The translations under genes were made by a program, and so were the position numbers. Of a stretch of 64,000 bases of DNA, positions 1 through 64,000 are shown piece after piece; within the stretch, counting starts at the first letter, position 1, and each line of letters begins with the position of its first letter. The notes under the pieces are model-generated. The model searched no databases. It was given only the letters and a program-made list of their open reading frames with translations, and was not told where the DNA came from. The DNA lies in the NCBI GenBank assembly GCA_937141935.1, contig CAKZQS010000042.1, positions 124,001 to 188,000 of the forward strand, written 5' to 3'. Origin of the DNA: an uncultured Ectothiorhodospiraceae bacterium (lineage in GTDB: Bacteria > Pseudomonadota > Gammaproteobacteria > Nevskiales > Oceanococcaceae).

Positions 1-496
1 CGTGCACGCTGGCCATCGCCAGGCTGGCATCCAACTCGGTCAGGCTCGCCGGGTGGCCGAAGTCCTCCAGCAGCACCGTGGCGTCGTGTTTGCTGACGGC
101 CACGCCGTGGCCGGCGACATAGACAAAGGCGATGTTGTCGCGGTGGCCCTCACAGGCCTGGCGGAAGGCGCCCAGCGCGCTGACCACGTTGGCCTTGGTG
201 GCCGCGGGAATGCGATTGCGGTGGGTTTGAATGGCAGCGGGCAAGGCCTCGCCGGCGGTCGGCGACAGCAGCAGGCGCAGGCTGGCCAGGGGCCGGCCCC
301 GCAGCTTGTGCGCGTGCAGCAGCCAGGCGGCGAACTCGGCGGCCGAAGCCGCAGCCGTGCTCAACTGGCCCATGCCCGCACGGCGCCCCGCATCGGTGGG
401 GTCCTCCCCATCGAAGAGGTGCCGGTAGCGGCTGACGCCGATGACCAGGGCGTGCACCCCGGGCACATCGCCTCTTTCGGGCACGAATGACTGCAT
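1..496 (-). CDS. Caspase-family (peptidase C14-like) protein, N-terminal part
   Basis: Cut by the left window edge; 165 codons are present from an ATG at 496. The visible part starts with the caspase-fold strand HALVIGVSRYRH and continues with a GQLSTAAASAAEF helix region. It reaches YVAGHGV, which matches the catalytic-histidine HG motif of clan CD peptidases. The catalytic cysteine and any effector domain lie outside the window. No Sec signal is seen, so the protein is probably cytoplasmic. Family knowledge: bacterial caspase-like proteases are often proteolytic effectors or sensors in conflict or cell-death systems; that role here is inference. The next gene, at 698, is divergent. Confidence 0.75.
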   Translation of the reverse strand, partial: MQSFVPERGDVPGVHALVIGVSRYRHLFDGEDPTDAGRRAGMGQLSTAAASAAEFAAWLLHAHKLRGRPLASLRLLLSPTAGEALPAAIQTHRNRIPAATKANVVSALGAFRQACEGHRDNIAFVYVAGHGVAVSKHDATVLLEDFGHPASLTELDASLAMASVH

Positions 497-697
497 GGCC
501 CCTCCGCGCGATGCGTCATCTGTCGGCACCATACGCCCCTTCCCAGCGCGCGCCAAGTTTTTGACGAAGGCGCTGAAAGCGTTGCTGTTGCCGTCCCGAA
601 CATCCGGTTGTCGCCGGCGTCGAGACGGCTTTCGCCGCTGCATGCGGTGGCTTAAGCTGGCCGCCCCTGGGCTGCGGCCCGCTGCGCGCCGCTGGCC

Positions 698-1210
698 ATG
701 AATGACGCACTGATTGCCTGGGCGCAGCAAAACGCGCATTACGCGCTGCTTCTGGTGCCGCTGTTTGCCTTCATGGAAACCTGCGTGGGCATCGGCATCT
801 TTGTCAGCAGCCTGTTCCTGGTGATTGTCTGCTCGGTGTATTACGCCGGCGACGTGGCCAGCGTGCCGACGATGGCCGTGCTGGCCCTGCTGGGCTCCTC
901 GGCGGGCGACCACGTGGGTTATTACGTGGGCCGCGCCATTGGGCACCGCGTGCACGAGCTGCCCATCGTGCGCCGCAACCAGAACAAGTGGGACCGCACC
1001 GAGGCGCTGGTGCGCCGCTTTGGCCCCGGGGCGATACTGATCGGCCGCTTCGTGCCGGCGATCCGCAGCCTGGTGCCGGCGATGATGGGCATCAGCGAGT
1101 TCCCGCGCGCCCGCTACACGGCCTACGACCTGCTGGCCTGCAGCCTGTGGGCGACGGCGCTGGCGGGCATTGTCTGGGGCGCGCACGAGGTCTTTGTGCG
1201 CGCGACGTAG
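698..1210 (+). CDS. DedA-family (SNARE-associated/VTT) integral membrane protein
   Basis: 170 aa with hydrophobic segments at about residues 15-60, 60-80 and 140-165. The DedA signature GRFVPAIRSLVPAMMG lies at about residues 109-124 and includes the conserved F-x-P-x-x-R arginine. DedA proteins act in the inner membrane in lipid (undecaprenyl phosphate or phospholipid) flipping and proton-motive-force homeostasis; the substrate of this one cannot be read from sequence. At 170 aa it is slightly shorter than the usual 190-220 aa. It is followed after 29 bp by the wax synthase, so the two may be co-transcribed. The ATG at 698 is the first plausible start. Confidence 0.85.
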   Translation: MNDALIAWAQQNAHYALLLVPLFAFMETCVGIGIFVSSLFLVIVCSVYYAGDVASVPTMAVLALLGSSAGDHVGYYVGRAIGHRVHELPIVRRNQNKWDRTEALVRRFGPGAILIGRFVPAIRSLVPAMMGISEFPRARYTAYDLLACSLWATALAGIVWGAHEVFVRAT

Positions 1211-1226
1211 AATGGTCCGGCCATCC

Positions 1227-1233
1227 GGGGAGA
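1227..1233 (+). promoter_or_regulatory. Ribosome binding site of the wax synthase gene
   Basis: GGGGAGA ends 6 nt before the ATG at 1240. It selects this start over an in-frame upstream start at 988 that lies inside dedA. Confidence 0.6.
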
Positions 1234-1239
1234 CCGACC

Positions 1240-3000
1240 ATGAAAAAGCTGAACCCTCTCGACGCCTCCTGGCTCTATGTCGAGTCGCGCGCCACGCCGA
1301 TGCAGGTGGGCAACCTGTCCATCTTCTCGCTGCCGGAGGGCGCCGGCCCCGATTTCGTGCAGGACCTGGTGGAGCGCGCCCGCGCCTCGACCACGGTGGT
1401 CTCCCCGTGGAACCTGAAGCTGCGTGGCGGCAGCCTGGGCCGCGCGGCGCCGAAGTGGGTGGAAGACCATGACATCGACATGGAATACCACTTTCGCCAC
1501 TCGGCGCTGCCGCAGCCCGGCGGCGAGCGCGAGCTGGGGCGGCTGATCTCGCGGCTGCACAGCACGCAGCTCGATTTCAACCGGCCGCTGTGGGAAGCGC
1601 ACCTGATCGAGGGCCTGGAAGGCAACCGGGTGGCGCTGTACAGCAAGATGCACCACTCGCTGATTGACGGCATCAGCGGCGCGCGGCTGATGGAGCGCGT
1701 GTACAGCACCGACCCCCAGCGCCAGGACATGTCGGCGCCCTGGTCGATTGGCCAGCCGCGCGGTGGCGGCCGCCGCGGGGGCGGGGCGACGACCTCCGCC
1801 AACCCCTTCGAGGCGGTGCTGGCGGGGCTGCGCCAGCAGGGCAGCTCGACGGCGGCGCTGATGCGTGGCCTCGGCGGCCTGGTACGCAAGGGCCGCGACC
1901 GCAACGACCCCTTTACCGCGCCCTTCCAGGCGCCCAAGTCGGTGCTGAACGGCCGCATCAAGGGCGGGGCGCGACGCTTCGCCACGCAGCAGTACGACCT
2001 GGACCGGCTCAAGGCCCTGGCGCGCGCCGCCGACTGCACGCTGAACGACATCGTGCTCTACCTGTGCGCCAGCTCGATCCGGCGCTTTCTGAAGGAGGGC
2101 AATGCCCTGCCGCGCAAGCCGCTGACCGCGGGCATCCCGGTCAACGTGCGCCCGGCCGATGACCAGGGCACCGGCAACGCCATCAGTTTCATCATGGCCA
2201 ACCTGGGCACCGACATCGCCGACCCGCGTCAGCGGCTGGATGTGATCAAGGCCTCGACGGCGCGCGCCAAGGCGCATCTGCAAACGCTGCCCAAGGCGGC
2301 GATGCAGCAGTACACGCTGGTGGTGATGGCGCCCTACATCCTGCAGCTGCTCAGCGGTGCGGGCGGGCGCGCACGGCCGGTGTTCAATATCACCATCTCC
2401 AACGTGCCCGGGCCGCGCGAGCCGCTGTACTTCAACGGCGCCCGGCTGGAGGCGATGTACCCGGTGTCGCTGATCGCCCACGGCGGCGCGCTGAACATCA
2501 CCTGCCTGTCCTATGCGGGCACGCTGAATTTTGGCTTTACCGGCTGCCGCGACACGCTGCCGCACATGCAGCGCATCGCGGTGTACACCGGCGAGGCGCT
2601 GGAGGAGCTGGGTCGCCTGCTGGGCGTGCCCGCCAGTCGCGGCGCCATGGCTGCGGCGAGTCCCCAACCCAGCCCACGAACCAGCGCCCAGCCCAGCGGC
2701 CAGCCCAGCGGCCAGCCGGGCGGCCAATCCGGCGCGGCGTCCAATGGCGCCCGGGCGCCCCAGGCCACCAATGGCGCGGCGGGTAGCGGCACGAAGGCCG
2801 CATCCCGGCCCGCAACCAGGCCCGCCGCCAAGTCGGCAAGCAAGTCCGCCGCCAAGCGCAAGCCCGCGAGCGCGCCCAAGTCCAAGGCCAAGGCCGGCAC
2901 GGCAGGCCGTGCCAAAGCGCCCGCCAAGGCCAAGGCGGCGGCCCGCAAGAGCCCCGCGAAATCCGGGGCGGCGGCCGCCAAACCGGCGTCGGCCAAATAA
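1240..3000 (+). CDS. Wax ester synthase / diacylglycerol O-acyltransferase (WS/DGAT) with a basic tail
   Basis: 586 aa. Esterifies fatty alcohols or diacylglycerol with acyl-CoA to make neutral storage lipid at the membrane or lipid-droplet surface. Evidence is the N-terminus LNPLDASWLYVES, the catalytic HHSLIDG (HHxxxDG) at residues 138-144, the NISNVPGP-type strand (here ITISNVPGPREPLYF) near 387-400, and the usual WS/DGAT core ending near residue 465. Odd: residues about 466-586 are an extra low-complexity tail, first Pro/Ser/Gln-rich with SGQP repeats, then Lys/Ala/Pro-rich like histone H1 or PhaF-type granule proteins. Start chosen by its GGGGAGA site. Confidence is high for the enzyme and low for the role of the tail. 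Confidence 0.92.
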   Translation: MKKLNPLDASWLYVESRATPMQVGNLSIFSLPEGAGPDFVQDLVERARASTTVVSPWNLKLRGGSLGRAAPKWVEDHDIDMEYHFRHSALPQPGGERELGRLISRLHSTQLDFNRPLWEAHLIEGLEGNRVALYSKMHHSLIDGISGARLMERVYSTDPQRQDMSAPWSIGQPRGGGRRGGGATTSANPFEAVLAGLRQQGSSTAALMRGLGGLVRKGRDRNDPFTAPFQAPKSVLNGRIKGGARRFATQQYDLDRLKALARAADCTLNDIVLYLCASSIRRFLKEGNALPRKPLTAGIPVNVRPADDQGTGNAISFIMANLGTDIADPRQRLDVIKASTARAKAHLQTLPKAAMQQYTLVVMAPYILQLLSGAGGRARPVFNITISNVPGPREPLYFNGARLEAMYPVSLIAHGGALNITCLSYAGTLNFGFTGCRDTLPHMQRIAVYTGEALEELGRLLGVPASRGAMAAASPQPSPRTSAQPSGQPSGQPGGQSGAASNGARAPQATNGAAGSGTKAASRPATRPAAKSASKSAAKRKPASAPKSKAKAGTAGRAKAPAKAKAAARKSPAKSGAAAAKPASAK

Positions 3001-3006
3001 GAGCCG

Positions 3007-3052
3007 TGTAGGGGTCGCACCGGGCGCGACTTCGGCGGGCCCGCTGCGGGCC
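3007..3052. repeat. GTAG-type palindromic intergenic element (REP/SMAG-like candidate) plus hairpin
   Basis: Begins TGTAGGGGTCGCACC and carries a short imperfect hairpin (GTCGC ... GCGAC), followed at 3038-3052 by GGCCCGC/GCGGGCC. The GTAG head next to an imperfect palindrome resembles REP elements described in Xanthomonadaceae and Pseudomonas. It lies between convergent genes, so it could also help end transcription. Only one copy with this head was recognised in the window. Confidence 0.4.
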
Positions 3053-3144
3053 TGCCGGGGGCGGCTGCGCACTCATGGCGCGTGGGCGATGCCAGCCGTG
3101 GCGCCTCGCCCGCCCCGCGCCCGGCCCCCGGCGCCCGAGGGGAT

Positions 3145-3618
3145 TCAGGCGCGGTCGTCCTTGACCGACTCCATCACCACATGGGTGCTGATGGTGCGTA
3201 CCTGCGGCAGCATGCCCAGCACATCGGTGTGAAAGACCTTGTAGGCGGCAAGGTCGGTGGTCTCGACGCGCAGCAGGTATTCATAGGCGCCGGTGACGTT
3301 GTGGCATTCGCGCACCTCCGGCGAGTCGACGATGGAGCGCTCAAAGGCGCGCTGTGACTCCGCCGTGTGCGAGGCCAGGCCCACGGCGATGTAGGCGGTA
3401 AAGCCCACGCCCAGCGCCGCCCGATCCAGCACCGCGCGGTAGCCGCGGATCACGCCGCGGCGCTCCAGCTCCTGCACCCGGCGCAAGCAGGCCGAGGCCG
3501 ACAGGCCCACGCGCTCGGCCAGCGCGGCATTGCTGATGCGGCCCTCGCCCAGTAGCGTGTGCAAGATTCTGCTGTCCATTCGGTCCAGATTCGCAGAACC
3601 ATGTTCCGATAAGCGCAT
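3145..3618 (-). CDS. Lrp/AsnC-family transcriptional regulator
   Basis: 157 aa, the usual length for the family. An N-terminal AsnC winged helix (LDRMDSRILHTLLGEGRISN, then LAERVGLSASACLRRVQELE, about residues 11-56) is followed by a RAM ligand domain containing VTGAYEYLLRVET. Family members bind amino acids and act as dimers or octamers on DNA. It is divergent from a LysE-type exporter 52 bp away, the classic regulator/exporter arrangement, so it probably controls amino-acid export. The ATG at 3618 gives the full LDRMD leader; a second ATG at 3579 would cut into the helix-turn-helix. A 7-bp inverted repeat overlaps the start and suggests autoregulation. Confidence 0.9.
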   Translation of the reverse strand: MRLSEHGSANLDRMDSRILHTLLGEGRISNAALAERVGLSASACLRRVQELERRGVIRGYRAVLDRAALGVGFTAYIAVGLASHTAESQRAFERSIVDSPEVRECHNVTGAYEYLLRVETTDLAAYKVFHTDVLGMLPQVRTISTHVVMESVKDDRA

Positions 3619-3645
3619 AGCGGGCAATAAAAGCAAGCCTATGCG
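3614..3645. promoter_or_regulatory. Candidate operator between lrp-like and lysE-like genes
   Basis: Inverted repeat CGCATAG (3614-3620) and CTATGCG (3639-3645) with an 18-bp A/T-richer spacer, in the only space shared by the two divergent genes. The left arm overlaps the regulator's ATG. Binding by the adjacent Lrp-type protein is inference. Confidence 0.4.
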
Positions 3646-3670
3646 GCCGATTATGCCGGACAATATGCGC

Positions 3671-4267
3671 ATGAACAGCGAGCTACTGGGCGGCCTGGCG
3701 CTCTTCGCCTTTGCCTCCTCCATCACCCCCGGCCCCAACAACCTGATGTTGCTGGCCAGCGGGGCCAATTTCGGCCTGCGCCGCACGCTGCCGCACCTGG
3801 CCGGCGTGGCCCTGGGCTTCGTGTTCCTGCTGCTGATGGTCGGCACCGGCCTGCTGCAGCTGTTCCAGGCGCTGCCGGGCAGCCAGTGGTTGCTGAAGGT
3901 CGCGGCGGTGGGCTACCTGAGCTATCTCGCGCTGCGCATTGCCACCGCGGCGCCGGCCACGCCGGAGGTGGCCGCCAGTGGCCGCCCCTTCAGCTTCTGG
4001 CAGGCGGTGGCCTTCCAGTGGGTGAACCCCAAGGCCTGGACCATGGCCCTGACCGCGGTCGCCGTGTACGCGCCGAGCCAGAGCCTGTGGGCGGTGGCCG
4101 GCGTGGCGGGCGTCTTCGGCCTGATCAACCTGCCCTGTGTCAGCGCCTGGACGCTGCTTGGCCAGCGTCTGCGCGGGCTGCTGGCCGACCCGCGCCGCAT
4201 GCGGCTGTTCAACCGGGTGCTGGCGCTGCTGCTGCTGGCCTCGTTGATTCCGGTCCTCCGATCTTGA
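3671..4267 (+). CDS. LysE/RhtB-family amino-acid exporter
   Basis: 198 aa integral membrane protein. The first helix carries the family motif SSITPGPNNLMLLASGANFG, followed by about five more hydrophobic segments and a conserved QWVNPKAW segment near residue 117. LysE/RhtB proteins export basic or neutral amino acids and homoserine lactones using the proton gradient. Divergent from the Lrp-type gene, which probably senses the exported amino acid. The ATG at 3671 places the start just before helix 1; ATGs at 3653 and 3665 are also in frame. The substrate is unknown. Confidence 0.88.
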   Translation: MNSELLGGLALFAFASSITPGPNNLMLLASGANFGLRRTLPHLAGVALGFVFLLLMVGTGLLQLFQALPGSQWLLKVAAVGYLSYLALRIATAAPATPEVAASGRPFSFWQAVAFQWVNPKAWTMALTAVAVYAPSQSLWAVAGVAGVFGLINLPCVSAWTLLGQRLRGLLADPRRMRLFNRVLALLLLASLIPVLRS

Positions 4268-4272
4268 GGAAG

Positions 4273-4390
4273 CGCTGAATGCGTCCATCCTGGACGTCTC
4301 AGCGCACGCTCAGTGCGGCGTACCCCGCACTGAGCTTCGCCGGATCAACGGCTTAAGCCGTTGATCCGCGGCGGGCCATCCTTGGCCCGC
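4273..4390. repeat. Cluster of four inverted repeats between convergent genes
   Basis: Four successive hairpins: about 4273-4304 (CGCTGA ... TCAGCG with inner GTCCA/TGGAC); 4308-4318/4325-4335 (11-bp arms GCTCAGTGCGG); a perfect 28-bp palindrome 4341-4368 centred on CTTAAG; and 4371-4378/4383-4390 (GCGGGCCA/TGGCCCGC). They lie between the lysE-like (+) and DUF1415 (-) genes and could end transcription from both sides, although no T-run follows. They may also be remnants of a palindromic repeat family. Confidence 0.65.
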
Positions 4391-4418
4391 GGGAAAGGCA
4401 AAAAACCTCAGCGTTGCC

Positions 4419-5030
4419 CTAACGCGGCTTCGCGGGTGTGCCCAGCGTCGCGTCGTCTGCCGTGGAGGCCGCCAGCATCTCGCGCAGCGCCGAGGTGCCC
4501 AGCGCGCGCAGCCTTTCGATGTTGCGCTCGGGTACGGCGTCCACGTCGGGGTAGGCGGCAATCGCGGCCTCCAGGCTGGCTTCGCGCAGGATGTGCAGCA
4601 TGGGGTAGGGGGAGCGGTTGCTGTAGTTCTCGGCGTCCTCGGGCTGCGTGCCGGCGAACTGGTAGGCCGGGTGAAAGCTGGCGATCTGGAACTCGCCGAC
4701 CATGTCCAGCGCCTCAAGCAGCGCATCGGCCACGTCTAGAAAGTCGTTATAGGCCGGGAAACTGCGCAGCAGACCCGGGTGCACGAGCAATGTGGTCTCG
4801 ATCTGCGGCTCCTCGCGCAGCCGCTGCAGCTCGGCCTGCAGGTCGGCCAGCAGCGCGTCGGCATCGGCGGCCCGGCTGTGCACATAGCGCACCCGCCCGG
4901 CGTCGACTTCGCGTTGGGCGAAGGGGCACAGCTCTAGGCCGAGCACGACGGTTTCGACCCACTGGCGGGTGGCCTGGAGGGGATCGGTGGCGTGGGCGCT
5001 GGCGGACATGGGCGGGGTCATCGGGGGCAT
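4419..5030 (-). CDS. DUF1415 family protein
   Basis: 203 aa from the ATG at 5030; ATGs at 5021 and 5009 are alternatives and the ribosome site is weak. It matches the DUF1415 pattern: TRQWVETVVLGLELCPFAQ near the N-terminus, YNDFLDVADALLE in the middle, then FQIASFHPAYQFAGT, NRSPYPMLHILRE and AVPERNIERL. The single conserved Cys-Pro-Phe suggests a functional cysteine. The function of the family is not established. Predicted cytoplasmic, no signal peptide. It is divergent from gltX with a 162-bp gap. Confidence 0.85.
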   Translation of the reverse strand: MPPMTPPMSASAHATDPLQATRQWVETVVLGLELCPFAQREVDAGRVRYVHSRAADADALLADLQAELQRLREEPQIETTLLVHPGLLRSFPAYNDFLDVADALLEALDMVGEFQIASFHPAYQFAGTQPEDAENYSNRSPYPMLHILREASLEAAIAAYPDVDAVPERNIERLRALGTSALREMLAASTADDATLGTPAKPR

Positions 5031-5137
5031 TCGCGGCGCAGTGTACGCGCCTGTGGCGCGGGCGCCGCGCGGCCCTGCGCGTGCGGCTGCGGGCGTGAGC
5101 GAAAGGAAGCGGCGCGGGCGCGGGCGTGCACCGCGGC

Positions 5138-5165
5138 AAGACAGCAGCCCGGCAGCCAGTAAAAT
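5138..5165 (+). promoter_or_regulatory. gltX: Candidate sigma70-type promoter for gltX
   Basis: AAGACA (5138-5143) and TAAAAT (5160-5165) with a 16-bp spacer, about 28 bp before the gltX ATG. The -10 element is good and the -35 is weak. Confidence 0.4.
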
Positions 5166-5192
5166 ACGCGGCCGCCCCCCATTGCCGCCTGC

Positions 5193-6596
5193 ATGTCCGT
5201 CGTTACCCGTTTCCCGCCCAGCCCCACCGGTTATCTGCACCTGGGCGGCGCCCGCACGGCGCTGTACAACTGGCTGTATGCGCGCCAGCATGGCGGTAAG
5301 TTCATCCTGCGTATCGAGGACACCGACCGCGAGCGCAGCACCCCCGAGGCCGTGCAGGCCATTCTCGACGGCATGGCCTGGCTGGGGCTGGACTACGACG
5401 AGGGGCCGATCTTCCAGACCAATCGCTTCGACCGCTACCGCACGGTGGTCGATGAGTTGCTCGCGGCCGGCAAGGCCTATGCCTGCGACTGCTCGCGCGA
5501 GCGCCTGGATGCGCTGCGCGAGGCCCAGCAGGCGCGCGGCGACAAGCCCCGCTACGACGGCCACTGCCGCGGGCGCGGCCTGCAGCCGGGGCCGGGGCGC
5601 GTGGTGCGCTTTGCCACCCCGACCGAGGGGCAGGTGGCCTGGGAGGATCTGGTCAAGGGCCCGCTGGCGGTCGCCAACGCCGAGCTGGATGACCTGATCA
5701 TCGCCCGCAGCGACGGCACGCCCACCTACAACCTTTGTGTCGTGGTCGACGACCTGGACATGGGCCTGACCCACGTGCTGCGCGGCGACGACCACGTCAA
5801 CAACACCCCGCGCCAGCTCAACATCCTGCGGGCACTCGGCGGCGCCGAGCCGGCCTATGGCCACGTGCCGATGATTCTGGGCCCGGATGGCAAGCGGCTG
5901 TCCAAGCGGCATGGCGCGGTGTCGGTGATGCTCTACCGCGAGGCCGGCTACCTGGCGCAGGCCATGCGCAACTACCTGGCGCGGCTGGGCTGGTCCCACG
6001 GCGACCAGGAGCTGTTCAGCGACGCCGAGCTGCGCAAGCACTTCAGCCTGGGCAACATCCAGCGCTCGCCGGCGCGCTTTGACCTGGACAAGTTGGGCTG
6101 GGTCAACCAGCAATGGCTGCAGCAGGCCGATCTGGCCGAACTGGACGCCGAGCTGGCGGCGCTGGCGCCGACGCTGCAGCGCCCCTGGCAGGCCGGCCCG
6201 GCTGGCGAGGCTGCCATTGCCTTGTTGCGGCCGCGCTGCCGCACGCTCAAGGAGATCGTCGAGCAGGCCGGCTTTCTGTTCGCGGCGCCGGAGCGCTACG
6301 ACGACAAGGACTACGCCAAGCACGTGCGCGCGAACACGCCGGGGGTGCTGGACAGCTATGCCCGTCGGCTGGAGGCGGTGGACGACTGGGCCGAGCCGAG
6401 CCTGAAGCAGGCCGCGCAGGAGACCGTGGCGGAATGCGAGATCGGCTTTGCCAAGCTCGGCATGCCGGCGCGGCTGGCGCTGGCCGGGCAGGCGCAGGCG
6501 CCGGCGCTGGAGGGCATCCTGCTGGCGCTGGGCCGCGAGGCCAGCCTGGCGCGCCTGCGTGCGCTGGCCACGCATATTCGGGCGCAGGCGGCCTGA
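5193..6596 (+). CDS. gltX: Glutamate--tRNA ligase
   Basis: 467 aa, typical length. Charges tRNA-Glu with glutamate in the cytoplasm. Class I synthetase: the HIGH-type motif sits in FPPSPTGYLHLGGARTAL at about residues 7-24 (here HLGG). The KMSKS-type motif is GKRLSKRHGAVSV at about 233-245, and an all-helical anticodon-binding domain follows to the C-terminus. DCSRERLDAL near residue 101 is the start of the insertion region; the full set of Zn-binding cysteines of E. coli GluRS is not evident. Monocistronic: a divergent DUF1415 gene lies upstream and a convergent HIT gene downstream. Confidence 0.97.
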   Translation: MSVVTRFPPSPTGYLHLGGARTALYNWLYARQHGGKFILRIEDTDRERSTPEAVQAILDGMAWLGLDYDEGPIFQTNRFDRYRTVVDELLAAGKAYACDCSRERLDALREAQQARGDKPRYDGHCRGRGLQPGPGRVVRFATPTEGQVAWEDLVKGPLAVANAELDDLIIARSDGTPTYNLCVVVDDLDMGLTHVLRGDDHVNNTPRQLNILRALGGAEPAYGHVPMILGPDGKRLSKRHGAVSVMLYREAGYLAQAMRNYLARLGWSHGDQELFSDAELRKHFSLGNIQRSPARFDLDKLGWVNQQWLQQADLAELDAELAALAPTLQRPWQAGPAGEAAIALLRPRCRTLKEIVEQAGFLFAAPERYDDKDYAKHVRANTPGVLDSYARRLEAVDDWAEPSLKQAAQETVAECEIGFAKLGMPARLALAGQAQAPALEGILLALGREASLARLRALATHIRAQAA

Positions 6597-6672
6597 TGCC
6601 GCAGCGCGGGCAGGCGCCGAGCGCGCCAGCGGCGAGCACCGCGCCGGGCGGGGTGCGAGCCCCGGGTGCAGT

Positions 6673-6696
6673 GCCGACGCCGACGCCGACGCCGAT
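6673..6696. repeat. Hexanucleotide tandem repeat
   Basis: Four copies of GCCGAC (last GCCGAT) between gltX and the convergent HIT gene; outside both coding regions. Confidence 0.7.
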
Positions 6697-6718
6697 GACG
6701 GCGCCGGCGCGCTCCGGC

Positions 6719-7060
6719 TCAGCCCGGCGGCCAGCTCAGCTCGCGGCCGCCGATGATGTGCAGGTGCAGGTGAAACACGCTTTGCCCGGCGCCCTCGCCG
6801 TTATTGATGACCAGCCGAAAGGCCTCGCCGCAGCCCTCCTGGGCGGCGACTTTCGGCGCGGTGCGCAGCAGATGGCCGAGCAGCGCGCTGTCCCCATCGC
6901 TGGCCTCGGCCAGCTTGGGAATCGGCTTGCGCGGCACCAGCAGCAGGTGCACCGGCGCGGCCGGCGCCACGTCGCGGAAGGCCACGCAGTGCTCGTCCTC
7001 GTAAACGATGTCGCCGGGAATGTCGCCGGCAATGATTTTTTCGAACAACGTCTGGCTCAT
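6719..7060 (-). CDS. HIT-family (HINT-like) nucleotide-binding protein
   Basis: 113 aa, the expected size. The N-terminus TLFEKIIAGDIPGDIVYED and the C-terminal histidine triad FHLHLHIIGGREL are those of HINT/PKCI purine nucleoside phosphoramidases (E. coli HinT). The triad histidine is the nucleophile on AMP-linked substrates. Cytoplasmic. The ATG at 7060 was chosen; an in-frame start 30 bp earlier would add residues not seen in the family. Convergent with gltX and divergent from the glycosyltransferase gene at 7117. Confidence 0.95.
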   Translation of the reverse strand: MSQTLFEKIIAGDIPGDIVYEDEHCVAFRDVAPAAPVHLLLVPRKPIPKLAEASDGDSALLGHLLRTAPKVAAQEGCGEAFRLVINNGEGAGQSVFHLHLHIIGGRELSWPPG

Positions 7061-7116
7061 GGGGGGGCTCCCGTTAACGGCGGCCCGCATGATAGCCAGC
7101 CGCGCGGGGGGCGGAC

Positions 7117-8793
7117 ATGAGCCGGATGCGCGCCCTGCTGCTGTGGTTCGCCCAGGACGACGAGCATAAGGCGCTGCGGCTGTGGCTGCTGGCGCTGCTG
7201 GTGCTGGGCTCGGGGCTGGGCCTGCGCGACCCCTGGCCGCCGGCCGAGCCGGCCCTGGCGCTGATGATGCGGCAGATGGCCGACAGCGGCGAATGGTTGA
7301 TCCCCTACCTGGCGGGGGAGCCCTTTTCCGACCACCCGCCGCTGGTCATCTGGCTGGGCGCGGCGCTGTATTCGGTGACCGGCAGCCTGCGCCTGGGCTT
7401 TTTGCTGCCCAGCCTGCTGGCGGCGCTGGGCACGCTGTGGCTGGTCTTCGACCTGGGCCGGCGACTGTGGGGTGAGCGCGCCGGCCGGCTGGCCGCCATT
7501 GCGCTGCTGTGCGCCTTCCAGTTCTCGCTGCAAGCGCACCGCGGGCAGGTGGATGCCACCTTCACCTTCTTCACCACGCTGGCGCTCTACGGCCTGCTGC
7601 GCTACCTGCTGCTGGAGGCCAGCCCGCGCTGGCTGGTGGCGGCCGGCGCCGCCATCGGCTTTGCGATGCTGACCAAGGGCGCGGGCTACATCGCGCTGCT
7701 GGTGCTGCTGCCCTGGCTGTGGATGCGGGCGCAGCACTGGGACGAACTGCCCGAGCGGCCGGGCCTGCGTGCGCTGTGGCCGCTGGTCGCGACGGCCTTT
7801 GGCGTGGTGCTGAGCTGGGCACTGCCGGCGCTGGCCTTTGTTTCCGGCGCCGACGATTTCGCGCTGGACCAGTTCCGCCGCGAGCTGCTGTGGAACCTGC
7901 TGGGTGGCGCCGACCTGCTGCTGGGCGGGCCCGAGCAGCCGCCGTGGTACCTGACCCTGCAGGCCGTGGCGCTGTGGCTGCCGCTGACGCTGCTGCTGCC
8001 CTGGCTGCTGCCGATCTGGCGCCAGCGCCTGCGGGACCGCGACCCGCGCACCGGCTTGCTGCTGGGCTTTGTGCTGGCGGTAATCGCGCTGTTCTCGATG
8101 CTGCCGGGCCGGCACGGGGTGCAGATCCTGCCGGCGCTGCCGGCCTTCGCGCTGCTGGTGGGCGTCAACATCGGCGGCACCTGGTGGCGGCCGGGCGTGC
8201 AATGGCTCAGCCGCGGCACCTTGCTGGCCATCGGCGCGGGGCTGCTGACGCTGTCCGGGCTGGCGCTGCGCGAGCCGCTGGAGTTCGGCCTGCGCCTGCC
8301 GCCGGATACGCCCTGGGGCCTGCTGGTCTTCATGGGCGGCCTGGGCGCGCTGGCCCTGGTGCTGTCCATCGCGCTGAGCCTGCGCAGCCGGCACCAGGCC
8401 CTGGCGCTGCCGGTCTTCATCGGCGTGGCCTGGGTCCTGATCGGCTGGGCGATCTACCCCTGGCTGAACACCGTGCGCACGCCGGAGCGCCTGCTGGCCA
8501 AGGTGGAGGCCGAGCTGCCGGCCCAGGGCGAGGTCACGCTGGCCATGCTCGACTGGCGGCCGCAGTTTTCGCTGGCCACCCGCCGGCCGCTGCGCCCGCT
8601 GTATGGCGAGGACCCCGGCGCGGCCATCGAGGCCTTTTGCGGCGACGGGGCGGAATACCGAGGCGTGATCGCCCCGCAGCGCGTCTACGAAGACATGCCG
8701 CTGCCCGCATTGGGGCTGGGGCCGGCCATCACGCTGGGCGTGCGCCACCGCAGCCTGTGGCTGTACGCCCCCTGTGTGCGGGACGAGGGTTAG
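7117..8793 (+). CDS. GT39/ArnT-type membrane glycosyltransferase
   Basis: 558 aa with many transmembrane helices. The first periplasmic loop carries RDPWPPAEPALA, matching the R-x-P-W-P-x-(D/E)-E pattern of ArnT/PMT-like enzymes, and FSDHPPLVIWLGAALY follows (family HKPPL-type segment). These enzymes transfer a sugar from a polyprenyl-phosphate carrier on the periplasmic side to lipid A, protein or glycan; the acceptor here is unknown. The C-terminal quarter is a small soluble domain (about 460-558). Its stop codon TAG (8791-8793) overlaps the stop of the convergent RND gene. Confidence 0.85.
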   Translation: MSRMRALLLWFAQDDEHKALRLWLLALLVLGSGLGLRDPWPPAEPALALMMRQMADSGEWLIPYLAGEPFSDHPPLVIWLGAALYSVTGSLRLGFLLPSLLAALGTLWLVFDLGRRLWGERAGRLAAIALLCAFQFSLQAHRGQVDATFTFFTTLALYGLLRYLLLEASPRWLVAAGAAIGFAMLTKGAGYIALLVLLPWLWMRAQHWDELPERPGLRALWPLVATAFGVVLSWALPALAFVSGADDFALDQFRRELLWNLLGGADLLLGGPEQPPWYLTLQAVALWLPLTLLLPWLLPIWRQRLRDRDPRTGLLLGFVLAVIALFSMLPGRHGVQILPALPAFALLVGVNIGGTWWRPGVQWLSRGTLLAIGAGLLTLSGLALREPLEFGLRLPPDTPWGLLVFMGGLGALALVLSIALSLRSRHQALALPVFIGVAWVLIGWAIYPWLNTVRTPERLLAKVEAELPAQGEVTLAMLDWRPQFSLATRRPLRPLYGEDPGAAIEAFCGDGAEYRGVIAPQRVYEDMPLPALGLGPAITLGVRHRSLWLYAPCVRDEG

Positions 8794-11700
8794 GCGCCGC
8801 TCGCCTGCGGCTCCCCCTGAGCCGCCGGCGGGCTCCGCCGCGCGGCGCGGCGGCGGTCGCGCCAGGCGAGCAGGGTGGGGGTGAGCAGCAGCGTGATCGG
8901 CGTGGCGAAGGCCAGGCCCCCGGCCACGGCCGCGGCGAGCTGCACCCACCACTGGCTGGACGGGGCGCCGTAGCTGATGTCGCGACTGAACAGGTCGATG
9001 TTGAGCTGCAGCACCATCGGCAGCAGGCCCAGGATCGTCGTCGCCGTCGTCATTAGCACGGGCCGTAAGCGCTGGGCGCCGGTGCGCAGCACGGCGTCCA
9101 TCGGCTCCAGGCCGGCACGCCGCAGCACGTTGTAGGTGTCGATCAGCACGATGTTGTTGTTGACGACAATGCCGGCCAGCGAGATCACCCCCACGCCGGA
9201 CATGACGATGCCGAAGGGCTCGCCCATCAGCATCAACCCGGCCAGCACCGCGGCTGTGGAGAACAGCACCGCCGACAGGATCAGCGCCGACTGATAGAAG
9301 CTGTTGAACTGGGTGACCAGGATCACCAGCATCACGAACAGCGCGGCCACGAAGGCCTTGATCAGAAAGTTCTGCGACTCGCGCTGATCCTCGTCCTCGC
9401 CGCGGAAGAGCAGGGCGACGCCCTGGATCTGCAGCGGCTGGGCGGCAAAGCTGTCGCGCAGCGCCTGCACCTGAGCATCGACCAGCAGGCCGTCTTCGAC
9501 ATCGGCGCGCACGGTGGCGGTGCGCTTGAGGTCGGTGCGGCTGATGGAGCCCACGCGCGGCGCGGCCTTGCGCTCGACGAAATGCGACAGCGGCACGCCG
9601 CCCTGGGCGGTTTCCACGGTCAGGCCGTCGAGCTGATCCAGGTGGCGGTAGCCGGGCAGGTAGCGGATGCGGATGTCCAGCTCGTCGTCGGCGTCCTCGG
9701 GCCGGTAGGTGCCCAGCTTCACGCCGCCGGTAACGAGCTGCACGGCATTGCCCACGCTGAGCACGTCGGCGCCGAAGCGGGTGGCCACGGCGCGGTCCAC
9801 GCTGAGCTGCCATTCGATGCCGCTGAGCGGCAGCGTGTCGTCGATATCGACAAAGCCGCCGATGGTCTGCATGCGGGCGCGGATTTCGTCGGCCGCGGCC
9901 TGCAGCCGGGCCGTTGACGCCGCCAGGGGCTCGTCGCGCAGCACCTGCAGCTCCAGCGACACGGGCTTGCCGGAGGTGGGGCCGTTCTCTTCCTGGCGCA
10001 CCTCGACCACGATACCGGGGATCTGCGCCGCGGCCGTGCGGATGTCGGCCAGGATCTCGCGCGCGGGGCGGCGCTGGTCCCAATCCTCGAATTCGATGTT
10101 GATGCGGCCAATGACGTCGGCGGGCTCGTCGCGCGAGCGGCCGCCGCCGGTGCGGGTGGTCACGTGCTTGATGCCGGGCTGGTCGAGCACCTGCGATTCG
10201 ACCTCGCGCACGATCGCATCCTGCTGCGCCAGCGACAGGTCGCCGCGCGCGCGGATCTGCACCTGGGCGTTTTCCGGCTCGACCTCGGGGAAAAACTCGA
10301 CGCCGGGGCCGAAGGCGCCATAGCCGATGAAGATCAGCACCACCACGCCGATGGCGCCGGCCAGCGTGTGGCCGGGCCGCACCACCAGCCGCCGTAGCAG
10401 CCGCACGTAGCGGGCGGTGAAGCCGGTCAGCTCCGACAGGTCGCCGGTTTCGGCGGCCGCCAGTTGCGACTGCACCTTGGGCGACACCGCGCCCGGGCGG
10501 CCGATCAGGCCGCCCAGCGTGGGCACGAAAATCAGCGCCATCAGCAGCGAGGCCGCCAGCACCGCGATCAGCGTGATCGGCAGGTACTTCATGAACTCGC
10601 CCATGATCCCGGGCCAGAACAGCAGCGGCAAAAAGGCCGCCAGCGTCGTCGCCGTGCTGGCCGTGATCGGCCAGGCCATGCGTTGGGCGGCGATCCGGTA
10701 GGCCTCGCGGCGGGGCAGGCCCTCGCACATCTTGCGGTCGGCCAGCTCGACCACCACGATCGCGCCGTCGACCAGCATGCCCACGGCCATGATCAGCGAG
10801 AACAGCACCATCATGTTGATGGTCAGGCCCATCATCGCGATGACCACGATGCCGATCAAAAAGGCGCCGGGGATCGATACCGCCACCAGCGAGGCCGAGC
10901 GCACGCCCAGGATGCCCACGACGACGATGACCACCAGCAGCACGGCGGTCAGCACGTTGTTCTGCAGGTCGCCGAGCATCATGCGGATGTCCTCGGAGCT
11001 GTCCTGCGAGAAGCTGACGTCGATGCCGTCAGGCCATTGCTGCTGCGCCGCCGCGACGACCGCGCGCACCTGACCCACGGTCTCGATGACGTTCTCGCCG
11101 ATGCGCTTTTTGACCTCCAGCGTGATGGCGCTGTGGCCATCCGAGCGGGCCACGCTGTCGGCATCGGCGAAGGTGCGGCGGATGGTGGCCACATCCTGCA
11201 GCTGCACCTGGCGCTCGCCCACGTTGACGATGGGCAGCGCGAACAGATCCTCCGGCGACTCGATCAACCCCGGCACCTTGACCGGGAACTGCCCGTCGGC
11301 GGTGCGCAGCGTGCCGGCGGCCACCAGCTGGTTGTTGCGCGAGACCAGGTTGAACAGGTCCTGCTGCTCGATGCCGTAGGTGTCCAGCAGCAGCGGGTCC
11401 ACCAGGATCTCGATGCGCTCCTCGCGCAGCCCGGCCATCTCGACCTCCAGCACGCCGGGCAGGCTTTGCAGCGCGTCGCGCAGGCTGCGCGCCACGGCCA
11501 CCAGCTGCCGCTCCGGCAGCACGCCGGACAGCGTGACCAGGATCACTGGGAAGAGCGCGGTGTTGATCTCGTGCACCGAGGGCTCGTCGGTTTCCTGCGG
11601 CAGGTCGTTGCGCGCCTCGTCGACCTGCTCGCGCACGTCCAGCAGGGCCTGGTCGGGGTCGAAGCCGGCCTCGAACTCCAGCGTGACCGAGGCGCTGCCC

Positions 11701-11960
11701 TGGTTCGCCTTGGAGGTGATCTCCTTGACCCCCTCGATCGAGCGCAGCTTCTGCTCCATGGGCCGCACCAGCAGCCGTTCGGCGTCCTCCGGGCTGATGC
11801 CGTCGTGCGTCATCACCGTGTAGATGTACGGGATCGGCACATCCGGCTCGGATTCCTTGGGGATGCCGATGTAGGTCAGCATGCCGGCGCCCAGCACGAA
11901 GACCAGAGCCAGCACCACCGTCCGGTGGTGGTGGACCGCGGCGGCAATCAGCGCAAGCAC
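8790..11960 (-). CDS. RND-family efflux pump, inner-membrane permease
   Basis: 1056 aa, normal for AcrB/MexB-like or CzcA-like pumps. Proton-driven export through a tripartite complex. N-terminal helix 1, then a large periplasmic loop with the porter-domain pattern [20 protein letters not shown], helices 2-6, a second loop, and helices 7-12 with [15 protein letters not shown] near the C-terminus. The helix-4 motif is [16 protein letters not shown]: one relay aspartate followed by Gly instead of Asp, as in many HME/uncharacterised RND pumps. I chose the GTG at 11960, 4 bp after the adaptor stop; a TTG at 12011 would overlap the adaptor and add non-family residues. No TolC-type gene is in the window. 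Confidence 0.92.
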
Positions 11961-11964
11961 GGGA

Positions 11965-13080
11965 TCAGTCCGCCGCCGGCGTGGTGCGCACGCGCTGGCC
12001 GGCGCTGACAAAGCCCTGGCCGCGGGTGATCACGGCGGCGCTGGGCGGCAGGCCACTGAACCAGGCCTCGGCCGCCTCGGTGCGCACGATTTCGACCTCG
12101 TGGCGGGTCACCATGTCCTCGTCGCTGACGGTCAGCAGGCCCAGCTCGCCCTCGTCGTCGAACTGGATCAGGCCGATGGGCAGGCGGTGCGCCGAGACCG
12201 TGTCAACGACGATGTCGCCGCGTACCGATTCGCCGGCGGCGCGGCCCATCGCGTTGTCGATGGCGACCTCCAGCCGGTAGGTGCGGGTCTGGTCGTCGGC
12301 CGTGCTGGCCACGAAATGCACCTCGCCCGGCAGCTCTTCGCCAGCGGCCGTGCGCAGGCTGACGCTTTGCCCGGTGTGCACCTGGGGGCGTTGCTGCTCG
12401 GTGATGTCGGCCACCAGCTTCAGCCGGCCCAGCTGCACCACGCGGGCGGCCACGGTGCCGACCTTCAGGTAGTCGCCCACCTCGACCGGGCGCGCCTCCA
12501 GGCGGCCGTCGATGGGGCTCTTGACGAAGCTGGCCTCGTAATCGAGCTTGGCGCGCTTGGCGTCGGACTCGGCCGCCGCCAGCTGCGCCTGCGCCTGGGC
12601 AAGCTGGGTGTCGCTGAGGTGGCCTTGACGATGCAGCCGCTGTGCCGCCTGGGCCTCGGCCTGGCGCTGGGCCAGCTGCGCCCGCGCTTGGGCCAGCACC
12701 TGCTCGCGGGCACGCGGGTCAATGCGCAGCAAGACCTGGCCGGCCTCGACCCGGGCGCCGGGCTCGGCCCGTACCTCGACCACGCGGCCCTCGGTTTCGG
12801 CGGCCAGTTGTACGGCGCTCCAGGGTTCGGTGTAGCCACGCACCTCGACCGCACGGGCGATCTCGCGGGACTGCGACTGGCGCACCTGCACCAGCGGCGG
12901 CAGGGCCGGCTCGGCGGCGGCCGCGGTGTCCACCGCCGCCTGCGCATCGCTGCCGCCATCGCCAAACTGCCCGGAGGCCAGCCACAGGGCCACGGCCACG
13001 GCCAGGGCCACGGCGACGAGCCATGGTCGCTGGCGCACGGCGCCCTGCTGGCGCTTGATTCCGATTGCCTTCATGCGCAT
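11965..13080 (-). CDS. RND efflux periplasmic adaptor (HlyD/MFP family)
   Basis: 371 aa. Membrane anchor at about residues 18-36, then the lipoyl half-motif AAETEGRVVEVRAEPGARVEAGQ (about 94-116), an Ala/Gln-rich coiled-coil hairpin (about 127-178), the second lipoyl half SFVKSPIDGRLEARPVEVGD, and beta-barrel/membrane-proximal domains. It bridges the inner-membrane pump to an outer-membrane channel. Upstream of and co-transcribed with the permease. The ATG at 13080 (MRM) has AGGAAC about 7 nt upstream; the ATG at 13074 is an alternative. Confidence 0.92.
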   Translation of the reverse strand: MRMKAIGIKRQQGAVRQRPWLVAVALAVAVALWLASGQFGDGGSDAQAAVDTAAAAEPALPPLVQVRQSQSREIARAVEVRGYTEPWSAVQLAAETEGRVVEVRAEPGARVEAGQVLLRIDPRAREQVLAQARAQLAQRQAEAQAAQRLHRQGHLSDTQLAQAQAQLAAAESDAKRAKLDYEASFVKSPIDGRLEARPVEVGDYLKVGTVAARVVQLGRLKLVADITEQQRPQVHTGQSVSLRTAAGEELPGEVHFVASTADDQTRTYRLEVAIDNAMGRAAGESVRGDIVVDTVSAHRLPIGLIQFDDEGELGLLTVSDEDMVTRHEVEIVRTEAAEAWFSGLPPSAAVITRGQGFVSAGQRVRTTPAAD

Positions 13081-13158
13081 TCCGAACGGTTCCTATGTCT
13101 GGCCTGCGAGCTTCTCGCGAAGCCGGCCATTGTCGCAGATCGTTTTGACACCGCGGGT

Positions 13159-14193
13159 CTACCAGCGCGCGCGGACGCCACGCACGTCGATGTGCACGAA
13201 GGGCCCATGGCTGGAGGTGGAGCCATAGATGCCCAGGCCGCCGATAAAGCGCTCGCGGTAGGCGGGGGTGGCGGCCTGCCGCTCGATCCATTGCGCCAGC
13301 CACACCGCATCCTCGCGGCTCAGCCGGCCGTCGCCATTCAAATCATCCATGTGGCCGTCGCGCGGGCGGTCGTCGATGTACACATCGGCCGCGCCGCCCC
13401 ATTGGTGCCGGCTCAGCGGGCGGTTGCCCAGCCGTGCGTTGTAATAGGGCGTGCGATAGCCGCTCATCACCACGAAGGGCCCCTCGGCCATGCCCTGCAG
13501 ACGGGCGGCCGTGGTCAGCCACTCCAGCTTTTCCAGCAGGCGGGTGCGCAGCACCACGTATTTGGGGTAGTGCGGGCTTTGCTTGGACACGAACTGGCCC
13601 AGCCGGTATTCCGGCGAAACCCGCGTTGCCGCATTGGCCGGCGTGACCTCGACATAGCCGCGCGGCGGCCCGTACAGCGGCCCGCGGCCACCGTCGTTGC
13701 CGGGGTACTGGCCGATGCGAAAGCCCTGCAGCCGGCCATCGACCACCGCCGCGGCCGGCGTCATCACCCACAGCTGCAGGATGCGCGGCTGCTTAAGGCC
13801 CGGGCCCTCCAGGCGCAGTTGCACCAGGCCCGGCTGCGCCGGAGCCTGCCAGCTCCAGCGCTGGCCGGCGGTCTGCACCTGAACGCCGGGCCCCTGCAGG
13901 CGGTAGCCGCCCGCCGGGCTGCCGGCCTGGATCTCGCAGTCCCCGCGCTCGCCCGGCAGCACGAACAGTGACCACAGCGGCAGCTGGCTGCGCTCGCCGC
14001 CGCAGACCAGCCAGGGCGGCGTGGGCGCCGGCGCCGCCAGCGTCAGCTGCTGCACAGTCGGCGCGGGGCGGATCGGCTGCGGCGGCGGCACGGCCTGTGC
14101 CTGAGTGCTCAGCGCTGCGGGCGCCACGCCAACGAACAGCCACGTGGCCAACCAGGCGACCCGTCCGCGCGCGCCGACTCCGGCTGGGCTCAT
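13159..14193 (-). CDS. Peptidase M15/DUF882 (MepK/YcbK-like) murein endopeptidase with EF-hand-like loop
   Basis: 344 aa, periplasmic, signal peptide about residues 1-34. The C-terminal M15 fold shows SRHQWGGAADVYID (Zn ligands His and Asp, about 260-273) and SHGPFVHIDVRG near 328-339 (final His ligand). An N-terminal beta-rich region of about 130 aa is not usual for E. coli YcbK. Odd: DLNGDGRLSRED between the ligand motifs (13309-13347) fits a calcium EF-hand/dockerin loop. The start overlaps the L,D-transpeptidase stop (TGATG), matching the ycbB-ycbK neighbourhood of E. coli, where MepK cleaves 3-3 crosslinks made by L,D-transpeptidases. Confidence 0.85.
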   Translation of the reverse strand: MSPAGVGARGRVAWLATWLFVGVAPAALSTQAQAVPPPQPIRPAPTVQQLTLAAPAPTPPWLVCGGERSQLPLWSLFVLPGERGDCEIQAGSPAGGYRLQGPGVQVQTAGQRWSWQAPAQPGLVQLRLEGPGLKQPRILQLWVMTPAAAVVDGRLQGFRIGQYPGNDGGRGPLYGPPRGYVEVTPANAATRVSPEYRLGQFVSKQSPHYPKYVVLRTRLLEKLEWLTTAARLQGMAEGPFVVMSGYRTPYYNARLGNRPLSRHQWGGAADVYIDDRPRDGHMDDLNGDGRLSREDAVWLAQWIERQAATPAYRERFIGGLGIYGSTSSHGPFVHIDVRGVRARW

Positions 14194-15857
14194 CAGGGTG
14201 CGATGGCCGGCGGCGGTGCGTTCAGCGCCTCCAGCACCGGGCCGTCGCGGTTGTATACATCCGGCCGGGTGTGCAGCAGGCCTTCGGCATCGACCCAGGC
14301 CGTCCAGTACTGCAGGTGCACCGCCGGCGGGTTGCGCAGGTTGCGGCTGCGATCCAGCGGTTCGTCGTAGCGCTCGGGCCAGCCCTCCAGGCTGCCGGTC
14401 AGCCACTGGTACAGCGCGCGGGGGTCGGCCACGCGCACGCAGCCCGAGCTCATTGTGCGCACCGACTTCGCGAACAGTTCGGGGTGGGCCGTGTCATGTA
14501 GGTACACCGCGTGCGGGTTGGGAAACATGAATTTGACCCGGCCCATCGCATTTTGTGGCCCGGGGCGCTGACGCAGGCGATAGGGGAACCGGCGCTCGCC
14601 GCCATAGCGGCTCCAGTCCACCTCGGGCACCTGCTGCTGGGCGGCGCCCCAGCCCTGCAGCACCTCAAAGCCCATGCTGCGCGCTAGGCCCGGGTCCTGG
14701 CGGAACTTGGGCAGCAGGTCCTTGTGCACGATGCTCTGCGGTACCTCCCAGTAGGGGTTCAGCACCAGGTAGCTGATGCGGCCGGTGAAGACCGGTGTGC
14801 GTCGGTAGGCACGGCCCACGATCACCGGCATCTGCAGCGCCTCGCCGCCCTCGTCGAGCGCGCGGAGCGTGAACGCCGGGATGTTGACCTCGATACGCCG
14901 GCCCTCCAGCTGCTCCGGCATCCAGCGCCAGCGCTCCAGGTTCACCCGCAGCAGGTCGATGAGCGCCGACGGGCTGCGGTTCAGCGCGCGCCGGGTCTGG
15001 GCGCCCAGGACGCCATCGGCGTCCAAGCCGTGCCGCGCCTGGTAGGCGCGCAGGGCCTCGGCCAGCGCGGCATCGAATAACGCCTGCGCGCCGGGTTCGG
15101 CCGCCGGCGGGCCCAGCCTTTGCCGCAAGGCGGCCACGGCCGGGTGGCTGTCGTTCTCGCGCAGCGTGGGCGAATCCGGCAGCACGCTGCCGCCAGGCCT
15201 CGCGTCGGCCTGCGCCCGCGCCGCGGCGAGCGCGCTTTGCAGCCGCCCATAGCGCGGGTCGCGCGGCACCCAGCGCGCAAAGGCCGCGCCCAGATCCGCA
15301 CCAGGATCGCGGCCCTGCAAGGCCGCGTTCAGCGGGGCAACGATTTCACCGCCGCGCCGCTCGACGAACCATTCCGCATCCACCGTCTGCGGGCTGACCC
15401 GCCCCGCCTGCAGGTGGCTGGCGTAGAGCAGAGCGGCGTCGCTGCTGCGCAGCTCCAGGTCGACCCGTGCCGGCAGCGCCAGGCGCTCCCGTTGCGCAAA
15501 GTCGGCCTTGAGTTGCGCCAGGCCGTAGTCCTCCGGCCGCAGGCCGTGCTGGCCGGCCTCGGCCAGCAGCGCGAACAGCGCGCGGGCCGCCGCGCCGTCC
15601 CCGACCACCCATGCCGGGGCGAAATTCCGCTCCAGGTAAAAGCGCTGGATGGCGGCCTGCGCATGCACCGGCAGCACCGCGCCGCGCTGATCCGCGTCGC
15701 GCCGCGCAACCTCCAGGCGATAGCGCAGCCTTTCGTCGATGTGGCCATCCATCGCGCCGGTGGTGGCGCCGACCACGGTGTCGGCCGTCGCGCTGGCGGC
15801 CAGCGGCAGCAGCGCGAGCAACGCGACCATGCGGGCCGTTCCGTGGCGATGGAGCAT
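14193..15857 (-). CDS. L,D-transpeptidase, YcbB/LdtD type
   Basis: 554 aa, periplasmic. Signal peptide about residues 1-27. An N-terminal scaffold domain is followed by a peptidoglycan-binding (PG_binding_1) segment PAVAALRQRLG ... YQARHGLDADGVLGAQTRRALN (about 240-300) and a YkuD catalytic domain. The catalytic motif is YLHDTAHPELF ... MSSGCVRV with Cys473 as nucleophile. It makes meso-DAP 3-3 crosslinks in murein, giving beta-lactam-tolerant wall. Length matches the LdtD class (about 600 aa). Coupled by TGATG to the MepK-like gene. ATG at 15857; the one at residue 10 is less likely. Confidence 0.93.
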   Translation of the reverse strand: MLHRHGTARMVALLALLPLAASATADTVVGATTGAMDGHIDERLRYRLEVARRDADQRGAVLPVHAQAAIQRFYLERNFAPAWVVGDGAAARALFALLAEAGQHGLRPEDYGLAQLKADFAQRERLALPARVDLELRSSDAALLYASHLQAGRVSPQTVDAEWFVERRGGEIVAPLNAALQGRDPGADLGAAFARWVPRDPRYGRLQSALAAARAQADARPGGSVLPDSPTLRENDSHPAVAALRQRLGPPAAEPGAQALFDAALAEALRAYQARHGLDADGVLGAQTRRALNRSPSALIDLLRVNLERWRWMPEQLEGRRIEVNIPAFTLRALDEGGEALQMPVIVGRAYRRTPVFTGRISYLVLNPYWEVPQSIVHKDLLPKFRQDPGLARSMGFEVLQGWGAAQQQVPEVDWSRYGGERRFPYRLRQRPGPQNAMGRVKFMFPNPHAVYLHDTAHPELFAKSVRTMSSGCVRVADPRALYQWLTGSLEGWPERYDEPLDRSRNLRNPPAVHLQYWTAWVDAEGLLHTRPDVYNRDGPVLEALNAPPPAIAP

Positions 15858-16040
15858 GAACGCTTGGGCTGTGGGAGAGTTGCCACCAGTATATGAAGTG
15901 GCGCGACGCGCGCGATATTGCCCCGCATCGGTCGATTCCGGGCCTGCCGAGCTCGAGCCTGCCGACCCGCATGCTGCGGGCGGCAACCGGGCCGGCTGGC
16001 CGCCGCAGACCAACCGCATAGACCCCTGGAGCTTTCCGGC

Positions 16041-16991
16041 ATGACGACGCACAGCCTGATCCTGCGCACGCTGGCCAACGGCGTCCTGGCGGCCTGCCTG
16101 CTGCTGCCGGCCACCGCGAGCGCGGCCGACGCCGAGGGTGTGGCCGCCCCGCCTGCAAACCCCGCGCCCACAAGCCACGCGGGGGGCGGCCCCGCGACGG
16201 CGCTGGAAAGCGTGTCGTTGACGTTGAGCAGCGGCCGGCCGCTCACCGTCTGGCTGCGCGTACCCGAAGCGGCCGCGCAGGCGCCGATGCCGGCGGCCGT
16301 GGTGCTGGGCGGCTTCGAGACCGGCGGCGGCGTGCTGGACCTCGTGCCGCTGGAGCACCCGGCGATACTGGCCACCTTCGACTACCCCTACGAGGCGCCG
16401 CGTAAGCTGGGGCTGCTGAGCCTATTTGCCGAGCTGGACCGCTTTCGCCAGGGGGTCGATGACACCATCGAGGCGGTGGTGCGCCTGCATGATTTGCTCG
16501 CGGCGCGCGCCGACGTGGACGCCACACGGATCAGCGTCGTGGGCGCCAGTGCCGGCGCGCCCTTCGCCACCATCGGCGGCCAGGCCGCGGCTTATGCCGG
16601 CGTCGTCATCGTGCAGGGCTATGGGCAAATCGGCGCGGTGATCGGCCACCAGTTCGCGCTGCGCTGGACGCGCGACTACGGCGCCTGGGCGCGCTGGCCG
16701 GCCGCGGCGCTGGGCCACTTCGTCGTGTGGTGGCTGGAACTGCCCAGCCCGGAAGACGCCGCGCGCCAGTTTGGCCCCGGGCAGCAGGTGTACATGCTTG
16801 ATTCCGCCGCCGACGCGCGCATCCCCGCGCCCACCGCGGATGCGTTGTGGGCGGCGGTTGCGGCCTCGCAGGCGGAGGGCACGCGCGAGCAGATCGCCGG
16901 GGGGCACCTGGGCGGCGACGACAATGACGAGATTCTGGCCCGGGTGCTGGAGCGCTGTACCGGCTGGTTGCGCGCCTCGGGCCTGTTATGA
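16041..16991 (+). CDS. Exported alpha/beta-hydrolase-like protein
   Basis: 316 aa with a signal peptide (about 1-29, ending SASA). The nucleophile elbow VVGASAGAPF (G-x-S-x-G, Ser near 171) and a preceding VVLGGFETGGGVLD oxyanion-type loop indicate an esterase/lipase or dienelactone-hydrolase-like fold. A late Asp in YMLDSAADARIP and a His in AGGHLGGDD could finish the triad. Substrate unknown; periplasmic location is predicted. Divergent from ldtD and followed by a convergent TetR gene. Confidence 0.75.
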   Translation: MTTHSLILRTLANGVLAACLLLPATASAADAEGVAAPPANPAPTSHAGGGPATALESVSLTLSSGRPLTVWLRVPEAAAQAPMPAAVVLGGFETGGGVLDLVPLEHPAILATFDYPYEAPRKLGLLSLFAELDRFRQGVDDTIEAVVRLHDLLAARADVDATRISVVGASAGAPFATIGGQAAAYAGVVIVQGYGQIGAVIGHQFALRWTRDYGAWARWPAAALGHFVVWWLELPSPEDAARQFGPGQQVYMLDSAADARIPAPTADALWAAVAASQAEGTREQIAGGHLGGDDNDEILARVLERCTGWLRASGLL

Positions 16992-17016
16992 GCGGGCTCG
17001 CTGCTTGGCGGGGGCG

Positions 17017-17661
17017 CTAGGGCAGGGTGGCGGCCTGCGTCTGCGGCCGCTGGGCGCCGTCGATGATCATGCGCAGCATCACCACGCTCTGCTCGACCAG
17101 TTGCCGGCGCTGCGCCGGAGGCTGGTCCAGGGCCTGCGTGCCCATTACGAACACCAGGCGGGTGATGGCGCGGGCAGCCAGGGCGGGGTGGTCCACCACG
17201 AAGCCATGCGCCGCCGACAGCCGCAACAGGTCCTGCTGCAGCTCGTCCTCGAAGTGGCACAGCTGGGCTTCGACCGCCTGCTTGAAGGCATCCGAGCCCA
17301 CATGCCCCTCGCGCAGCAGCAGCGGCAGAAAGCCGTCGTCGGCGTCGAGCTGTTCGATGAAGATTTCCATCGACATGCGCACCACGCTGTCGGGCCGCTC
17401 CAGCGAGCGGCGCGCGTCGCCGATTATGCGCCGCAGCGTGGAGCCGGCCCGCTCGATCAGGCACACGGCCAGCGCATCAATGTCCGGGAAGTGGCGGTAA
17501 AAGCTGTTCGGCGCAATGCCGGCCGCGCGGGCGACTTCGCGCAGCGTCAGCGTGGCCACGCTGCGTTGCGGGCCCAGCAGGCTCAGCGCCGCGCGGATAA
17601 TGTCCTCACGGCCAATGGCAGGGGGGCGGCCCCGGCGCTTTGTCACGGCATTGTCAGGCAT
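17017..17661 (-). CDS. TetR-family repressor, FabR/DesT-like (unsaturated fatty acid control)
   Basis: 214 aa. N-terminal TetR helix-turn-helix: TLTLREVARAAGIAPNSFYR plus HFPDIDALAVCLIE (about residues 38-70). This stretch and STLRRIIGDARR closely follow E. coli FabR and Pseudomonas DesT, which sense acyl-CoA/acyl-ACP saturation and repress desaturase genes. Context agrees: the divergent neighbour is an acyl desaturase 83 bp away, with an inverted repeat between them. The assignment to FabR/DesT rather than another TetR is moderately sure. Confidence 0.85.
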   Translation of the reverse strand: MPDNAVTKRRGRPPAIGREDIIRAALSLLGPQRSVATLTLREVARAAGIAPNSFYRHFPDIDALAVCLIERAGSTLRRIIGDARRSLERPDSVVRMSMEIFIEQLDADDGFLPLLLREGHVGSDAFKQAVEAQLCHFEDELQQDLLRLSAAHGFVVDHPALAARAITRLVFVMGTQALDQPPAQRRQLVEQSVVMLRMIIDGAQRPQTQAATLP

Positions 17662-17709
17662 GGCTCTTCACATCGCCGTCACACAATGCCTGTCATGCTA
17701 CCCCTGTTT

Positions 17710-17726
17710 TTATACGCATGTATAAT
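17710..17726. promoter_or_regulatory. Inverted repeat and -10 element between FabR/DesT-like gene and desaturase
   Basis: TTATAC (17710-17715) GCAT GTATAA (17720-17725) is a 16-bp inverted repeat. Its right arm merges with TATAAT (17721-17726), a perfect -10 box for the desaturase. A repressor bound here would block the promoter, as FabR/DesT do. No good -35 is seen at 16-18 bp. Operator identity is inference. Confidence 0.55.
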
Positions 17727-17744
17727 TAATCTCGAGACACCGGG

Positions 17745-18968
17745 ATGCGTCCCGCCGGGCCGAAGCCCATCATTGCAAACACGGATACGTTGATGCCAAG
17801 CACCGCCCCGGGCGCCACGAAGCCGCCGATCAACTGGCCCGCCACCCTGATGTTGAGCCTGACGGCGCTGCCGGTAGTGGCCGCGCTGCCGGTCTACCTG
17901 TGGTTCGCCGACCCCACGCCCTGGGTCTGGTTCTGGGCCGGCCTGCTGCTGGCTGCCAACGGCATGTCGATTACGGCGGGTTACCACCGCCTGTGGGCGC
18001 ACCGGGCCTACAAGGCGCACCCGGCGCTGAAGTGGCTGTTCGCCTTTTTCGGCGGCATGGCGGTGCAGAACTCGATTCTGATCTGGGCCACCAACCACCG
18101 CCAGCACCACGCCCACGTCGACGATGACCACCGCGACCCCTATTCGGCCAGCCGCGGCTTTTGGTACTCGCACATCGGCTGGATGCTGCGCAACTACCCC
18201 GGCGCCGAGCCCGATTACAGCCGCGCCCGCGACCTGCTCGACGACCCCATCGTGGCCTTCCAGCACAAGCATTACCTGTGGTTCGCCTTTGGCAGCAATA
18301 TCGGTGTGGTGCTGCTGCTGGGCGCACTGTTTGGTGACATGCTGGGTTTTGTGCTGATTGCCGGCTTCGCGCGGCTTTTCGTCAGCCACCACTTCACCTT
18401 CTTCATCAACTCGCTCGCGCACATTTGGGGCCGCCAGCCCTACACCCGCACCAACAGCGCGCGCGATAACGATTTCCTCGCCTTCCTGACCTGGGGCGAG
18501 GGCTATCACAACTACCACCACATCTTTCAGGCCGACTACCGCAACGGCATCCGCTGGTGGCAGTTCGACCCGACCAAGTGGCTGATCGCCACGGCCGCCC
18601 GCCTGGGGCTGGCCTCGGATCTGCGCCGCGTGCCGGAGTTCAAGATTCGCCGGCAGATCGTCTCCGAGCAGTTCGAGCGTGCCCGCGCCGCGCTGGAAAC
18701 GCAGCCGGCGCACGGCCGCCTGGCCGAGCTGCGCACGCACCTAGACGAGGAGTGGCAGCAGTTCAGCCACACGCTGGCCGAATGGACGGCCCTGCGCAGC
18801 AAGGAGCTGGACAGCGCCAAGCAGCAGCTGCGTGAGCGCTGGGAAGCCAGCGAATTCAAGCGGGAGCTGCGTGCCCTGGAGCGGGCGCTGGAAGAAGCGC
18901 TGCGCGAGCAGCAATGGCGCATGCAGGCGCTGAGCCGGCAATTGGGCCGGCAGCTCGTCGCGGCCTAA
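17745..18968 (+). CDS. Acyl-CoA/acyl-lipid delta-9-type fatty acid desaturase
   Basis: 407 aa membrane di-iron enzyme that introduces a double bond into long-chain acyl groups. Three histidine boxes: HRLWAH (81-86), HRQHH (118-122) and HNYHH (255-259), with hydrophobic segments before and between them. Odd: residues about 320-400 form a Glu/Arg/Gln/Leu-rich, strongly charged helix-coiled-coil extension after the usual end of the catalytic domain. Likely repressed by the divergent FabR/DesT-like protein. The ATG at 17745 was taken; an ATG at 17793 would remove 16 weakly conserved residues and is possible. Confidence 0.93.
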   Translation: MRPAGPKPIIANTDTLMPSTAPGATKPPINWPATLMLSLTALPVVAALPVYLWFADPTPWVWFWAGLLLAANGMSITAGYHRLWAHRAYKAHPALKWLFAFFGGMAVQNSILIWATNHRQHHAHVDDDHRDPYSASRGFWYSHIGWMLRNYPGAEPDYSRARDLLDDPIVAFQHKHYLWFAFGSNIGVVLLLGALFGDMLGFVLIAGFARLFVSHHFTFFINSLAHIWGRQPYTRTNSARDNDFLAFLTWGEGYHNYHHIFQADYRNGIRWWQFDPTKWLIATAARLGLASDLRRVPEFKIRRQIVSEQFERARAALETQPAHGRLAELRTHLDEEWQQFSHTLAEWTALRSKELDSAKQQLRERWEASEFKRELRALERALEEALREQQWRMQALSRQLGRQLVAA

Positions 18969-18977
18969 GGCCCCGGC

Positions 18978-19006
18978 ACCGCCCGTTGCCATCGGCGCGA
19001 CGGGCG
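18978..19006 (+). terminator. Hairpin after the desaturase gene
   Basis: CCGCCCGT and ACGGGCGG arms with a loop of about 12 nt, just after the desaturase stop. No T-run, so Rho-independent activity is doubtful. Confidence 0.3.
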
Positions 19007-19206
19007 GCACAGCAGCTCAGAGCGCGAGCCGGTCCCCGCTGCGCTCGGGTTTCGCTTCGCGCGCATAGCGGCTGGAGGCCGGCGCTCCTGGAGTGCCACC
19101 AGCCCAGGCTCGCGGGCCCGCGCGGGCGGCGGCGCGGCGCGTCGCCTGGCTCGCGGTCGAAGCCGTGTTCTGCCACGATGACCCCCTGACGAAGGCGGGG
19201 TGATCG

Positions 19207-20466
19207 ATGAACACAAGGCCGCTGTGCGGCGCTGGCTTGTCGCTGCTGCTCGCCGCGTGTGGCGGCTCGGGTGGCGGCTCGTCAGTGCCGACGCCGACGC
19301 CATCTGTGGCGCCAAGCCCGAGCGCGACGCTCGCGCCCAGCCCCAGCATCACGCCCACGCCGACGCCCACACCCTCGCCGCCGGCGAACCGGGCGGCCTT
19401 GCAGCGGGTGCGCTCCGATCTGCTCTTCACGCAGCCGGTGGACCTGCAGTTCGCGCCGGACGGGCAGGCCTGGGTGGTGGAGCAGGCGGGCGCGATCTGG
19501 CGCACGGATTTACTTGGCAGTGGCAGTCCCCAACTCGTCCTCGATATCCGCGACCGGGTGCTGTCCGGCGGCGAGCAGGGGCTGTTGGGCCTGGCCTTCG
19601 ACCCGGACTTCAGCCGCAACGGGCACCTGTACCTGAACTACACGGCCGATGCCCCCCGGCGCACTGTCATCGCCCGCTACACCGCGAGCGCGGGCAGGGC
19701 CGCGGCCGGCAGCGAGGCCGTGGTGCTGGAGGTGGCGCAGCCCTTTGCCAACCACAACGCGGGGGCGCTGATGTTCGGGCCCAGCGATGGTTTGTTGTAC
19801 ATCCCGCTGGGCGACGGCGGCAGCGGCGGGGACCCCGAAGACAATGGCCAGGACCCCACCACGCTGCTCGGCAGCGTGTTGCGCATTGACGTCTCAACGA
19901 CAACGCAAAACCCGACGGCCGGCGCGCCCAATTACGGCGTGCCGCCGAGCAACCCCTTCGTCGGACGGGGCGACGGCAGCCGTGAGGAAATTTACGCCTA
20001 CGGCTTTCGCAACCCCTTTCGGGCCAGCTTCGACACGCCGCCGGGCGGCGCGCCGGTGCTGTGGTTGGCGGATGTCGGCCAGAACGCCGTCGAGGAAATC
20101 GACCAGGTCGAGGCCGGCCTGAATTACGGCTGGAATGTGATGGAAGGCTCGCGCTGCCACGAGCCTGCCGTGGGCTGCAGCACCGCGGGGCTGACGCTGC
20201 CGGTGGCCGAATACGGCCACGATGTCGGCCGCTCGGTCACGGGCGGCTACGTCTACCGCGGCAGCCGCAGGCCGGACCTGGCGGGCCACTACCTGTACGC
20301 GGACTTCATCACCGGCGCCGCCTTCGCGCTGCCGGCCGACCTCTCCGGCCCCGCGCAGCGTTTGGGGGACTTCAACATCTCCCCATCCAGCTTCGCGCGC
20401 GACGCGAGCGGCGAGGTGTATGTCGTGGACTACCGCGGCGGCATCTACCGCTTCGCAACGCGGTAG
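19207..20466 (+). CDS. PQQ-dependent sugar dehydrogenase-like (glucose/sorbosone dehydrogenase) lipoprotein
   Basis: 419 aa. Lipobox LLAAC at residues 14-18 marks a lipoprotein. Residues about 24-62 are a Thr-Pro/Ser-Pro linker (PTPTPTPSPP), then a six-bladed propeller of the soluble-GDH type: QPVDLQFAPDGQAWVVEQAG, RVLSGGEQGLLGLAFDPDF, NHNAGALMFGPSDGLLYIPLGDGG (catalytic His region), EIYAYGFRNPFR and LNYGWNVMEG. This family oxidises aldoses with PQQ; some members do not bind PQQ. Probably periplasmic and membrane anchored. Monocistronic. Confidence 0.9.
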   Translation: MNTRPLCGAGLSLLLAACGGSGGGSSVPTPTPSVAPSPSATLAPSPSITPTPTPTPSPPANRAALQRVRSDLLFTQPVDLQFAPDGQAWVVEQAGAIWRTDLLGSGSPQLVLDIRDRVLSGGEQGLLGLAFDPDFSRNGHLYLNYTADAPRRTVIARYTASAGRAAAGSEAVVLEVAQPFANHNAGALMFGPSDGLLYIPLGDGGSGGDPEDNGQDPTTLLGSVLRIDVSTTTQNPTAGAPNYGVPPSNPFVGRGDGSREEIYAYGFRNPFRASFDTPPGGAPVLWLADVGQNAVEEIDQVEAGLNYGWNVMEGSRCHEPAVGCSTAGLTLPVAEYGHDVGRSVTGGYVYRGSRRPDLAGHYLYADFITGAAFALPADLSGPAQRLGDFNISPSSFARDASGEVYVVDYRGGIYRFATR

Positions 20467-20490
20467 GCGCACGCAATGGCGACCGGGGCC

Positions 20491-20509
20491 GCCCCGGGGG
20501 CGCGCGATT
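20491..20509. terminator. GC hairpin between convergent sugar dehydrogenase and fpr genes
   Basis: CCGGGG/CCCCGG arms around a three-base loop within the 87-bp gap between two convergent genes. It lacks a T-run; a bidirectional role is possible but weakly supported. Confidence 0.3.
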
Positions 20510-20553
20510 AATCTTGCGGCGGATCAACGGGCGGGCCGTGGCCCCCGCGGCAC

Positions 20554-21330
20554 TTAGCGCGCGACGAAGGCGCGCTCGATCACGTAGTCGCCGGGCTCGC
20601 CGATGCTGGGCGAGACCTCGAAGCCGCGTGCGTCCAGCAGCGCCTGGCAGTCGGCCAGCATGGCCGGGCTGCCGCAGAGCATCAGCCGGTCCTGTTCCGG
20701 GTCCAGCTCCGGCAAACCCAGCGGCGCGCCCAGCGTGTTCTGCGCGATGCGGGTGCTGATCCGTCCCGGGGTGGGGAAGGGCTCGCGGGTCACCAGCGGC
20801 AGGTAGTGCAACTGGGCGCGGACCTGCTCCCCCAGAAACACGTTCTCGGGCAGTTCCTCTTCGATCAGCCGGCGGTAGGCCAGGTCGGATTCGCGGCGCA
20901 CGCCGTGCACCAGGCAGACCTGCTCGAAGCGCTCATAAACTTCCGGGTCGCGAATCAGACTCAAAAAGGGCGCCAGACCGGTGCCGGTGGCCAGCATCCA
21001 CAGCCGCTTGCCCGGCCGCAGGTCGTCCAGCACCAGCGAGCCGGTGGGCTTGTGGCTGACCAGAATCTCGTCGCCCACGCGGATTTTCTGCAAGCGCGAG
21101 GTCAGCGGGCCGTCCGGCACCTTGATGCTGAAAAACTCCAGGTGCTCGGCGTAGTTGGCGCTGGCAATGCTGTAGGCCCGCGCGATGGGGCGCGTCGCGG
21201 CCTCCAGCCCCACCATCACGAACTGGCCATTGCGAAAGCGCAGGCCGGCACGCCGGGTGGTGCGAAAGCTGAACAGGTCGCCATTCCAGTGGTGCACGGC
21301 GGTGACGCGTTCGGTGCTGTAGGTGGCCAT
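20554..21330 (-). CDS. fpr: Ferredoxin/flavodoxin--NADP+ reductase
   Basis: 258 aa, typical of bacterial class I FNR. FAD-binding RAYSIAS (about 51-57) and KVPDGPLTSRLQ; NADP-binding LATGTGLAPFLSL (about 112-124), LCGSPAML, and a C-terminal YVIERAFV. It reduces ferredoxin or flavodoxin, feeding Fe-S cluster and oxidative-stress metabolism. A Fur-box-like sequence sits 29 bp upstream of the start and sodC lies next upstream on the same strand, suggesting control by iron or redox. Confidence 0.95.
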   Translation of the reverse strand: MATYSTERVTAVHHWNGDLFSFRTTRRAGLRFRNGQFVMVGLEAATRPIARAYSIASANYAEHLEFFSIKVPDGPLTSRLQKIRVGDEILVSHKPTGSLVLDDLRPGKRLWMLATGTGLAPFLSLIRDPEVYERFEQVCLVHGVRRESDLAYRRLIEEELPENVFLGEQVRAQLHYLPLVTREPFPTPGRISTRIAQNTLGAPLGLPELDPEQDRLMLCGSPAMLADCQALLDARGFEVSPSIGEPGDYVIERAFVAR

Positions 21331-21358
21331 TGGGGCTCCGGGTCACGAAACTCAATGC

Positions 21359-21377
21359 GAGAATGATAACCGTTCGC
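21359..21377 (-). promoter_or_regulatory. Fur-box-like sequence upstream of fpr
   Basis: GAGAATGATAACCGTTCGC agrees at 14 of 19 positions, counted by eye, with the classic Fur consensus GATAATGATAATCATTATC. It lies between sodC and fpr, upstream of fpr. Binding is inferred. Confidence 0.5.
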
Positions 21378-21417
21378 AACAAAATGTGCAGCGCAGCATT
21401 CGCGCCGCGCGCCGCGG

Positions 21418-22056
21418 CTAGCGCGTGCGTTCGATCACGCCGCAGCCGATGCGTGCGCCGGCCGCGCCGCTGGGCTGGCTTTCATAGTCGTCGGTGCCGG
21501 CGTGCACCACAACGGCCTTGCCGCTGACCCCGTTAAGGCCGTCATTGCCATCAACGCCGTCGGCGCCATCATCCAGCGCCCAGCGGTCGGTGGTCATGCT
21601 GAGGCGTGCCATGCCCTGCGCGTCGGCCCGCACGTTACCGATATCGCCCAGGTGGTGCGGGGGCTCGCCCCAGCGCCCATGCGGTTTTTCGCCCGGGTTC
21701 CAGTGGCCGCCGGCCGAGCTGGCGTCGGGCGCCGAGCAGTCGCCGGTCTCGTGGATGTGTACGGCATGGCGGCCGGCGGGCAGGTTGCGCAGCGTCAGCT
21801 CCAGCCGAACCTCGGACAGATCGCTCTGGGTGAACACCGCCTCGCCCCTCACCTCGCTACCGCTGGCGGGGCCGATGCGGGCCTTGGCGGTGCCGGTCAT
21901 CGGCGCGTCCGGCGGCGCACCATCGGCGCCCAGGGTCGGGCCGGGCGCGACCGGTTCGGGCACGACGGGGCGTTCCTCACCGCAGGCGGCCAGGCCGGCG
22001 ACGAGGCCGAGCGCCAGGCCGGAGCGGAGCAGGGGGTGCTTAAGCGCTGTGCGCAT
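21418..22056 (-). CDS. sodC: Superoxide dismutase [Cu-Zn], lipoprotein
   Basis: 212 aa. Lipobox LAGLAAC (Cys near 25), so probably lipid-anchored in the envelope. Cu/Zn ligands: HAVHIHETGDC, GGHWNP, HHLGDIGN, and the late VVVHAGTDDYESQPSG with the electrostatic-loop arginine in GARIGCGVI. It dismutates superoxide in the periplasm. Odd: an Asp/Gly insertion DDGADGVDGNDGLNGVSG in the loop before the last His strand, where other SodC have a short GKA-type loop. Co-oriented with fpr, possibly as a stress pair. Confidence 0.95.
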   Translation of the reverse strand: MRTALKHPLLRSGLALGLVAGLAACGEERPVVPEPVAPGPTLGADGAPPDAPMTGTAKARIGPASGSEVRGEAVFTQSDLSEVRLELTLRNLPAGRHAVHIHETGDCSAPDASSAGGHWNPGEKPHGRWGEPPHHLGDIGNVRADAQGMARLSMTTDRWALDDGADGVDGNDGLNGVSGKAVVVHAGTDDYESQPSGAAGARIGCGVIERTR

Positions 22057-22143
22057 ATGGGAGTGTCCTGTACGCGAATCGTGCCCTGCAGCCTAGCGCT
22101 TGCCGCTGCGCAGCCAAGCGAGTCCGACCAAAGGCATGGTCGA

Positions 22144-22242
22144 CCAAGGGCCGGGGGCAATCAAGGGCCGGGGGCCTGTGTGGGCACGGCCCGGCACGGC
22201 CCAGCACGGCACGGCCCCGGACGGTCCGGCCCAGCACGGCAG
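22144..22242. repeat. Intergenic tandem and direct repeats upstream of sodC
   Basis: Two copies of CAAGGGCCGGGGGC (22145-22158 and 22162-22175), then several degenerate GCACGGCCC units up to 22242. They lie between sodC and the small lipoprotein gene. No gene is seen in this stretch. Confidence 0.6.
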
Positions 22243-22252
22243 GTCCCGTGGG

Positions 22253-22846
22253 CTAAGGCGCGACCCGGCGGCGGTACACCTGCCGCACGTTGCTGCCCAC
22301 GTGGCGCAGGTGCAGGGCCTGGTCGTCGATGGCCAGAACCTCCCAGCAGTGGTCGGGGCCGGGACCCTCAAGCGCCTGCAGCAGCAGCCGAGGGTTGGCG
22401 CCGCGGGCGGGCGGGGCGGCTGCGCCAACCGTCGTTGACCCGGATGTGGGCGCGCCCCGCCTGCCGTCATCGCGCGGGCAGGTCCGCAGCAGCGACAGGC
22501 GCTCGCGCCCGGCCGGCTGGCCGTGGTCCTCCCAATAGGCGACGTCGCCGGCAATGCGCAGCCGCAGGTGCGGGTCCGCCTGCGCCACCCATGATCCCTG
22601 CAGGGCCTGCAGCAGCGGGGACGAGGCGGCCGTTTGCTGCGCGGCCGGCCCAGCCGCCGACCCATCCGCCGGCCCATTCGCTGCCCCAGCCGCCGGTATT
22701 GGCGATGCACAGGCCTGCAGGCTCAGAGCGAGCAGCAGCCCACAGGCTCTGGCCCAGCCGTGCCGGCGCGCGGCCGGTGCTCGCGGCAGCGCGGCCAGCC
22801 CCCGCGGCAGCGGAGCCAGTGCTCGCGGCGGCGCGGGCAGCGACAT
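22253..22846 (-). CDS. Hypothetical lipoprotein
   Basis: 197 aa, not recognised. After a Pro/Ala/Arg-rich leader (1-30) comes a hydrophobic helix ending in the lipobox LSLQAC (Cys near 46), an Ala/Gly linker, then two related-looking short beta segments: LLQALQGSWVAQADPHLRLRI and LLLQALEGPGPDHCWEVLAID. The W-x(n)-LRLR pattern hints at a small beta-barrel domain, but no family is claimed. The leader is unusually long for a signal peptide, so a later start is possible. Between the M3 peptidase and sodC on the same strand. Confidence 0.6.
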   Translation of the reverse strand: MSLPAPPRALAPLPRGLAALPRAPAARRHGWARACGLLLALSLQACASPIPAAGAANGPADGSAAGPAAQQTAASSPLLQALQGSWVAQADPHLRLRIAGDVAYWEDHGQPAGRERLSLLRTCPRDDGRRGAPTSGSTTVGAAAPPARGANPRLLLQALEGPGPDHCWEVLAIDDQALHLRHVGSNVRQVYRRRVAP

Positions 22847-22881
22847 CCGGGTAGCGGCCGGCGCCGGTCGGGCGTGGGGGC

Positions 22882-24897
22882 TTACTCGGCCTCGGATTCG
22901 GCCGCCTGCACCCGGGCCAGCGTGGCCTCGAAGGCGTCCATCAACTCGTTCATGCGACGGATCAGCGCCTCATAGGGCTCGGCGCTGGTCATGTCGATGC
23001 CGGCCTTCAGGAACAGCTCATAGGGGTAATCCGAGCCGCCGGCCTTCAAAAAGGCCAGGTAGCGCTCGCGCGGCTCGTTGGTCTCGTTCTCGCGGGTCAG
23101 TTCTTCGACGAAGAGCGCGGCGGCCGCGATGGAGGTCGAGTACTGGAAGACGTAGTAGTTGAAATAGAAGTGCGGGACGAACATCCACTCGTGGGTGTAC
23201 AGGTCCGGCACCGTCATCACGCCGGCGTCGTGGCCGTGGTAGCGCCGCACGATTTCGGCATAGATGTCGGTGATGCGCTGGCCGGACAGCGCCTCGCCAC
23301 GCTCCACCGCCGAATACAGCGCGCCTTCGAACTCGCTGAACATCGTTTGCCGGAAGAAGGTGGTGCGGATCGCCTCCAGCGCATAACCCAGGTAGAACAG
23401 CCGCTCGCGGTCGCTTTGCGCCTGGCGCAGCGCGTAGTCCTGCACCAGCAGTTCGTTGGCAATGGCCGCGGCCTCGGTCGTGAAGATCGAGAAGTCGGCC
23501 AGATGCCAGGGCTGGAACTCATTGGACAGCACCTGGTGGATGCCATGGCCCCATTCGTGGGCATAGGTCGACACCGAATTGAAGTCGTCCAGGTGGTTCA
23601 GCAGGATGAAGGGGTGCACGTCGTAGGCGCTGCCGGACATGTAGGCGCCGGAGCGCTTGCCCTGCTGCGGGTAGACATGCATCCAGCGCTGGTCGGTCGC
23701 CTTCTGCAACCGGGCCTGGTAGTCGGCGCCCAGCGGGGCCATCGCGGCATGCGTCAGCGCAATGGTCGACTCGATGTCGTAGCTGCGCGTGGGCTCCACC
23801 AGATCCACATAGATGTCGTGGTAGTTCAGGTCCTCCAGCGCCAGCACGCGGCCCTTGAGCGCCAGGTAGCGATGCAGCGTGTCCAGGTTTTCATTGGTCA
23901 CGCGCACCAGCGTGTCGTACACGGCCGCGGGCAGCGCATCAGAGAAGAGATTGCGTGCCAGCGTGCTGTCGTAGTCGCGTTGCTGGGTCTCGAAGATCTG
24001 GGCCTGGATGTGCGCGGCCAGCGACTGGCCCACCGAGCTCTTGTAGTCCTTCCAGGTGCCCCAGTAGGCCTCGAATACGCGTTGGCGCTGCGCGCGGTCC
24101 TGGGCGCCGCGATGGCGCGAATAGCCCTGCGAGTTGATCAGCGCCGACTCGCCGGAGGCCAGCTCGATGGTGGGGAAGGGGATGTCCGAGTTGGCCAGCG
24201 TGCCGTAAACGTTGAAGGGCGCCTGCTGCAGCAAACCGGCGGCCGCCAGCACGGCCTCGACCTCGGCCGAGCGCACATGCGGGGCGTTGCGCAGCGTGTT
24301 GTCGAAGGTGTGGCGGTAGTTGGCCAGTTCGGGCTCCGCCTCGATGGCCGCGGCGACATCATCAATGCCCAGCGCGATCAGTTCGGGGGCGAACCAGGAG
24401 AAGGCGGCGCCGACCTGGGTCCACATCTGTTGCGCCAGCTGCCGGCGTTCCTGGCCGGCCGCCACGCGCAGGTCCACGTCGGCCCCGAGGCTGGCATAGG
24501 TGTACACGCGCGCCGCTTCGCGGGTCAGGTCGGAGATGGCCTGCACGGCGGTCAGCAGCGCCTGCGGGCCCTGGTCCAGGCTGCCCTCGAGCGCGGCCAC
24601 CTGTTCGGCTTGCGCCAGCACCGCGGCGCGCGCGGTTTGCCAGGCCGCCAGGTCCGGGTAGAGACCGCTGAGGTCCCACACCCAGCGTTCGTCCACCGCC
24701 GCCTGCGCGGCATCGGCATCGGCATCCGCCGCCGACGTCGGCGTTGCATTGGCGCTGGTCGCCTCTTTGCTACTGGCGGCGGGAGCCGCCTCGTCCGCAC
24801 CGTCGCCGCAGGCGATCAGCAGCAGGGGCGCCAGCAGGCACAGGGTTCGGGCGGCGCCTTGGCGCAGGCTCAGCTTTGGGATCATGGGGGCGTTCAT
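22882..24897 (-). CDS. M3-family metallopeptidase (oligoendopeptidase F-like) lipoprotein
   Basis: 671 aa. Signal peptide with lipobox LLLIAC (Cys near 30), then an Ala/Asp-rich linker and a PepF/M3 fold. The Zn motif is YAHEWGHGIH with His447, Glu448 and His451, and the downstream Glu ligand is in FTTEAAAIANELL. C-terminal FNYYVFQYSTSIAAA is typical of PepF. PepF enzymes cut short peptides; the exported, lipid-anchored form would process envelope peptides. Start at ATG 24897; ATG 24885 is also compatible with the signal peptide. A strong terminator upstream separates it from the DUF1329 gene. Confidence 0.9.
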   Translation of the reverse strand: MNAPMIPKLSLRQGAARTLCLLAPLLLIACGDGADEAAPAASSKEATSANATPTSAADADADAAQAAVDERWVWDLSGLYPDLAAWQTARAAVLAQAEQVAALEGSLDQGPQALLTAVQAISDLTREAARVYTYASLGADVDLRVAAGQERRQLAQQMWTQVGAAFSWFAPELIALGIDDVAAAIEAEPELANYRHTFDNTLRNAPHVRSAEVEAVLAAAGLLQQAPFNVYGTLANSDIPFPTIELASGESALINSQGYSRHRGAQDRAQRQRVFEAYWGTWKDYKSSVGQSLAAHIQAQIFETQQRDYDSTLARNLFSDALPAAVYDTLVRVTNENLDTLHRYLALKGRVLALEDLNYHDIYVDLVEPTRSYDIESTIALTHAAMAPLGADYQARLQKATDQRWMHVYPQQGKRSGAYMSGSAYDVHPFILLNHLDDFNSVSTYAHEWGHGIHQVLSNEFQPWHLADFSIFTTEAAAIANELLVQDYALRQAQSDRERLFYLGYALEAIRTTFFRQTMFSEFEGALYSAVERGEALSGQRITDIYAEIVRRYHGHDAGVMTVPDLYTHEWMFVPHFYFNYYVFQYSTSIAAAALFVEELTRENETNEPRERYLAFLKAGGSDYPYELFLKAGIDMTSAEPYEALIRRMNELMDAFEATLARVQAAESEAE

Positions 24898-24997
24898 GGG
24901 ATGGGTAGTCGGCACTATACAAAGCCGCCGCGAGAAAGCCATCGCCTCGGCGCTCCTGCCCTTCGGCTCGCCGCGCGCGAGCTGTGTCCTTCGGCCC

Positions 24998-25027
24998 AAA
25001 AAAAAGCCCGGCGCGGGGCCGGGCTTT
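24998..25027 (-). terminator. Rho-independent terminator of the DUF1329 gene
   Basis: On the minus strand a 10-bp stem AAAGCCCGGC/GCCGGGCTTT with a 5-nt loop ends in a run of eight T. It sits just after the DUF1329 stop and is the best intrinsic terminator in the window. Confidence 0.9.
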
Positions 25028-25045
25028 CGCGGAGCGGGGCGGGGC

Positions 25046-26380
25046 CTAACGGCCGCGCGCCACCACTTTCATGTTGCTGGGGTTGAAGTATTCGTCGTCG
25101 AAGTCCTGCAGCGTGGCCTCAGGGTCTTCGTTGCTCATGTCCATCGTCAGGTAGCGGTTGGCCTGCAGGTCATAGACCGCACCCAGCACCGGCAGCACGG
25201 CCGGCAGGTCGTAGGCCGGGGCCCAGTGGGCCTCCTGGAAGCGCCAGAGCTGGTCACGCTTGTCGTAGATGTCGACCAGCGCGATGGACCACGAATCTTC
25301 GTCCACGAAGAAGTTGCGCTGCTTGTAGATGTGGCTGGTGCCTTCGTTCAGCGTCGCCTCGACCACCCAGACGCGGTGGATCTCGTAACGGGTCAGGTCC
25401 TGGTTGACCGTCTCGTCGCCGAGCACGTCGTCGTAGCTGTATTCATCCGAGTGCAGCACGTAGCTGTTGTAGGGGATGATCATCTCGCGCTTGCCCTTCA
25501 GCTTGAAGGTGTAGCGGTCGGTGGCGCCGTTGTAGGCGTCGAGCTGGTCGTTGGTGCGCAGGCCGTCGGCACCCGTGCCCGGGTTGTCATAGGCCACGTT
25601 CGGCGCGCGGCGCACGCGGCGCTGGCCGGGGTTGTACAGCCAGGCCCGACGCGGCTCGGCCTTCTGGTCGATGGTTTCGTGCACCAGCAGGATGCCCCCG
25701 GCCTGGCGGGCCGGCTCCAGCGTCTTCTGCAGGAAGAAGGTGGAGACGTTGTTCAGCGACTCCAGCGTGACGTCCGGGTAGTTGTAGGCGAACTTCACGT
25801 CTTCCTTGAGCTTGTAGATCGTGAAGGCCCCGCCCTGCTGCACGGCCGCCTGGTTGTTGTAGCGGGTCAGCGCCGTGCCGCGGTAGCGCAGCTTGTGGTT
25901 CCACATCACCTGCTTGCCGTTCTCCGGCATCGGGAAGGGAATGCCCGTCACCGCGCCATGCAGCGACTCGCCATCGTTCTTGAGCTCGGCCGTGGCGGCG
26001 TTTTGCTTGGTCGCTTCGTAGATGAACTCCGGCGCGGCCGCGCTGCGGCGCGTGCGGTAGACCGGCATCTTGAAGTTGCCACGCTCCAGCATGGCCACTT
26101 GGCCCTCGGAGAGCATGTCGCGGTATTCGCCCATGTTCTCCTTGGTCACGGTGAACAGCGGCTTGTCCTCCGGCCAGGGGTTCACATAGCGCTCGCCCGA
26201 GGTGTGCGTCTTGTCGACGTAGCCACCATCCCAGGCGGGGATTTCATCGCCGTTGCCGGCTTTTTCGCCGCCCAGCGGCATCAGGTCCTTGCCCAGGCGG
26301 CTGGGGTCGCCAGCCAGGCCCTGGCTGCTCAGGGCGAGCAGGGCCGACGCCAGGCTCAAGCGGGTCAGTGTCGATCGCAT
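25046..26380 (-). CDS. DUF1329 family periplasmic protein
   Basis: 444 aa with a signal peptide cleaved after about residue 23 (SSQGLAG). It matches DUF1329 along its length: ADLGKDLMPLGGEKAGN-type start (here SRLGKDLMPLGGEKAGNGDE), WDGGY, RRSAAAPEFIY, GIPFPMP, LYNPGQRRVRRAPNVAYDNPG and YEIHRVWVVEATL. The fold is related to LolA/LolB-like lipid carriers, and relatives often sit next to MMPL/RND exporters or sterol genes; none is adjacent here. A strong GGAGGAG site and a strong terminator suggest a well-expressed monocistronic gene. The biochemical role is not known. Confidence 0.9.
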   Translation of the reverse strand: MRSTLTRLSLASALLALSSQGLAGDPSRLGKDLMPLGGEKAGNGDEIPAWDGGYVDKTHTSGERYVNPWPEDKPLFTVTKENMGEYRDMLSEGQVAMLERGNFKMPVYRTRRSAAAPEFIYEATKQNAATAELKNDGESLHGAVTGIPFPMPENGKQVMWNHKLRYRGTALTRYNNQAAVQQGGAFTIYKLKEDVKFAYNYPDVTLESLNNVSTFFLQKTLEPARQAGGILLVHETIDQKAEPRRAWLYNPGQRRVRRAPNVAYDNPGTGADGLRTNDQLDAYNGATDRYTFKLKGKREMIIPYNSYVLHSDEYSYDDVLGDETVNQDLTRYEIHRVWVVEATLNEGTSHIYKQRNFFVDEDSWSIALVDIYDKRDQLWRFQEAHWAPAYDLPAVLPVLGAVYDLQANRYLTMDMSNEDPEATLQDFDDEYFNPSNMKVVARGR

Positions 26381-26388
26381 GAGGGGTT

Positions 26389-26395
26389 CTCCTCC
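26389..26395 (-). promoter_or_regulatory. Strong ribosome binding site of the DUF1329 gene
   Basis: GGAGGAG on the minus strand, 8 nt before the ATG at 26380; the strongest Shine-Dalgarno in the window and decisive for the start. Confidence 0.85.
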
Positions 26396-26475
26396 GGTTT
26401 GTCAAAGCACGGCTGGCGAATCTTCGCACAGCCTTGGGGCAATGGCACGCGCCAGGCCGGGGCCGGCGCGCACGC

Positions 26476-27399
26476 TCATGGGGGGGCGGGTCGCGTCGCG
26501 GGGTGCGCGTCGCGGTAGCGCAGCAACAGGTCTTCGTAGGCATCGATGCGGCGGTCGCGCAGGAAGGGCCAGATCCGCCGCACCTGCTCGCCGCGGGCGA
26601 GGTCAATGTCGGCGTGCAGCGTGCAGTCCTCGTTCTCCGGGGCGCGGGCCAGCCATTCGCCCTGCGGGCCACAGACGAAACTGGAGCCCCAGAACTGGGC
26701 ACCGCTGCCGTCGCCGGCGCTGCTGGCTTCAAAACCCTGGCGGTTGCAGGCCAGCAGCGGCAGGCCGTTGGCCACGGCATGTCCGCGCTGCACCGTCAGC
26801 CAGGCCTCGCGCTGGCGCTGTTGTTCCTCGGCGCTGTCGTCCGGGTCCCAGCCGATGGCGGTGGGGTAGATCAGCAGCTCGGCGCCGGCCAGCGCCATCA
26901 GGCGCGCGGCTTCCGGGTACCACTGATCCCAGCACACCAGCACGCCCAGCCGGCCCACGGCGGTGTCGATGGGCGCAAAGCCCAGATCGCCGGGCGTGAA
27001 ATAGAACTTCTCGTAGTAGCCCGGATCGTCCGGGATGTGCATCTTGCGGTAGCAGCCGGCAATGGAGCCGTCGGCATCCAGCACCACGGCGGTGTTGTGC
27101 GACAGCCCCGGCGCGCGGCGTTCGAACAGCGAGGCGACGATGACGGCGCCGGTGTCCCGGGCCACATCGCCCAGCGCCTGCGTGCTGGGGCCGGGAATCG
27201 GCTCGGCGCGATCATGCAGCGCCGGGTCTTCGACCTGGCAGAAATAGGGGCCATTGTGCAGCTCCTCGAGCACGATCAGCCGGGCCCCCTGGGCCGCGGC
27301 CGCACGGGCGGCCTCGACGTTGGCCGCCAGGTTGTCGGCGGCGTCGGTCGAGCAGGCGCGCTGGATCAGCGCGACGGGCAGCCGGCGGTTTTCGCTCAT
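26476..27399 (-). CDS. aguB: N-carbamoylputrescine amidase
   Basis: 307 aa nitrilase-superfamily enzyme. Triad: Glu46 in LEELHNGPYF, Lys119 in YRKMHIPDDPGYYEKFYF, Cys156 in VLVCWDQWYPEAAR. The DDPGYYEKFYFTPGD and IGWDPDD segments match AguB-type amidases. It hydrolyses N-carbamoylputrescine to putrescine, CO2 and ammonia in the cytoplasm, the last step of the agmatine route. The ATG at 27399 overlaps the aguA stop as ATGA, so the two are coupled. No arginine decarboxylase is in the window. Confidence 0.95.
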   Translation of the reverse strand: MSENRRLPVALIQRACSTDAADNLAANVEAARAAAAQGARLIVLEELHNGPYFCQVEDPALHDRAEPIPGPSTQALGDVARDTGAVIVASLFERRAPGLSHNTAVVLDADGSIAGCYRKMHIPDDPGYYEKFYFTPGDLGFAPIDTAVGRLGVLVCWDQWYPEAARLMALAGAELLIYPTAIGWDPDDSAEEQQRQREAWLTVQRGHAVANGLPLLACNRQGFEASSAGDGSGAQFWGSSFVCGPQGEWLARAPENEDCTLHADIDLARGEQVRRIWPFLRDRRIDAYEDLLLRYRDAHPATRPAPP

Positions 27400-28484
27400 G
27401 GGCGTTCAGACGCCGTCGCGGCGTCAAGGTTCAAAGCCGGCTCGCCGGCGGCCGCCGGCGCGGGGATATTCATCGTCGCGCAGTGCAGGCCGCCGTACTG
27501 CTGCACCAGCCGCCGGCAGTACACGCCCTCGACCGCATCCTGCGGGCGCGCCTGCTGCCACACCTGCAGCGCGGCGGCGTCGCTGGGGTCCCCGTATTGC
27601 GGCACCAGCACGCGGCCGTTGAGCAGCAGCGCATTGGCGTAGCTGGTGGGCAGCGGCGCCTGCGCGTCGCCATGGGCCTGCTCGGTGTGGGGCAGCGCGT
27701 AGAGGGTGTAGGCCTGGCCATCCGCGCGGCGCAGTGCGCGCAGCTCCTCGGCCATGCGGCTCAGCGCCGCATGGTTGGGCAGCGCCGGGTCCTGGCAACC
27801 CTGGTAGACGATGGCCTCGGGCGAGGCAAAGCGCGCCAGCGTGTCGATGTGGCCGTCGGTGTCGTCGCCGGCCAGGCCGCCATGCTCCAGCCACAGCACG
27901 CGCTTGAGGCCCAATGCGGCGCGGAGCTTGGCGCCGAGCGTGTCGGCATCCAGATCGGGGTTGCGCGCCTCGTCGACGATGCTGCGCCGCGTCGCCAGCA
28001 GCGTGCCGGCACCGTCGCCTTCGATGGCGCCGCCTTCCAGCGTGAAGCCCGGCTCGACGGGGTCGCCCCAAGGCGCCAGCAGGCCCTGTTCGGCCAGGTG
28101 CCAGACAACGCGGTCGTCCAGCGCGGCCGGGTATTTGCCGCCCCAGCCGTCAAAGCGGAACTTGAGCAGGCGCAGGCCCGCGGGCGTCTGCACGCCGATG
28201 GGGCCGTGGTCGCGCACCCACACATCGTTGCTGGGGGCGAGGCCGAACTGCACCGGCAGCCCCTCCAGTTCGGCGGCCAGGCGCTCGCGCTGCTGCGCAT
28301 CGGCCACGCTGATGATCAGCGGCGCGCCGCGCGCCAGGCTGCGCGCAATGGCGCAGAACTCGGCGTGAATCGCCGCAAAATCGGGAAAATCGCCGTTGGG
28401 GCGCGGCCAAGTCAGCAGAACGGCGGCGGTGGGCTCCCATTCGGCCGGCCAGCGCGTCGCGCCACCGGCCTGCGCCGAACTCAG
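27396..28484 (-). CDS. aguA: Agmatine deiminase, apparent CTG start
   Basis: 362 aa from the CTG at 28484. It converts agmatine to N-carbamoylputrescine. Family motifs: N-terminal RWPAEWEPTAAVLLTWP (about 12-28), NDVWVRDHGPIGV, LEGGAIEGDGAGTLL, GDDTDGHIDTLARF and the catalytic Cys in GGLHCATMNIPAP near the end. Odd: the frame is open back to a stop at 28530, but no ATG, GTG or TTG precedes the conserved N-terminus. The first standard start, GTG 28307, would remove 59 residues including the WPAEWEP segment. CTG 28484 lies in a CTGA overlap with the upstream stop and has GGGGGA 4 nt before it. The enzyme is sure, the start is inference. Confidence 0.9.
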   Translation of the reverse strand: MSSAQAGGATRWPAEWEPTAAVLLTWPRPNGDFPDFAAIHAEFCAIARSLARGAPLIISVADAQQRERLAAELEGLPVQFGLAPSNDVWVRDHGPIGVQTPAGLRLLKFRFDGWGGKYPAALDDRVVWHLAEQGLLAPWGDPVEPGFTLEGGAIEGDGAGTLLATRRSIVDEARNPDLDADTLGAKLRAALGLKRVLWLEHGGLAGDDTDGHIDTLARFASPEAIVYQGCQDPALPNHAALSRMAEELRALRRADGQAYTLYALPHTEQAHGDAQAPLPTSYANALLLNGRVLVPQYGDPSDAAALQVWQQARPQDAVEGVYCRRLVQQYGGLHCATMNIPAPAAAGEPALNLDAATASERP

Positions 28485-28768
28485 CGCGTCCCCCGCAGGC
28501 CGTCCACGCGCTGCAGCCGGATCGAGTTGTTATGCGGCACGCGGTCCAGCACCAGCGAGTGCTCGAAGTAGAAGGATTCGTTGGCGTAATACCAGCGCGT
28601 GATCGGCGGCTCGCCGACCGGGCCGTAAACGCGCTCGGGCTCGCCGCGCAGGCGGCGCACGTCGTCCATCGTCATGCCGCGATACTCGGCGGCGGCAACA
28701 TCCGCGGCGAGACTGGGACCGCTACCCAGCAGCAGGGCGATCACGAGCAGGCGGGAGATTGCGGACAT
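28481..28768 (-). CDS. Small exported BamE/SmpA-like protein
   Basis: 95 aa. Signal peptide about 1-22 (ends SLAA). The mature part YRGMTMDDVRRLRGEPERVYGPVGEPPITRW-type pattern resembles the SmpA/OmlA (BamE) motif, G-M-T-x3-V-x2-L-x-G-x-P followed by W-x-Y (here TRWYYANESFYFEH). No lipobox Cys is present, so it would be soluble in the periplasm. First gene of a coupled operon with aguA and aguB; its stop overlaps the aguA CTG. It is short, and its role in that operon is unclear. Confidence 0.75.
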   Translation of the reverse strand: MSAISRLLVIALLLGSGPSLAADVAAAEYRGMTMDDVRRLRGEPERVYGPVGEPPITRWYYANESFYFEHSLVLDRVPHNNSIRLQRVDGLRGTR

Positions 28769-28813
28769 GGCAGGTCTCGGCTCTAGCAATGGCCTGAGTA
28801 TACTGCGCCGGCA

Positions 28814-30061
28814 ATGCGACTCCCTCTGCCGGTACGCATCGGCCTGCGTTATACGCGGGCACGACGCCGAAACCACTTCATCTCCTTCATCTCGGCCACT
28901 TCGATGGGCGGCATCGCGCTTGGCGTGACCGCGCTGATCACGGTGATCTCGGTGATGAACGGCTTCGAGGAGGAGCTGCGCAAGCGCATCCTCGGCATGA
29001 CCGCCCATGTGCAGGTCCAGCCCTGGCAGGGCGCGCTGGGCGACTGGCAAAGCCTGGCCGCGCAGTTGCGCGAACACCCCGAAGTGCTGGCGGCCCGGCC
29101 CTTCGTGGCCGGCGAGGGCATGGCCCGCGCCGGCGGGCAGCTCTCCGGCACGCTGATCCGCGGCATCGACCCGGACAGCGAGGCGGGGAGCGGCGGGCTG
29201 GCGCAGCATGTGATTTCCGGCGACCTGGCCGCGCTGGAGCCGGGGCGCTTCGACGTCATCATCGGTCGTCACCTGGCCGCGGTGCTGGGCATCGCCCCGG
29301 GCGACACGCTGGATCTGATGATCCCGCAGGCCAATGTCACGCCGCTGGGCCTGACGCCGCGGTTTCGCCGCATGCGCGTGGCCGGGCTGTTCGAAGTGGG
29401 CATGTACGAATTCGACCGCAGCCTGGTGCTGATGCACCGCGAGGATGCGGCCAAGCTCTACCGCCTGGGCGAGGGCGTGCACGGGCTGAGCCTGTCGCTG
29501 GCCGAGCCGATGCGGGCGCCCTGGGTGGCGCAGGATGTCCGCGCGCTGCTGCCGCAGCCGTACTCGATAACGGACTGGTCGCGACAACACCGCAACTTCT
29601 TCGCGGCCATCCGGACGGAGAAGCGCGTGATGTTCATCATCCTCAGCCTGATCATCGCCGTGGCCGCCTTCAACATCGTCTCGACGCTGGTGATGGTGGT
29701 GCAGGACAAGCAGGCCGACATCGCCATCCTGCGCACGCTGGGCGCCACGCGGGCCGACGTGCTCGGGGTTTTTGTCGTGCAGGGCAGCGTGATCGGCGTC
29801 ATCGGCACCGTGCTCGGGGTCATCGGCGGCGTGGCGCTGGCGTTGAATGTCGAGACCATCGTGCCGGCCATCGAGCAGGCCCTGGGCCGCGACCTGCTGG
29901 CGGACGACGTCTATTACATCAGCGATCTGCCCTCGCGCCTGCACTGGGACGACGTGACCAAGATCGGTCTGGTGTCGCTGAGCCTGGGCCTGCTGTCGAC
30001 GCTGTACCCGGCCTGGCGCGCATCGCAGGTCGAGCCAGCCGAGGCGCTGCGCTATGAGTAA
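28814..30061 (+). CDS. lolC: Lipoprotein-releasing ABC transporter permease (LolC/LolE family)
   Basis: 415 aa. N-terminal RIGLRYTRARRRNHFISFIS and a first helix with ATSMGGIALGVTALITVISVMNGFEEELRKRI, a large periplasmic domain (about 50-265), then three helices with MVVQDKQADIAILRTLGATRADV, the coupling-helix signature of LolC/E. With LolD it extracts outer-membrane lipoproteins from the inner membrane and hands them to LolA, whose gene is at 60097. Only one permease gene is present, so it may be a single LolF-type homodimer; a second copy elsewhere is not excluded. Confidence 0.93.
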   Translation: MRLPLPVRIGLRYTRARRRNHFISFISATSMGGIALGVTALITVISVMNGFEEELRKRILGMTAHVQVQPWQGALGDWQSLAAQLREHPEVLAARPFVAGEGMARAGGQLSGTLIRGIDPDSEAGSGGLAQHVISGDLAALEPGRFDVIIGRHLAAVLGIAPGDTLDLMIPQANVTPLGLTPRFRRMRVAGLFEVGMYEFDRSLVLMHREDAAKLYRLGEGVHGLSLSLAEPMRAPWVAQDVRALLPQPYSITDWSRQHRNFFAAIRTEKRVMFIILSLIIAVAAFNIVSTLVMVVQDKQADIAILRTLGATRADVLGVFVVQGSVIGVIGTVLGVIGGVALALNVETIVPAIEQALGRDLLADDVYYISDLPSRLHWDDVTKIGLVSLSLGLLSTLYPAWRASQVEPAEALRYE

Positions 30062-30066
30062 GCGGC

Positions 30067-30756
30067 ATGACTGAGGCGGTGCTGAGCTGCGCGGGCCTGG
30101 GCCGGCGCTTCGACGAGGGCGGGCAGACGCTGACCGTGCTGGATGACGTGGCGCTGAGCGTGCAGCCGGGCGAGTTCGTGGCCATCGTCGGCCAATCCGG
30201 CTCCGGCAAGAGCACGTTGCTGCACCTGCTCGGCGGCCTGGACCGGCCCAGCAGCGGGCATGTGACGCTGGCCGGTGCGCGACTGGACACGCTGGGCGAC
30301 CGCCAGCGCACCCGCCTGCGCAACGAGGCGCTGGGTTTTGTCTACCAGTTTCACCACCTGTTGCCCGAGTTCAGCGCCGAGGAGAACGTGGCGCTGCCGC
30401 TGCAGATGGCCGGCATCGGCCTCCGCGAGGCACGCCGGCAGGCGCGCGAGGGGCTGGCGGCCGTGGGCCTGGAACAGCGGCTGGATCACCGCCCGGCCCA
30501 GCTCTCCGGCGGCGAGCGGCAGCGGGTGGCGGTGGCCCGCGCGCTGATCCGCGCCCCGCGCTGTGTGCTCGCCGACGAACCCACCGGCAATCTCGACGCC
30601 AGCACCGGGGAGCGCGTCTTCGACCAGCTGGCGGCGCTGCAACGTGCCCGCGGCACCGCGCTGGTGCTGGTGACCCACGACCCCGCGCTGGCCGCCCGCG
30701 CCGACCGATGCCTGGAACTGCAGCAAGGGCGTTTGCGCCCGGTCGCCACGGCCTGA
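30067..30756 (+). CDS. lolD: Lipoprotein-releasing system ATP-binding protein
   Basis: 229 aa ABC ATPase. Walker A GQSGSGKST (about 43-51), Q-loop FVYQFHHLLPEFSAEENV, the LolD-type signature LSGGERQRVAVARAL, Walker B CVLADEPTGNLD, and the H-loop THD. It powers LolC/E in lipoprotein release. Starts 5 bp after the permease stop. The comEC start lies inside its last 17 codons. Confidence 0.96.
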   Translation: MTEAVLSCAGLGRRFDEGGQTLTVLDDVALSVQPGEFVAIVGQSGSGKSTLLHLLGGLDRPSSGHVTLAGARLDTLGDRQRTRLRNEALGFVYQFHHLLPEFSAEENVALPLQMAGIGLREARRQAREGLAAVGLEQRLDHRPAQLSGGERQRVAVARALIRAPRCVLADEPTGNLDASTGERVFDQLAALQRARGTALVLVTHDPALAARADRCLELQQGRLRPVATA

Positions 30757-33020
30757 CCGGGCTGGCGCTGGCGGCCGCCGGCGCCTTGAGCCTGGCCAGC
30801 CTGAGCTGGCCGCCTCTGGCCCCGATTCTGGCGCTGGCGGCCTTGCTGGCCGCGCTGCCGCGCAGCGGCTGGCGTGGGCCGCTGCTGCTCGTGGCCCTGG
30901 TCGCCGGCCACGCCAGCTGGCAGGCGGCCGCCGACGCGGGCCAGCGCCTGCGGGCCCCGCTGCTGGTCGAGTCCGCGCGCATCGAAGTGCTGCAGGCCGC
31001 CCCGCCGCGCGCCGGGCGCCAGGTGCTGCTGGCGCGCCAGCCGGGTGAGGCACGGCGGCTGCGCCTGAGCGTCTACGGGGCCGCCCCGGCCGCCGCCGGC
31101 GATTGCCTGCGCGGCCGGCTGCGGCTGCGCCCGCCGCAGGGCTCGCGCAACTTCGACGGCTTCGACTACGGCCGCTGGTTGGCGGGGCAGGGCATCGGCG
31201 CCAGCGGCAGCCTGAGCCGGGTGCAGCGCTGCCCCGGGCAGGCGGCCGGGCCTGCGATTCCGGGGGGTGCCGTGCTACCGGACACGCCCGGCGCGGCACT
31301 GCTGCGCGCCTTGCTCTATGCCGACCGCAGCGGCTTTGACGCCGCAATCTGGGACACGCTGGCGCGCAGCGGCAGCAGCCACCTCTTCGCGATTTCGGGC
31401 CTGCACGTGGGCTTGCTTGCGGGGCTGGCGGGGCTGCTGGGTGGGGGCCTGTGGCGGGCGCTGCCGCCGCTGCAGTCGCGCTGCCGGCGGCGCAGCCTGG
31501 CGCTGCTGGCCGCCGCGCTGGCGGTGCTGGGCCTGTTGCTGCTGGCCTGGGAGCAGGTCTCGGCGCGGCGCGCCGGCGTGACGGCCTTGGCCGTGATTGC
31601 CGTGCTGGCCGGTGGCCGCCGCCTGCGCCCGCTGAGCCTGTGGGCGCTGGCGCTGCTGGTGGTGATCGGCCTGCAGCCCCGCGCGTTGCTGGGCCCGGCC
31701 TTGTGGCTGTCTTTCGGCGCCTGCCTGTTGCTGCTGGCGCTGCTGCCGCGCGTGTCCGGCCGCCCGCGCTGGCAGCAGCTGCTGGCGGTGCAGGCGCTGC
31801 TGGGGCTGGGGCTGGCGCCGCTGGTGCTGCACTTCTTCGGCCAATGGAGCCTGCTCGGTTTGGGGTTGAACCTGCTGCTGGTGCCCGCGCTGGCGCTGTT
31901 CCTGCCGCTGGCTCTGGCCGCGGGGCTGCTGGCCGAGCTTGGCCTGCACGCACCGCTGCGGGCGCTGGCCTCCCTGCTGAACCAGGGCTATGCCGGCCTG
32001 GAGGCGCTGGCCGGCTGGCCGGCCGCGGCCTGGAGCCTGCCGGCCCCGAGCCTGCCGCTCGCGGTCGCCCTGGTGGCCCTGCCGGCATTGGCATTGGGGG
32101 CTGCCGGAAGCCGCAATGCCGCGGCGTCGCCGCCGCGCACGCAAGCCCGGGCCGCGCGGGGGGAGCAGCGCGGGCGCACCCGCTCATGGTCCGTCTGGCG
32201 GCGGCATGGGCGCGCACTGCTGCTGAGTCTTTGGCTGCTCGGGTTGGCCGGCCTGCTGCTGCGGGCGCCGGCGGCGCCGCCCGCGGGCACGGCGCGGTTG
32301 TGGGCGCTGGACGTGGGGCAGGGCCAGTCCCTGCTGTTGCAGACCCGCCAGCACTGGGTGGTCATCGACGCCGGGCCGCGCAGCCGGGGCGGCTTCGACG
32401 CGGGGGCGATGATCGTGGCGCCGCAGCTGCGCGCGCTGGGTGCGCGGCGCATCGACCTGCTGGTGAGCAGCCATGCCGATCTCGACCACGCCGGCGGCCG
32501 CGCGGCCCTGCGTGCGCGCCTGCCGGTCGCGGCGCACTGGGGCGCCGGCGGGCAGGATTGCGAACAGGGGCTGCGCTGGCAGGCGGACGGCGTGCGCCTG
32601 CGCAGCCTGGCGCTGGGCGCGCAGCCGCACTGGAGCGAGAACGACCGCTCCTGCGTATTGCTGCTGGAGGTCGCGGGCCGGCGGCTGCTGCTGCCCGGCG
32701 ACATCGAGGCGCGCGCCGAGGCGGCCCTGCTGCCGCAGCTGCGTGCGCTGGGCGGCGTGGACGCGCTGCTGGTGCCGCACCATGGCAGCGCCACCTCCTC
32801 GACCGCGGACCTGGTGGACGCGACCCGCCCGCGCCTGGCCATCGTCAGCGCCGGGGCGCACAACCGCTGGGGTTTTCCCCGCCCCGAGGTGCGCGCCCGC
32901 TGGGCGCAGGCGGGCGCCGCGGTGCTGGTCACCGGCGAGGGCGGGGCGGTGCGGCTGGAGCTGCCGGCGCTGGCCTGGACGCGGCCGCCGCAACGCCCCT
33001 GGATGATGGACCCACTATGA
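30708..33020 (+). CDS. comEC: DNA internalization protein ComEC/Rec2
   Basis: 770 aa, normal length. N-terminal hydrophobic DUF4131 part; the competence domain with SGSSHLFAISGLHVGLLAGLAG; and a C-terminal metallo-beta-lactamase domain starting at LWALDVGQGQSLLLQ with SSHADLDHAGGRAAL and LLVPHHGSATS. It forms the inner-membrane channel for single-stranded DNA in natural transformation. The ATG at 30708 overlaps lolD by 49 bp; no later ATG fits. Upstream of msbA-lpxK as in E. coli (ycaI). No other competence genes are in the window. Confidence 0.93.
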   Translation: MPGTAARAFAPGRHGLTGLALAAAGALSLASLSWPPLAPILALAALLAALPRSGWRGPLLLVALVAGHASWQAAADAGQRLRAPLLVESARIEVLQAAPPRAGRQVLLARQPGEARRLRLSVYGAAPAAAGDCLRGRLRLRPPQGSRNFDGFDYGRWLAGQGIGASGSLSRVQRCPGQAAGPAIPGGAVLPDTPGAALLRALLYADRSGFDAAIWDTLARSGSSHLFAISGLHVGLLAGLAGLLGGGLWRALPPLQSRCRRRSLALLAAALAVLGLLLLAWEQVSARRAGVTALAVIAVLAGGRRLRPLSLWALALLVVIGLQPRALLGPALWLSFGACLLLLALLPRVSGRPRWQQLLAVQALLGLGLAPLVLHFFGQWSLLGLGLNLLLVPALALFLPLALAAGLLAELGLHAPLRALASLLNQGYAGLEALAGWPAAAWSLPAPSLPLAVALVALPALALGAAGSRNAAASPPRTQARAARGEQRGRTRSWSVWRRHGRALLLSLWLLGLAGLLLRAPAAPPAGTARLWALDVGQGQSLLLQTRQHWVVIDAGPRSRGGFDAGAMIVAPQLRALGARRIDLLVSSHADLDHAGGRAALRARLPVAAHWGAGGQDCEQGLRWQADGVRLRSLALGAQPHWSENDRSCVLLLEVAGRRLLLPGDIEARAEAALLPQLRALGGVDALLVPHHGSATSSTADLVDATRPRLAIVSAGAHNRWGFPRPEVRARWAQAGAAVLVTGEGGAVRLELPALAWTRPPQRPWMMDPL

Positions 33021-33027
33021 TGCGCGG

Positions 33028-34815
33028 ATGGGCAGCGCCAACCCCCCGATGACGAACTCCCGGCAGATCTACCTGCGCCTGCTGGGCTACGCCCGCCCGC
33101 ACTGGCGCTGGTTCCTGGTCGGCGTAGCCGGCATGGTCGGTTTCGCGGTGGCCGATGTGTCCTTCGTGGCGCTGATGCGGCCGCTGCTGGACGAGTCCTT
33201 CGTCAACCGCGACAGCAGCACCATCGCCGCGATGCCCTGGCTGATCCTGATGCTGTTCCTGCTGCGCGGGGCCTCGGCCTATGCCTCGGCCTACGGCATG
33301 GCCGCGGTGGGCCGGCAGGTCATCAAGTCGCTGCGCCGGGACCTGTTCGAGCACTATCTGCACCTGCCGGTGGCCTTCTTCGACCGCTCCAGCGCGGGCA
33401 ACCTGCTGACCCGGCTGACCTACCACGCCGAGCAGGTGGCCGAGAGCGCGTCGAACGTCATCACCGCGATGATCAAGGACGGCCTGACGGTGCTGGGCCT
33501 GATCGGCCTGATGCTGTACTTGGAATGGCGCCTGGCGGTGTTCGTGCTGGCGGTGGGGCCGGTGATCGCGCTGCTGGTGCGCTTCGTGGCCAAGCGCTTC
33601 CGCACGATTTCGCGGCGCATCCAGGATTCGATGGGCGATGTCTCGCACGTGGCCGAGGAGGCGATTACCGCGCAGCGGGTGGTCAAGCTCTTTGGCGGCC
33701 AGGCCTATGAGCGCACCCAGTTCGGCCATGCCAACGAGAAGAACCGCCGCCTGAACCTGCGCCTGGTGGCGACCCGCGCCGGCTCGACGGCCAGCGTGCA
33801 GTTCATCGCCGCCTGGGCGGTGTCGGCCGTGGTCTACATCGCCACCTCGCCCTCGGTGCTGGCCTCGATGACGCCGGGCACCTTCGTCGCCTTCGTCGGC
33901 GCGATGCTGAGCCTGCTCGGGCCGATCAAGAACCTGACCAACCTCAACGAAAAGCTGCAGAAGGGCATCGCCGCGGCCGCCGACATCTTCGGGCTGCTGG
34001 CCGAAACGGCCGAGCCGCGCGGCGGGCGGGTGCTGCCGGGGCCGGTGCAGGGCGCCGTGCGCCTGGAGGGCGTCAGCTTTCGCTACCCCGGCAGCGAGAA
34101 GTGGGTGTTGCAGGACATCGCGCTGGACATCGCCCCGGGCGAGACCGTGGCCTTCGTGGGCCGCTCCGGCAGCGGCAAGAGCACGCTGCTGAGCCTGCTG
34201 CCGCGCTTTTACGACCCGCAGCAGGGGCGCATCACCATCGACGGCGAGGACCTGCGCGAGCTGGACCCCCACGCGCTGCGCCGCCACATCGCGCTGGTGG
34301 ACCAGAACGTCACGCTGTTTAACGACACCGTCGAGCGCAACATCGCCTATGGCGAGCTGGCCGATGCCAGCCGCGCCGACATCCAGGCGGCCGCGGAGGC
34401 CGCGCATGCCTGGGAATACATCCGCCGCTTGCCCCAGGGTCTGGATACCCAGGTCGGCCCCAATGGGGTGATGCTCTCCGGCGGCCAGCGGCAGCGGCTG
34501 GCGATTGCCCGGGCCCTGCTCAAGCCGGCGCCGCTGCTGATCCTGGACGAGGCGACATCGGCGCTGGACAGCGAATCGGAGAAGGTGGTGCAGGATGCAC
34601 TGCTGACCCTGATGGAAGGGCGCACGACGCTGGTCATCGCGCACCGGCTGTCGACCATCCTGCACGCCGATCGCATCGTCGTGGTCGACGCCGGACGCAT
34701 CGTGGAAATCGGCCCGCATGCCGAGTTGCTGGAGCGCGACGGCGCCTACGCCAAGCTCTACCAGATGCAGTTCGGCGAGGCCGCGGAGGCGGCCGAGTCC
34801 GCGCCGCTGGCGTGA
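33028..34815 (+). CDS. msbA: Lipid A export ATP-binding/permease protein
   Basis: 595 aa half-transporter. Six transmembrane helices in residues 20-320, then an ABC domain: Walker A FVGRSGSGKST (about 375-385), signature LSGGQRQRLAIARALL, Walker B LLILDEATSALDSESE and H-loop AHRLS. It flips core-lipid A across the inner membrane. Starts 7 bp after comEC and overlaps lpxK by GTGA. The ATG at 33028 was taken; the ATG at 33049 is a possible start. Confidence 0.96.
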   Translation: MGSANPPMTNSRQIYLRLLGYARPHWRWFLVGVAGMVGFAVADVSFVALMRPLLDESFVNRDSSTIAAMPWLILMLFLLRGASAYASAYGMAAVGRQVIKSLRRDLFEHYLHLPVAFFDRSSAGNLLTRLTYHAEQVAESASNVITAMIKDGLTVLGLIGLMLYLEWRLAVFVLAVGPVIALLVRFVAKRFRTISRRIQDSMGDVSHVAEEAITAQRVVKLFGGQAYERTQFGHANEKNRRLNLRLVATRAGSTASVQFIAAWAVSAVVYIATSPSVLASMTPGTFVAFVGAMLSLLGPIKNLTNLNEKLQKGIAAAADIFGLLAETAEPRGGRVLPGPVQGAVRLEGVSFRYPGSEKWVLQDIALDIAPGETVAFVGRSGSGKSTLLSLLPRFYDPQQGRITIDGEDLRELDPHALRRHIALVDQNVTLFNDTVERNIAYGELADASRADIQAAAEAAHAWEYIRRLPQGLDTQVGPNGVMLSGGQRQRLAIARALLKPAPLLILDEATSALDSESEKVVQDALLTLMEGRTTLVIAHRLSTILHADRIVVVDAGRIVEIGPHAELLERDGAYAKLYQMQFGEAAEAAESAPLA

Positions 34816-35861
34816 GCGGGCCGGCGGACGCGGCCGGCCCCCAAGGCGGCCTGCAGGCCTGGGTGCTGGCGCGTTGGTACGGCGCGGGCCCCGGCCTGCT
34901 GTGGCTGCTGGCGCCGCTGGAGTGGCTGTACGCCGCCGTGGTGGCCGCGCGACGCGCCTGGTGGCGCTCGCGTTGGGCGCGCCCACAGCGTTTGCCGCGG
35001 CCGGTGGTCGTCGTGGGCAACATCGTCGCCGGCGGCGCCGGCAAGACCCCGCTGATCGCGGCACTGGCGCAGGACCTGGCCGCGCGCGGCTGGCGCCCGG
35101 GCATCGTCAGCCGGGGTTACGGGCGTAGAGAGGATGCCCCCCGGCGGGTGGACGCCGCGGGTCGCGCCGCCGACTTTGGCGACGAGCCGCTGTTGCTGGC
35201 CCGCCAGACCGGGCTGCCGGTCGCCGTCGGGCGCGACCGGCCGGCCGCCGCCAGGCTGCTGCTGGAGGCCGGTTGTGACCTGGTGCTGGCCGATGACGGC
35301 CTGCAGCACTATCGCCTGGCCCGCGACATCGAGATCGGCGTCGTGCCCGGGCGGCGCGGGCAGGGCAATGGCCACCTGCTGCCGCTGGGGCCGCTGCGCG
35401 AGCCGGCCGCGCGGCTTGCCCAGTGCGACTACCGGGTGCACACCGGCGTGGCCACGGCGCCGGCCGGCGACTACGCCGCGCCGGGCCGCAGCGGCGCATT
35501 GCACCCGCTCGATGGCGGCGCGCCACGCGCGCTCTCCACGCTTGCGGGCCAGGAGGTCGAGGCCGTTGCGGCCATCGCCGACCCCGGCCCCTTCTTCGCC
35601 ACACTGGATGCGGCCGGCCTGCGCGGGCCGCGCCGCCGCTACCCCGACCACCACGCCTTTGGCCCGGCGGATTTCGCCGCGGGCCGGGTGCCCCTGCTGA
35701 TGACGGCGAAGGACGCGGTCAAATGCGACTTCCTGCAGGGGCGCGAGGCGTATAGTCTCGACTACCTGCTGATCCCGCCAACCGCACTGCTGGACGCGCT
35801 CGACGCGCAGCTGCGCCGGCTGGCCGCCACCTTCAAACCAACCGAAACCCATGCTGGATAA
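34812..35861 (+). CDS. lpxK: Tetraacyldisaccharide 4'-kinase
   Basis: 349 aa. Phosphorylates lipid A disaccharide at the 4' position on the inner face of the membrane. One N-terminal membrane helix (about 28-48), P-loop VGNIVAGGAGKTPLIAAL (about 71-88), SRGYGRR, and DDGLQHYRLARDIEI. GTG start at 34812 within a GTGA overlap with msbA. Overlaps the next small gene by 11 bp. Confidence 0.95.
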   Translation: MSGPADAAGPQGGLQAWVLARWYGAGPGLLWLLAPLEWLYAAVVAARRAWWRSRWARPQRLPRPVVVVGNIVAGGAGKTPLIAALAQDLAARGWRPGIVSRGYGRREDAPRRVDAAGRAADFGDEPLLLARQTGLPVAVGRDRPAAARLLLEAGCDLVLADDGLQHYRLARDIEIGVVPGRRGQGNGHLLPLGPLREPAARLAQCDYRVHTGVATAPAGDYAAPGRSGALHPLDGGAPRALSTLAGQEVEAVAAIADPGPFFATLDAAGLRGPRRRYPDHHAFGPADFAAGRVPLLMTAKDAVKCDFLQGREAYSLDYLLIPPTALLDALDAQLRRLAATFKPTETHAG

Positions 35862-36033
35862 ATCGCTGCTCGATGTGCTGGTCTGCCCGGTCAGCAAGGC
35901 CCCGCTGACCTGGAACGAAGAACGCCAGGAGCTGCAATGCAAGGCCTCCGGCCTGGCCTACCCGGTGCGTGACGGCATTCCCGTCATGATCGAGTCCGAG
36001 GCGCGGCGGATGGAGGACGACGAGCTCGAATGA
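35851..36033 (+). CDS. Trm112-family small protein (YcaR-like)
   Basis: 60 aa. Typical Trm112 pattern: LLDVLVCPVSKAPLTW, then LQCKASGLAYPVRDGIPVMIESEAR. Members have a zinc-ribbon-like fold and can activate methyltransferases; here one cysteine of each usual CPxC pair is changed (VCPVSK, QCKASG), as in E. coli YcaR. Its place between lpxK and kdsB is widely conserved. Its stop overlaps the kdsB ATG (ATGA). Confidence 0.93.
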   Translation: MLDKSLLDVLVCPVSKAPLTWNEERQELQCKASGLAYPVRDGIPVMIESEARRMEDDELE

Positions 36034-36779
36034 GCTGCCGGGTCGTGATACCGGCGCGGCTGGAATCCAGCCGCCTGCCGGGCAAGGTATTGGCCGACCT
36101 CGACGGACGCCCGGTGCTGGCGCATGTCGTTGCCGCGGCGCAGGCCAGCGGCCTGGGCGAGGTCTGGGTGGCCAGCGATGCGCCGCAGGTGCTGGATGTG
36201 GCCCGCGCCGCCGGCGCGCAGGCGGCGCTGACGCGGGCGGACCACCCCTCCGGCAGCGATCGCATCCATGAGCTGACGCAGGCGCAGGGCTGGGCGGCGG
36301 GCGACATCGTCGTCAACCTGCAGGGCGATGAGCCCTTCATGGCGCCGGCATTGCTGAGCGCGGTAGCCGAGCTGCTGCGCGGCGACGCAACCGCCGACTG
36401 GGCCACGGTGGCCTGCCCGATCCACAACGCCGAGGACTGGCTGAGCCCGGCCTGCGTGAAGGTCGTATGCGACCAGCAGGGGCGGGCGCTGTATTTCTCC
36501 CGCTCGGGCATCCCCCACCTGCGCGGCGGCGCCGCCGAGCAGCCGCCGCCTGGCGCGCTGCGCCATATCGGGCTGTATGCCTACCGCGTGGGTGCGCTGG
36601 CGCGTTATTGCCAGCATGCGCCGTCCCCGCTGGAAGAGCTGGAGAAACTCGAGCAGTTGCGGGCCCTGGAACACGGGCTGCGTATCGCCGTGCACGTGGC
36701 GCAGACGCCGCCGCCGGCCGGCATCGATACGCCGGCGGATCTGGAGCGGGCGCGCGCCCGCTGCGCCGCGGGCGGCTGA
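36030..36779 (+). CDS. kdsB: 3-deoxy-manno-octulosonate cytidylyltransferase
   Basis: 249 aa. Activates Kdo as CMP-Kdo for LPS inner core. Nucleotide-binding CRVVIPARLESSRLPGKVL (3-21), HPSGSDRIHEL, VVNLQGDEPFM, YFSRSGIPHLR, HIGLYAYRVGAL and the C-terminal TPADLERAR. The ATG overlaps the Trm112 stop. End of the lolC-kdsB run. Confidence 0.96.
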   Translation: MSCRVVIPARLESSRLPGKVLADLDGRPVLAHVVAAAQASGLGEVWVASDAPQVLDVARAAGAQAALTRADHPSGSDRIHELTQAQGWAAGDIVVNLQGDEPFMAPALLSAVAELLRGDATADWATVACPIHNAEDWLSPACVKVVCDQQGRALYFSRSGIPHLRGGAAEQPPPGALRHIGLYAYRVGALARYCQHAPSPLEELEKLEQLRALEHGLRIAVHVAQTPPPAGIDTPADLERARARCAAGG

Positions 36780-36792
36780 GTCGCAGCGCCTG

Positions 36793-36808
36793 ACGCCCTT
36801 AAGGGCGT
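36793..36808. repeat. Perfect 16-bp palindrome after kdsB
   Basis: ACGCCCTTAAGGGCGT, centred on CTTAAG like the 28-bp palindrome at 4341-4368. Between the convergent kdsB and rne ends. It could fold as a terminator stem but has no loop-sized centre and no T-run. Confidence 0.6.
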
Positions 36809-36898
36809 TAATCGCGAGGCGCGCCCCGCCGCCACGCAGCGGCCCTTAAGCCGCCGGCCCCTCGCCGCCGGCCCCTCGCCCCCGGAGTACGCGACCGC

Positions 36899-36932
36899 GC
36901 ATGCCGGCCCGGCGCGGAGCCGGGCGGCATGC
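36899..36932 (-). terminator. Large hairpin after rne
   Basis: Arms GCATGCC-GCCCGGC and GCCGGGC-GGCATGC, 14 bp with one bulge and a 5-nt loop, 14 bp after the rne stop. No T-run follows, so it may work with Rho or stabilise the 3' end. Confidence 0.5.
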
Positions 36933-36945
36933 CCAAGCGACCCCC

Positions 36946-39900
36946 CTAGGGGTTCTCGCGCTTGTCGTCGTCCGCGGCGGGCTTGGCGGTTTCCACCTGC
37001 ACCAGCTTGCGTTCGGGCTGCGGCGCTCGCTCGGCGGGCGCCTCGCTGGCCGCTTTTTCCCTGGCGGGCTTGTTGTCGCCCGAGGTCTCGCGCGAGGCGG
37101 CCGGGCGGGGCGCGGGCTGGGGCGCGGCTTCCACGGGCGGCACCTTCGCCGCGGGCTTGTCCTCGCCGCTCGCGGCCTGCGGGACGGGCTTGGCAGCCTC
37201 GGCCTTCGCAGGCTCCGACTTGGGCGCTTCGGGCTTGGCCTGCGTCGGTTGTTGCTGCGTCGGTTGTTGCTGCGCCGGCTGCTGCTGCGTCGGCTTGGGC
37301 TGCTCAGGCTTGCGCTGTTCCGGCTTGGGATCGGCAGCCTTGGGCGCCGGGTCCGGGGCGGCGTCCGGCTTGGGGGCCTGGGCCGCCGCAGCGTCTGCCT
37401 TGCCAGCGTCCGCCTTCTTGGCAGCGTCGGCCTGCGCTGACTGCGGCTGGGGCGCCTCCGGCTTGGGCGCCGGGGCCTGCGACTTGCCGCCGGCCTCCGG
37501 GGCCGGGGTGTCGGCGGCGCCCTCGCGCGAGGGCTGCGTCGATTTTGGCTCCGATTCCTGCCCCGATTCCTGGGCCGGCTTCGGGGTCGGCTTCGGCTCC
37601 GGCTTCGACGCCGGGGCATCCTGCGCCACGGGCTGAGCAGGCGCCGGGCTGGCCTGGCGCGCGCCGTCGGGGCTCAGGTCCTGGTCGCCGGGCTGGGCCT
37701 GGCGTTCCGCCTTCGGCCGGTTGCCGTCCTCCTGGCCCTGTTCAGCACGCGGGCCCTGCGCCGCATCGGCGCCCGACTCGTTCTGGGAGTCGCCGCGCTT
37801 GCGGCCACCGCCGCGGCCACCACGGCGGGAGCGCCGCTCGCCATCGCCGGACTTGTCGCCGTCCTGGCCCTGCTGCGGCTGCGCGCCTTCGGCGGCCTGG
37901 TCCGTGCTGGCGTCGGCGCTCTCGCGCTGGCCTTGGCCCTTCTGCTCGCTGTGGTCGTTCTGGTCCTTCTGGCGGTCTTGGCTGGTCTGGCCGCCGGCCG
38001 TGTTGTCGCCGTTGGCGCCGTCATTGCCATTGCTATTGCCATTGCCATTGCCGGCCTCGGCAGTGCTGGCGTTGTCGCCACCGCCGCCACCGCGCCGACG
38101 GCGGCCGCCACGACGGCCACGGCGACGCGACCGCGTCGGGGTCTCGCCCTCGGCGGCGTCGCCCTGCTGCGGGCCGTTGCCGCCCTGGGCATCCGCGGCC
38201 TTGTCGCTCTGGCTCTGCGTCGTGGCGGCCTGGTCGTCACGGTTCTTGTCCGCGGCGGCGTTATCGCCTTGCGCGCCGCCGCGCTCGTCCGCGGGCTTGC
38301 CGCCACCGGATTTACGCCCGCCGCGGCGGTTGCTGCTGCCGCCAGTGTTGTTGGCATTGCCGCCGTTGTCGGCGCCGGCGGCCTTGCCGCGGCCGCCGGA
38401 TTTGTTCCGGCCGCCGCCATCCTTGTTGCCGCCGTCCCTGGTGCCGCCGTCCTTGTCGGCGCCGTCCTTGCCGGATTCGCCCGCGGACTTGCGGTTGGTG
38501 ACGATGTCGTCGCCGCGGCGCGAGCCGCGCCGGTTGCCGCGCTGGCTGCCGCCGTTACGGCCGCCGCTGCGGCCCCCGCGGCTGCGGCTGCCATTGCCGC
38601 TGCTGCTGCTGCTGCCGCTGCCGCTGCGGCCGTTGCCACGCTTGCGCGCCGGCTTGCGTTCTTCGCTGGGCTCGCTGGCCTGCGTGCCGCTGCCGCCGCC
38701 CAGGGCGGCCATCAGCGCCTGCCACAGCCGGGCCAGCCAGTTGGCATTGCGCGGCGCGGGCGCCGGCTCGCCGCCAGGCGCGCCGCTCGGGGCGCTGTCC
38801 GCGGCGGACACCGGAGCCGGCGAGGAGGGCAGCACGCCCGAAACCGCCGGCGTCTGCGGCGCACGGCGCTGGCCGCTCGATTCGGCCTGCGTCGGGTCGG
38901 CCAGCACGGGCGGCGCGGCGCCGATCAGCGCGTGGCTGACCTTGTTGTAATCGGACTGGTCAAGCTGATCCTCGCGCACGCGGGTCAGCTCGAACTGCGG
39001 CGACTCCAGGTGCGGGTTGGCCACCAGCGTGAGCTGCACCTCGGTGCGCTTCTCGACGGCGGCCAGCGCGCCGCGCTTCTCGTTGAGCAGGTAGGTGGCG
39101 ACCTCGGCCGGCAGCTGGGCGATGACCCGGCCGGTCTTTTCCTTGAGCGCCTCTTCCTCGACCAGACGCAGGACCAGCAGGCCGGTCGATTCGATGGTGC
39201 GGATCATGCCCTGCCCGTCGCAGCGCGGGCAGACCAGGTGGGTGTGCTCGCGCAGCGAGGGCCGCAGGCGTTGCCGCGACATCTCCAGCAGGCCAAAGCG
39301 CGAGATGCGCCCCAGCTGGATGCGCGCGCGATCCAGCTCGCAGGCATCGCGCAGGCGGTTTTCGACTTCGCGCTGGTTCTTCGACGCATTCATGTCGATG
39401 AAGTCGATGACCACCAGGCCGCCCAGGTCGCGCAGGCGCAGCTGGCGGGCGATTTCATCGGCCGCTTCCAGATTGGTGTGCAGCGCGGTCTCTTCGATGC
39501 TGGCGCCGCCGGTGGAGCGGGCCGAGTTGATGTCGATCGAGGTCAGCGCCTCGGTGGCATCAATGACGATCGAGCCGCCCGAGGGCAGGCGCACTTCGCG
39601 CCGGTGGGCGCTCTCGATCTGCGATTCGACTTGATAGCGCGAGAACAGCGGCGTGCCGTCGGCGTACAGCTTCAGCTTTTGTTGCTGCGCCGGCATCACC
39701 ATGCGCATGAACTCGCTGGCGTGCGCGTAGATGCCGGGCTCGTCGACGACGATCTCGCCGATGTCCGGCTTCAGGTAATCGCGCAGCGCGCGGATGATGA
39801 TGTTGCTTTCCTGGTAGATCAGGAAGGGCGCCTTGCGCTCGTAGGTGGCGCCGAGCAGCGTCTGCCACAGATCCAGCAGGTAGTTCAGGTCCCACTGCAG

Positions 39901-40434
39901 CTCCTCGGCGCTGCGGCCCACCCCGGCGGTGCGGGCGATGGCGCCCATGCCGGCCGGCAGTTCCAGCGAGCCCATCGCCTCGCGCAGATCGGCGCGGTCC
40001 TCGCCGTCAATGCGTCGCGAGACGCCCCCGGCCTTGGGGTTGTTGGGCATCAGCACCAGGTAGCGGCCGGCCAGGGAGATATAGGTGGTCATCGCGGCGC
40101 CCTTGGTGCCACGCTCCTCCTTGTCCACCTGGATGATCAGCTCCTGGCCTTCCTTGAGCACGTCGCGGATGCCGAACTTGTCGCTGCCCGGGTCCTTGTT
40201 GAAGTACTCCGGCGAGATTTCGCGCAGCGACAAAAAGCCCTGGCGCTCCTCGCCGTAGTCGACGAAGCAGGCCTCCAGCGAAGGCTCGATGCGGGTAATA
40301 CGGGCCTTGTAGACGTTGCCTTTGCGCTGTTCGCGCGCCTGGGATTCGATATCCAGGTCCAGCAAACGCTGGCCGTCCACGATCGCCAGCCGCAGCTCTT
40401 CCGGCTGGGTGGCATTGATCAGAATACGCTTCAT
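36946..40434 (-). CDS. rne: Ribonuclease E
   Basis: 1162 aa; endonuclease and degradosome scaffold for mRNA decay and rRNA/tRNA processing. Catalytic half: S1 domain with [21 protein letters not shown] (about 36-56), the 5' sensor, [13 protein letters not shown] and [18 protein letters not shown] (Mg-binding aspartates), and Zn-link CPRCDGQG with Cys402 and Cys405 (E. coli 404/407). Residues about 560-1162 are a disordered tail: RG/NG-rich blocks, then Asn/Gln/Asp, then Pro-Glu-Lys-Gln repeats (QQQP). Length is close to E. coli RNase E (1061). Divergent from rluC with a 212-bp leader region, where RNase E autoregulation usually acts. Confidence 0.95.
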
Positions 40435-40636
40435 TGTTGTTTGGTCTCGGGCTCGACCGTCGAAACGGGAGCCAGTCGTAATGCGTTTGAGAACCTGCGC
40501 CGCGCGGGGTCGCAGGCGTACCATTCGTGCGGGATTACCGCTGCCTGGGGCATGGGATGTCGCCGCATCCGTCCCGTGGAAGGCCCTCTGCGTGGCGCGG
40601 CGCACAGCGCCGCCAGCCTCGTGCCTCATTAACAGG

Positions 40637-40648
40637 ACAATGCATTGT
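40637..40648. promoter_or_regulatory. Perfect 12-bp palindrome overlapping the rluC start
   Basis: ACAATGCATTGT; its right end covers the GT of the GTG start at 40647. An operator or an RNA hairpin controlling rluC translation is possible; it may also be chance. Confidence 0.3.
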
Positions 40649-41585
40649 GCCACATCAAGCTACTGCCGTAGCGCGACCCGCCCGCCGGGTGCAGGTGCCC
40701 GCCGCGGCGGACGGTCAACGGCTGGACAACTTCCTGCTGGGCGAGCTGGCCCTGCCGCGGACCCGCATCTACCGGCTGATCCGCAAGGGCGAGGTGCGCG
40801 TGAACCGCGGCCGGGCCCAGCCCAGCACCCGCCTGGCCGCCGGGGACGAGGTGCGCATCCCGCCGCTGCGTGAGGCCCCGCCGGGCGCGCCCGCGGCGGT
40901 GCCAGAGGGCCTGTGCGCCACCTTGCGCGCGGCGCAGCTGCTCGAGGCGCCGGGGCTGCGCATCATCGACAAGCCGGCCGGCTGGGCCAGCCAGCCCGGC
41001 AGCGGCGTTCAGACCAGCCTGGTCGAGATCGCCCGCGCCACCTTTGGCGAGGGCTGGCAGCCCGCCCACCGGTTGGATCGCGATACCAGCGGCTGCCTGG
41101 CGCTGGTGGAAGGGCGCCCGGCTATGCAGGCATTCACCGCCGGCGATTGGGACAAGGCCTACCTGGCACTCGCCCATGGCGCCTGGACAGGCCCGACCGA
41201 GCAGCGCTGGGAGGACCGGCTGGAGCGCCGCGCCGATGGCCAGGTCGTGGCGGCACAGGGCGACGGGGGCAAGTTCGCGGCGATGCAGGTGCGCTGTCTG
41301 GGCAGCGCCGGCGGCGCAAGTCTGCTGCGCTGCGTGCTCGAGACCGGGCGCACACACCAGATTCGCGTGCAGGCGGCGCTGCGCGGCATGCCGCTGCTCG
41401 GCGACCGCCGCTATGGGCAGCGCGATCGCGACGCGGCGCTGGGCCTGGCCCAGCGGCCGGGTCTGACCCTGCATGCCTGGGAGTTGGCCGGGCCCTGGCA
41501 GGGCGAGCGGCTGCACGCCCGCGCACCGCTGCCGGCACAATGGGCGCCCCTGCTGGATGCCCTGGAGCTCGAAGCGCCCGCATGA
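40647..41585 (+). CDS. rluC: 23S rRNA pseudouridine synthase (RluC type)
   Basis: 312 aa. N-terminal S4 RNA-binding domain ([14 protein letters not shown] to about residue 75) and a catalytic RluA-family domain with [13 protein letters not shown] (catalytic Asp near 145), and [15 protein letters not shown]. In E. coli RluC modifies U955, U2504 and U2580. Its place opposite rne supports RluC rather than RluD. GTG start at 40647 with AGGA 8 nt upstream; an ATG at 40640 is out of frame. Ends in an ATGA overlap with the HAD gene. Confidence 0.93.
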
Positions 41586-42241
41586 CGCGCCCCGAACTGA
41601 TCGTTTTCGACTGGGACGGCACGCTGGTCGATTCGGCCGGCGACATCGTCTCGGCCATGGTCCACGCCAGCGAGGCGCTGGCCATCCCCACGCCGGACAC
41701 GCGCGTGATGCGCCGCGCCATCGGGCTGGGGCTGGTCGAGGCCTTCGCCCAGATTTTTCCCGACCGCAGCGAGGACGAACGCCAGGCGCTGATGGCGCGC
41801 TACCGCGAGCATTACCAGCGCCTGCCCGAGCGCGTGTTTGGCCAGCCCTTTCCGGCCGTCGACACGACACTGGCGCTGCTGGAGGAGCGCGGCCACACGC
41901 TGGCCGTCGCCACCGGCAAGTCGCGCGCCGGGCTGGATCGCAGCCTGGCGGCGGTGCCTTGGGGTCGGATCTTTCGCGAGTCGCGCTGCGCCGACGAGAC
42001 GGCCAGCAAGCCCGACCCGCGCATGCTCGAAGAGCTGAGCCTGGTGCTGTGCGTCGAGCCCGACGCGATGCTGATGGTGGGCGACACCACCTATGACATG
42101 GAGATGGCCCGCCGTTTTGGCTGCGCCGCGGTCGGCGTCGCCTGGGGCGTGCACGAGCGCGAGGAGCTGCTGGAGGCGGGCGCGCAACAGGTCTTCGCCA
42201 GCGTCGCCGACCTGCCGCACTGGTTGTTGCAGCCGCGCTAA
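41582..42241 (+). CDS. HAD-superfamily phosphatase (phosphoglycolate phosphatase-like)
   Basis: 219 aa. HAD motif I FDWDGTLVDSAGD (about 8-20), cap domain 20-90, motif II VATGKS, motif III Lys in ASKPDPRMLEE, and motif IV MLMVGDTTYDMEMARR. Typical of Gph-like phosphatases; substrate not certain. Coupled to rluC by ATGA; this gene lies between rluC and maf, where E. coli has none. Convergent with maf across a tandem repeat. Confidence 0.92.
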   Translation: MTRPELIVFDWDGTLVDSAGDIVSAMVHASEALAIPTPDTRVMRRAIGLGLVEAFAQIFPDRSEDERQALMARYREHYQRLPERVFGQPFPAVDTTLALLEERGHTLAVATGKSRAGLDRSLAAVPWGRIFRESRCADETASKPDPRMLEELSLVLCVEPDAMLMVGDTTYDMEMARRFGCAAVGVAWGVHEREELLEAGAQQVFASVADLPHWLLQPR

Positions 42242-42280
42242 GGCCGTCGCCTTCGCCGGCAGGTCAGGTTCGCGACCGCT

Positions 42281-42348
42281 CCTGGTCGAGGCCCGGTCCT
42301 AGTCGAGCCCTGGCCCTCGTCGAGTTCCGGCCCTAGTCGAGACCCGGC
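42281..42348. repeat. Four tandem 17-bp repeats overlapping the maf stop codon
   Basis: Units at 42281, 42298, 42315 and 42332; consensus CCT(A/G/C)GTCGAGnCCCGGC. The last unit contains the maf stop (42335-42333 on the minus strand) and final codons. The other three units fill the gap to the HAD gene. Confidence 0.8.
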
Positions 42349-42917
42349 CAGGCGCCGGCCTCGCGCAACAGCGTGCAGGTGGCGATCAGCGGCAGCCCCT
42401 CCAGTGCCGTCGGGTCCTGGCTTTGCACCGCCTCGAAGAGGCTGATGCCCAGGCCTTCGACCTTGAAGCCTCCGGCGCAGTCACCGGCCGGCTCGGCCTC
42501 GACATAACGCGCGATCTGGCTCGCGCTCAGCGCCCGAAAGCGCACCCGGGTGGGCACCAGCGCCTCGCCCAGCACCTGCCCGCCTCGGGCCAGGGCCACG
42601 GCGGTGTGAAAATCGACCTCGCGGCCTGCCAGTCGCGTCAGCTGCGCCGCCTGTAGTTCGCCGGGCTTGCGCAGCACCTCGGCGCCCAGGGCACAGACCT
42701 GGTCCGAGCCCAGCACCAGCGCCTCGGCCTGCTGCGCGCTGACGGCCAGCGCCTTGGCACGCGCCAGCCGGGCGGCGCGGGCCGCCGGGGGCTCGCCGGC
42801 CTGGGGTGTTTCGTCGACATCGGGCGCGACACCGTCGAAATCCAGCCCCAGGCGCGCGAGCAGCGCGCGACGGTAGGGCGAGGTGGAGGCGAGCAGCAGG
42901 CGTGGGCGCTTGGCCAT
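42333..42917 (-). CDS. maf: Maf-family nucleotide pyrophosphatase (YceF-like)
   Basis: 194 aa. Maf pattern: LLLASTSPYRRALLARLGL (substrate-binding SxSPxR), VDETP, VLGSDQVCAL, KPGELQAA and GGFKVEGLGISLFEAVQSQDPTALEGLPL. Maf proteins hydrolyse nucleoside triphosphates, the YceF group favouring m7GTP. The position between rluC and yceD is that of yceF in E. coli. ATG at 42917, only 22 bp from the divergent yceD start; an upstream start would overlap yceD. The end lies in a 17-bp tandem repeat. Confidence 0.93.
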   Translation of the reverse strand: MAKRPRLLLASTSPYRRALLARLGLDFDGVAPDVDETPQAGEPPAARAARLARAKALAVSAQQAEALVLGSDQVCALGAEVLRKPGELQAAQLTRLAGREVDFHTAVALARGGQVLGEALVPTRVRFRALSASQIARYVEAEPAGDCAGGFKVEGLGISLFEAVQSQDPTALEGLPLIATCTLLREAGAWPGLD

Positions 42918-42939
42918 CGTCAGCGTTAACCTTGGTCGG

Positions 42940-43377
42940 ATGAGTGCCAAACAACGCATCTTGCCGCAGTTCGTGCCCGAGCCGAATCTGCATCCCGGCT
43001 GGTCCTTCGCCGGCCACTACCGCGTCAGCGAGGAGGTCCAGGGCTGGATGCCGCAGGCCCAGTGGCCCGAGGCACTGCCCGTCGCGCTGGAGGTGGAGCA
43101 GGCCGGCCGTCGCCGCCTGGAGCTGGCCATCGCCGTCGAGGCGCAGGCGCGCTTGCCCTGCCAGCGCTGCGGCGAACTGCTGGACTGGTCCGCGCAGATC
43201 GCCCAGACGCTGTTGCTGGTGGAGCAGGAAGACCCGGAGTTGCCGCAGCCGCAGTGGCTGGTGGAGGAGGGGCGTGTGCCGCTGCAGGGGCTGGTCGAGT
43301 CCGAGCTGAGCCTGGCGCTGCCGGATTTTCCCCGCCACGAGCGCTGCGCCTTGCAGGGCGAGGCAGCGACGGAATAA
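42940..43377 (+). CDS. yceD: YceD/DUF177 family protein, 23S rRNA accumulation protein
   Basis: 145 aa. Has the DUF177 Cys pair RLPCQRCGELLDW (about 69-81), the acidic VEQEDPELP stretch and a C-terminal LPRH-type segment (DFPRHERCALQGE). YceD in bacteria and plants is needed for 23S rRNA accumulation and is almost always followed by rpmF, as here. ATG at 42940; an earlier in-frame start would overlap maf. Confidence 0.92.
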   Translation: MSAKQRILPQFVPEPNLHPGWSFAGHYRVSEEVQGWMPQAQWPEALPVALEVEQAGRRRLELAIAVEAQARLPCQRCGELLDWSAQIAQTLLLVEQEDPELPQPQWLVEEGRVPLQGLVESELSLALPDFPRHERCALQGEAATE

Positions 43378-43444
43378 AATACGCAGTTTCCTACGCCCAG
43401 TGCCCGGCTCGTCGCCGGCACCTCATCGACGAGACGAGTGACCC

Positions 43445-43645
43445 ATGGCTGTCCAGCAGAACCGCAAGACCCGCTCCAAGCGCGACCACCGCCGCTCCCA
43501 CGATTCGCTGTCCGCGCCGACGCTGTCGGTGGACGCGACCACGGGTGAGACGCATCGCCGCCACCACGTGACCAAGGACGGCTTCTACCGCGGCCGCCAG
43601 GTCATCGTGCCGCCGCAGGTTGACGTCGAAGACGACGAAGCCTAA
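43445..43645 (+). CDS. rpmF: 50S ribosomal protein L32
   Basis: 66 aa. [20 protein letters not shown] is the conserved start (family AVQ-x-N-(K/R)-x-(T/S)-x-S-(K/R)-R), with a [25 protein letters not shown] centre. No zinc cysteines, so it is the zinc-independent form. Between yceD and plsX as in most gammaproteobacteria. A hairpin with a T-run follows. Confidence 0.97.
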
Positions 43646-43656
43646 GCCGGCCTGCA

Positions 43657-43682
43657 CGCCCGCCTTCGCGGTCGGGCGTTTT
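43657..43682 (+). terminator. Hairpin with T-run between rpmF and plsX
   Basis: CGCCCG-CC and GG-T-CGGGCG arms with a 5-nt loop, then TTTT (43679-43682), ending only 4 nt before the plsX ATG. It looks like an intrinsic terminator/attenuator and also covers the plsX ribosome-binding region. Confidence 0.65.
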
Positions 43683-43686
43683 GACC

Positions 43687-44697
43687 ATGGCAGCGCCCAG
43701 CGCAGCAATCGCCGTTGATGGCATGGGGGGCGACCACGGCCCCGATGTCGTTGTGGCGGCCTGCGCGCGGGCGCTGCGCGCCGATCCGGCGCTGAAGATC
43801 CTGCTCGTAGGCCAGCCCGAGGCGCTGGAGCGGCCGCTGCGCCGCGCCGGGCTGCACCAGGATCTGCGCTGCACCCTGCTGCCGGCCACCGAGGTCGTCG
43901 GCATGGACGAGGAGCCGGCCAAGGCCCTGCGCGGCAAGAAGGATTCGTCCATGCGCGTGGCGCTGGACTGCGTGGCCGACGGCCGCGCCGCCGCCGCCGT
44001 CAGCGCCGGCAACACCGGTGCGCTGATGGCCACCGCCCGCTTCGTGCTGAAGATGATCCCCGGCATCGACCGCCCGGCCATCATGGCCGCCGTGCCGGCC
44101 GAGCGCGGCCAGACCCAGGTGCTGGACCTGGGCGCCAATGCCGAATGCAGCCCCGAGCAACTGCTGCACTTTGGCCAGATGGGCTGCGCGGCCTGCCGCG
44201 TGCTGACCGGCAAGGCGCGGCCGACCGTGGGCCTGCTGAACATCGGCAGCGAGAGCATCAAGGGCAATACGGTGGTCAAACAGGCCGCCGATCTCTTCGC
44301 CGCCAGCTCGCTGAACTTCCACGGCTTCGTCGAGGGCAATGACATCTATGCCGGCACGGTCGATGTCGTTGTCTGCGACGGCTTTTCCGGCAATGTCGTG
44401 CTGAAGGCCAGCGAGGGCCTGGCGCGCATGCTGATGGCCGACCTCAAGGGGGCCTTCCAGCGCGGCATCTACCCGCGGCTGGCGGCGCTGCTCGCGGCGC
44501 CGGTGCTGATCGGTCTGAAACGCCACCTGGACCCCGGGCGCTACAACGGCGCCAGCCTGGTCGGGCTGCGCGGCGTGGTGGTCAAATCCCACGGCAGCGC
44601 CGATGCGGCCGCCTTCGCCAACGCCATACGCATCGCCGCGCTGGAAAGCGCGGACAACCTGCCGCAGCGCATCGCCGAAGACCTGCAGCAGGGCTGA
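43687..44697 (+). CDS. plsX: Phosphate acyltransferase PlsX
   Basis: 336 aa. Makes acyl-phosphate from acyl-ACP for phospholipid synthesis. AIAVDGMGGDHGPDVVV at the start (7-23), DGRAAAAVSAGNTGALMA, DLGANAEC, LLNIGSE-S-KGN and VVCDGFSGNVVLKASEG are PlsX hallmarks. ATG at 43687; a TTG at 43681 is in frame. The ribosome site would lie inside the preceding hairpin. Unlike the usual plsX-fabH-fabD-fabG order, no gene follows on this strand for 6.4 kb. Confidence 0.95.
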   Translation: MAAPSAAIAVDGMGGDHGPDVVVAACARALRADPALKILLVGQPEALERPLRRAGLHQDLRCTLLPATEVVGMDEEPAKALRGKKDSSMRVALDCVADGRAAAAVSAGNTGALMATARFVLKMIPGIDRPAIMAAVPAERGQTQVLDLGANAECSPEQLLHFGQMGCAACRVLTGKARPTVGLLNIGSESIKGNTVVKQAADLFAASSLNFHGFVEGNDIYAGTVDVVVCDGFSGNVVLKASEGLARMLMADLKGAFQRGIYPRLAALLAAPVLIGLKRHLDPGRYNGASLVGLRGVVVKSHGSADAAAFANAIRIAALESADNLPQRIAEDLQQG

Positions 44698-45177
44698 CGC
44701 CCGCCCGCGAATCACTCGCGTACTGCGCCCCGCGTCCGCTTCATACGACGGCCTTGAGTCATGCGCCGGCCCGTATTGACGGACAGCGCGGGCTAAGCAG
44801 GACAATGGCGAACGCGCCAAAAGCTCTTGTGGGTCGCGCAGGTCACGCGGGGCCAGGCTACCAAGCACAACTCGGCAGCGGGGGCGCCTGGAGCGGACAT
44901 GAGCGCAGGCCCGTCCGTCGCCGGAATCGCCCGCAGGGGGCGCGCAGGGACGCGCGCCCCGACCATAGGGGCATGGAGGCCCCTTCGGTCGGCCCGGCGA
45001 CGGGCGGATTAGCCGCAGCGTAGTCCGCGGAAGGCGGCGCCGTTGCCGGCACGCCAGAGCAGACCGCCAAACGGCAAGTCGTGGCCAATTCGAGCCGACC
45101 CGCTTTCGAGTATCTGCAATCAGGCACTGGGCCCGCGGTCAGGCCGACTCCAAGACAGCGCGGAGCCGCGACGGGTC
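44698..45177. other. 480-bp gene-free, hairpin-rich region between plsX and gspF
   Basis: I see no convincing gene here; small open frames lack family-like composition. It contains two adjacent perfect hairpins, 44937-44960 and 44961-44990, and a smaller one, GCGG/CCGC, near 45004-45016. It is where fabH would be expected. No tRNA, 4.5S, tmRNA or RNase P RNA landmarks were found. Confidence 0.6.
44937..44990. repeat. Two back-to-back hairpins
   Basis: First: GGGGCGCGC (44937-44945) with GCGCGCCCC (44952-44960), 6-nt loop. Second: GACC/GGTC outer (44961-44964, 44987-44990) and GGGGC/GCCCC inner arms, loop ATGGAG. Could be a palindromic element or a structured RNA; neither is proven. Confidence 0.65.
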
Positions 45178-46389
45178 TCAGCGCACCAGCTGATTCATGT
45201 CGAAGATCGGCAGCATGATCGCCAGCACGATGGTCAGCACCAGGCCGGCCATCAGCAGGATCAGCATTGGGCCCAGGATGCCCATGACGGCATTGATCAG
45301 CGTGTCGACTTCCAGCTCCTGGTTGTGCGCGGCGCGCTCCAGCATCTCGTCGAGTTCGCCGGAGGACTCGCCGTTGGCAATCAGGTTCAGCGTGATCGGC
45401 GGGAAGAGCTTGGACTCACCCAGCGAGCGGGCGATGCCGGCGCCTTCGCGCACCTTGGCCGCCGCGTTTTCGACGGCGTAGCGCATCGGCAGGTTGGACA
45501 CGACGCGGGCGCAGATCTGCATGGCCTCCAGCACCGGCACGCCGGAGGAGACCAGCATCGAGAAGGTGCGGGTGAAGCGGCCGGCGTTGACGCCGCGCTC
45601 CAGCCGGCCCACCAGCGGCAAGCGCAGTTTGACCCGGTGCCAGCGCTCCTTCAGGCGCGGCTGGCGCATGGCCCAGATCCAGCCCGCTACCGCGATGGCC
45701 AGCAGCACCAGCAGAACCACCCAGTTCTCGCGCAGCCCATCACTGGCGGCAATCAGCGCCTGCGTCAGCGGCGGCAGCTCGGCGTCCATGCTGGTGAACA
45801 CGCCCACCACCTGCGGCACCACGCTGGCCAGCAAGAAGGAGACGATGCCCACCGAGGCCAGCACCAGGATCACCGGGTAGGACAGCGCGGCGAAGATTTT
45901 CTTCTGCAGCTCCTGGCGGCGCTCGACGTATTCGGCCAGGCGCTCCAGCACCAGGTCCAGGCGGCCGGACTGCTCGCCGGATTCGACGGTGGCGCAGTAC
46001 ATCTCGTTGAAGATGTGGCCGTAGTCGCGCAGCGCGTGAGCCAGCGTATGGCCCTCGACCACGCGGGCGCGGATGCCCATCACCACGGCGCGCACGCGGC
46101 GGCCTTCCATCTGGTTGGCCGCCGTCGACAGCGATTCCTCCAGCGGCAGCCCGGAGCGCACCAGCGTGGCCAGCTGGCGGGTGAACAGGGCGACGGTCGT
46201 GGCCGGCAGGCCGCGCTCGAAGCGAAAACCCCCGCCGGCGCGCTCGGCCTGGGCCACCTCGGTGACCTCCAGCGGCGTCAGGCCGCGCTCGCGCAGCAGG
46301 CCGCGTACCACCTTGGCGGTGTCGCCCTCCTGCAAGCCGCGCTTTTTCTTGCCGCGCGCGTCGAGCGCGACGTAGCTATATGCGGCCAT
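45178..46389 (-). CDS. gspF: Type II secretion system inner-membrane protein GspF
   Basis: 403 aa. Two T2SSF domains (about 70-190 and 270-395) with three membrane segments. Signature: LFTRQLATLVRSGLPLEESL, then FTRTFSMLVSSGVPVLEAM and GESSGELDEMLERAA. Forms the inner-membrane platform with GspC, GspL, GspM and the ATPase. Last gene of the C-D-E-F run; 30 bp after gspE. GspG onwards is not in the window. Confidence 0.95.
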   Translation of the reverse strand: MAAYSYVALDARGKKKRGLQEGDTAKVVRGLLRERGLTPLEVTEVAQAERAGGGFRFERGLPATTVALFTRQLATLVRSGLPLEESLSTAANQMEGRRVRAVVMGIRARVVEGHTLAHALRDYGHIFNEMYCATVESGEQSGRLDLVLERLAEYVERRQELQKKIFAALSYPVILVLASVGIVSFLLASVVPQVVGVFTSMDAELPPLTQALIAASDGLRENWVVLLVLLAIAVAGWIWAMRQPRLKERWHRVKLRLPLVGRLERGVNAGRFTRTFSMLVSSGVPVLEAMQICARVVSNLPMRYAVENAAAKVREGAGIARSLGESKLFPPITLNLIANGESSGELDEMLERAAHNQELEVDTLINAVMGILGPMLILLMAGLVLTIVLAIMLPIFDMNQLVR

Positions 46390-46419
46390 GGGCCTGTCCG
46401 GCTGCGCGCTTCATCGGCT

Positions 46420-47922
46420 TCAGTCTTCGCGGGTAACGCGCAGAACCTCTTCCAGCGAGGTCGTGCCGTCGAGCACCTTGCGCCGGCCCTCGGCGCGGAT
46501 GCCGGGCGCCATCGTGCGGGCGTGGCGCTCCAGCGCGCTCTCGGCGGCGCCGTCGTGGATCATCGTGCGCATCGTGTCGTCGACGCTGATCACCTCGTGG
46601 ATGCCCACGCGGCCGGTGTAGCCGGTCTGCCGGCAGTGCTCGCAACCCTGGGGCGTGTAGATCACGCCGTCAAAGTCCGGGGGCAGGTCGAGCAGCTTGC
46701 GCTCGGCCTCGTCCGGGCTGTGCGGCAGGCGGCAGTCGTGGCACAGCGTGCGCACCAGGCGCTGGGCGATCAGGCCGATCAGGCTGGAGGCCATCAGGAA
46801 GGGCTCCACGCCCATGTCGCGCAGACGCGCGACCGCGCCAACGGCGGTGTTGGTGTGCAGCGTGGACAGCACCAAGTGGCCGGTCAGCGAGGCCTGCACC
46901 GCGATTTCGGCGGTTTCCAGGTCGCGGATTTCGCCCACCATCACCACGTCCGGGTCCTGGCGCAGGATGGCGCGCAGCCCGCGGGCGAAGGTCATCTCGA
47001 CCTTGGTGTTGACCTGGGTCTGGCCAATGCCGTCGAGGTAGTACTCGATGGGGTCCTCGACGGTGAGGATGTTGCGGCTGGCGTCGTTGAGGCTGGTCAG
47101 CGAGGCGTACAGCGTTGTGGTCTTGCCCGAGCCGGTGGGGCCGGTGACCAGGATGATGCCGTGCGGCTTCTTGATCAGCTCCTGCATCGTGCGCAGCTGC
47201 TGCGGGCCCATGCCCAGGTGGGCCAGGTCCAGCCGGCCGGCCTGCTTGTCCAGCAGGCGCAGCACTACGCGCTCGCCATGGCCGGAAGGGATCGTGGACA
47301 CGCGCACGTCGACCGGGCGGCCGGCGATGCGAATTGAGATGCGGCCGTCCTGCGGCACCCGCTTCTCGGCGATGTCCAGCTTGGCCATGACCTTGACACG
47401 CGACACGATCAGCGGCGTCAGCGCGCGCTGCGGCGCCAGCACCTGGCGCAGCACGCCGTCGACGCGGAAGCGGATGACCAGCCGATTCTCGAAGGGCTCG
47501 ATATGGATATCCGAGGCGTTTTCCTTGACCGCCTCGGAGAGCATCGCGTTGATCAGGCGGATGATCGGCGCGTCGTCATCCGACTCCAGCAGGTCCTGCG
47601 GCTCGGCCAGGGCCTCGGCGGCGCTGGACAGGTCGGCATCGTCGTCCAGGCCCTGCATGGCCTGCATCGTTTCCGAAGAGTTGTTCTCGTAGCGCTTTTG
47701 CAGCTCGCGGTCGAACTCGGCCGGGCTGACTTCCTCCAGCGGCGGCAGGTGGCCGTCAAGCAGGCGCTGCAGCTCCAGCAGGCTCTCCATATCCGGCTCG
47801 GGGCGATGCAGCAGGCGCATCGGCCGCTCCTCGGTCGGCGGCAGCACCAGCACGCCGTGGCGCTTGGAGAAGGCGAAATTCGGCAGGGCGGGGCGGGCCG
47901 GTTCCGGCGCGACGGTGTCCAT
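46420..47922 (-). CDS. gspE: Type II secretion system ATPase GspE
   Basis: 500 aa. N1E domain, then ATPase core: ASDIHIEPFENRLVIRFRVDG, Walker A VTGPTGSGKTTTLYA (about 258-272), Asp box, Walker B GEIRDLETAEIAVQASLTGH, and the zinc tetracysteine CHDC ... CEHC near residues 395-440. Powers pseudopilus assembly on the cytoplasmic face. ATG at 47922 overlaps the gspD stop (TGATG). Confidence 0.96.
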   Translation of the reverse strand: MDTVAPEPARPALPNFAFSKRHGVLVLPPTEERPMRLLHRPEPDMESLLELQRLLDGHLPPLEEVSPAEFDRELQKRYENNSSETMQAMQGLDDDADLSSAAEALAEPQDLLESDDDAPIIRLINAMLSEAVKENASDIHIEPFENRLVIRFRVDGVLRQVLAPQRALTPLIVSRVKVMAKLDIAEKRVPQDGRISIRIAGRPVDVRVSTIPSGHGERVVLRLLDKQAGRLDLAHLGMGPQQLRTMQELIKKPHGIILVTGPTGSGKTTTLYASLTSLNDASRNILTVEDPIEYYLDGIGQTQVNTKVEMTFARGLRAILRQDPDVVMVGEIRDLETAEIAVQASLTGHLVLSTLHTNTAVGAVARLRDMGVEPFLMASSLIGLIAQRLVRTLCHDCRLPHSPDEAERKLLDLPPDFDGVIYTPQGCEHCRQTGYTGRVGIHEVISVDDTMRTMIHDGAAESALERHARTMAPGIRAEGRRKVLDGTTSLEEVLRVTRED

Positions 47923-50159
47923 CAACGCAGGTGGCCGCGGCCCATCTTCTTGCGCGCGGCCGGTTCGCCCGCCTCGTCATCCTCGGGGCCGATGATGGGC
48001 TGGGTTTCGAGCACGCGGCCGTTGAGGCGGGTGTCGAACTGCAGCGGGCGCGCATCCGCATCCCGGGCAGCAGCGGCGTCCGGCGCGGCGGGGGACGGAC
48101 TGTAGGCGCCGGCGCCCGGGCTCTGGGTGGCGCCGCGGCCGGCCGGGGCCTCGTTCTGCGCGGCGGCGGGCGGCCCGGCGCGGCCGGGGGCGCCGGTGGA
48201 CAGATCCAGCGGCTGGTTGGCGGCAGGCGTGGCCGGCCGAGTGGTGTTCAGCATCTGCGACAGCGGGTCGAGCATCGGCCCCTTGTCGCGCCACAGCAGG
48301 CGCGTGCCTTCCTCGTTGGCGTTGTATTGCAGCGAGCGCATGCGGTCGTACTTGCGCGCGGTGTGGAAGTTGGCCGTGCCGCGGTCGCGCAGGATCGTCG
48401 GCTTGATGAAGATCATCAGGTTCTGCTTGGACTTCTGCACGCTGGTCGAGCGGAACAGCGCGCCCAGCACCGGGATGTCGCCGAGCAGCGGGATCTTCTG
48501 CTCGGTCTGCTGCACGTTGTCGTCGATCAGGCCGCCCAGCACCAGGATGTCGCCATCGTCGACCATCACCACCGTCTGCAGCGTGCGCTTGTTGGTGACC
48601 AGGTCCACGGCCCCGGCCGCGCCGGCGCTGATCGAGGAGGACTCCTGCTTGATCTGCAGCTGAATGTTGTCGCCGGCGTTGATCTGCGGCGTGATCGTCA
48701 ACGTCAGGCCCACGTCGCGGCGCTCGATGGTCTGGAAGGGGTTCACCACGCCGGTGCTGCCAGTGTTGGAGAAGGAGCCGGTCAGGAAGGGCACTTCCTG
48801 GCCCACCGAGATCTCGGCCTCCTCGTTGTCCATCGTCACCAGCGAGGGCGTGCTGAGCACGTTGGTGTCGCCGTCGCCGTAGAGCGCGTTGAGCAGGATG
48901 CCGAAGCTGGTGCCCTCGTCATCGATGCGGCCGCCGCCAACGTTCAGGCCCTGGCGGATGGCGCCTAGCGCCGCAGCGGCGCCGCCGGCCCCGGTCGCCG
49001 CGCCGGCGGCCGACAGGATCGAGGTGTCCAGGATGCTGGCCGCGGCGATGCGCTCGTCGTTCAGCACCGCCCAGTCGATGCCGAGCTGGCGGGCCTTGGA
49101 CAGCGAGACCTCGGCCAGAATCGCCTCGACCAGCACCTGGGCGCGGCGGATGTCGAGCTGCGCGATGACCGATTTCAGGCCACGCATGATCTTCGGCGGC
49201 GCGGTGATGACCAGGGCGTTCACGTCCGGCTCGGCCACGATGCGGGTGTCGCCGCCGGCGGCCTGCGCACCCTGGCCCGTGCCTTCCTTGGCCTTCTGCG
49301 TCTCGACATAGCCTTCGAGCAGCGGCGCCAGCGCCTCGGCGCTGGCGTAGGAGAGGTAGATGACCTGGGTATCGCCATCCTCTTCCAGCGGCACGTCCAG
49401 GTGGGCCACCAGCGCGCGGATCGCCAGGCGCTGCGAGCGATCGCCGGAGATCAGGATGGAATTGGTGCGCTCGTCGGCCAGCACCACCGTCGGCGACTGG
49501 CCGGCGGCCTGCTTGGCGGCCTGCGTGCCCTGGTTCAGGCCGCTGACGATCTGCTGCACGTCGCTGGCGCTGGCGTATTCCAAGCGGATCACCTCGACCT
49601 CTTCATCGCTGGTCTGGTCGATGCGGCGGATGATCTCGGCCAGCCGGCTCACGTTGGCCGCGCGGTCGGAGATGATCAGCATGTTCGAGGGCGAATAGGC
49701 CGCCAGGTGGCCGTACTGCGGCACCAGCGGGCGCAGGATCGGCACCAGCTGCGCGGCCGGCACATTGCTGACCTCCACGACGCGGGTCACGACCTCGTCC
49801 TCGGCCAGGCCCTGCAGCTCGAAGTAGCTGCCGCCGTCCTGCTTGGCGCCAACCTCGGGCACGATCTTGACCACCGGCCCGGAGGGCACGGCAGCAAAGC
49901 CGTGCACCTGCAGCACCGACAGGAACACGCTGTACAGCTCTTCGGGCGACATCGGCGAGCTGGACAGCACGGTGACCTTGCCCTTCACCCGCGGATCGAC
50001 AATGAAGTTGATGCCGGTCAGCTCGCTGACGGTGGTGATCAGCGAGGTGATCTCCGCATCTTTGAGGTTCAGCGTGGTGCCGCCGTCCTGGGCGCTGCCG
50101 GCGAAGGGCAGGGCCAGCAGCAGGACGAGGACGCAGGCGCGTAGTCGGGCCAGGATCAT
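47922..50159 (-). CDS. gspD: Type II secretion system secretin GspD
   Basis: 745 aa outer-membrane channel. Signal peptide 1-23, N0 domain LNLKDAEITSLITTVSELTGINFIV, N1-N3 domains, the secretin core with VGQEVPFLTGSF, and GDILVLGGLIDDN ... KIPLLGDIPVLGALFRS. Residues about 640-745 are a Pro/Ala/Gly-rich tail longer than usual. Coupled to both neighbours by TGATG overlaps. Confidence 0.96.
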   Translation of the reverse strand: MILARLRACVLVLLLALPFAGSAQDGGTTLNLKDAEITSLITTVSELTGINFIVDPRVKGKVTVLSSSPMSPEELYSVFLSVLQVHGFAAVPSGPVVKIVPEVGAKQDGGSYFELQGLAEDEVVTRVVEVSNVPAAQLVPILRPLVPQYGHLAAYSPSNMLIISDRAANVSRLAEIIRRIDQTSDEEVEVIRLEYASASDVQQIVSGLNQGTQAAKQAAGQSPTVVLADERTNSILISGDRSQRLAIRALVAHLDVPLEEDGDTQVIYLSYASAEALAPLLEGYVETQKAKEGTGQGAQAAGGDTRIVAEPDVNALVITAPPKIMRGLKSVIAQLDIRRAQVLVEAILAEVSLSKARQLGIDWAVLNDERIAAASILDTSILSAAGAATGAGGAAAALGAIRQGLNVGGGRIDDEGTSFGILLNALYGDGDTNVLSTPSLVTMDNEEAEISVGQEVPFLTGSFSNTGSTGVVNPFQTIERRDVGLTLTITPQINAGDNIQLQIKQESSSISAGAAGAVDLVTNKRTLQTVVMVDDGDILVLGGLIDDNVQQTEQKIPLLGDIPVLGALFRSTSVQKSKQNLMIFIKPTILRDRGTANFHTARKYDRMRSLQYNANEEGTRLLWRDKGPMLDPLSQMLNTTRPATPAANQPLDLSTGAPGRAGPPAAAQNEAPAGRGATQSPGAGAYSPSPAAPDAAAARDADARPLQFDTRLNGRVLETQPIIGPEDDEAGEPAARKKMGRGHLR

Positions 50160-51061
50160 CAGTTCAGACTCACGGAAAAGTTTTGCATGTTGCCCGCGCG
50201 CTCGACCGTCAGGTCGATCGATGCGGCCTGCGACAGTTCGCCCAGCAGCTGCAGGCTGCGGGTGGGGTCGTCGAGGTTCACACCGTTGATGCGGGTGACG
50301 ATGTCGCCGGGGCGCAGCCCGACGTCGCGAAAGATCTGCCGGTCGCGACCGGGGTAAATGCGGTAGCCCACCAGCTGCCCGCCGCGGCGGGCCGGCTGCA
50401 CGCGCAGGTAGCGCGAGGCCTGGGTGGGGTCGTTGAGCAGCGTGTTGCGGATTTCGCTCAGCTGTTGCGCCGCCTGCGCGTCAACGATGGTCGGCGTGCT
50501 GCCGCCCCGCGGCGGCGGGGTGACCGCGACGACGGCGCCGGGGTCGGTGGGGCGGTCCTTCTCCAGCCGCAGCGTTTCCAGCCGGCCATTGCGCTTGAGC
50601 AGCACGCGGTCGGCGTGGATGGCGTGCAGCGTGGCATTGCCCGGGACCGACATGCCCACCGAATAGGGCTTGAGGTCGTTCGGGCTGGATTCGATCAGGG
50701 CGCGCGAGCCCTCCGGCGTGTTGTCGGCCACGATGCCGCGCAGCGTCAGCCGCAGGTTGGTATCCGGCGCGTCGACCGGGTCCACGGCCACCGGCGTCAC
50801 CGGCTCGGGGTTGTACACGCCGAACAGTTGCGCCTGCAGCAGCGGCTCGATCGACAGCTGCTCGCGCGGCGCCGCGGCCCCCGCTTGCGCCGAGGGCTGC
50901 GGCGGTTCCCAGGCGGGGCCGTCCGGCATCAGCAGCCAGAACAGCCGCGCCAGTTCCACGCCAATCAGCAGCAGGAACAGCATGCTCAGCAGGAGCGGTG
51001 CGTGCTGCAGGGCGCGGACGACGGCAGGGGGCAGAGATCTCGGCACGGAAGCGTCGGGCAA
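50159..51061 (-). CDS. gspC: Type II secretion system protein GspC
   Basis: 300 aa. One membrane helix (about 22-45), homology-region domain LRLTLRGIVADNTPEGSRALIE (about 100-121), and a C-terminal PDZ-like domain with YRIYPGRDRQIFRDVGLRPGDIVTRINGVNLDDP. Links the inner-membrane platform to the secretin and helps select substrates. TTG start at 51061, preceded by AGGGGC 5 nt upstream; GTG 51046 is the alternative. Head gene of the cluster and divergent from the cyclase. Confidence 0.93.
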   Translation of the reverse strand: MPDASVPRSLPPAVVRALQHAPLLLSMLFLLLIGVELARLFWLLMPDGPAWEPPQPSAQAGAAAPREQLSIEPLLQAQLFGVYNPEPVTPVAVDPVDAPDTNLRLTLRGIVADNTPEGSRALIESSPNDLKPYSVGMSVPGNATLHAIHADRVLLKRNGRLETLRLEKDRPTDPGAVVAVTPPPRGGSTPTIVDAQAAQQLSEIRNTLLNDPTQASRYLRVQPARRGGQLVGYRIYPGRDRQIFRDVGLRPGDIVTRINGVNLDDPTRSLQLLGELSQAASIDLTVERAGNMQNFSVSLN

Positions 51062-51147
51062 GGCAAGCCCCTAGTTTCTCATGATTTCGACGGCCTCGCG
51101 TGCGCCTGCTATGTTTGCGCGGACAAGGGACAGGGAGAGATCGACCG

Positions 51148-53352
51148 ATGCGGACGTGGATTCGTTCCGGCCTCGTGCTGGCCTTGTTCCTGATCTTTGT
51201 GGGCCACGCCGCCGGCTGGCTGCGCTGGGGCCTGCTGGCCCAGCTCGAGTTCTTCGCCTACGACGTGCAGGTGCGTGCGGACGCCCGCGGCAATGCCGTC
51301 GACCGCCGTGTTGTCGTGCTCGATATCGACGAGCCCAGCTTGGCCCGCGAGGGGCAGTGGCCCTGGCCGCGGGCGCGGCTGGCCGAGATCGTCGAGCGGC
51401 TGTACCGCGACTACGGCGTGTTCACCATCGGCTTCGATATCGTCTTCGCCGAGCCCGGCCGCGGCACCGGCGATGGCGTGTTCGAGGCGCTGCGCCGCAG
51501 CGAACTGGGCCAGCAGCCGCTGGCCGCCGTGCTGCTGACCGAACTGCAGAGCCAGCTCGGCGGCGATGCGCGCTTTGCCCAGGCGCTGGGGCAGGGCCGC
51601 AGCGTGATGGGCTTCGTGCTCAAGGGTGAACTCGACGACCCGCTGCAGATCGGGGCCTTGCCCGAGAGCGACCTGCCCGACACCACGCTGTGGCCGGCGA
51701 CGGCCTACCGCTCCAACAGCTACACCGGCAACGTGGCCCTGCTGCAGCAGGGGCGCGGGGGGGGCTTCTTCAACAACCCCGCCCTGGACACCGACGGCGT
51801 GTTCCGCCGGGTGGCGCTGCTGCAGGCCCACGAGGGCCAGTACTACCCCTCGCTGGCGCTGGCCACGCTGCGCGCCGCGCTGGGCGACCCGGAGATCGGG
51901 CTCGACTACGACGGGGCGCCCGACCCGCTGAATATCGAGGCGCTGCGCATCGGCGAGCGCTACCGCGTGCCGGTGGACGAGACGCTGTCGGCCCTGGTGC
52001 CCTACAGCGGGGCCGGTGGCGCCTTCGCCCGGGTCGCGGCCTGGGAGGTGCTGGCCGGCCAGGCCGATGCCGAGCTGCTCAAGGACGCCATCGTGCTGGT
52101 CGGCACCACCGCCCCCGGCCTGAAAGACCTGCGCAACACGCCGGTGGATGTGGCGCTGCCCGGCGTCGAAGTCCACGCCAACCTGATCACCGGCATCCTC
52201 GACGACCGGGTCAAGACCCGCGTGCCCTACCGCCTGGGCATTGTCATCGTGCAGCTGCTGCTGATTGCGCTGGCGATGCACCTGCTGTTCCCGCGGCTGC
52301 CGCCGACCGCGGGCACGCTGCTGGCCATCGGCATGGGGCTGGCCATCGTGCTGCTGGCGCGCGTGGCCTGGAGCGTCAACAACTTCGTCATGCCGCTGGG
52401 CCTGCCGCTCGCGTTCCTGGTGGCCAACGTGCTGCTGCAGGTGACCTGGAGCTATTTCGTCGAGGCGCGGTCGCGGCGCTCGATCTCGCACGCCTTTGGC
52501 CAGTACGTGCCGCCGGAGGTGGTCGAGGAGCTGGCCGAGCAGCCCGAGCTGCTGGGGCGAGAGGCCGAGCACCGTGAGCTGACGGTGCTGTTTTCGGACG
52601 TGCGCGGCTTCACCAGCATCAGCGAAAAGCTCTCCCCCGAGGAGCTGTCCCGGCTGATGAATGCCCTGCTGACCCCGCTGACCGAGGTGATTCACGCGCA
52701 CCGGGGCACCATCGACAAATACATGGGCGACGCGATCATGGCCTTCTGGGGCGCGCCGCTGCCGCAGCCGCAACACAATCGCCTGGCGCTGGAGGCGGCG
52801 CTGGCTATGCTGGCGCGCATCCGCGAGGTGGGCGACGACTTCGCCCAGCGCGGCTGGCCGCGCCTGCAGCTGGGCATCGGCCTGAACACCGGGCCCATGA
52901 GCGTGGGCAACATGGGCTCGGAGTTCCGCCGCGCCTACACGGTGCTGGGCGATGCGGTGAACCTTGGCTCGCGGCTGGAAGGGCTGACCAAGGCCTACGG
53001 CGTGGACATCATCTGCGCCGACAGCACCCGCCAGGGCATGGACGACTGGCTGTTCCGTGAGCTGGACCGGGTGCGGGTCAAGGGCAAGCAGGAGCCGGTG
53101 GCGATCTTCGAGCCGCTGGGGCCGCGCGATGCGCTGGACAAGACCCAGCGCCGCGAACTGGCCGACTACCGCAAGGCGCTGATGGCCTATCGCGAGCAGG
53201 ACTGGGCCGGTGCCGAGGCCGGCTTTGCCGCCCTGGCGAGCGCGCAGCCGAACTGCCGGCTGTATGCCTTGTACGGCGAGCGCATCGCGGTCTTCCGCCA
53301 GCAACCGCCGGGGCCCGACTGGGACGGCGTGTATACCCACCAAAGCAAGTAA
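51148..53352 (+). CDS. CHASE2-domain class III adenylate/guanylate cyclase
   Basis: 734 aa. N-terminal helix (4-24), extracytoplasmic CHASE2 sensor (about 25-345: DEPSLAREGQWPWPRARLAEI, GFDIVFAEP), three C-terminal helices (about 360-445), a linker, and a cyclase domain with metal-binding VLFSDVRGFTSISE (Asp near 484), and DKYMGDAIMAFWGAP, then RAYTVLGDAVNLGSRLEG. The Lys in DKYMGD and the Thr in YTVLGD fit ATP specificity (class IIIb). It would make cAMP in response to an envelope signal. The ATG at 51148 has GGGAGAGA upstream. Divergent from gspC; function link not shown. Confidence 0.9.
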   Translation: MRTWIRSGLVLALFLIFVGHAAGWLRWGLLAQLEFFAYDVQVRADARGNAVDRRVVVLDIDEPSLAREGQWPWPRARLAEIVERLYRDYGVFTIGFDIVFAEPGRGTGDGVFEALRRSELGQQPLAAVLLTELQSQLGGDARFAQALGQGRSVMGFVLKGELDDPLQIGALPESDLPDTTLWPATAYRSNSYTGNVALLQQGRGGGFFNNPALDTDGVFRRVALLQAHEGQYYPSLALATLRAALGDPEIGLDYDGAPDPLNIEALRIGERYRVPVDETLSALVPYSGAGGAFARVAAWEVLAGQADAELLKDAIVLVGTTAPGLKDLRNTPVDVALPGVEVHANLITGILDDRVKTRVPYRLGIVIVQLLLIALAMHLLFPRLPPTAGTLLAIGMGLAIVLLARVAWSVNNFVMPLGLPLAFLVANVLLQVTWSYFVEARSRRSISHAFGQYVPPEVVEELAEQPELLGREAEHRELTVLFSDVRGFTSISEKLSPEELSRLMNALLTPLTEVIHAHRGTIDKYMGDAIMAFWGAPLPQPQHNRLALEAALAMLARIREVGDDFAQRGWPRLQLGIGLNTGPMSVGNMGSEFRRAYTVLGDAVNLGSRLEGLTKAYGVDIICADSTRQGMDDWLFRELDRVRVKGKQEPVAIFEPLGPRDALDKTQRRELADYRKALMAYREQDWAGAEAGFAALASAQPNCRLYALYGERIAVFRQQPPGPDWDGVYTHQSK

Positions 53353-53474
53353 GGGCGCGCCCGCCGCGGCCCGCGCGCGCCGGCCGCCGCGCCCGCCCGC
53401 GGGGGAACCTTTGCCGGCCCGGCCGACTCTGTAAAGGTTCGCGGCTTCGGCCCCGTCATGCCTAAAATGGGCGC

Positions 53475-53794
53475 ATGAGCCAGTCACAGGACAACCAGCC
53501 GGACAGCGGCACCGTCGTCGCCACCGAACGGGCCAAAGTGGCCCCGCCGCCGATGTACCAGGTGGTGCTCTTAAACGACGACTACACGCCGATGGAATTC
53601 GTCGTGCATGTGTTGCAGAAGTTTTTTCGTCTGCCCCACGAGTCCGCGGTGAAACTGATGATGGAAGTGCACACTGAGGGCCGGGCCACAGCCGGGACCT
53701 TTACCGCGGAAATCGCGGAGACGAAGGTCAGTCAGGTCAACCGCTACGCGCGGGATCATCAGCATCCGCTGATGAGCACAATGGAGCGTGCCTA

Positions 53795-53795
<1 letters not shown>
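53475..53795 (+). CDS. clpS: ATP-dependent Clp protease adaptor ClpS
   Basis: 106 aa. [21 protein letters not shown] (about 26-46) is the family signature, followed by [22 protein letters not shown]. Delivers N-degron substrates (Leu, Phe, Trp, Tyr N-termini) to ClpA. The stop overlaps the clpA ATG (TAATG). aat, which makes such N-degrons, is 2.6 kb away. Confidence 0.97.
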
Positions 53796-56059
<2,264 letters not shown>

Positions 56060-56067
56060 GCGTCTGC

Positions 56068-56115
56068 GGGGCGGCTTTGCGCCGCCCCCGCTGCCGGCGC
56101 GCGCCAAAGCGCGCC
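56068..56115. terminator. Two GC hairpins between convergent clpA and infA
   Basis: GGGGCGGC/GCCGCCCC with a 5-nt loop (56068-56088) and GGCGCGC/GCGCGCC (56096-56102 with 56109-56115). Both fill the 65-bp gap between the two gene ends. No T-run. Confidence 0.45.
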
Positions 56116-56124
56116 GCGTTGCCC

Positions 56125-56343
56125 TTAGCGGCCGCGGTAGGTGATCCGGCCCTTGCTCAGGTCGTAGGGCGTGAGTTGCACCGTCACCGTGTCGCCGGTG
56201 AGGATGCGGATGTAGTGCTTGCGCATCCGCCCGGAGATGTGCGCCGTCACCGTGTGGCCGTTTTCCAGCTCCACACGGAAGGTCGTGTTCGGCAGGGTGT
56301 CGACCACCTTGCCTTCCATCTCGATCAGATCTTCCTTCGGCAT
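56125..56343 (-). CDS. infA: Translation initiation factor IF-1
   Basis: 72 aa, standard. [68 protein letters not shown]-fold protein of the 30S A site. Next to clpA and aat as in E. coli, but the tRNA-Ser gene found there is absent here. Confidence 0.98.
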
Positions 56344-56392
56344 TCGCTCAGTTCGTGATTGAAGAACCGCGAATTATCGCCTGTGGCCGGGG

Positions 56393-57145
56393 TCACGGCA
56401 AACCCGTGGGCGCATGGTCCCGGTTGCCGGCCAGTTCCGCCGGCAGCGTCCAGGGGCTTGCGGGCGGCAATTGCGCGGGAATCAGCGCGCGCAGATGCGC
56501 CAGAAAATCGTCGCGCGGCGTCAACACGAAGCCCATGCGCAGCAGGTGCGGCGAGGCGACCTGGCCGTCCATCAGCGCAACGCCGCGCAGGCGCAGCAGG
56601 TCTTCCAGCAGGCACAGCGCCAGCTTGGAGCCGTTGTCGGCGCGCGAGAACATCGACTCGCCAAAGAACACCCCGCCCAGCGCCAGGCCATACAGCCCGC
56701 CAATCAGCGCGCCCTCGCGCCAGATTTCGATGCTGTGGGCGTGGCCCTGCCGGTGCAGCGAGTGATAGGCGCGCTGCATTGCGCTGCCCAGCCACACGCC
56801 CTCGCCGCTGCCGATGCGCGAACAGGCTTCCAGCACGCCGGGAAAGGCCGCATCGACACTGCAGGCAAAGTCGCCGCGCGCCCAGGCCCGGCGCAGCGAG
56901 CGGCTGCGGTGCAGCCGGCCCACCGGCAGCACCGCGCGCGGGTCGGGGCACCACCACAGGATTGGCTCGCCCGGGCTGTACCAGGGAAAGATGCCCTGGC
57001 GGTAGGCGCGCAGCAGGCGCTCGCTGCGCAGATCCCCGCCCGCCGCCAGCAGGCCATTGGGCTCGCGCAGCGCGAGCGCCGGGTCGGGGAAGGGCTGCTC
57101 GGGCCGGCTCGCGTCCAGCCAGGTAAAGCGCGGTCTGCGCGCCAT
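56393..57145 (-). CDS. aat: Leucyl/phenylalanyl-tRNA--protein transferase
   Basis: 250 aa. Adds Leu or Phe to N-terminal Arg/Lys of proteins, making N-degrons read by ClpS. Signature stretches: GLLAAGGDLRSERLLRAYRQGIFPW (about 31-55), WWCPDPRAVL, WLGSAMQRAYHSLHRQGHAHS, IEIW ... GGLYGLALGGVFFGESMFSR, and LMDGQVASPHLLRMG. ATG at 57145; an in-frame start about 140 bp upstream lies in the next gene's end. Same strand as the unknown gene at 57195. Confidence 0.96.
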   Translation of the reverse strand: MARRPRFTWLDASRPEQPFPDPALALREPNGLLAAGGDLRSERLLRAYRQGIFPWYSPGEPILWWCPDPRAVLPVGRLHRSRSLRRAWARGDFACSVDAAFPGVLEACSRIGSGEGVWLGSAMQRAYHSLHRQGHAHSIEIWREGALIGGLYGLALGGVFFGESMFSRADNGSKLALCLLEDLLRLRGVALMDGQVASPHLLRMGFVLTPRDDFLAHLRALIPAQLPPASPWTLPAELAGNRDHAPTGLP

Positions 57146-57194
57146 CAGCGAGGCCTGCCGCTGGCACGCGCCGCCGGCATCGGCCGGGCGTGGC

Positions 57195-57530
57195 TCAGTG
57201 GCGCGTGGCTTCGGAGGGGAACAGGCCCTCCAGCGCCAGTTGCACGCAGGTGTCGTGCTCGAAACGGCTGATGCCGTCGCGCTCACCCATGGCCATGCCG
57301 GCTTCCTTCAGCCGGCCCTGATTGTCGAAGTGCACCAGCGCACCGGCGGTGCGCACCTGGACTTCGGACTTGCTGCCCTCGTGGTCGACAATGACCTGCA
57401 GGTAGCGCAGCTGGTTGTCGGCGAACTGCGGCATCGGCCGCTCGCCGGAGGCCACATCCGTGGCGATATCGGTGGGAACCTCGGTCAGTTCCCCCTGTGG
57501 GGTGAACAGAAAATGCGAGACGTGCAACAT
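57195..57530 (-). CDS. Hypothetical protein, 111 aa
   Basis: Not recognised. Composition is that of a real soluble protein: no signal peptide, acidic, with alternating beta-like segments (LRYLQVIVDHEGSKSEVQVRT, GALVHFDNQGRL), and one Cys near the end (FEHDTCVQLALEGLFPSE). ATG at 57530. Same strand as aat, 49 bp upstream of it, so possibly co-transcribed. It occupies the place that trxB or cydCD hold in other gammaproteobacteria. Function unknown. Confidence 0.7.
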   Translation of the reverse strand: MLHVSHFLFTPQGELTEVPTDIATDVASGERPMPQFADNQLRYLQVIVDHEGSKSEVQVRTAGALVHFDNQGRLKEAGMAMGERDGISRFEHDTCVQLALEGLFPSEATRH

Positions 57531-57724
57531 GATCTGCTTCCTTTGCGCCTTGAAGTAGTGCGACAGATCGCACCGTAGGGCTTTAGATGGGGTCGGACGC
57601 GTGCAAGTTCAACATTCATCGGGCAGCATGGCTGCAGGTCTATACTTCAATATCATGTGTCCATGCGCAAGTTTTTGGCCCCTCGAACACAAGATGCTGG
57701 GGTTAAGCCCGGGGAGGGTGGGGC

Positions 57725-60097
57725 ATGACTAAAGCCGCGGCGACCAAGGTCACGGCCCCGGCCTTCGAGGGCCGCTGGTGGCAGCGCGGCATCCGCGAGG
57801 CGCTGCTGCTGCTGTGTGCCGGCGCGGCCGTGCTGCTGCTGATCTCGCTGCTCAGCTACGACCGCGCCGACCCCGGCTTTGGCGAGTCCGGCAGCTGGGG
57901 CCGCCCGGAGAACCTGGGTGGCTGGGTCGGCGCTTGGCTGGCCGACCTGGTGCTGTCGTCGCTGGGCTGGCTGGCCTATGTGCTGCCCTGGCTGCTGCTG
58001 GGCGCCGGCGTGCAGCTCTATCGGCAGGACGGCGCCGTGCTGCGCTGGCCCTGGCTGCGCTGGTGCGCCGCCGTGGTGATGCTGCTCAGCGCCTGTGCGC
58101 TGGCCAGCCTGCACATGGCGCTGAACTTCGCGGCGCTGCCTCAGGGGCCGGGTGGCATCCTGGGCGCCGCGCTGGGCGAGGCGCTGGCGCTGGCGCTGAA
58201 CCCGGTCGGCGCGACGCTGGTGCTGCTGGCGCTGCTGGCCTCCAGCGCGCCGCTGGCGCTGCATTTTTCCTGGCTGCGGCTGATCGACGCGACCGGCGCG
58301 GCCACCTTGCGCGTGGCCAGTTGGCTGCAGGGCGCCTGGGCCGGACGCCAGGAACGCCGCGCCGCGCGCGCCGCCGCCCGCCCGCGCGTGGCCGACACGC
58401 CGCGCAAGAACCCCTTGACCGCGCTGCCCGCCCGCGCCGCCAAGCGCATCGCCCCGAGCCTGGAGGCCCCGGCGGCCGCGCCGGCGGCGGCGCCGGCCGC
58501 GAACAAGCGCAAGCGCCGCACCAAGGCCTCGCCGGAGAGCCAGCTCAGCCTGCCGATCCCGGAAACCCGCGGCGGGGCCGAGGTGCCGCCCTTCGAGGGC
58601 GAGCCGCTGCCGCCGCTGTCGATCCTGGACCTGGCCAGCGCGCCGGTCGAAGGCTGGAGCCGGGCCGAGCTGGAGTCGATGTCGCAGGACATCGAGCAGC
58701 ACCTGGGCGACTTCGGCGTGGAGGCCAAGGTGGTCAACGTCGAGCCGGGGCCGGTCATCACCCGCTTCGAGCTGCAGCCGGCGCCCGGCGTCAAGGCCAG
58801 CCGCATCTCCAACCTGGCCTCGGACCTGGCGCGGGCGCTGTCGATGGTCAGCATCCGCGTCGTCGAGGTGATCCCCGGCAAGTCCGTGGTCGGCCTGGAG
58901 GTGCCCAACAAGCAGCGCGAGATCGTGTCGCTGCGCGCCATCCTGGAGTCCTCCAGCTACCAGAACGCCAAATCGCCGCTGACCATGGCCCTGGGCAAGG
59001 ACATCGCCGGCAGCCCCACAACGGCGGACCTTGCGCGCATGCCGCACCTGCTGGTGGCCGGCACCACCGGCTCGGGCAAGTCGGTGGCGATCAACGCGAT
59101 GATCCTCTCGCTGCTGTACCGGGCCACGGCGGAGGAGGTGAAGCTGCTGATGATCGACCCGAAGATGCTGGAGCTCTCCGTTTACGAGGGCATCCCGCAT
59201 CTGCTGGCGCCGGTGGTCACCGACATGAAGGACGCGGCCAATGCGCTGCGCTGGTCGGTGGGCGAGATGGAGCGACGCTACAAGCTGATGTCGATGCTGG
59301 GCGTGCGCAACATCGTGGGCCTGAACAAGAAAATCCGCGAAGCCCGCGAGCGCGGCGAGCCGTTGCACGACCCGATGTACAAGCCCAGCGAGGAGTTCGA
59401 CGACCAGGCGCCGCCGCCCGAGCTGGAACAGATGCCCTACATCGTGGTCATTGTGGACGAGCTGGCCGACCTGATGATGGTGGTCGGCAAGAAGGTGGAG
59501 GAACTGATCGCCCGTCTGGCCCAGAAGGCCCGGGCGGCCGGCCTGCACCTGATCCTCGCCACCCAACGCCCCTCCACCGACGTGCTGACCGGACTGATCA
59601 AGGCCAACATCCCCACCCGCATCGGCATGCGCGTGGCGTCCAAGCTGGACAGCCGCGTGATCATGGATGCCAACGGCGCCGAGGCGCTGCTGGGCCATGG
59701 CGACATGCTGATGACCTCGGGCACGCCGCTGGCCAAGCGGGTGCATGGCTGCTTTGTCGACGACCACGAGGTGCACAAGGTCGTCGAATATCTCAAGCAG
59801 GTTGCCCCGGCCGAGTACATCGACGAAATCCTCGACGGCAGCGCCCCGGCGTTGCCCGGCGAGAGTGGGGCGGCGGACGGGGGCGATAACAGCGACGCCG
59901 ATCCGCTCTATGACCAGGCCGTGCTGGTCGTGACCGAGACCCGCAAGGCCTCGATTTCCTGGGTGCAGCGCAAGCTCAAGGTGGGCTACAACCGCGCCGC
60001 GCGCATGATCGAGGACATGGAAGCGGCCGGCGTCGTCAGTGCCGTTAACGACCGCGGCCAGCGTGAAGTGCTGGCACCGCCCCCGCCGGAGCTCTGA
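57725..60097 (+). CDS. ftsK: DNA translocase FtsK
   Basis: 790 aa. Four membrane helices in residues 22-185, a short Ala/Pro/Lys linker (about 210-290, far shorter than E. coli), the alpha/beta motor with Walker [18 protein letters not shown] (about 442-458), and [12 protein letters not shown] and [12 protein letters not shown], and a C-terminal gamma winged helix ([38 protein letters not shown]-type). Pumps DNA at the septum towards dif for chromosome dimer resolution. ATG preceded by GGAGGGTGGGG. Stop overlaps the lolA ATG (TGATG). Confidence 0.96.
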
Positions 60098-60786
60098 TGA
60101 CCCCTGTATTCCCCCTGCGCCAGGCCTGCGCCTGGCTGTTGAGCCTGTCCGCCGCGCTGGTGGCGCCGAGCCTGCTGGCGGCGAATGCCGCAACCACCAC
60201 CACCACCGCCAGCGCCAGCGCGCCCCCCGCAACGAGCGCGGGCGGCGATGCCCAGGCGCGCCTGCAAGCCTTTCGCGCGGCCGGCGAGCCGGCCAGCATG
60301 CGCTTCGTGCAAATGCTGCGCAGCGCGCAGGGCGACGTGCTGGAACGCCAGGAAGGCCGGCTGGAGATTCTGCCGCCGGACCGGTTTCTGTGGCGCTACG
60401 AGAGCCCCTACGAGGCGGAGTACGGCAGCAACGGCACGCTGGTCTGGCACTGGGATCAGGAACTCGCGCAGATCACCGTGCGCGACGCGCGGCAGACGCT
60501 GGCCGGCACGCCGCTGGCGCTGCTGCTCGACGTGCAGGCCGACCTGCCGGTGGCCGCCGACCCGGATGGCTGGCTGAGCTGGGAGCCGCAGGGCGACCAG
60601 GCCCAGTTCGCGCGCCTGCGCTTGAAGATGGGCCCGAACGGGCCCGAGCAAATCGAGCTGCACGATTTCCTGGACCAGGTCACGCACATCCGCTTTGACC
60701 AGCTGCGCATGCCCGATCGTGGGGTGGACCCGCGCTTCCCGCAGGTGGGTCCAAACACCGCCGTCGTCGACGAGCGCAGCCCGTGA
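60097..60786 (+). CDS. lolA: Outer-membrane lipoprotein carrier protein LolA
   Basis: 229 aa. Signal peptide 1-28, then a LolA fold: ASMRFVQMLRSAQGDVLERQEGRLEILPPDRFLWRYESPYE (about 66-106), NGTLVWHWDQELAQITVRD, and late IELHDFLDQVTHIRFDQL. Carries lipoproteins across the periplasm from LolCDE to LolB. Adjacent to ftsK as in E. coli. Overlaps vanZ by GTGA. Confidence 0.93.
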   Translation: MTPVFPLRQACAWLLSLSAALVAPSLLAANAATTTTTASASAPPATSAGGDAQARLQAFRAAGEPASMRFVQMLRSAQGDVLERQEGRLEILPPDRFLWRYESPYEAEYGSNGTLVWHWDQELAQITVRDARQTLAGTPLALLLDVQADLPVAADPDGWLSWEPQGDQAQFARLRLKMGPNGPEQIELHDFLDQVTHIRFDQLRMPDRGVDPRFPQVGPNTAVVDERSP

Positions 60787-61148
60787 GCGCCGCGCGCTGG
60801 CGCCAACTGGCGCTGGCGGCGAGCCTGGTCGTTGCGCTGCTGATGTGGCTGCCGCTGGGCGAGCCGCAGGTGCTGCCGACGCTGTGGTACGAGGACAAGC
60901 TGCAGCACGTCTTCGTGTACCTGCTGTTGACGCTGCTGTGGGCCGGGGGCGTGGCCCTGCCGCGCGCCGCGTGGGGCGTGCTGCTGATCTCCGCGCTGCT
61001 GGAGGCCGGCCAGCTGGCCATACCCGAACGCGCCTTCGAGCCCGCCGACCTTGCGGCCAATGGCCTGGGGGTGCTGCTGGCCGTCGGACTGTGCCTGGCG
61101 CGGCGGCGGCAACGACGCCAGCGCCGGCGGCGGGCCTTCAGCGCTTGA
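60783..61148 (+). CDS. VanZ-like family membrane protein
   Basis: 121 aa, three to four helices. DKLQHVFVYLLLTLLW (about 38-53) and LLEAGQLAIPERAFEPADLAANGLG are the VanZ-like motifs; a very basic C-terminus RRRQRRQRRRR follows. Function of VanZ-like proteins is poorly known (teicoplanin resistance in one case). GTG start in a GTGA overlap with lolA; ends in TTGA overlap with crcB. It lies where rarA sits in E. coli. Confidence 0.85.
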   Translation: MSAARWRQLALAASLVVALLMWLPLGEPQVLPTLWYEDKLQHVFVYLLLTLLWAGGVALPRAAWGVLLISALLEAGQLAIPERAFEPADLAANGLGVLLAVGLCLARRRQRRQRRRRAFSA

Positions 61149-61525
61149 ACAGCTGGCTGGCGATTGCCGCCGGCGGCGCGCTGGGCAGCGTGCTGCGCGC
61201 GCTGCTGGCGCGCTGGCAGCCCTGGCCGGGGCTGCCGCTGTCGATCCTGCTCGTCAACGTGCTGGGCAGCCTGGCTATCGGCCTGCTCTGGGGCTGGCTG
61301 CACAGCCGCGGCCCCGCCGCCGATTCGCTGCTCTGGAATGCCGTGGGGATCGGGCTGCTCGGCGGCTTCACCACCTATTCCACCCATGCCCTGGATGTGC
61401 TGCGGCTGCTGGAGGCCGGGCGCATCCTGCCGGCGCTGGGCTATGCGTTCGGCACCCTGCTGCTGGCGCTGCTGGCCTGCGCCGCCGGCTTGGCGCTGGC
61501 CCGGCATCTGGCGGGCCCCGGCTAG
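61145..61525 (+). CDS. crcB: Fluoride ion channel CrcB/Fluc
   Basis: 126 aa, four helices. AAGGALGSVLRALLARW (about 7-23), LVNVLGSLAIGLLWG with the pore Asn, and GLLGGFTTYSTHALDVL are Fluc signatures. Exports fluoride as a dual-topology dimer. TTG start at 61145 overlaps the vanZ stop (TTGA). No fluoride riboswitch is expected or seen, since the gene is coupled within an operon. Confidence 0.93.
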   Translation: MNSWLAIAAGGALGSVLRALLARWQPWPGLPLSILLVNVLGSLAIGLLWGWLHSRGPAADSLLWNAVGIGLLGGFTTYSTHALDVLRLLEAGRILPALGYAFGTLLLALLACAAGLALARHLAGPG

Positions 61526-62926
<1,401 letters not shown>

Positions 62927-62966
62927 GGCGCGGGCCGCGCCCCGTCCGTCGCGGTCTTCGGCCGGG

Positions 62967-63006
62967 CCGGGCTGGGTTGGACCGGGCTGGGCCGGACCGG
63001 GGCCGG
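62967..63006. repeat. 15-bp direct repeats after serS
   Basis: CCGGGCTGGGTTGGA (62967-62981) and CCGGGCTGGGCCGGA (62982-62996), then a partial third unit. In the 180-bp gap between convergent serS and the DUF934 gene; no gene seen there. Confidence 0.6.
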
Positions 63007-63106
63007 CGTGGATTCCGGCGGGGCGGGGCTAAAGCGGCGCCGGTCTCAGGTCGCGCGAAGTCCCAGGCCGGGGCAAACCCCGGGCTGCGGGAAAGCGGCG
63101 GCGGCC

Positions 63107-63550
63107 TCAGGCCGGGGCGGCCCCGCGGCGGCTTTTCAGGCCCTCGTCGGCGGCGCTGGGCTGGTAGGCGGCGGCGAAGGCGGCCAGCGCCATGCGCACC
63201 GCATCGACCGATTCGCCTTCGGCCAGCGCCAGCTGGTCGAAGCCACAGCGGCGCAGCAGCAGCGCCTGGTCGACCAGCACCTCGCCACTGGCGCGCAGCG
63301 GGCCGGCATAACCCCGCTCGCGCAGCCGGCGGGCCTGGCTGTAGGCCCGGCCGTCGGTGAACTTGGGCAGCGTCAGCTCAATGCCCACGCAGCCCGGCGG
63401 CAGCGGCAGCTCGATGGCATCCGGGTCGACGGTGTTCTCCGGCGCCAGTACCCAGCGGGCGGCCTCGGCCTGTGTCAGCTCGGCGGCGCGCGGCAGGTCC
63501 GCCCAGTCATCGCTCAGGGCCGCGCCCTGGGCGTCCAGCAACTCAGCCAT
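63107..63550 (-). CDS. DUF934 family protein (sulfite-reductase associated)
   Basis: 147 aa. DUF934 pattern: late IELTLPKFTDGRAYSQARRLRERGYAGPLRASGEVLVDQ (about 58-96) and LRRCGFDQLAL. Genes of this family lie directly after assimilatory sulfite/nitrite reductase genes, as here (8-bp overlap with cysI), and are thought to help that enzyme; the mechanism is unknown. Confidence 0.9.
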   Translation of the reverse strand: MAELLDAQGAALSDDWADLPRAAELTQAEAARWVLAPENTVDPDAIELPLPPGCVGIELTLPKFTDGRAYSQARRLRERGYAGPLRASGEVLVDQALLLRRCGFDQLALAEGESVDAVRMALAAFAAAYQPSAADEGLKSRRGAAPA

Positions 63551-64000
63551 AGACGGCCTCCTTGAAGGGCGACAGGCCCACGCGGCGGTAGGTGTCCAGG
63601 AAGCGCTCGCCCTTGTCGCGCTGCTGCTGGTAGGCCCCCAGCAGGCGGCCGATGGCGGGCACGATGTCCTCGCGCGACAGCGCCGCGCCCAGGCGGTCGC
63701 CCAGCGCCGCGTCGTTGCGCGAGGAGCCGCCCAGCGAGATCTGGTACCACTCGGCGCCCTTCTTATCGACGCCCAGAATCCCGATGTGGCCCACGCTGTG
63801 GTGGCCGCAGCCGTTCATGCAGCCGCTCATGTTCAGGCGCAGCTCGCCCATTGCCTCGATGGCCTCGGCATCCTCAAACAGCGCCTGGATGTCGCGCGCC
63901 ACGCCGATGGAGCCGGCGTTGGCCAGCGAGCAAAAATCCAGGCCCGGGCAGCAGATCATGTCGGTGACCAGGCCCGCGGTCGGCGTGTGCAGGCCCTGGG
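63543..64000 (-). CDS. cysI: Nitrite/sulfite reductase haemoprotein, C-terminal part
   Basis: Cut by the right edge; 152 codons seen. CCPGLDFCSLANA and NMSGCMNGCGHHSVGHIG supply the cysteines (C-x5-C and C-x3-C) that bind the [4Fe-4S] cluster bridged to sirohaem. It reduces sulfite to sulfide (or nitrite to ammonia) in assimilation. The DUF934 partner downstream favours the sulfite reductase role, as in Pseudomonas cysI. The stop lies in an ATGGCTGA overlap with DUF934. The N-terminus and any diaphorase subunit are outside the window. Confidence 0.9.
   Translation of the reverse strand, partial: QGLHTPTAGLVTDMICCPGLDFCSLANAGSIGVARDIQALFEDAEAIEAMGELRLNMSGCMNGCGHHSVGHIGILGVDKKGAEWYQISLGGSSRNDAALGDRLGAALSREDIVPAIGRLLGAYQQQRDKGERFLDTYRRVGLSPFKEAVYG

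Follow-up and report, generated by a model that had tools for sequence, protein, structure and literature searches.

Within the window, the whole 64,000-nucleotide stretch of DNA analysed here, a 480-bp gap lies between the convergent genes plsX and gspF. The plsX product matches PF02504 (E 5e-101) and TIGR00182, that of gspF, protein F of the type II secretion system (T2SS), matches PF00482 (T2SSF; E 4.6e-62), and the stop side of gspF at 45178 faces the end of plsX at 44697. An earlier note on this DNA had described the gap as free of genes, and this description holds: the two frames within it, 44754-45023 (+) and 44858-45127 (-), are spurious, and neither matched a Pfam family. Rfam gave no match in the window at gathering score, and at E<=10 on a 701-bp stretch it gave just two, both by chance. 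Promoter and intrinsic-terminator scans of 43500-46000 found nothing, with 0 sites there that combine a GC-rich hairpin with a T tract. Further along, at 51100-53352 (+), Pfam identifies a gene with CHASE2 and adenylate/guanylate cyclase domains, which lies upstream of the T2SS cluster and is divergent from it. The gap holds an element of about 136 bp, a long stem tipped by two hairpins, with the following layout (R1 and R2 are covariance models described below).

43681-44697, + strand: plsX, upstream neighbour
44698-45177, no strand: gap between the convergent plsX and gspF
44893-45028, + strand: repeat element, one module, on the strand with the GGA loops (R1 match at 44893-45044, 140.3 bits, the window copy being part of the model; conserved ends; fold)
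44893-44898, + strand: terminal stem, 5' arm, pairing with 45023-45028 (conserved ends and fold)
44911-44924, + strand: outer stem, 5' arm, 14 nt (compensatory changes)
44937-44960, + strand: hairpin 1, hexaloop AGGGAC at 44946-44951 (fold; independent R2 match at 44937-44990)
44961-44990, + strand: hairpin 2, 2x2 internal loop, hexaloop AUGGAG at 44973-44978 (fold; R2 match)
44994-45007, + strand: outer stem, 3' arm, 14 nt, pairing with 44911-44924
45023-45028, + strand: terminal stem, 3' arm (conserved ends and fold)
45178-46389, - strand: gspF, convergent downstream neighbour

The two perfect back-to-back hairpins reported previously are indeed adjacent. Only the first is perfect, with a stem of 9 bp; the second is interrupted by its internal loop, and the long stem that carries both had been overlooked. 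The + strand folds at -99.0 kcal/mol (z -5.37) and the - strand with a smaller excess (z -3.63); 0 of 200 dinucleotide shuffles did as well on either strand.

A dispersed repeat related to TwoAYGGAY

The 3.57-Mb genome from which the window comes contains seven further matches to the gap DNA, each about 135-180 bp long and 78-87% identical to it, which makes eight copies in all. These strong copies occupy six loci, two of them (on contigs C4 and C43) inverted pairs, and all six loci lie between convergent genes, with both neighbours supported by Pfam at the window, C33 and C9; the remaining three loci rest on frame calls. The earlier note had guessed at a structured RNA or a mobile palindrome and had proposed counting copies of the hairpin pair. 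The guess was a good one, in that the element is a dispersed palindromic repeat with conserved structure and loop motif, and we have little doubt that the gap holds one copy of such a family in the window's genome.

Covariance model R1 was built from the eight own-genome copies and one congeneric copy. It has 11 matches in the own genome, five in the congener G001 (three strong and two weaker copies), and weaker ones elsewhere, four in G060 and one each in G049 and G042, hence matches in five of 61 genomes, the own one included, if G042 is counted. Scores of strong copies run from 87 to 146 bits. At 28.5 bits, the match in G042 was put down to chance and left aside. An exact search for the end pattern in a collection of named genomes, in which the own record may be absent, returned no copy.

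The stems of these copies are changed and compensated. In a 24-row alignment by covariance model, which is fitted to structure, 40 of 47 pairs have both partners changed. Of its cells, 92.4% are paired, compared with 67.7% for shuffled partners and 38-41% for slid ones. A MAFFT alignment of nine copies, not fitted to structure, still has 15 of 47 pairs doubly changed. Part of this covariation could stem from palindrome correction at the DNA level. A gap with neither transcript nor conserved structure in relatives had been named in the earlier note as grounds for giving up its guess; as to structure, the compensated stem changes and constant loops are the opposite of such a lack.

Some loci are more complex. 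To the eye, a truncated 5' half of the element sits upstream of a full copy and in the same orientation at L180 (G000:C33:1-10000, about 4840-4910). Several-hundred-bp intergenic mosaics of nested hairpins in G060 (L038, L043, L046, L049) and G049 (L039) contain a window-like module, several of them also a TwoAYGGAY module in opposite orientation, and in L038 a hairpin has apparently grown at its tip.

Rfam identifies the partner modules of G049 and G060 as TwoAYGGAY (RF01731; E 1.4e-6 and 5.9e-6). RF01731 does not match the window copy at E<=10 (gathering score 43 bits), and the best Rfam match of the window stretch is to RsmW, of the same clan as TwoAYGGAY (18.2 bits, E 0.49; gathering score 52 bits). 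Model R2 was built from 20 TwoAYGGAY-type modules, with no window-type copy among them. It matches the window exactly at 44937-44990, with E 3.5e-4 over the 844 kb searched, and reaches E values as low as 3e-7 at further copies of the window type. As R2 recognizes the window core, we treat the window type as a subtype of a superfamily that includes TwoAYGGAY, and not as a member of RF01731 itself. Matches to RF01731 occur in 23 of 61 genomes, mostly with several copies each: six in the own genome (G000), 14 in G001, 19 in G044 and at least 38 in G036. In a wider sample of the class, 10 of 143 genomes have them, G000 and G001 included; among the other eight, G145 has at least 18 and G069 has 13.

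Placement of the modules relative to genes was examined in 80 stretches, mostly of about 10 kb, with 82 clusters, of which three lay at a stretch edge and 79 were classifiable. Gene calls were home-made, in two sets that disagree at some loci, and control gaps were those of at least 100 bp. Among the 79 clusters, 0 or 1 fall in divergent gaps, vs 54 of 159 or 56 of 151 controls, and 36 or 39 fall in convergent gaps, vs 11 of 159 or 11 of 151. Both the avoidance and the excess have p below 1e-10 in all cases, with clusters treated as independent. These counts stand uncorrected for L180 and L182, which were called tandem and later shown to be convergent, the frames of a RadA-like protein and an AI-2E transporter having been missed.

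Where modules are paired, the order is -,+ in 32 of 32 cases, with the GGA strands pointing outward. Two of the six strong own-genome loci are among these inverted pairs; the window copy is single. A comparison of the window gap's flanks with the flanks and spacers of five other loci gave no similarity above threshold that would indicate a decayed partner module in the remaining gap. The three pairs listed for G145, of a distant family, have the same order. G036 (L214-L233) carries a composite of about 330 bp, consisting of a module, a palindromic spacer and an opposite module, in at least 18 similar copies; the spacer shared by its 18 pairs has two different ends and is found in both orientations. 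The idea that pair spacers hold two divergent sRNA promoters was dropped, as the G036 spacers are palindromic and just slightly AT-richer (AT 0.36-0.43 vs 0.32-0.36 for their stretches).

Single modules in tandem gaps have no sense preference. Rough calls give 8 sense vs 18 antisense, or 7 vs 17 once L180 and L182 are removed. If modules are counted only where Pfam supports both flanks, and orthologues count once, 4 are sense (the prkA site described below, L194, L197, L240) vs 9 antisense (L185, L202, L204, L205/L209, L206, L208, L235, L239, L242), and the antisense bias is insignificant (p 0.27). Eleven tandem singles out of 26 do not enter this count: L203, L213, L234, L246, L247, L249, L250 and the second module of L194, where a flank is unverified; L244, whose neighbour is 1.5 kb away; and the wrongly called L180 and L182.

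Constant loops, strand polarity and a fixed site

The loops change far less than the stems. Once two hairpin-only rows, both antisense, are set aside from the 24-row R1 alignment, each of the remaining 22 has GGA in both of its loops. R2 gave 111 matches in ten genomes; 104 of them have GGA in the first loop, 103 in the second and 96 in both, while the 5' arms comprise 44 and 49 distinct sequences and 95.5% of cells pair. Since the loops are kept while the stems are replaced, this pattern points to a factor that would bind the loops. The exceptions among the 222 loops are 13 with CGA and two with GGC. Modules with a CGA loop were noted at L192, L193 and other loci of G001 and at loci of G036; they may be copies that have lost a putative binding site.

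The site pattern of CsrA/RsmA is C[A-N-GGA-N]G. Of the 111 modules, 30 fit it strictly in the first loop and 65 in the second; the remaining loops are shorter or begin with C. The window copy has GGA in the loops of stable hairpins, as is expected of RNAs that bind CsrA/RsmA. There is one csrA gene in the own genome, and its product starts MLILTRKRGE and contains the HREEV stretch, which is important in CsrA.

A GGA strand that folds by itself should carry more G.T pairs than A.C mismatches. In 11 strong copies there are 13 distinct G.T pair types vs two A.C, the structure being predicted with an energy model in which G.U is favoured. The outer arms were aligned without wobble preference in 24 elements, the number left after de-duplication of the 43 among 111 modules whose outer palindrome is good. 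They give 37 G.T vs 17 A.C, against a ratio of 0.77 in shuffled sequences (p 0.0003), and the sign per element is 13 vs 4 (p 0.049). By source, the two congeners contribute 27 vs 6 and the other five genomes 10 vs 11. Within the hairpins of the 111 modules the bias is weak (20 vs 12 distinct) and G.U is rare, at 35 of 2195 cells. Taken together, the polarity supports a GGA strand that acts single-stranded, as RNA or as ssDNA, in the window's genus. The outer arms themselves vary: in 100-base flanks of the 111 modules their median pairing score is 16 vs 10 for shuffled sequences, and they score above every shuffled control in only a third. The long outer palindrome is therefore common and not universal.

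One site is shared by the two congeners. G000 and G001 each have a module in the spacer from prkA to a DUF444 (yeaH-like) gene, both genes identified by Pfam, in sense orientation to these co-directional genes (- strand in both: L186, G000:C42:1-9200, 4129-4271; L190 of G001, 4999-5163). The element can be aligned between the two species, and most of the remaining spacer cannot. GGA is retained in both loops of both species. Of the pairs, 33 can be compared: 20 are identical in the two species, one has a one-sided change, six are doubly changed and six are broken; the count comes from a covariance-model alignment in which the outer stem is partly misaligned, and 14 pairs are beyond comparison. 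In 12 further genomes the DUF444 locus (L283-L293, L296), which may or may not include prkA, has no module. Judged from this comparison, conservation at the prkA site is evidence for a probable function at a fixed place.

Readings of the element and known systems

We tentatively favour, at somewhat less than even confidence, a REPIN-like intergenic repeat that would spread as DNA and whose conserved part would be an RNA with two putative CsrA/RsmA sites. The repeat would move by a route independent of RAYT. A readthrough transcript, here from plsX and at pairs from either side, would carry the element, and the RNA would display two GGA hexaloops 27 nt apart, a distance that one CsrA/RsmA dimer may bridge. 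The copies would jointly serve as CsrA decoys or as local CsrA sites at 3' ends. The CsrA mechanism is kept tentative because single copies show no preference for the sense strand. Other points that speak against it are the 13 CGA and two GGC loops, the scarcity of G.U and the weak bias in the hairpins, an outer-arm polarity that comes from the two congeners, possible palindrome correction in the DNA, the lack of an RF01731 match for the window copy and the broken pairs at the prkA site.

Possible too, if on balance doubtful, is a miniature mobile element of the REPIN/BIME kind that is DNA only and has no RNA role, with the hairpins and GGA loops serving as recognition features for a transposase or other DNA-binding protein on ssDNA or a cruciform. 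The element is multicopy and dispersed, all of the pairs are outward-facing and inverted, and the G036 pairs share their two-ended palindromic spacer in both orientations, as suits such an element; avoidance of divergent gaps is expected of any insertion, and the lack of a sense bias agrees with it. Two diverged copies (L051, L056) also have, at their outer ends, a GTAGG.AGC...GCGAC frame like that of the Xanthomonas REPs described in PMC2817692. Against this, no Y1_Tnp (PF01797) match exists in the own genome, and a Y1/RAYT gene is likewise missing from G036 and G044 with their many modules. An RNA accounts better for the strand polarity seen in the congeners and for the constraint on an orthologous copy between co-directional genes, although a strand-specific ssDNA element could likewise yield polarity.

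Mobilisation of the elements by RAYT is unsupported. Carriers of TwoAYGGAY lack Y1/RAYT in 8 of 23 cases (G036 and G044 among them) vs 8 of 38 non-carriers (p 0.37), and no R1 match lies around the single PF01797 match of G001. In G060 (L070), short palindromes at about 715-790 and 1285-1355 border the Y1/RAYT gene and read like ordinary REPs, and one larger element lies about 370 bp from the matched Y1/RAYT domain. Given the independence from RAYT and the ordinary REP-like palindromes at the G060 gene, the REP-likeness of some outer ends is therefore a likeness only and is no proof of a shared mobiliser.

We regard as improbable a third reading, in which the element is a shared bidirectional transcription end or an mRNA 3'-end stabiliser of convergent genes and its GGA loops are incidental. 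The excess in convergent gaps under both sets of gene calls and the very stable fold of both strands are what it would call for, but no terminator-like site with a T tract exists in 43500-46000, and a terminator has no need of identical loop bases while the stems change completely.

The chance that the gap marks a chromosomal rearrangement that took the fab cluster away from plsX, as the earlier note proposed, is very slight, and among the genomes searched that reading is refuted. The fab cluster is indeed missing after plsX, to the extent that fabH does not adjoin it, but the same is true of all 19 genomes with plsX (TIGR00182; 19 of 21 searched). All 21 genomes have a match of the fabH type (TIGR00747), which exceeds the curated cut-off in 15 of them. 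Locating fabH, also suggested in that note, places fabH-type genes elsewhere in the own genome, on C35 and C52 with a weaker match on C45, which counts in favour of a rearrangement.

The convergent junction itself recurs in relatives. With at least 857 bases 3' of plsX read in each of 18 relatives, tblastn with the window's GspF as query finds a convergent gspF 6-365 bp after plsX in ten, at the following distances.

G013, 6 bp
G016, 6 bp
G002, 8 bp
G003, 8 bp
G006, 14 bp
G020, 28 bp
G001, 35 bp
G005, 88 bp
G007, 94 bp
G010, 365 bp

Pfam confirms T2SSF for the gspF of G001, G002, G020 and G010. In G004, G012 and G018 gspF is further off on the same strand, within the stretch read, and in five of the 18 it was not found in that stretch. 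None of the 18 has a module at plsX (best R1 match 17.2 bits, E 0.046; no R2 match at E<=1). The window gap was therefore enlarged by insertion at an old convergent junction in the window's lineage.

Returning to the CsrA reading, a broader proposal is that a selfish or semi-selfish repeat has brought pairs of CsrA-type hairpins to many 3' ends, so that mRNA tails would form a distributed CsrA sponge; we consider this rather unlikely. If it were true, the outward-facing pairs would guarantee one sense module in readthrough from either side. TwoAYGGAY is an Rfam family without known function, and its repeat behaviour links REP-like mobile DNA with Csr/Rsm post-transcriptional control and raises the question of CsrA titration by dispersed repeats. 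A search of the open-access literature found no paper that joins the two subjects; subscription papers were mostly outside its scope. What is new here is the window-type subtype and the multicopy, outward-paired behaviour of a known orphan motif.

Among known systems, TwoAYGGAY (RF01731, clan CL00106) is like the window type in having two adjacent ...GGA... hairpins on a closing stem, and its matches in these genomes are dispersed and often paired, as the window-type copies are. The window type differs by an additional CCC...GGG mini-hairpin and its own conserved flanks (CATGAGCG.AGGCCCG / GGATNAGCCG.AGCGTAG), and its loops AGGGAC and AUGGAG follow ANGGAN, so that the Y positions of AYGGAY are not all matched. 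TwoAYGGAY was listed as a probable RNA by Weinberg et al. (PMC2864571) and is described as a predicted CsrA binder on account of its loop pattern (PMC4333381).

REPs, REPINs and BIMEs, as presented in PMC3116915 and PMC2817692, resemble the element as dispersed extragenic palindromes that form inverted doublets. The element is longer, at its 136 bp or so, than the some 20-35 nt of REPs given in PMC2817692, and the window copy ends without the GT(A/G)G head. Unlike REPs mobilised by RAYT, the element has no RAYT dependence and conserves its GGA loops.

CsrB/C, RsmX/Y/Z, RsmW and RsmU of Xanthomonas each come from one or few dedicated loci per genome. These RNAs share with the window type GGA in hairpin loops. 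RsmU is processed out of an mRNA 3' UTR (PMC7694677). In contrast to these RNAs that sequester CsrA/RsmA, the window type is a dispersed repeat with two putative sites per copy.
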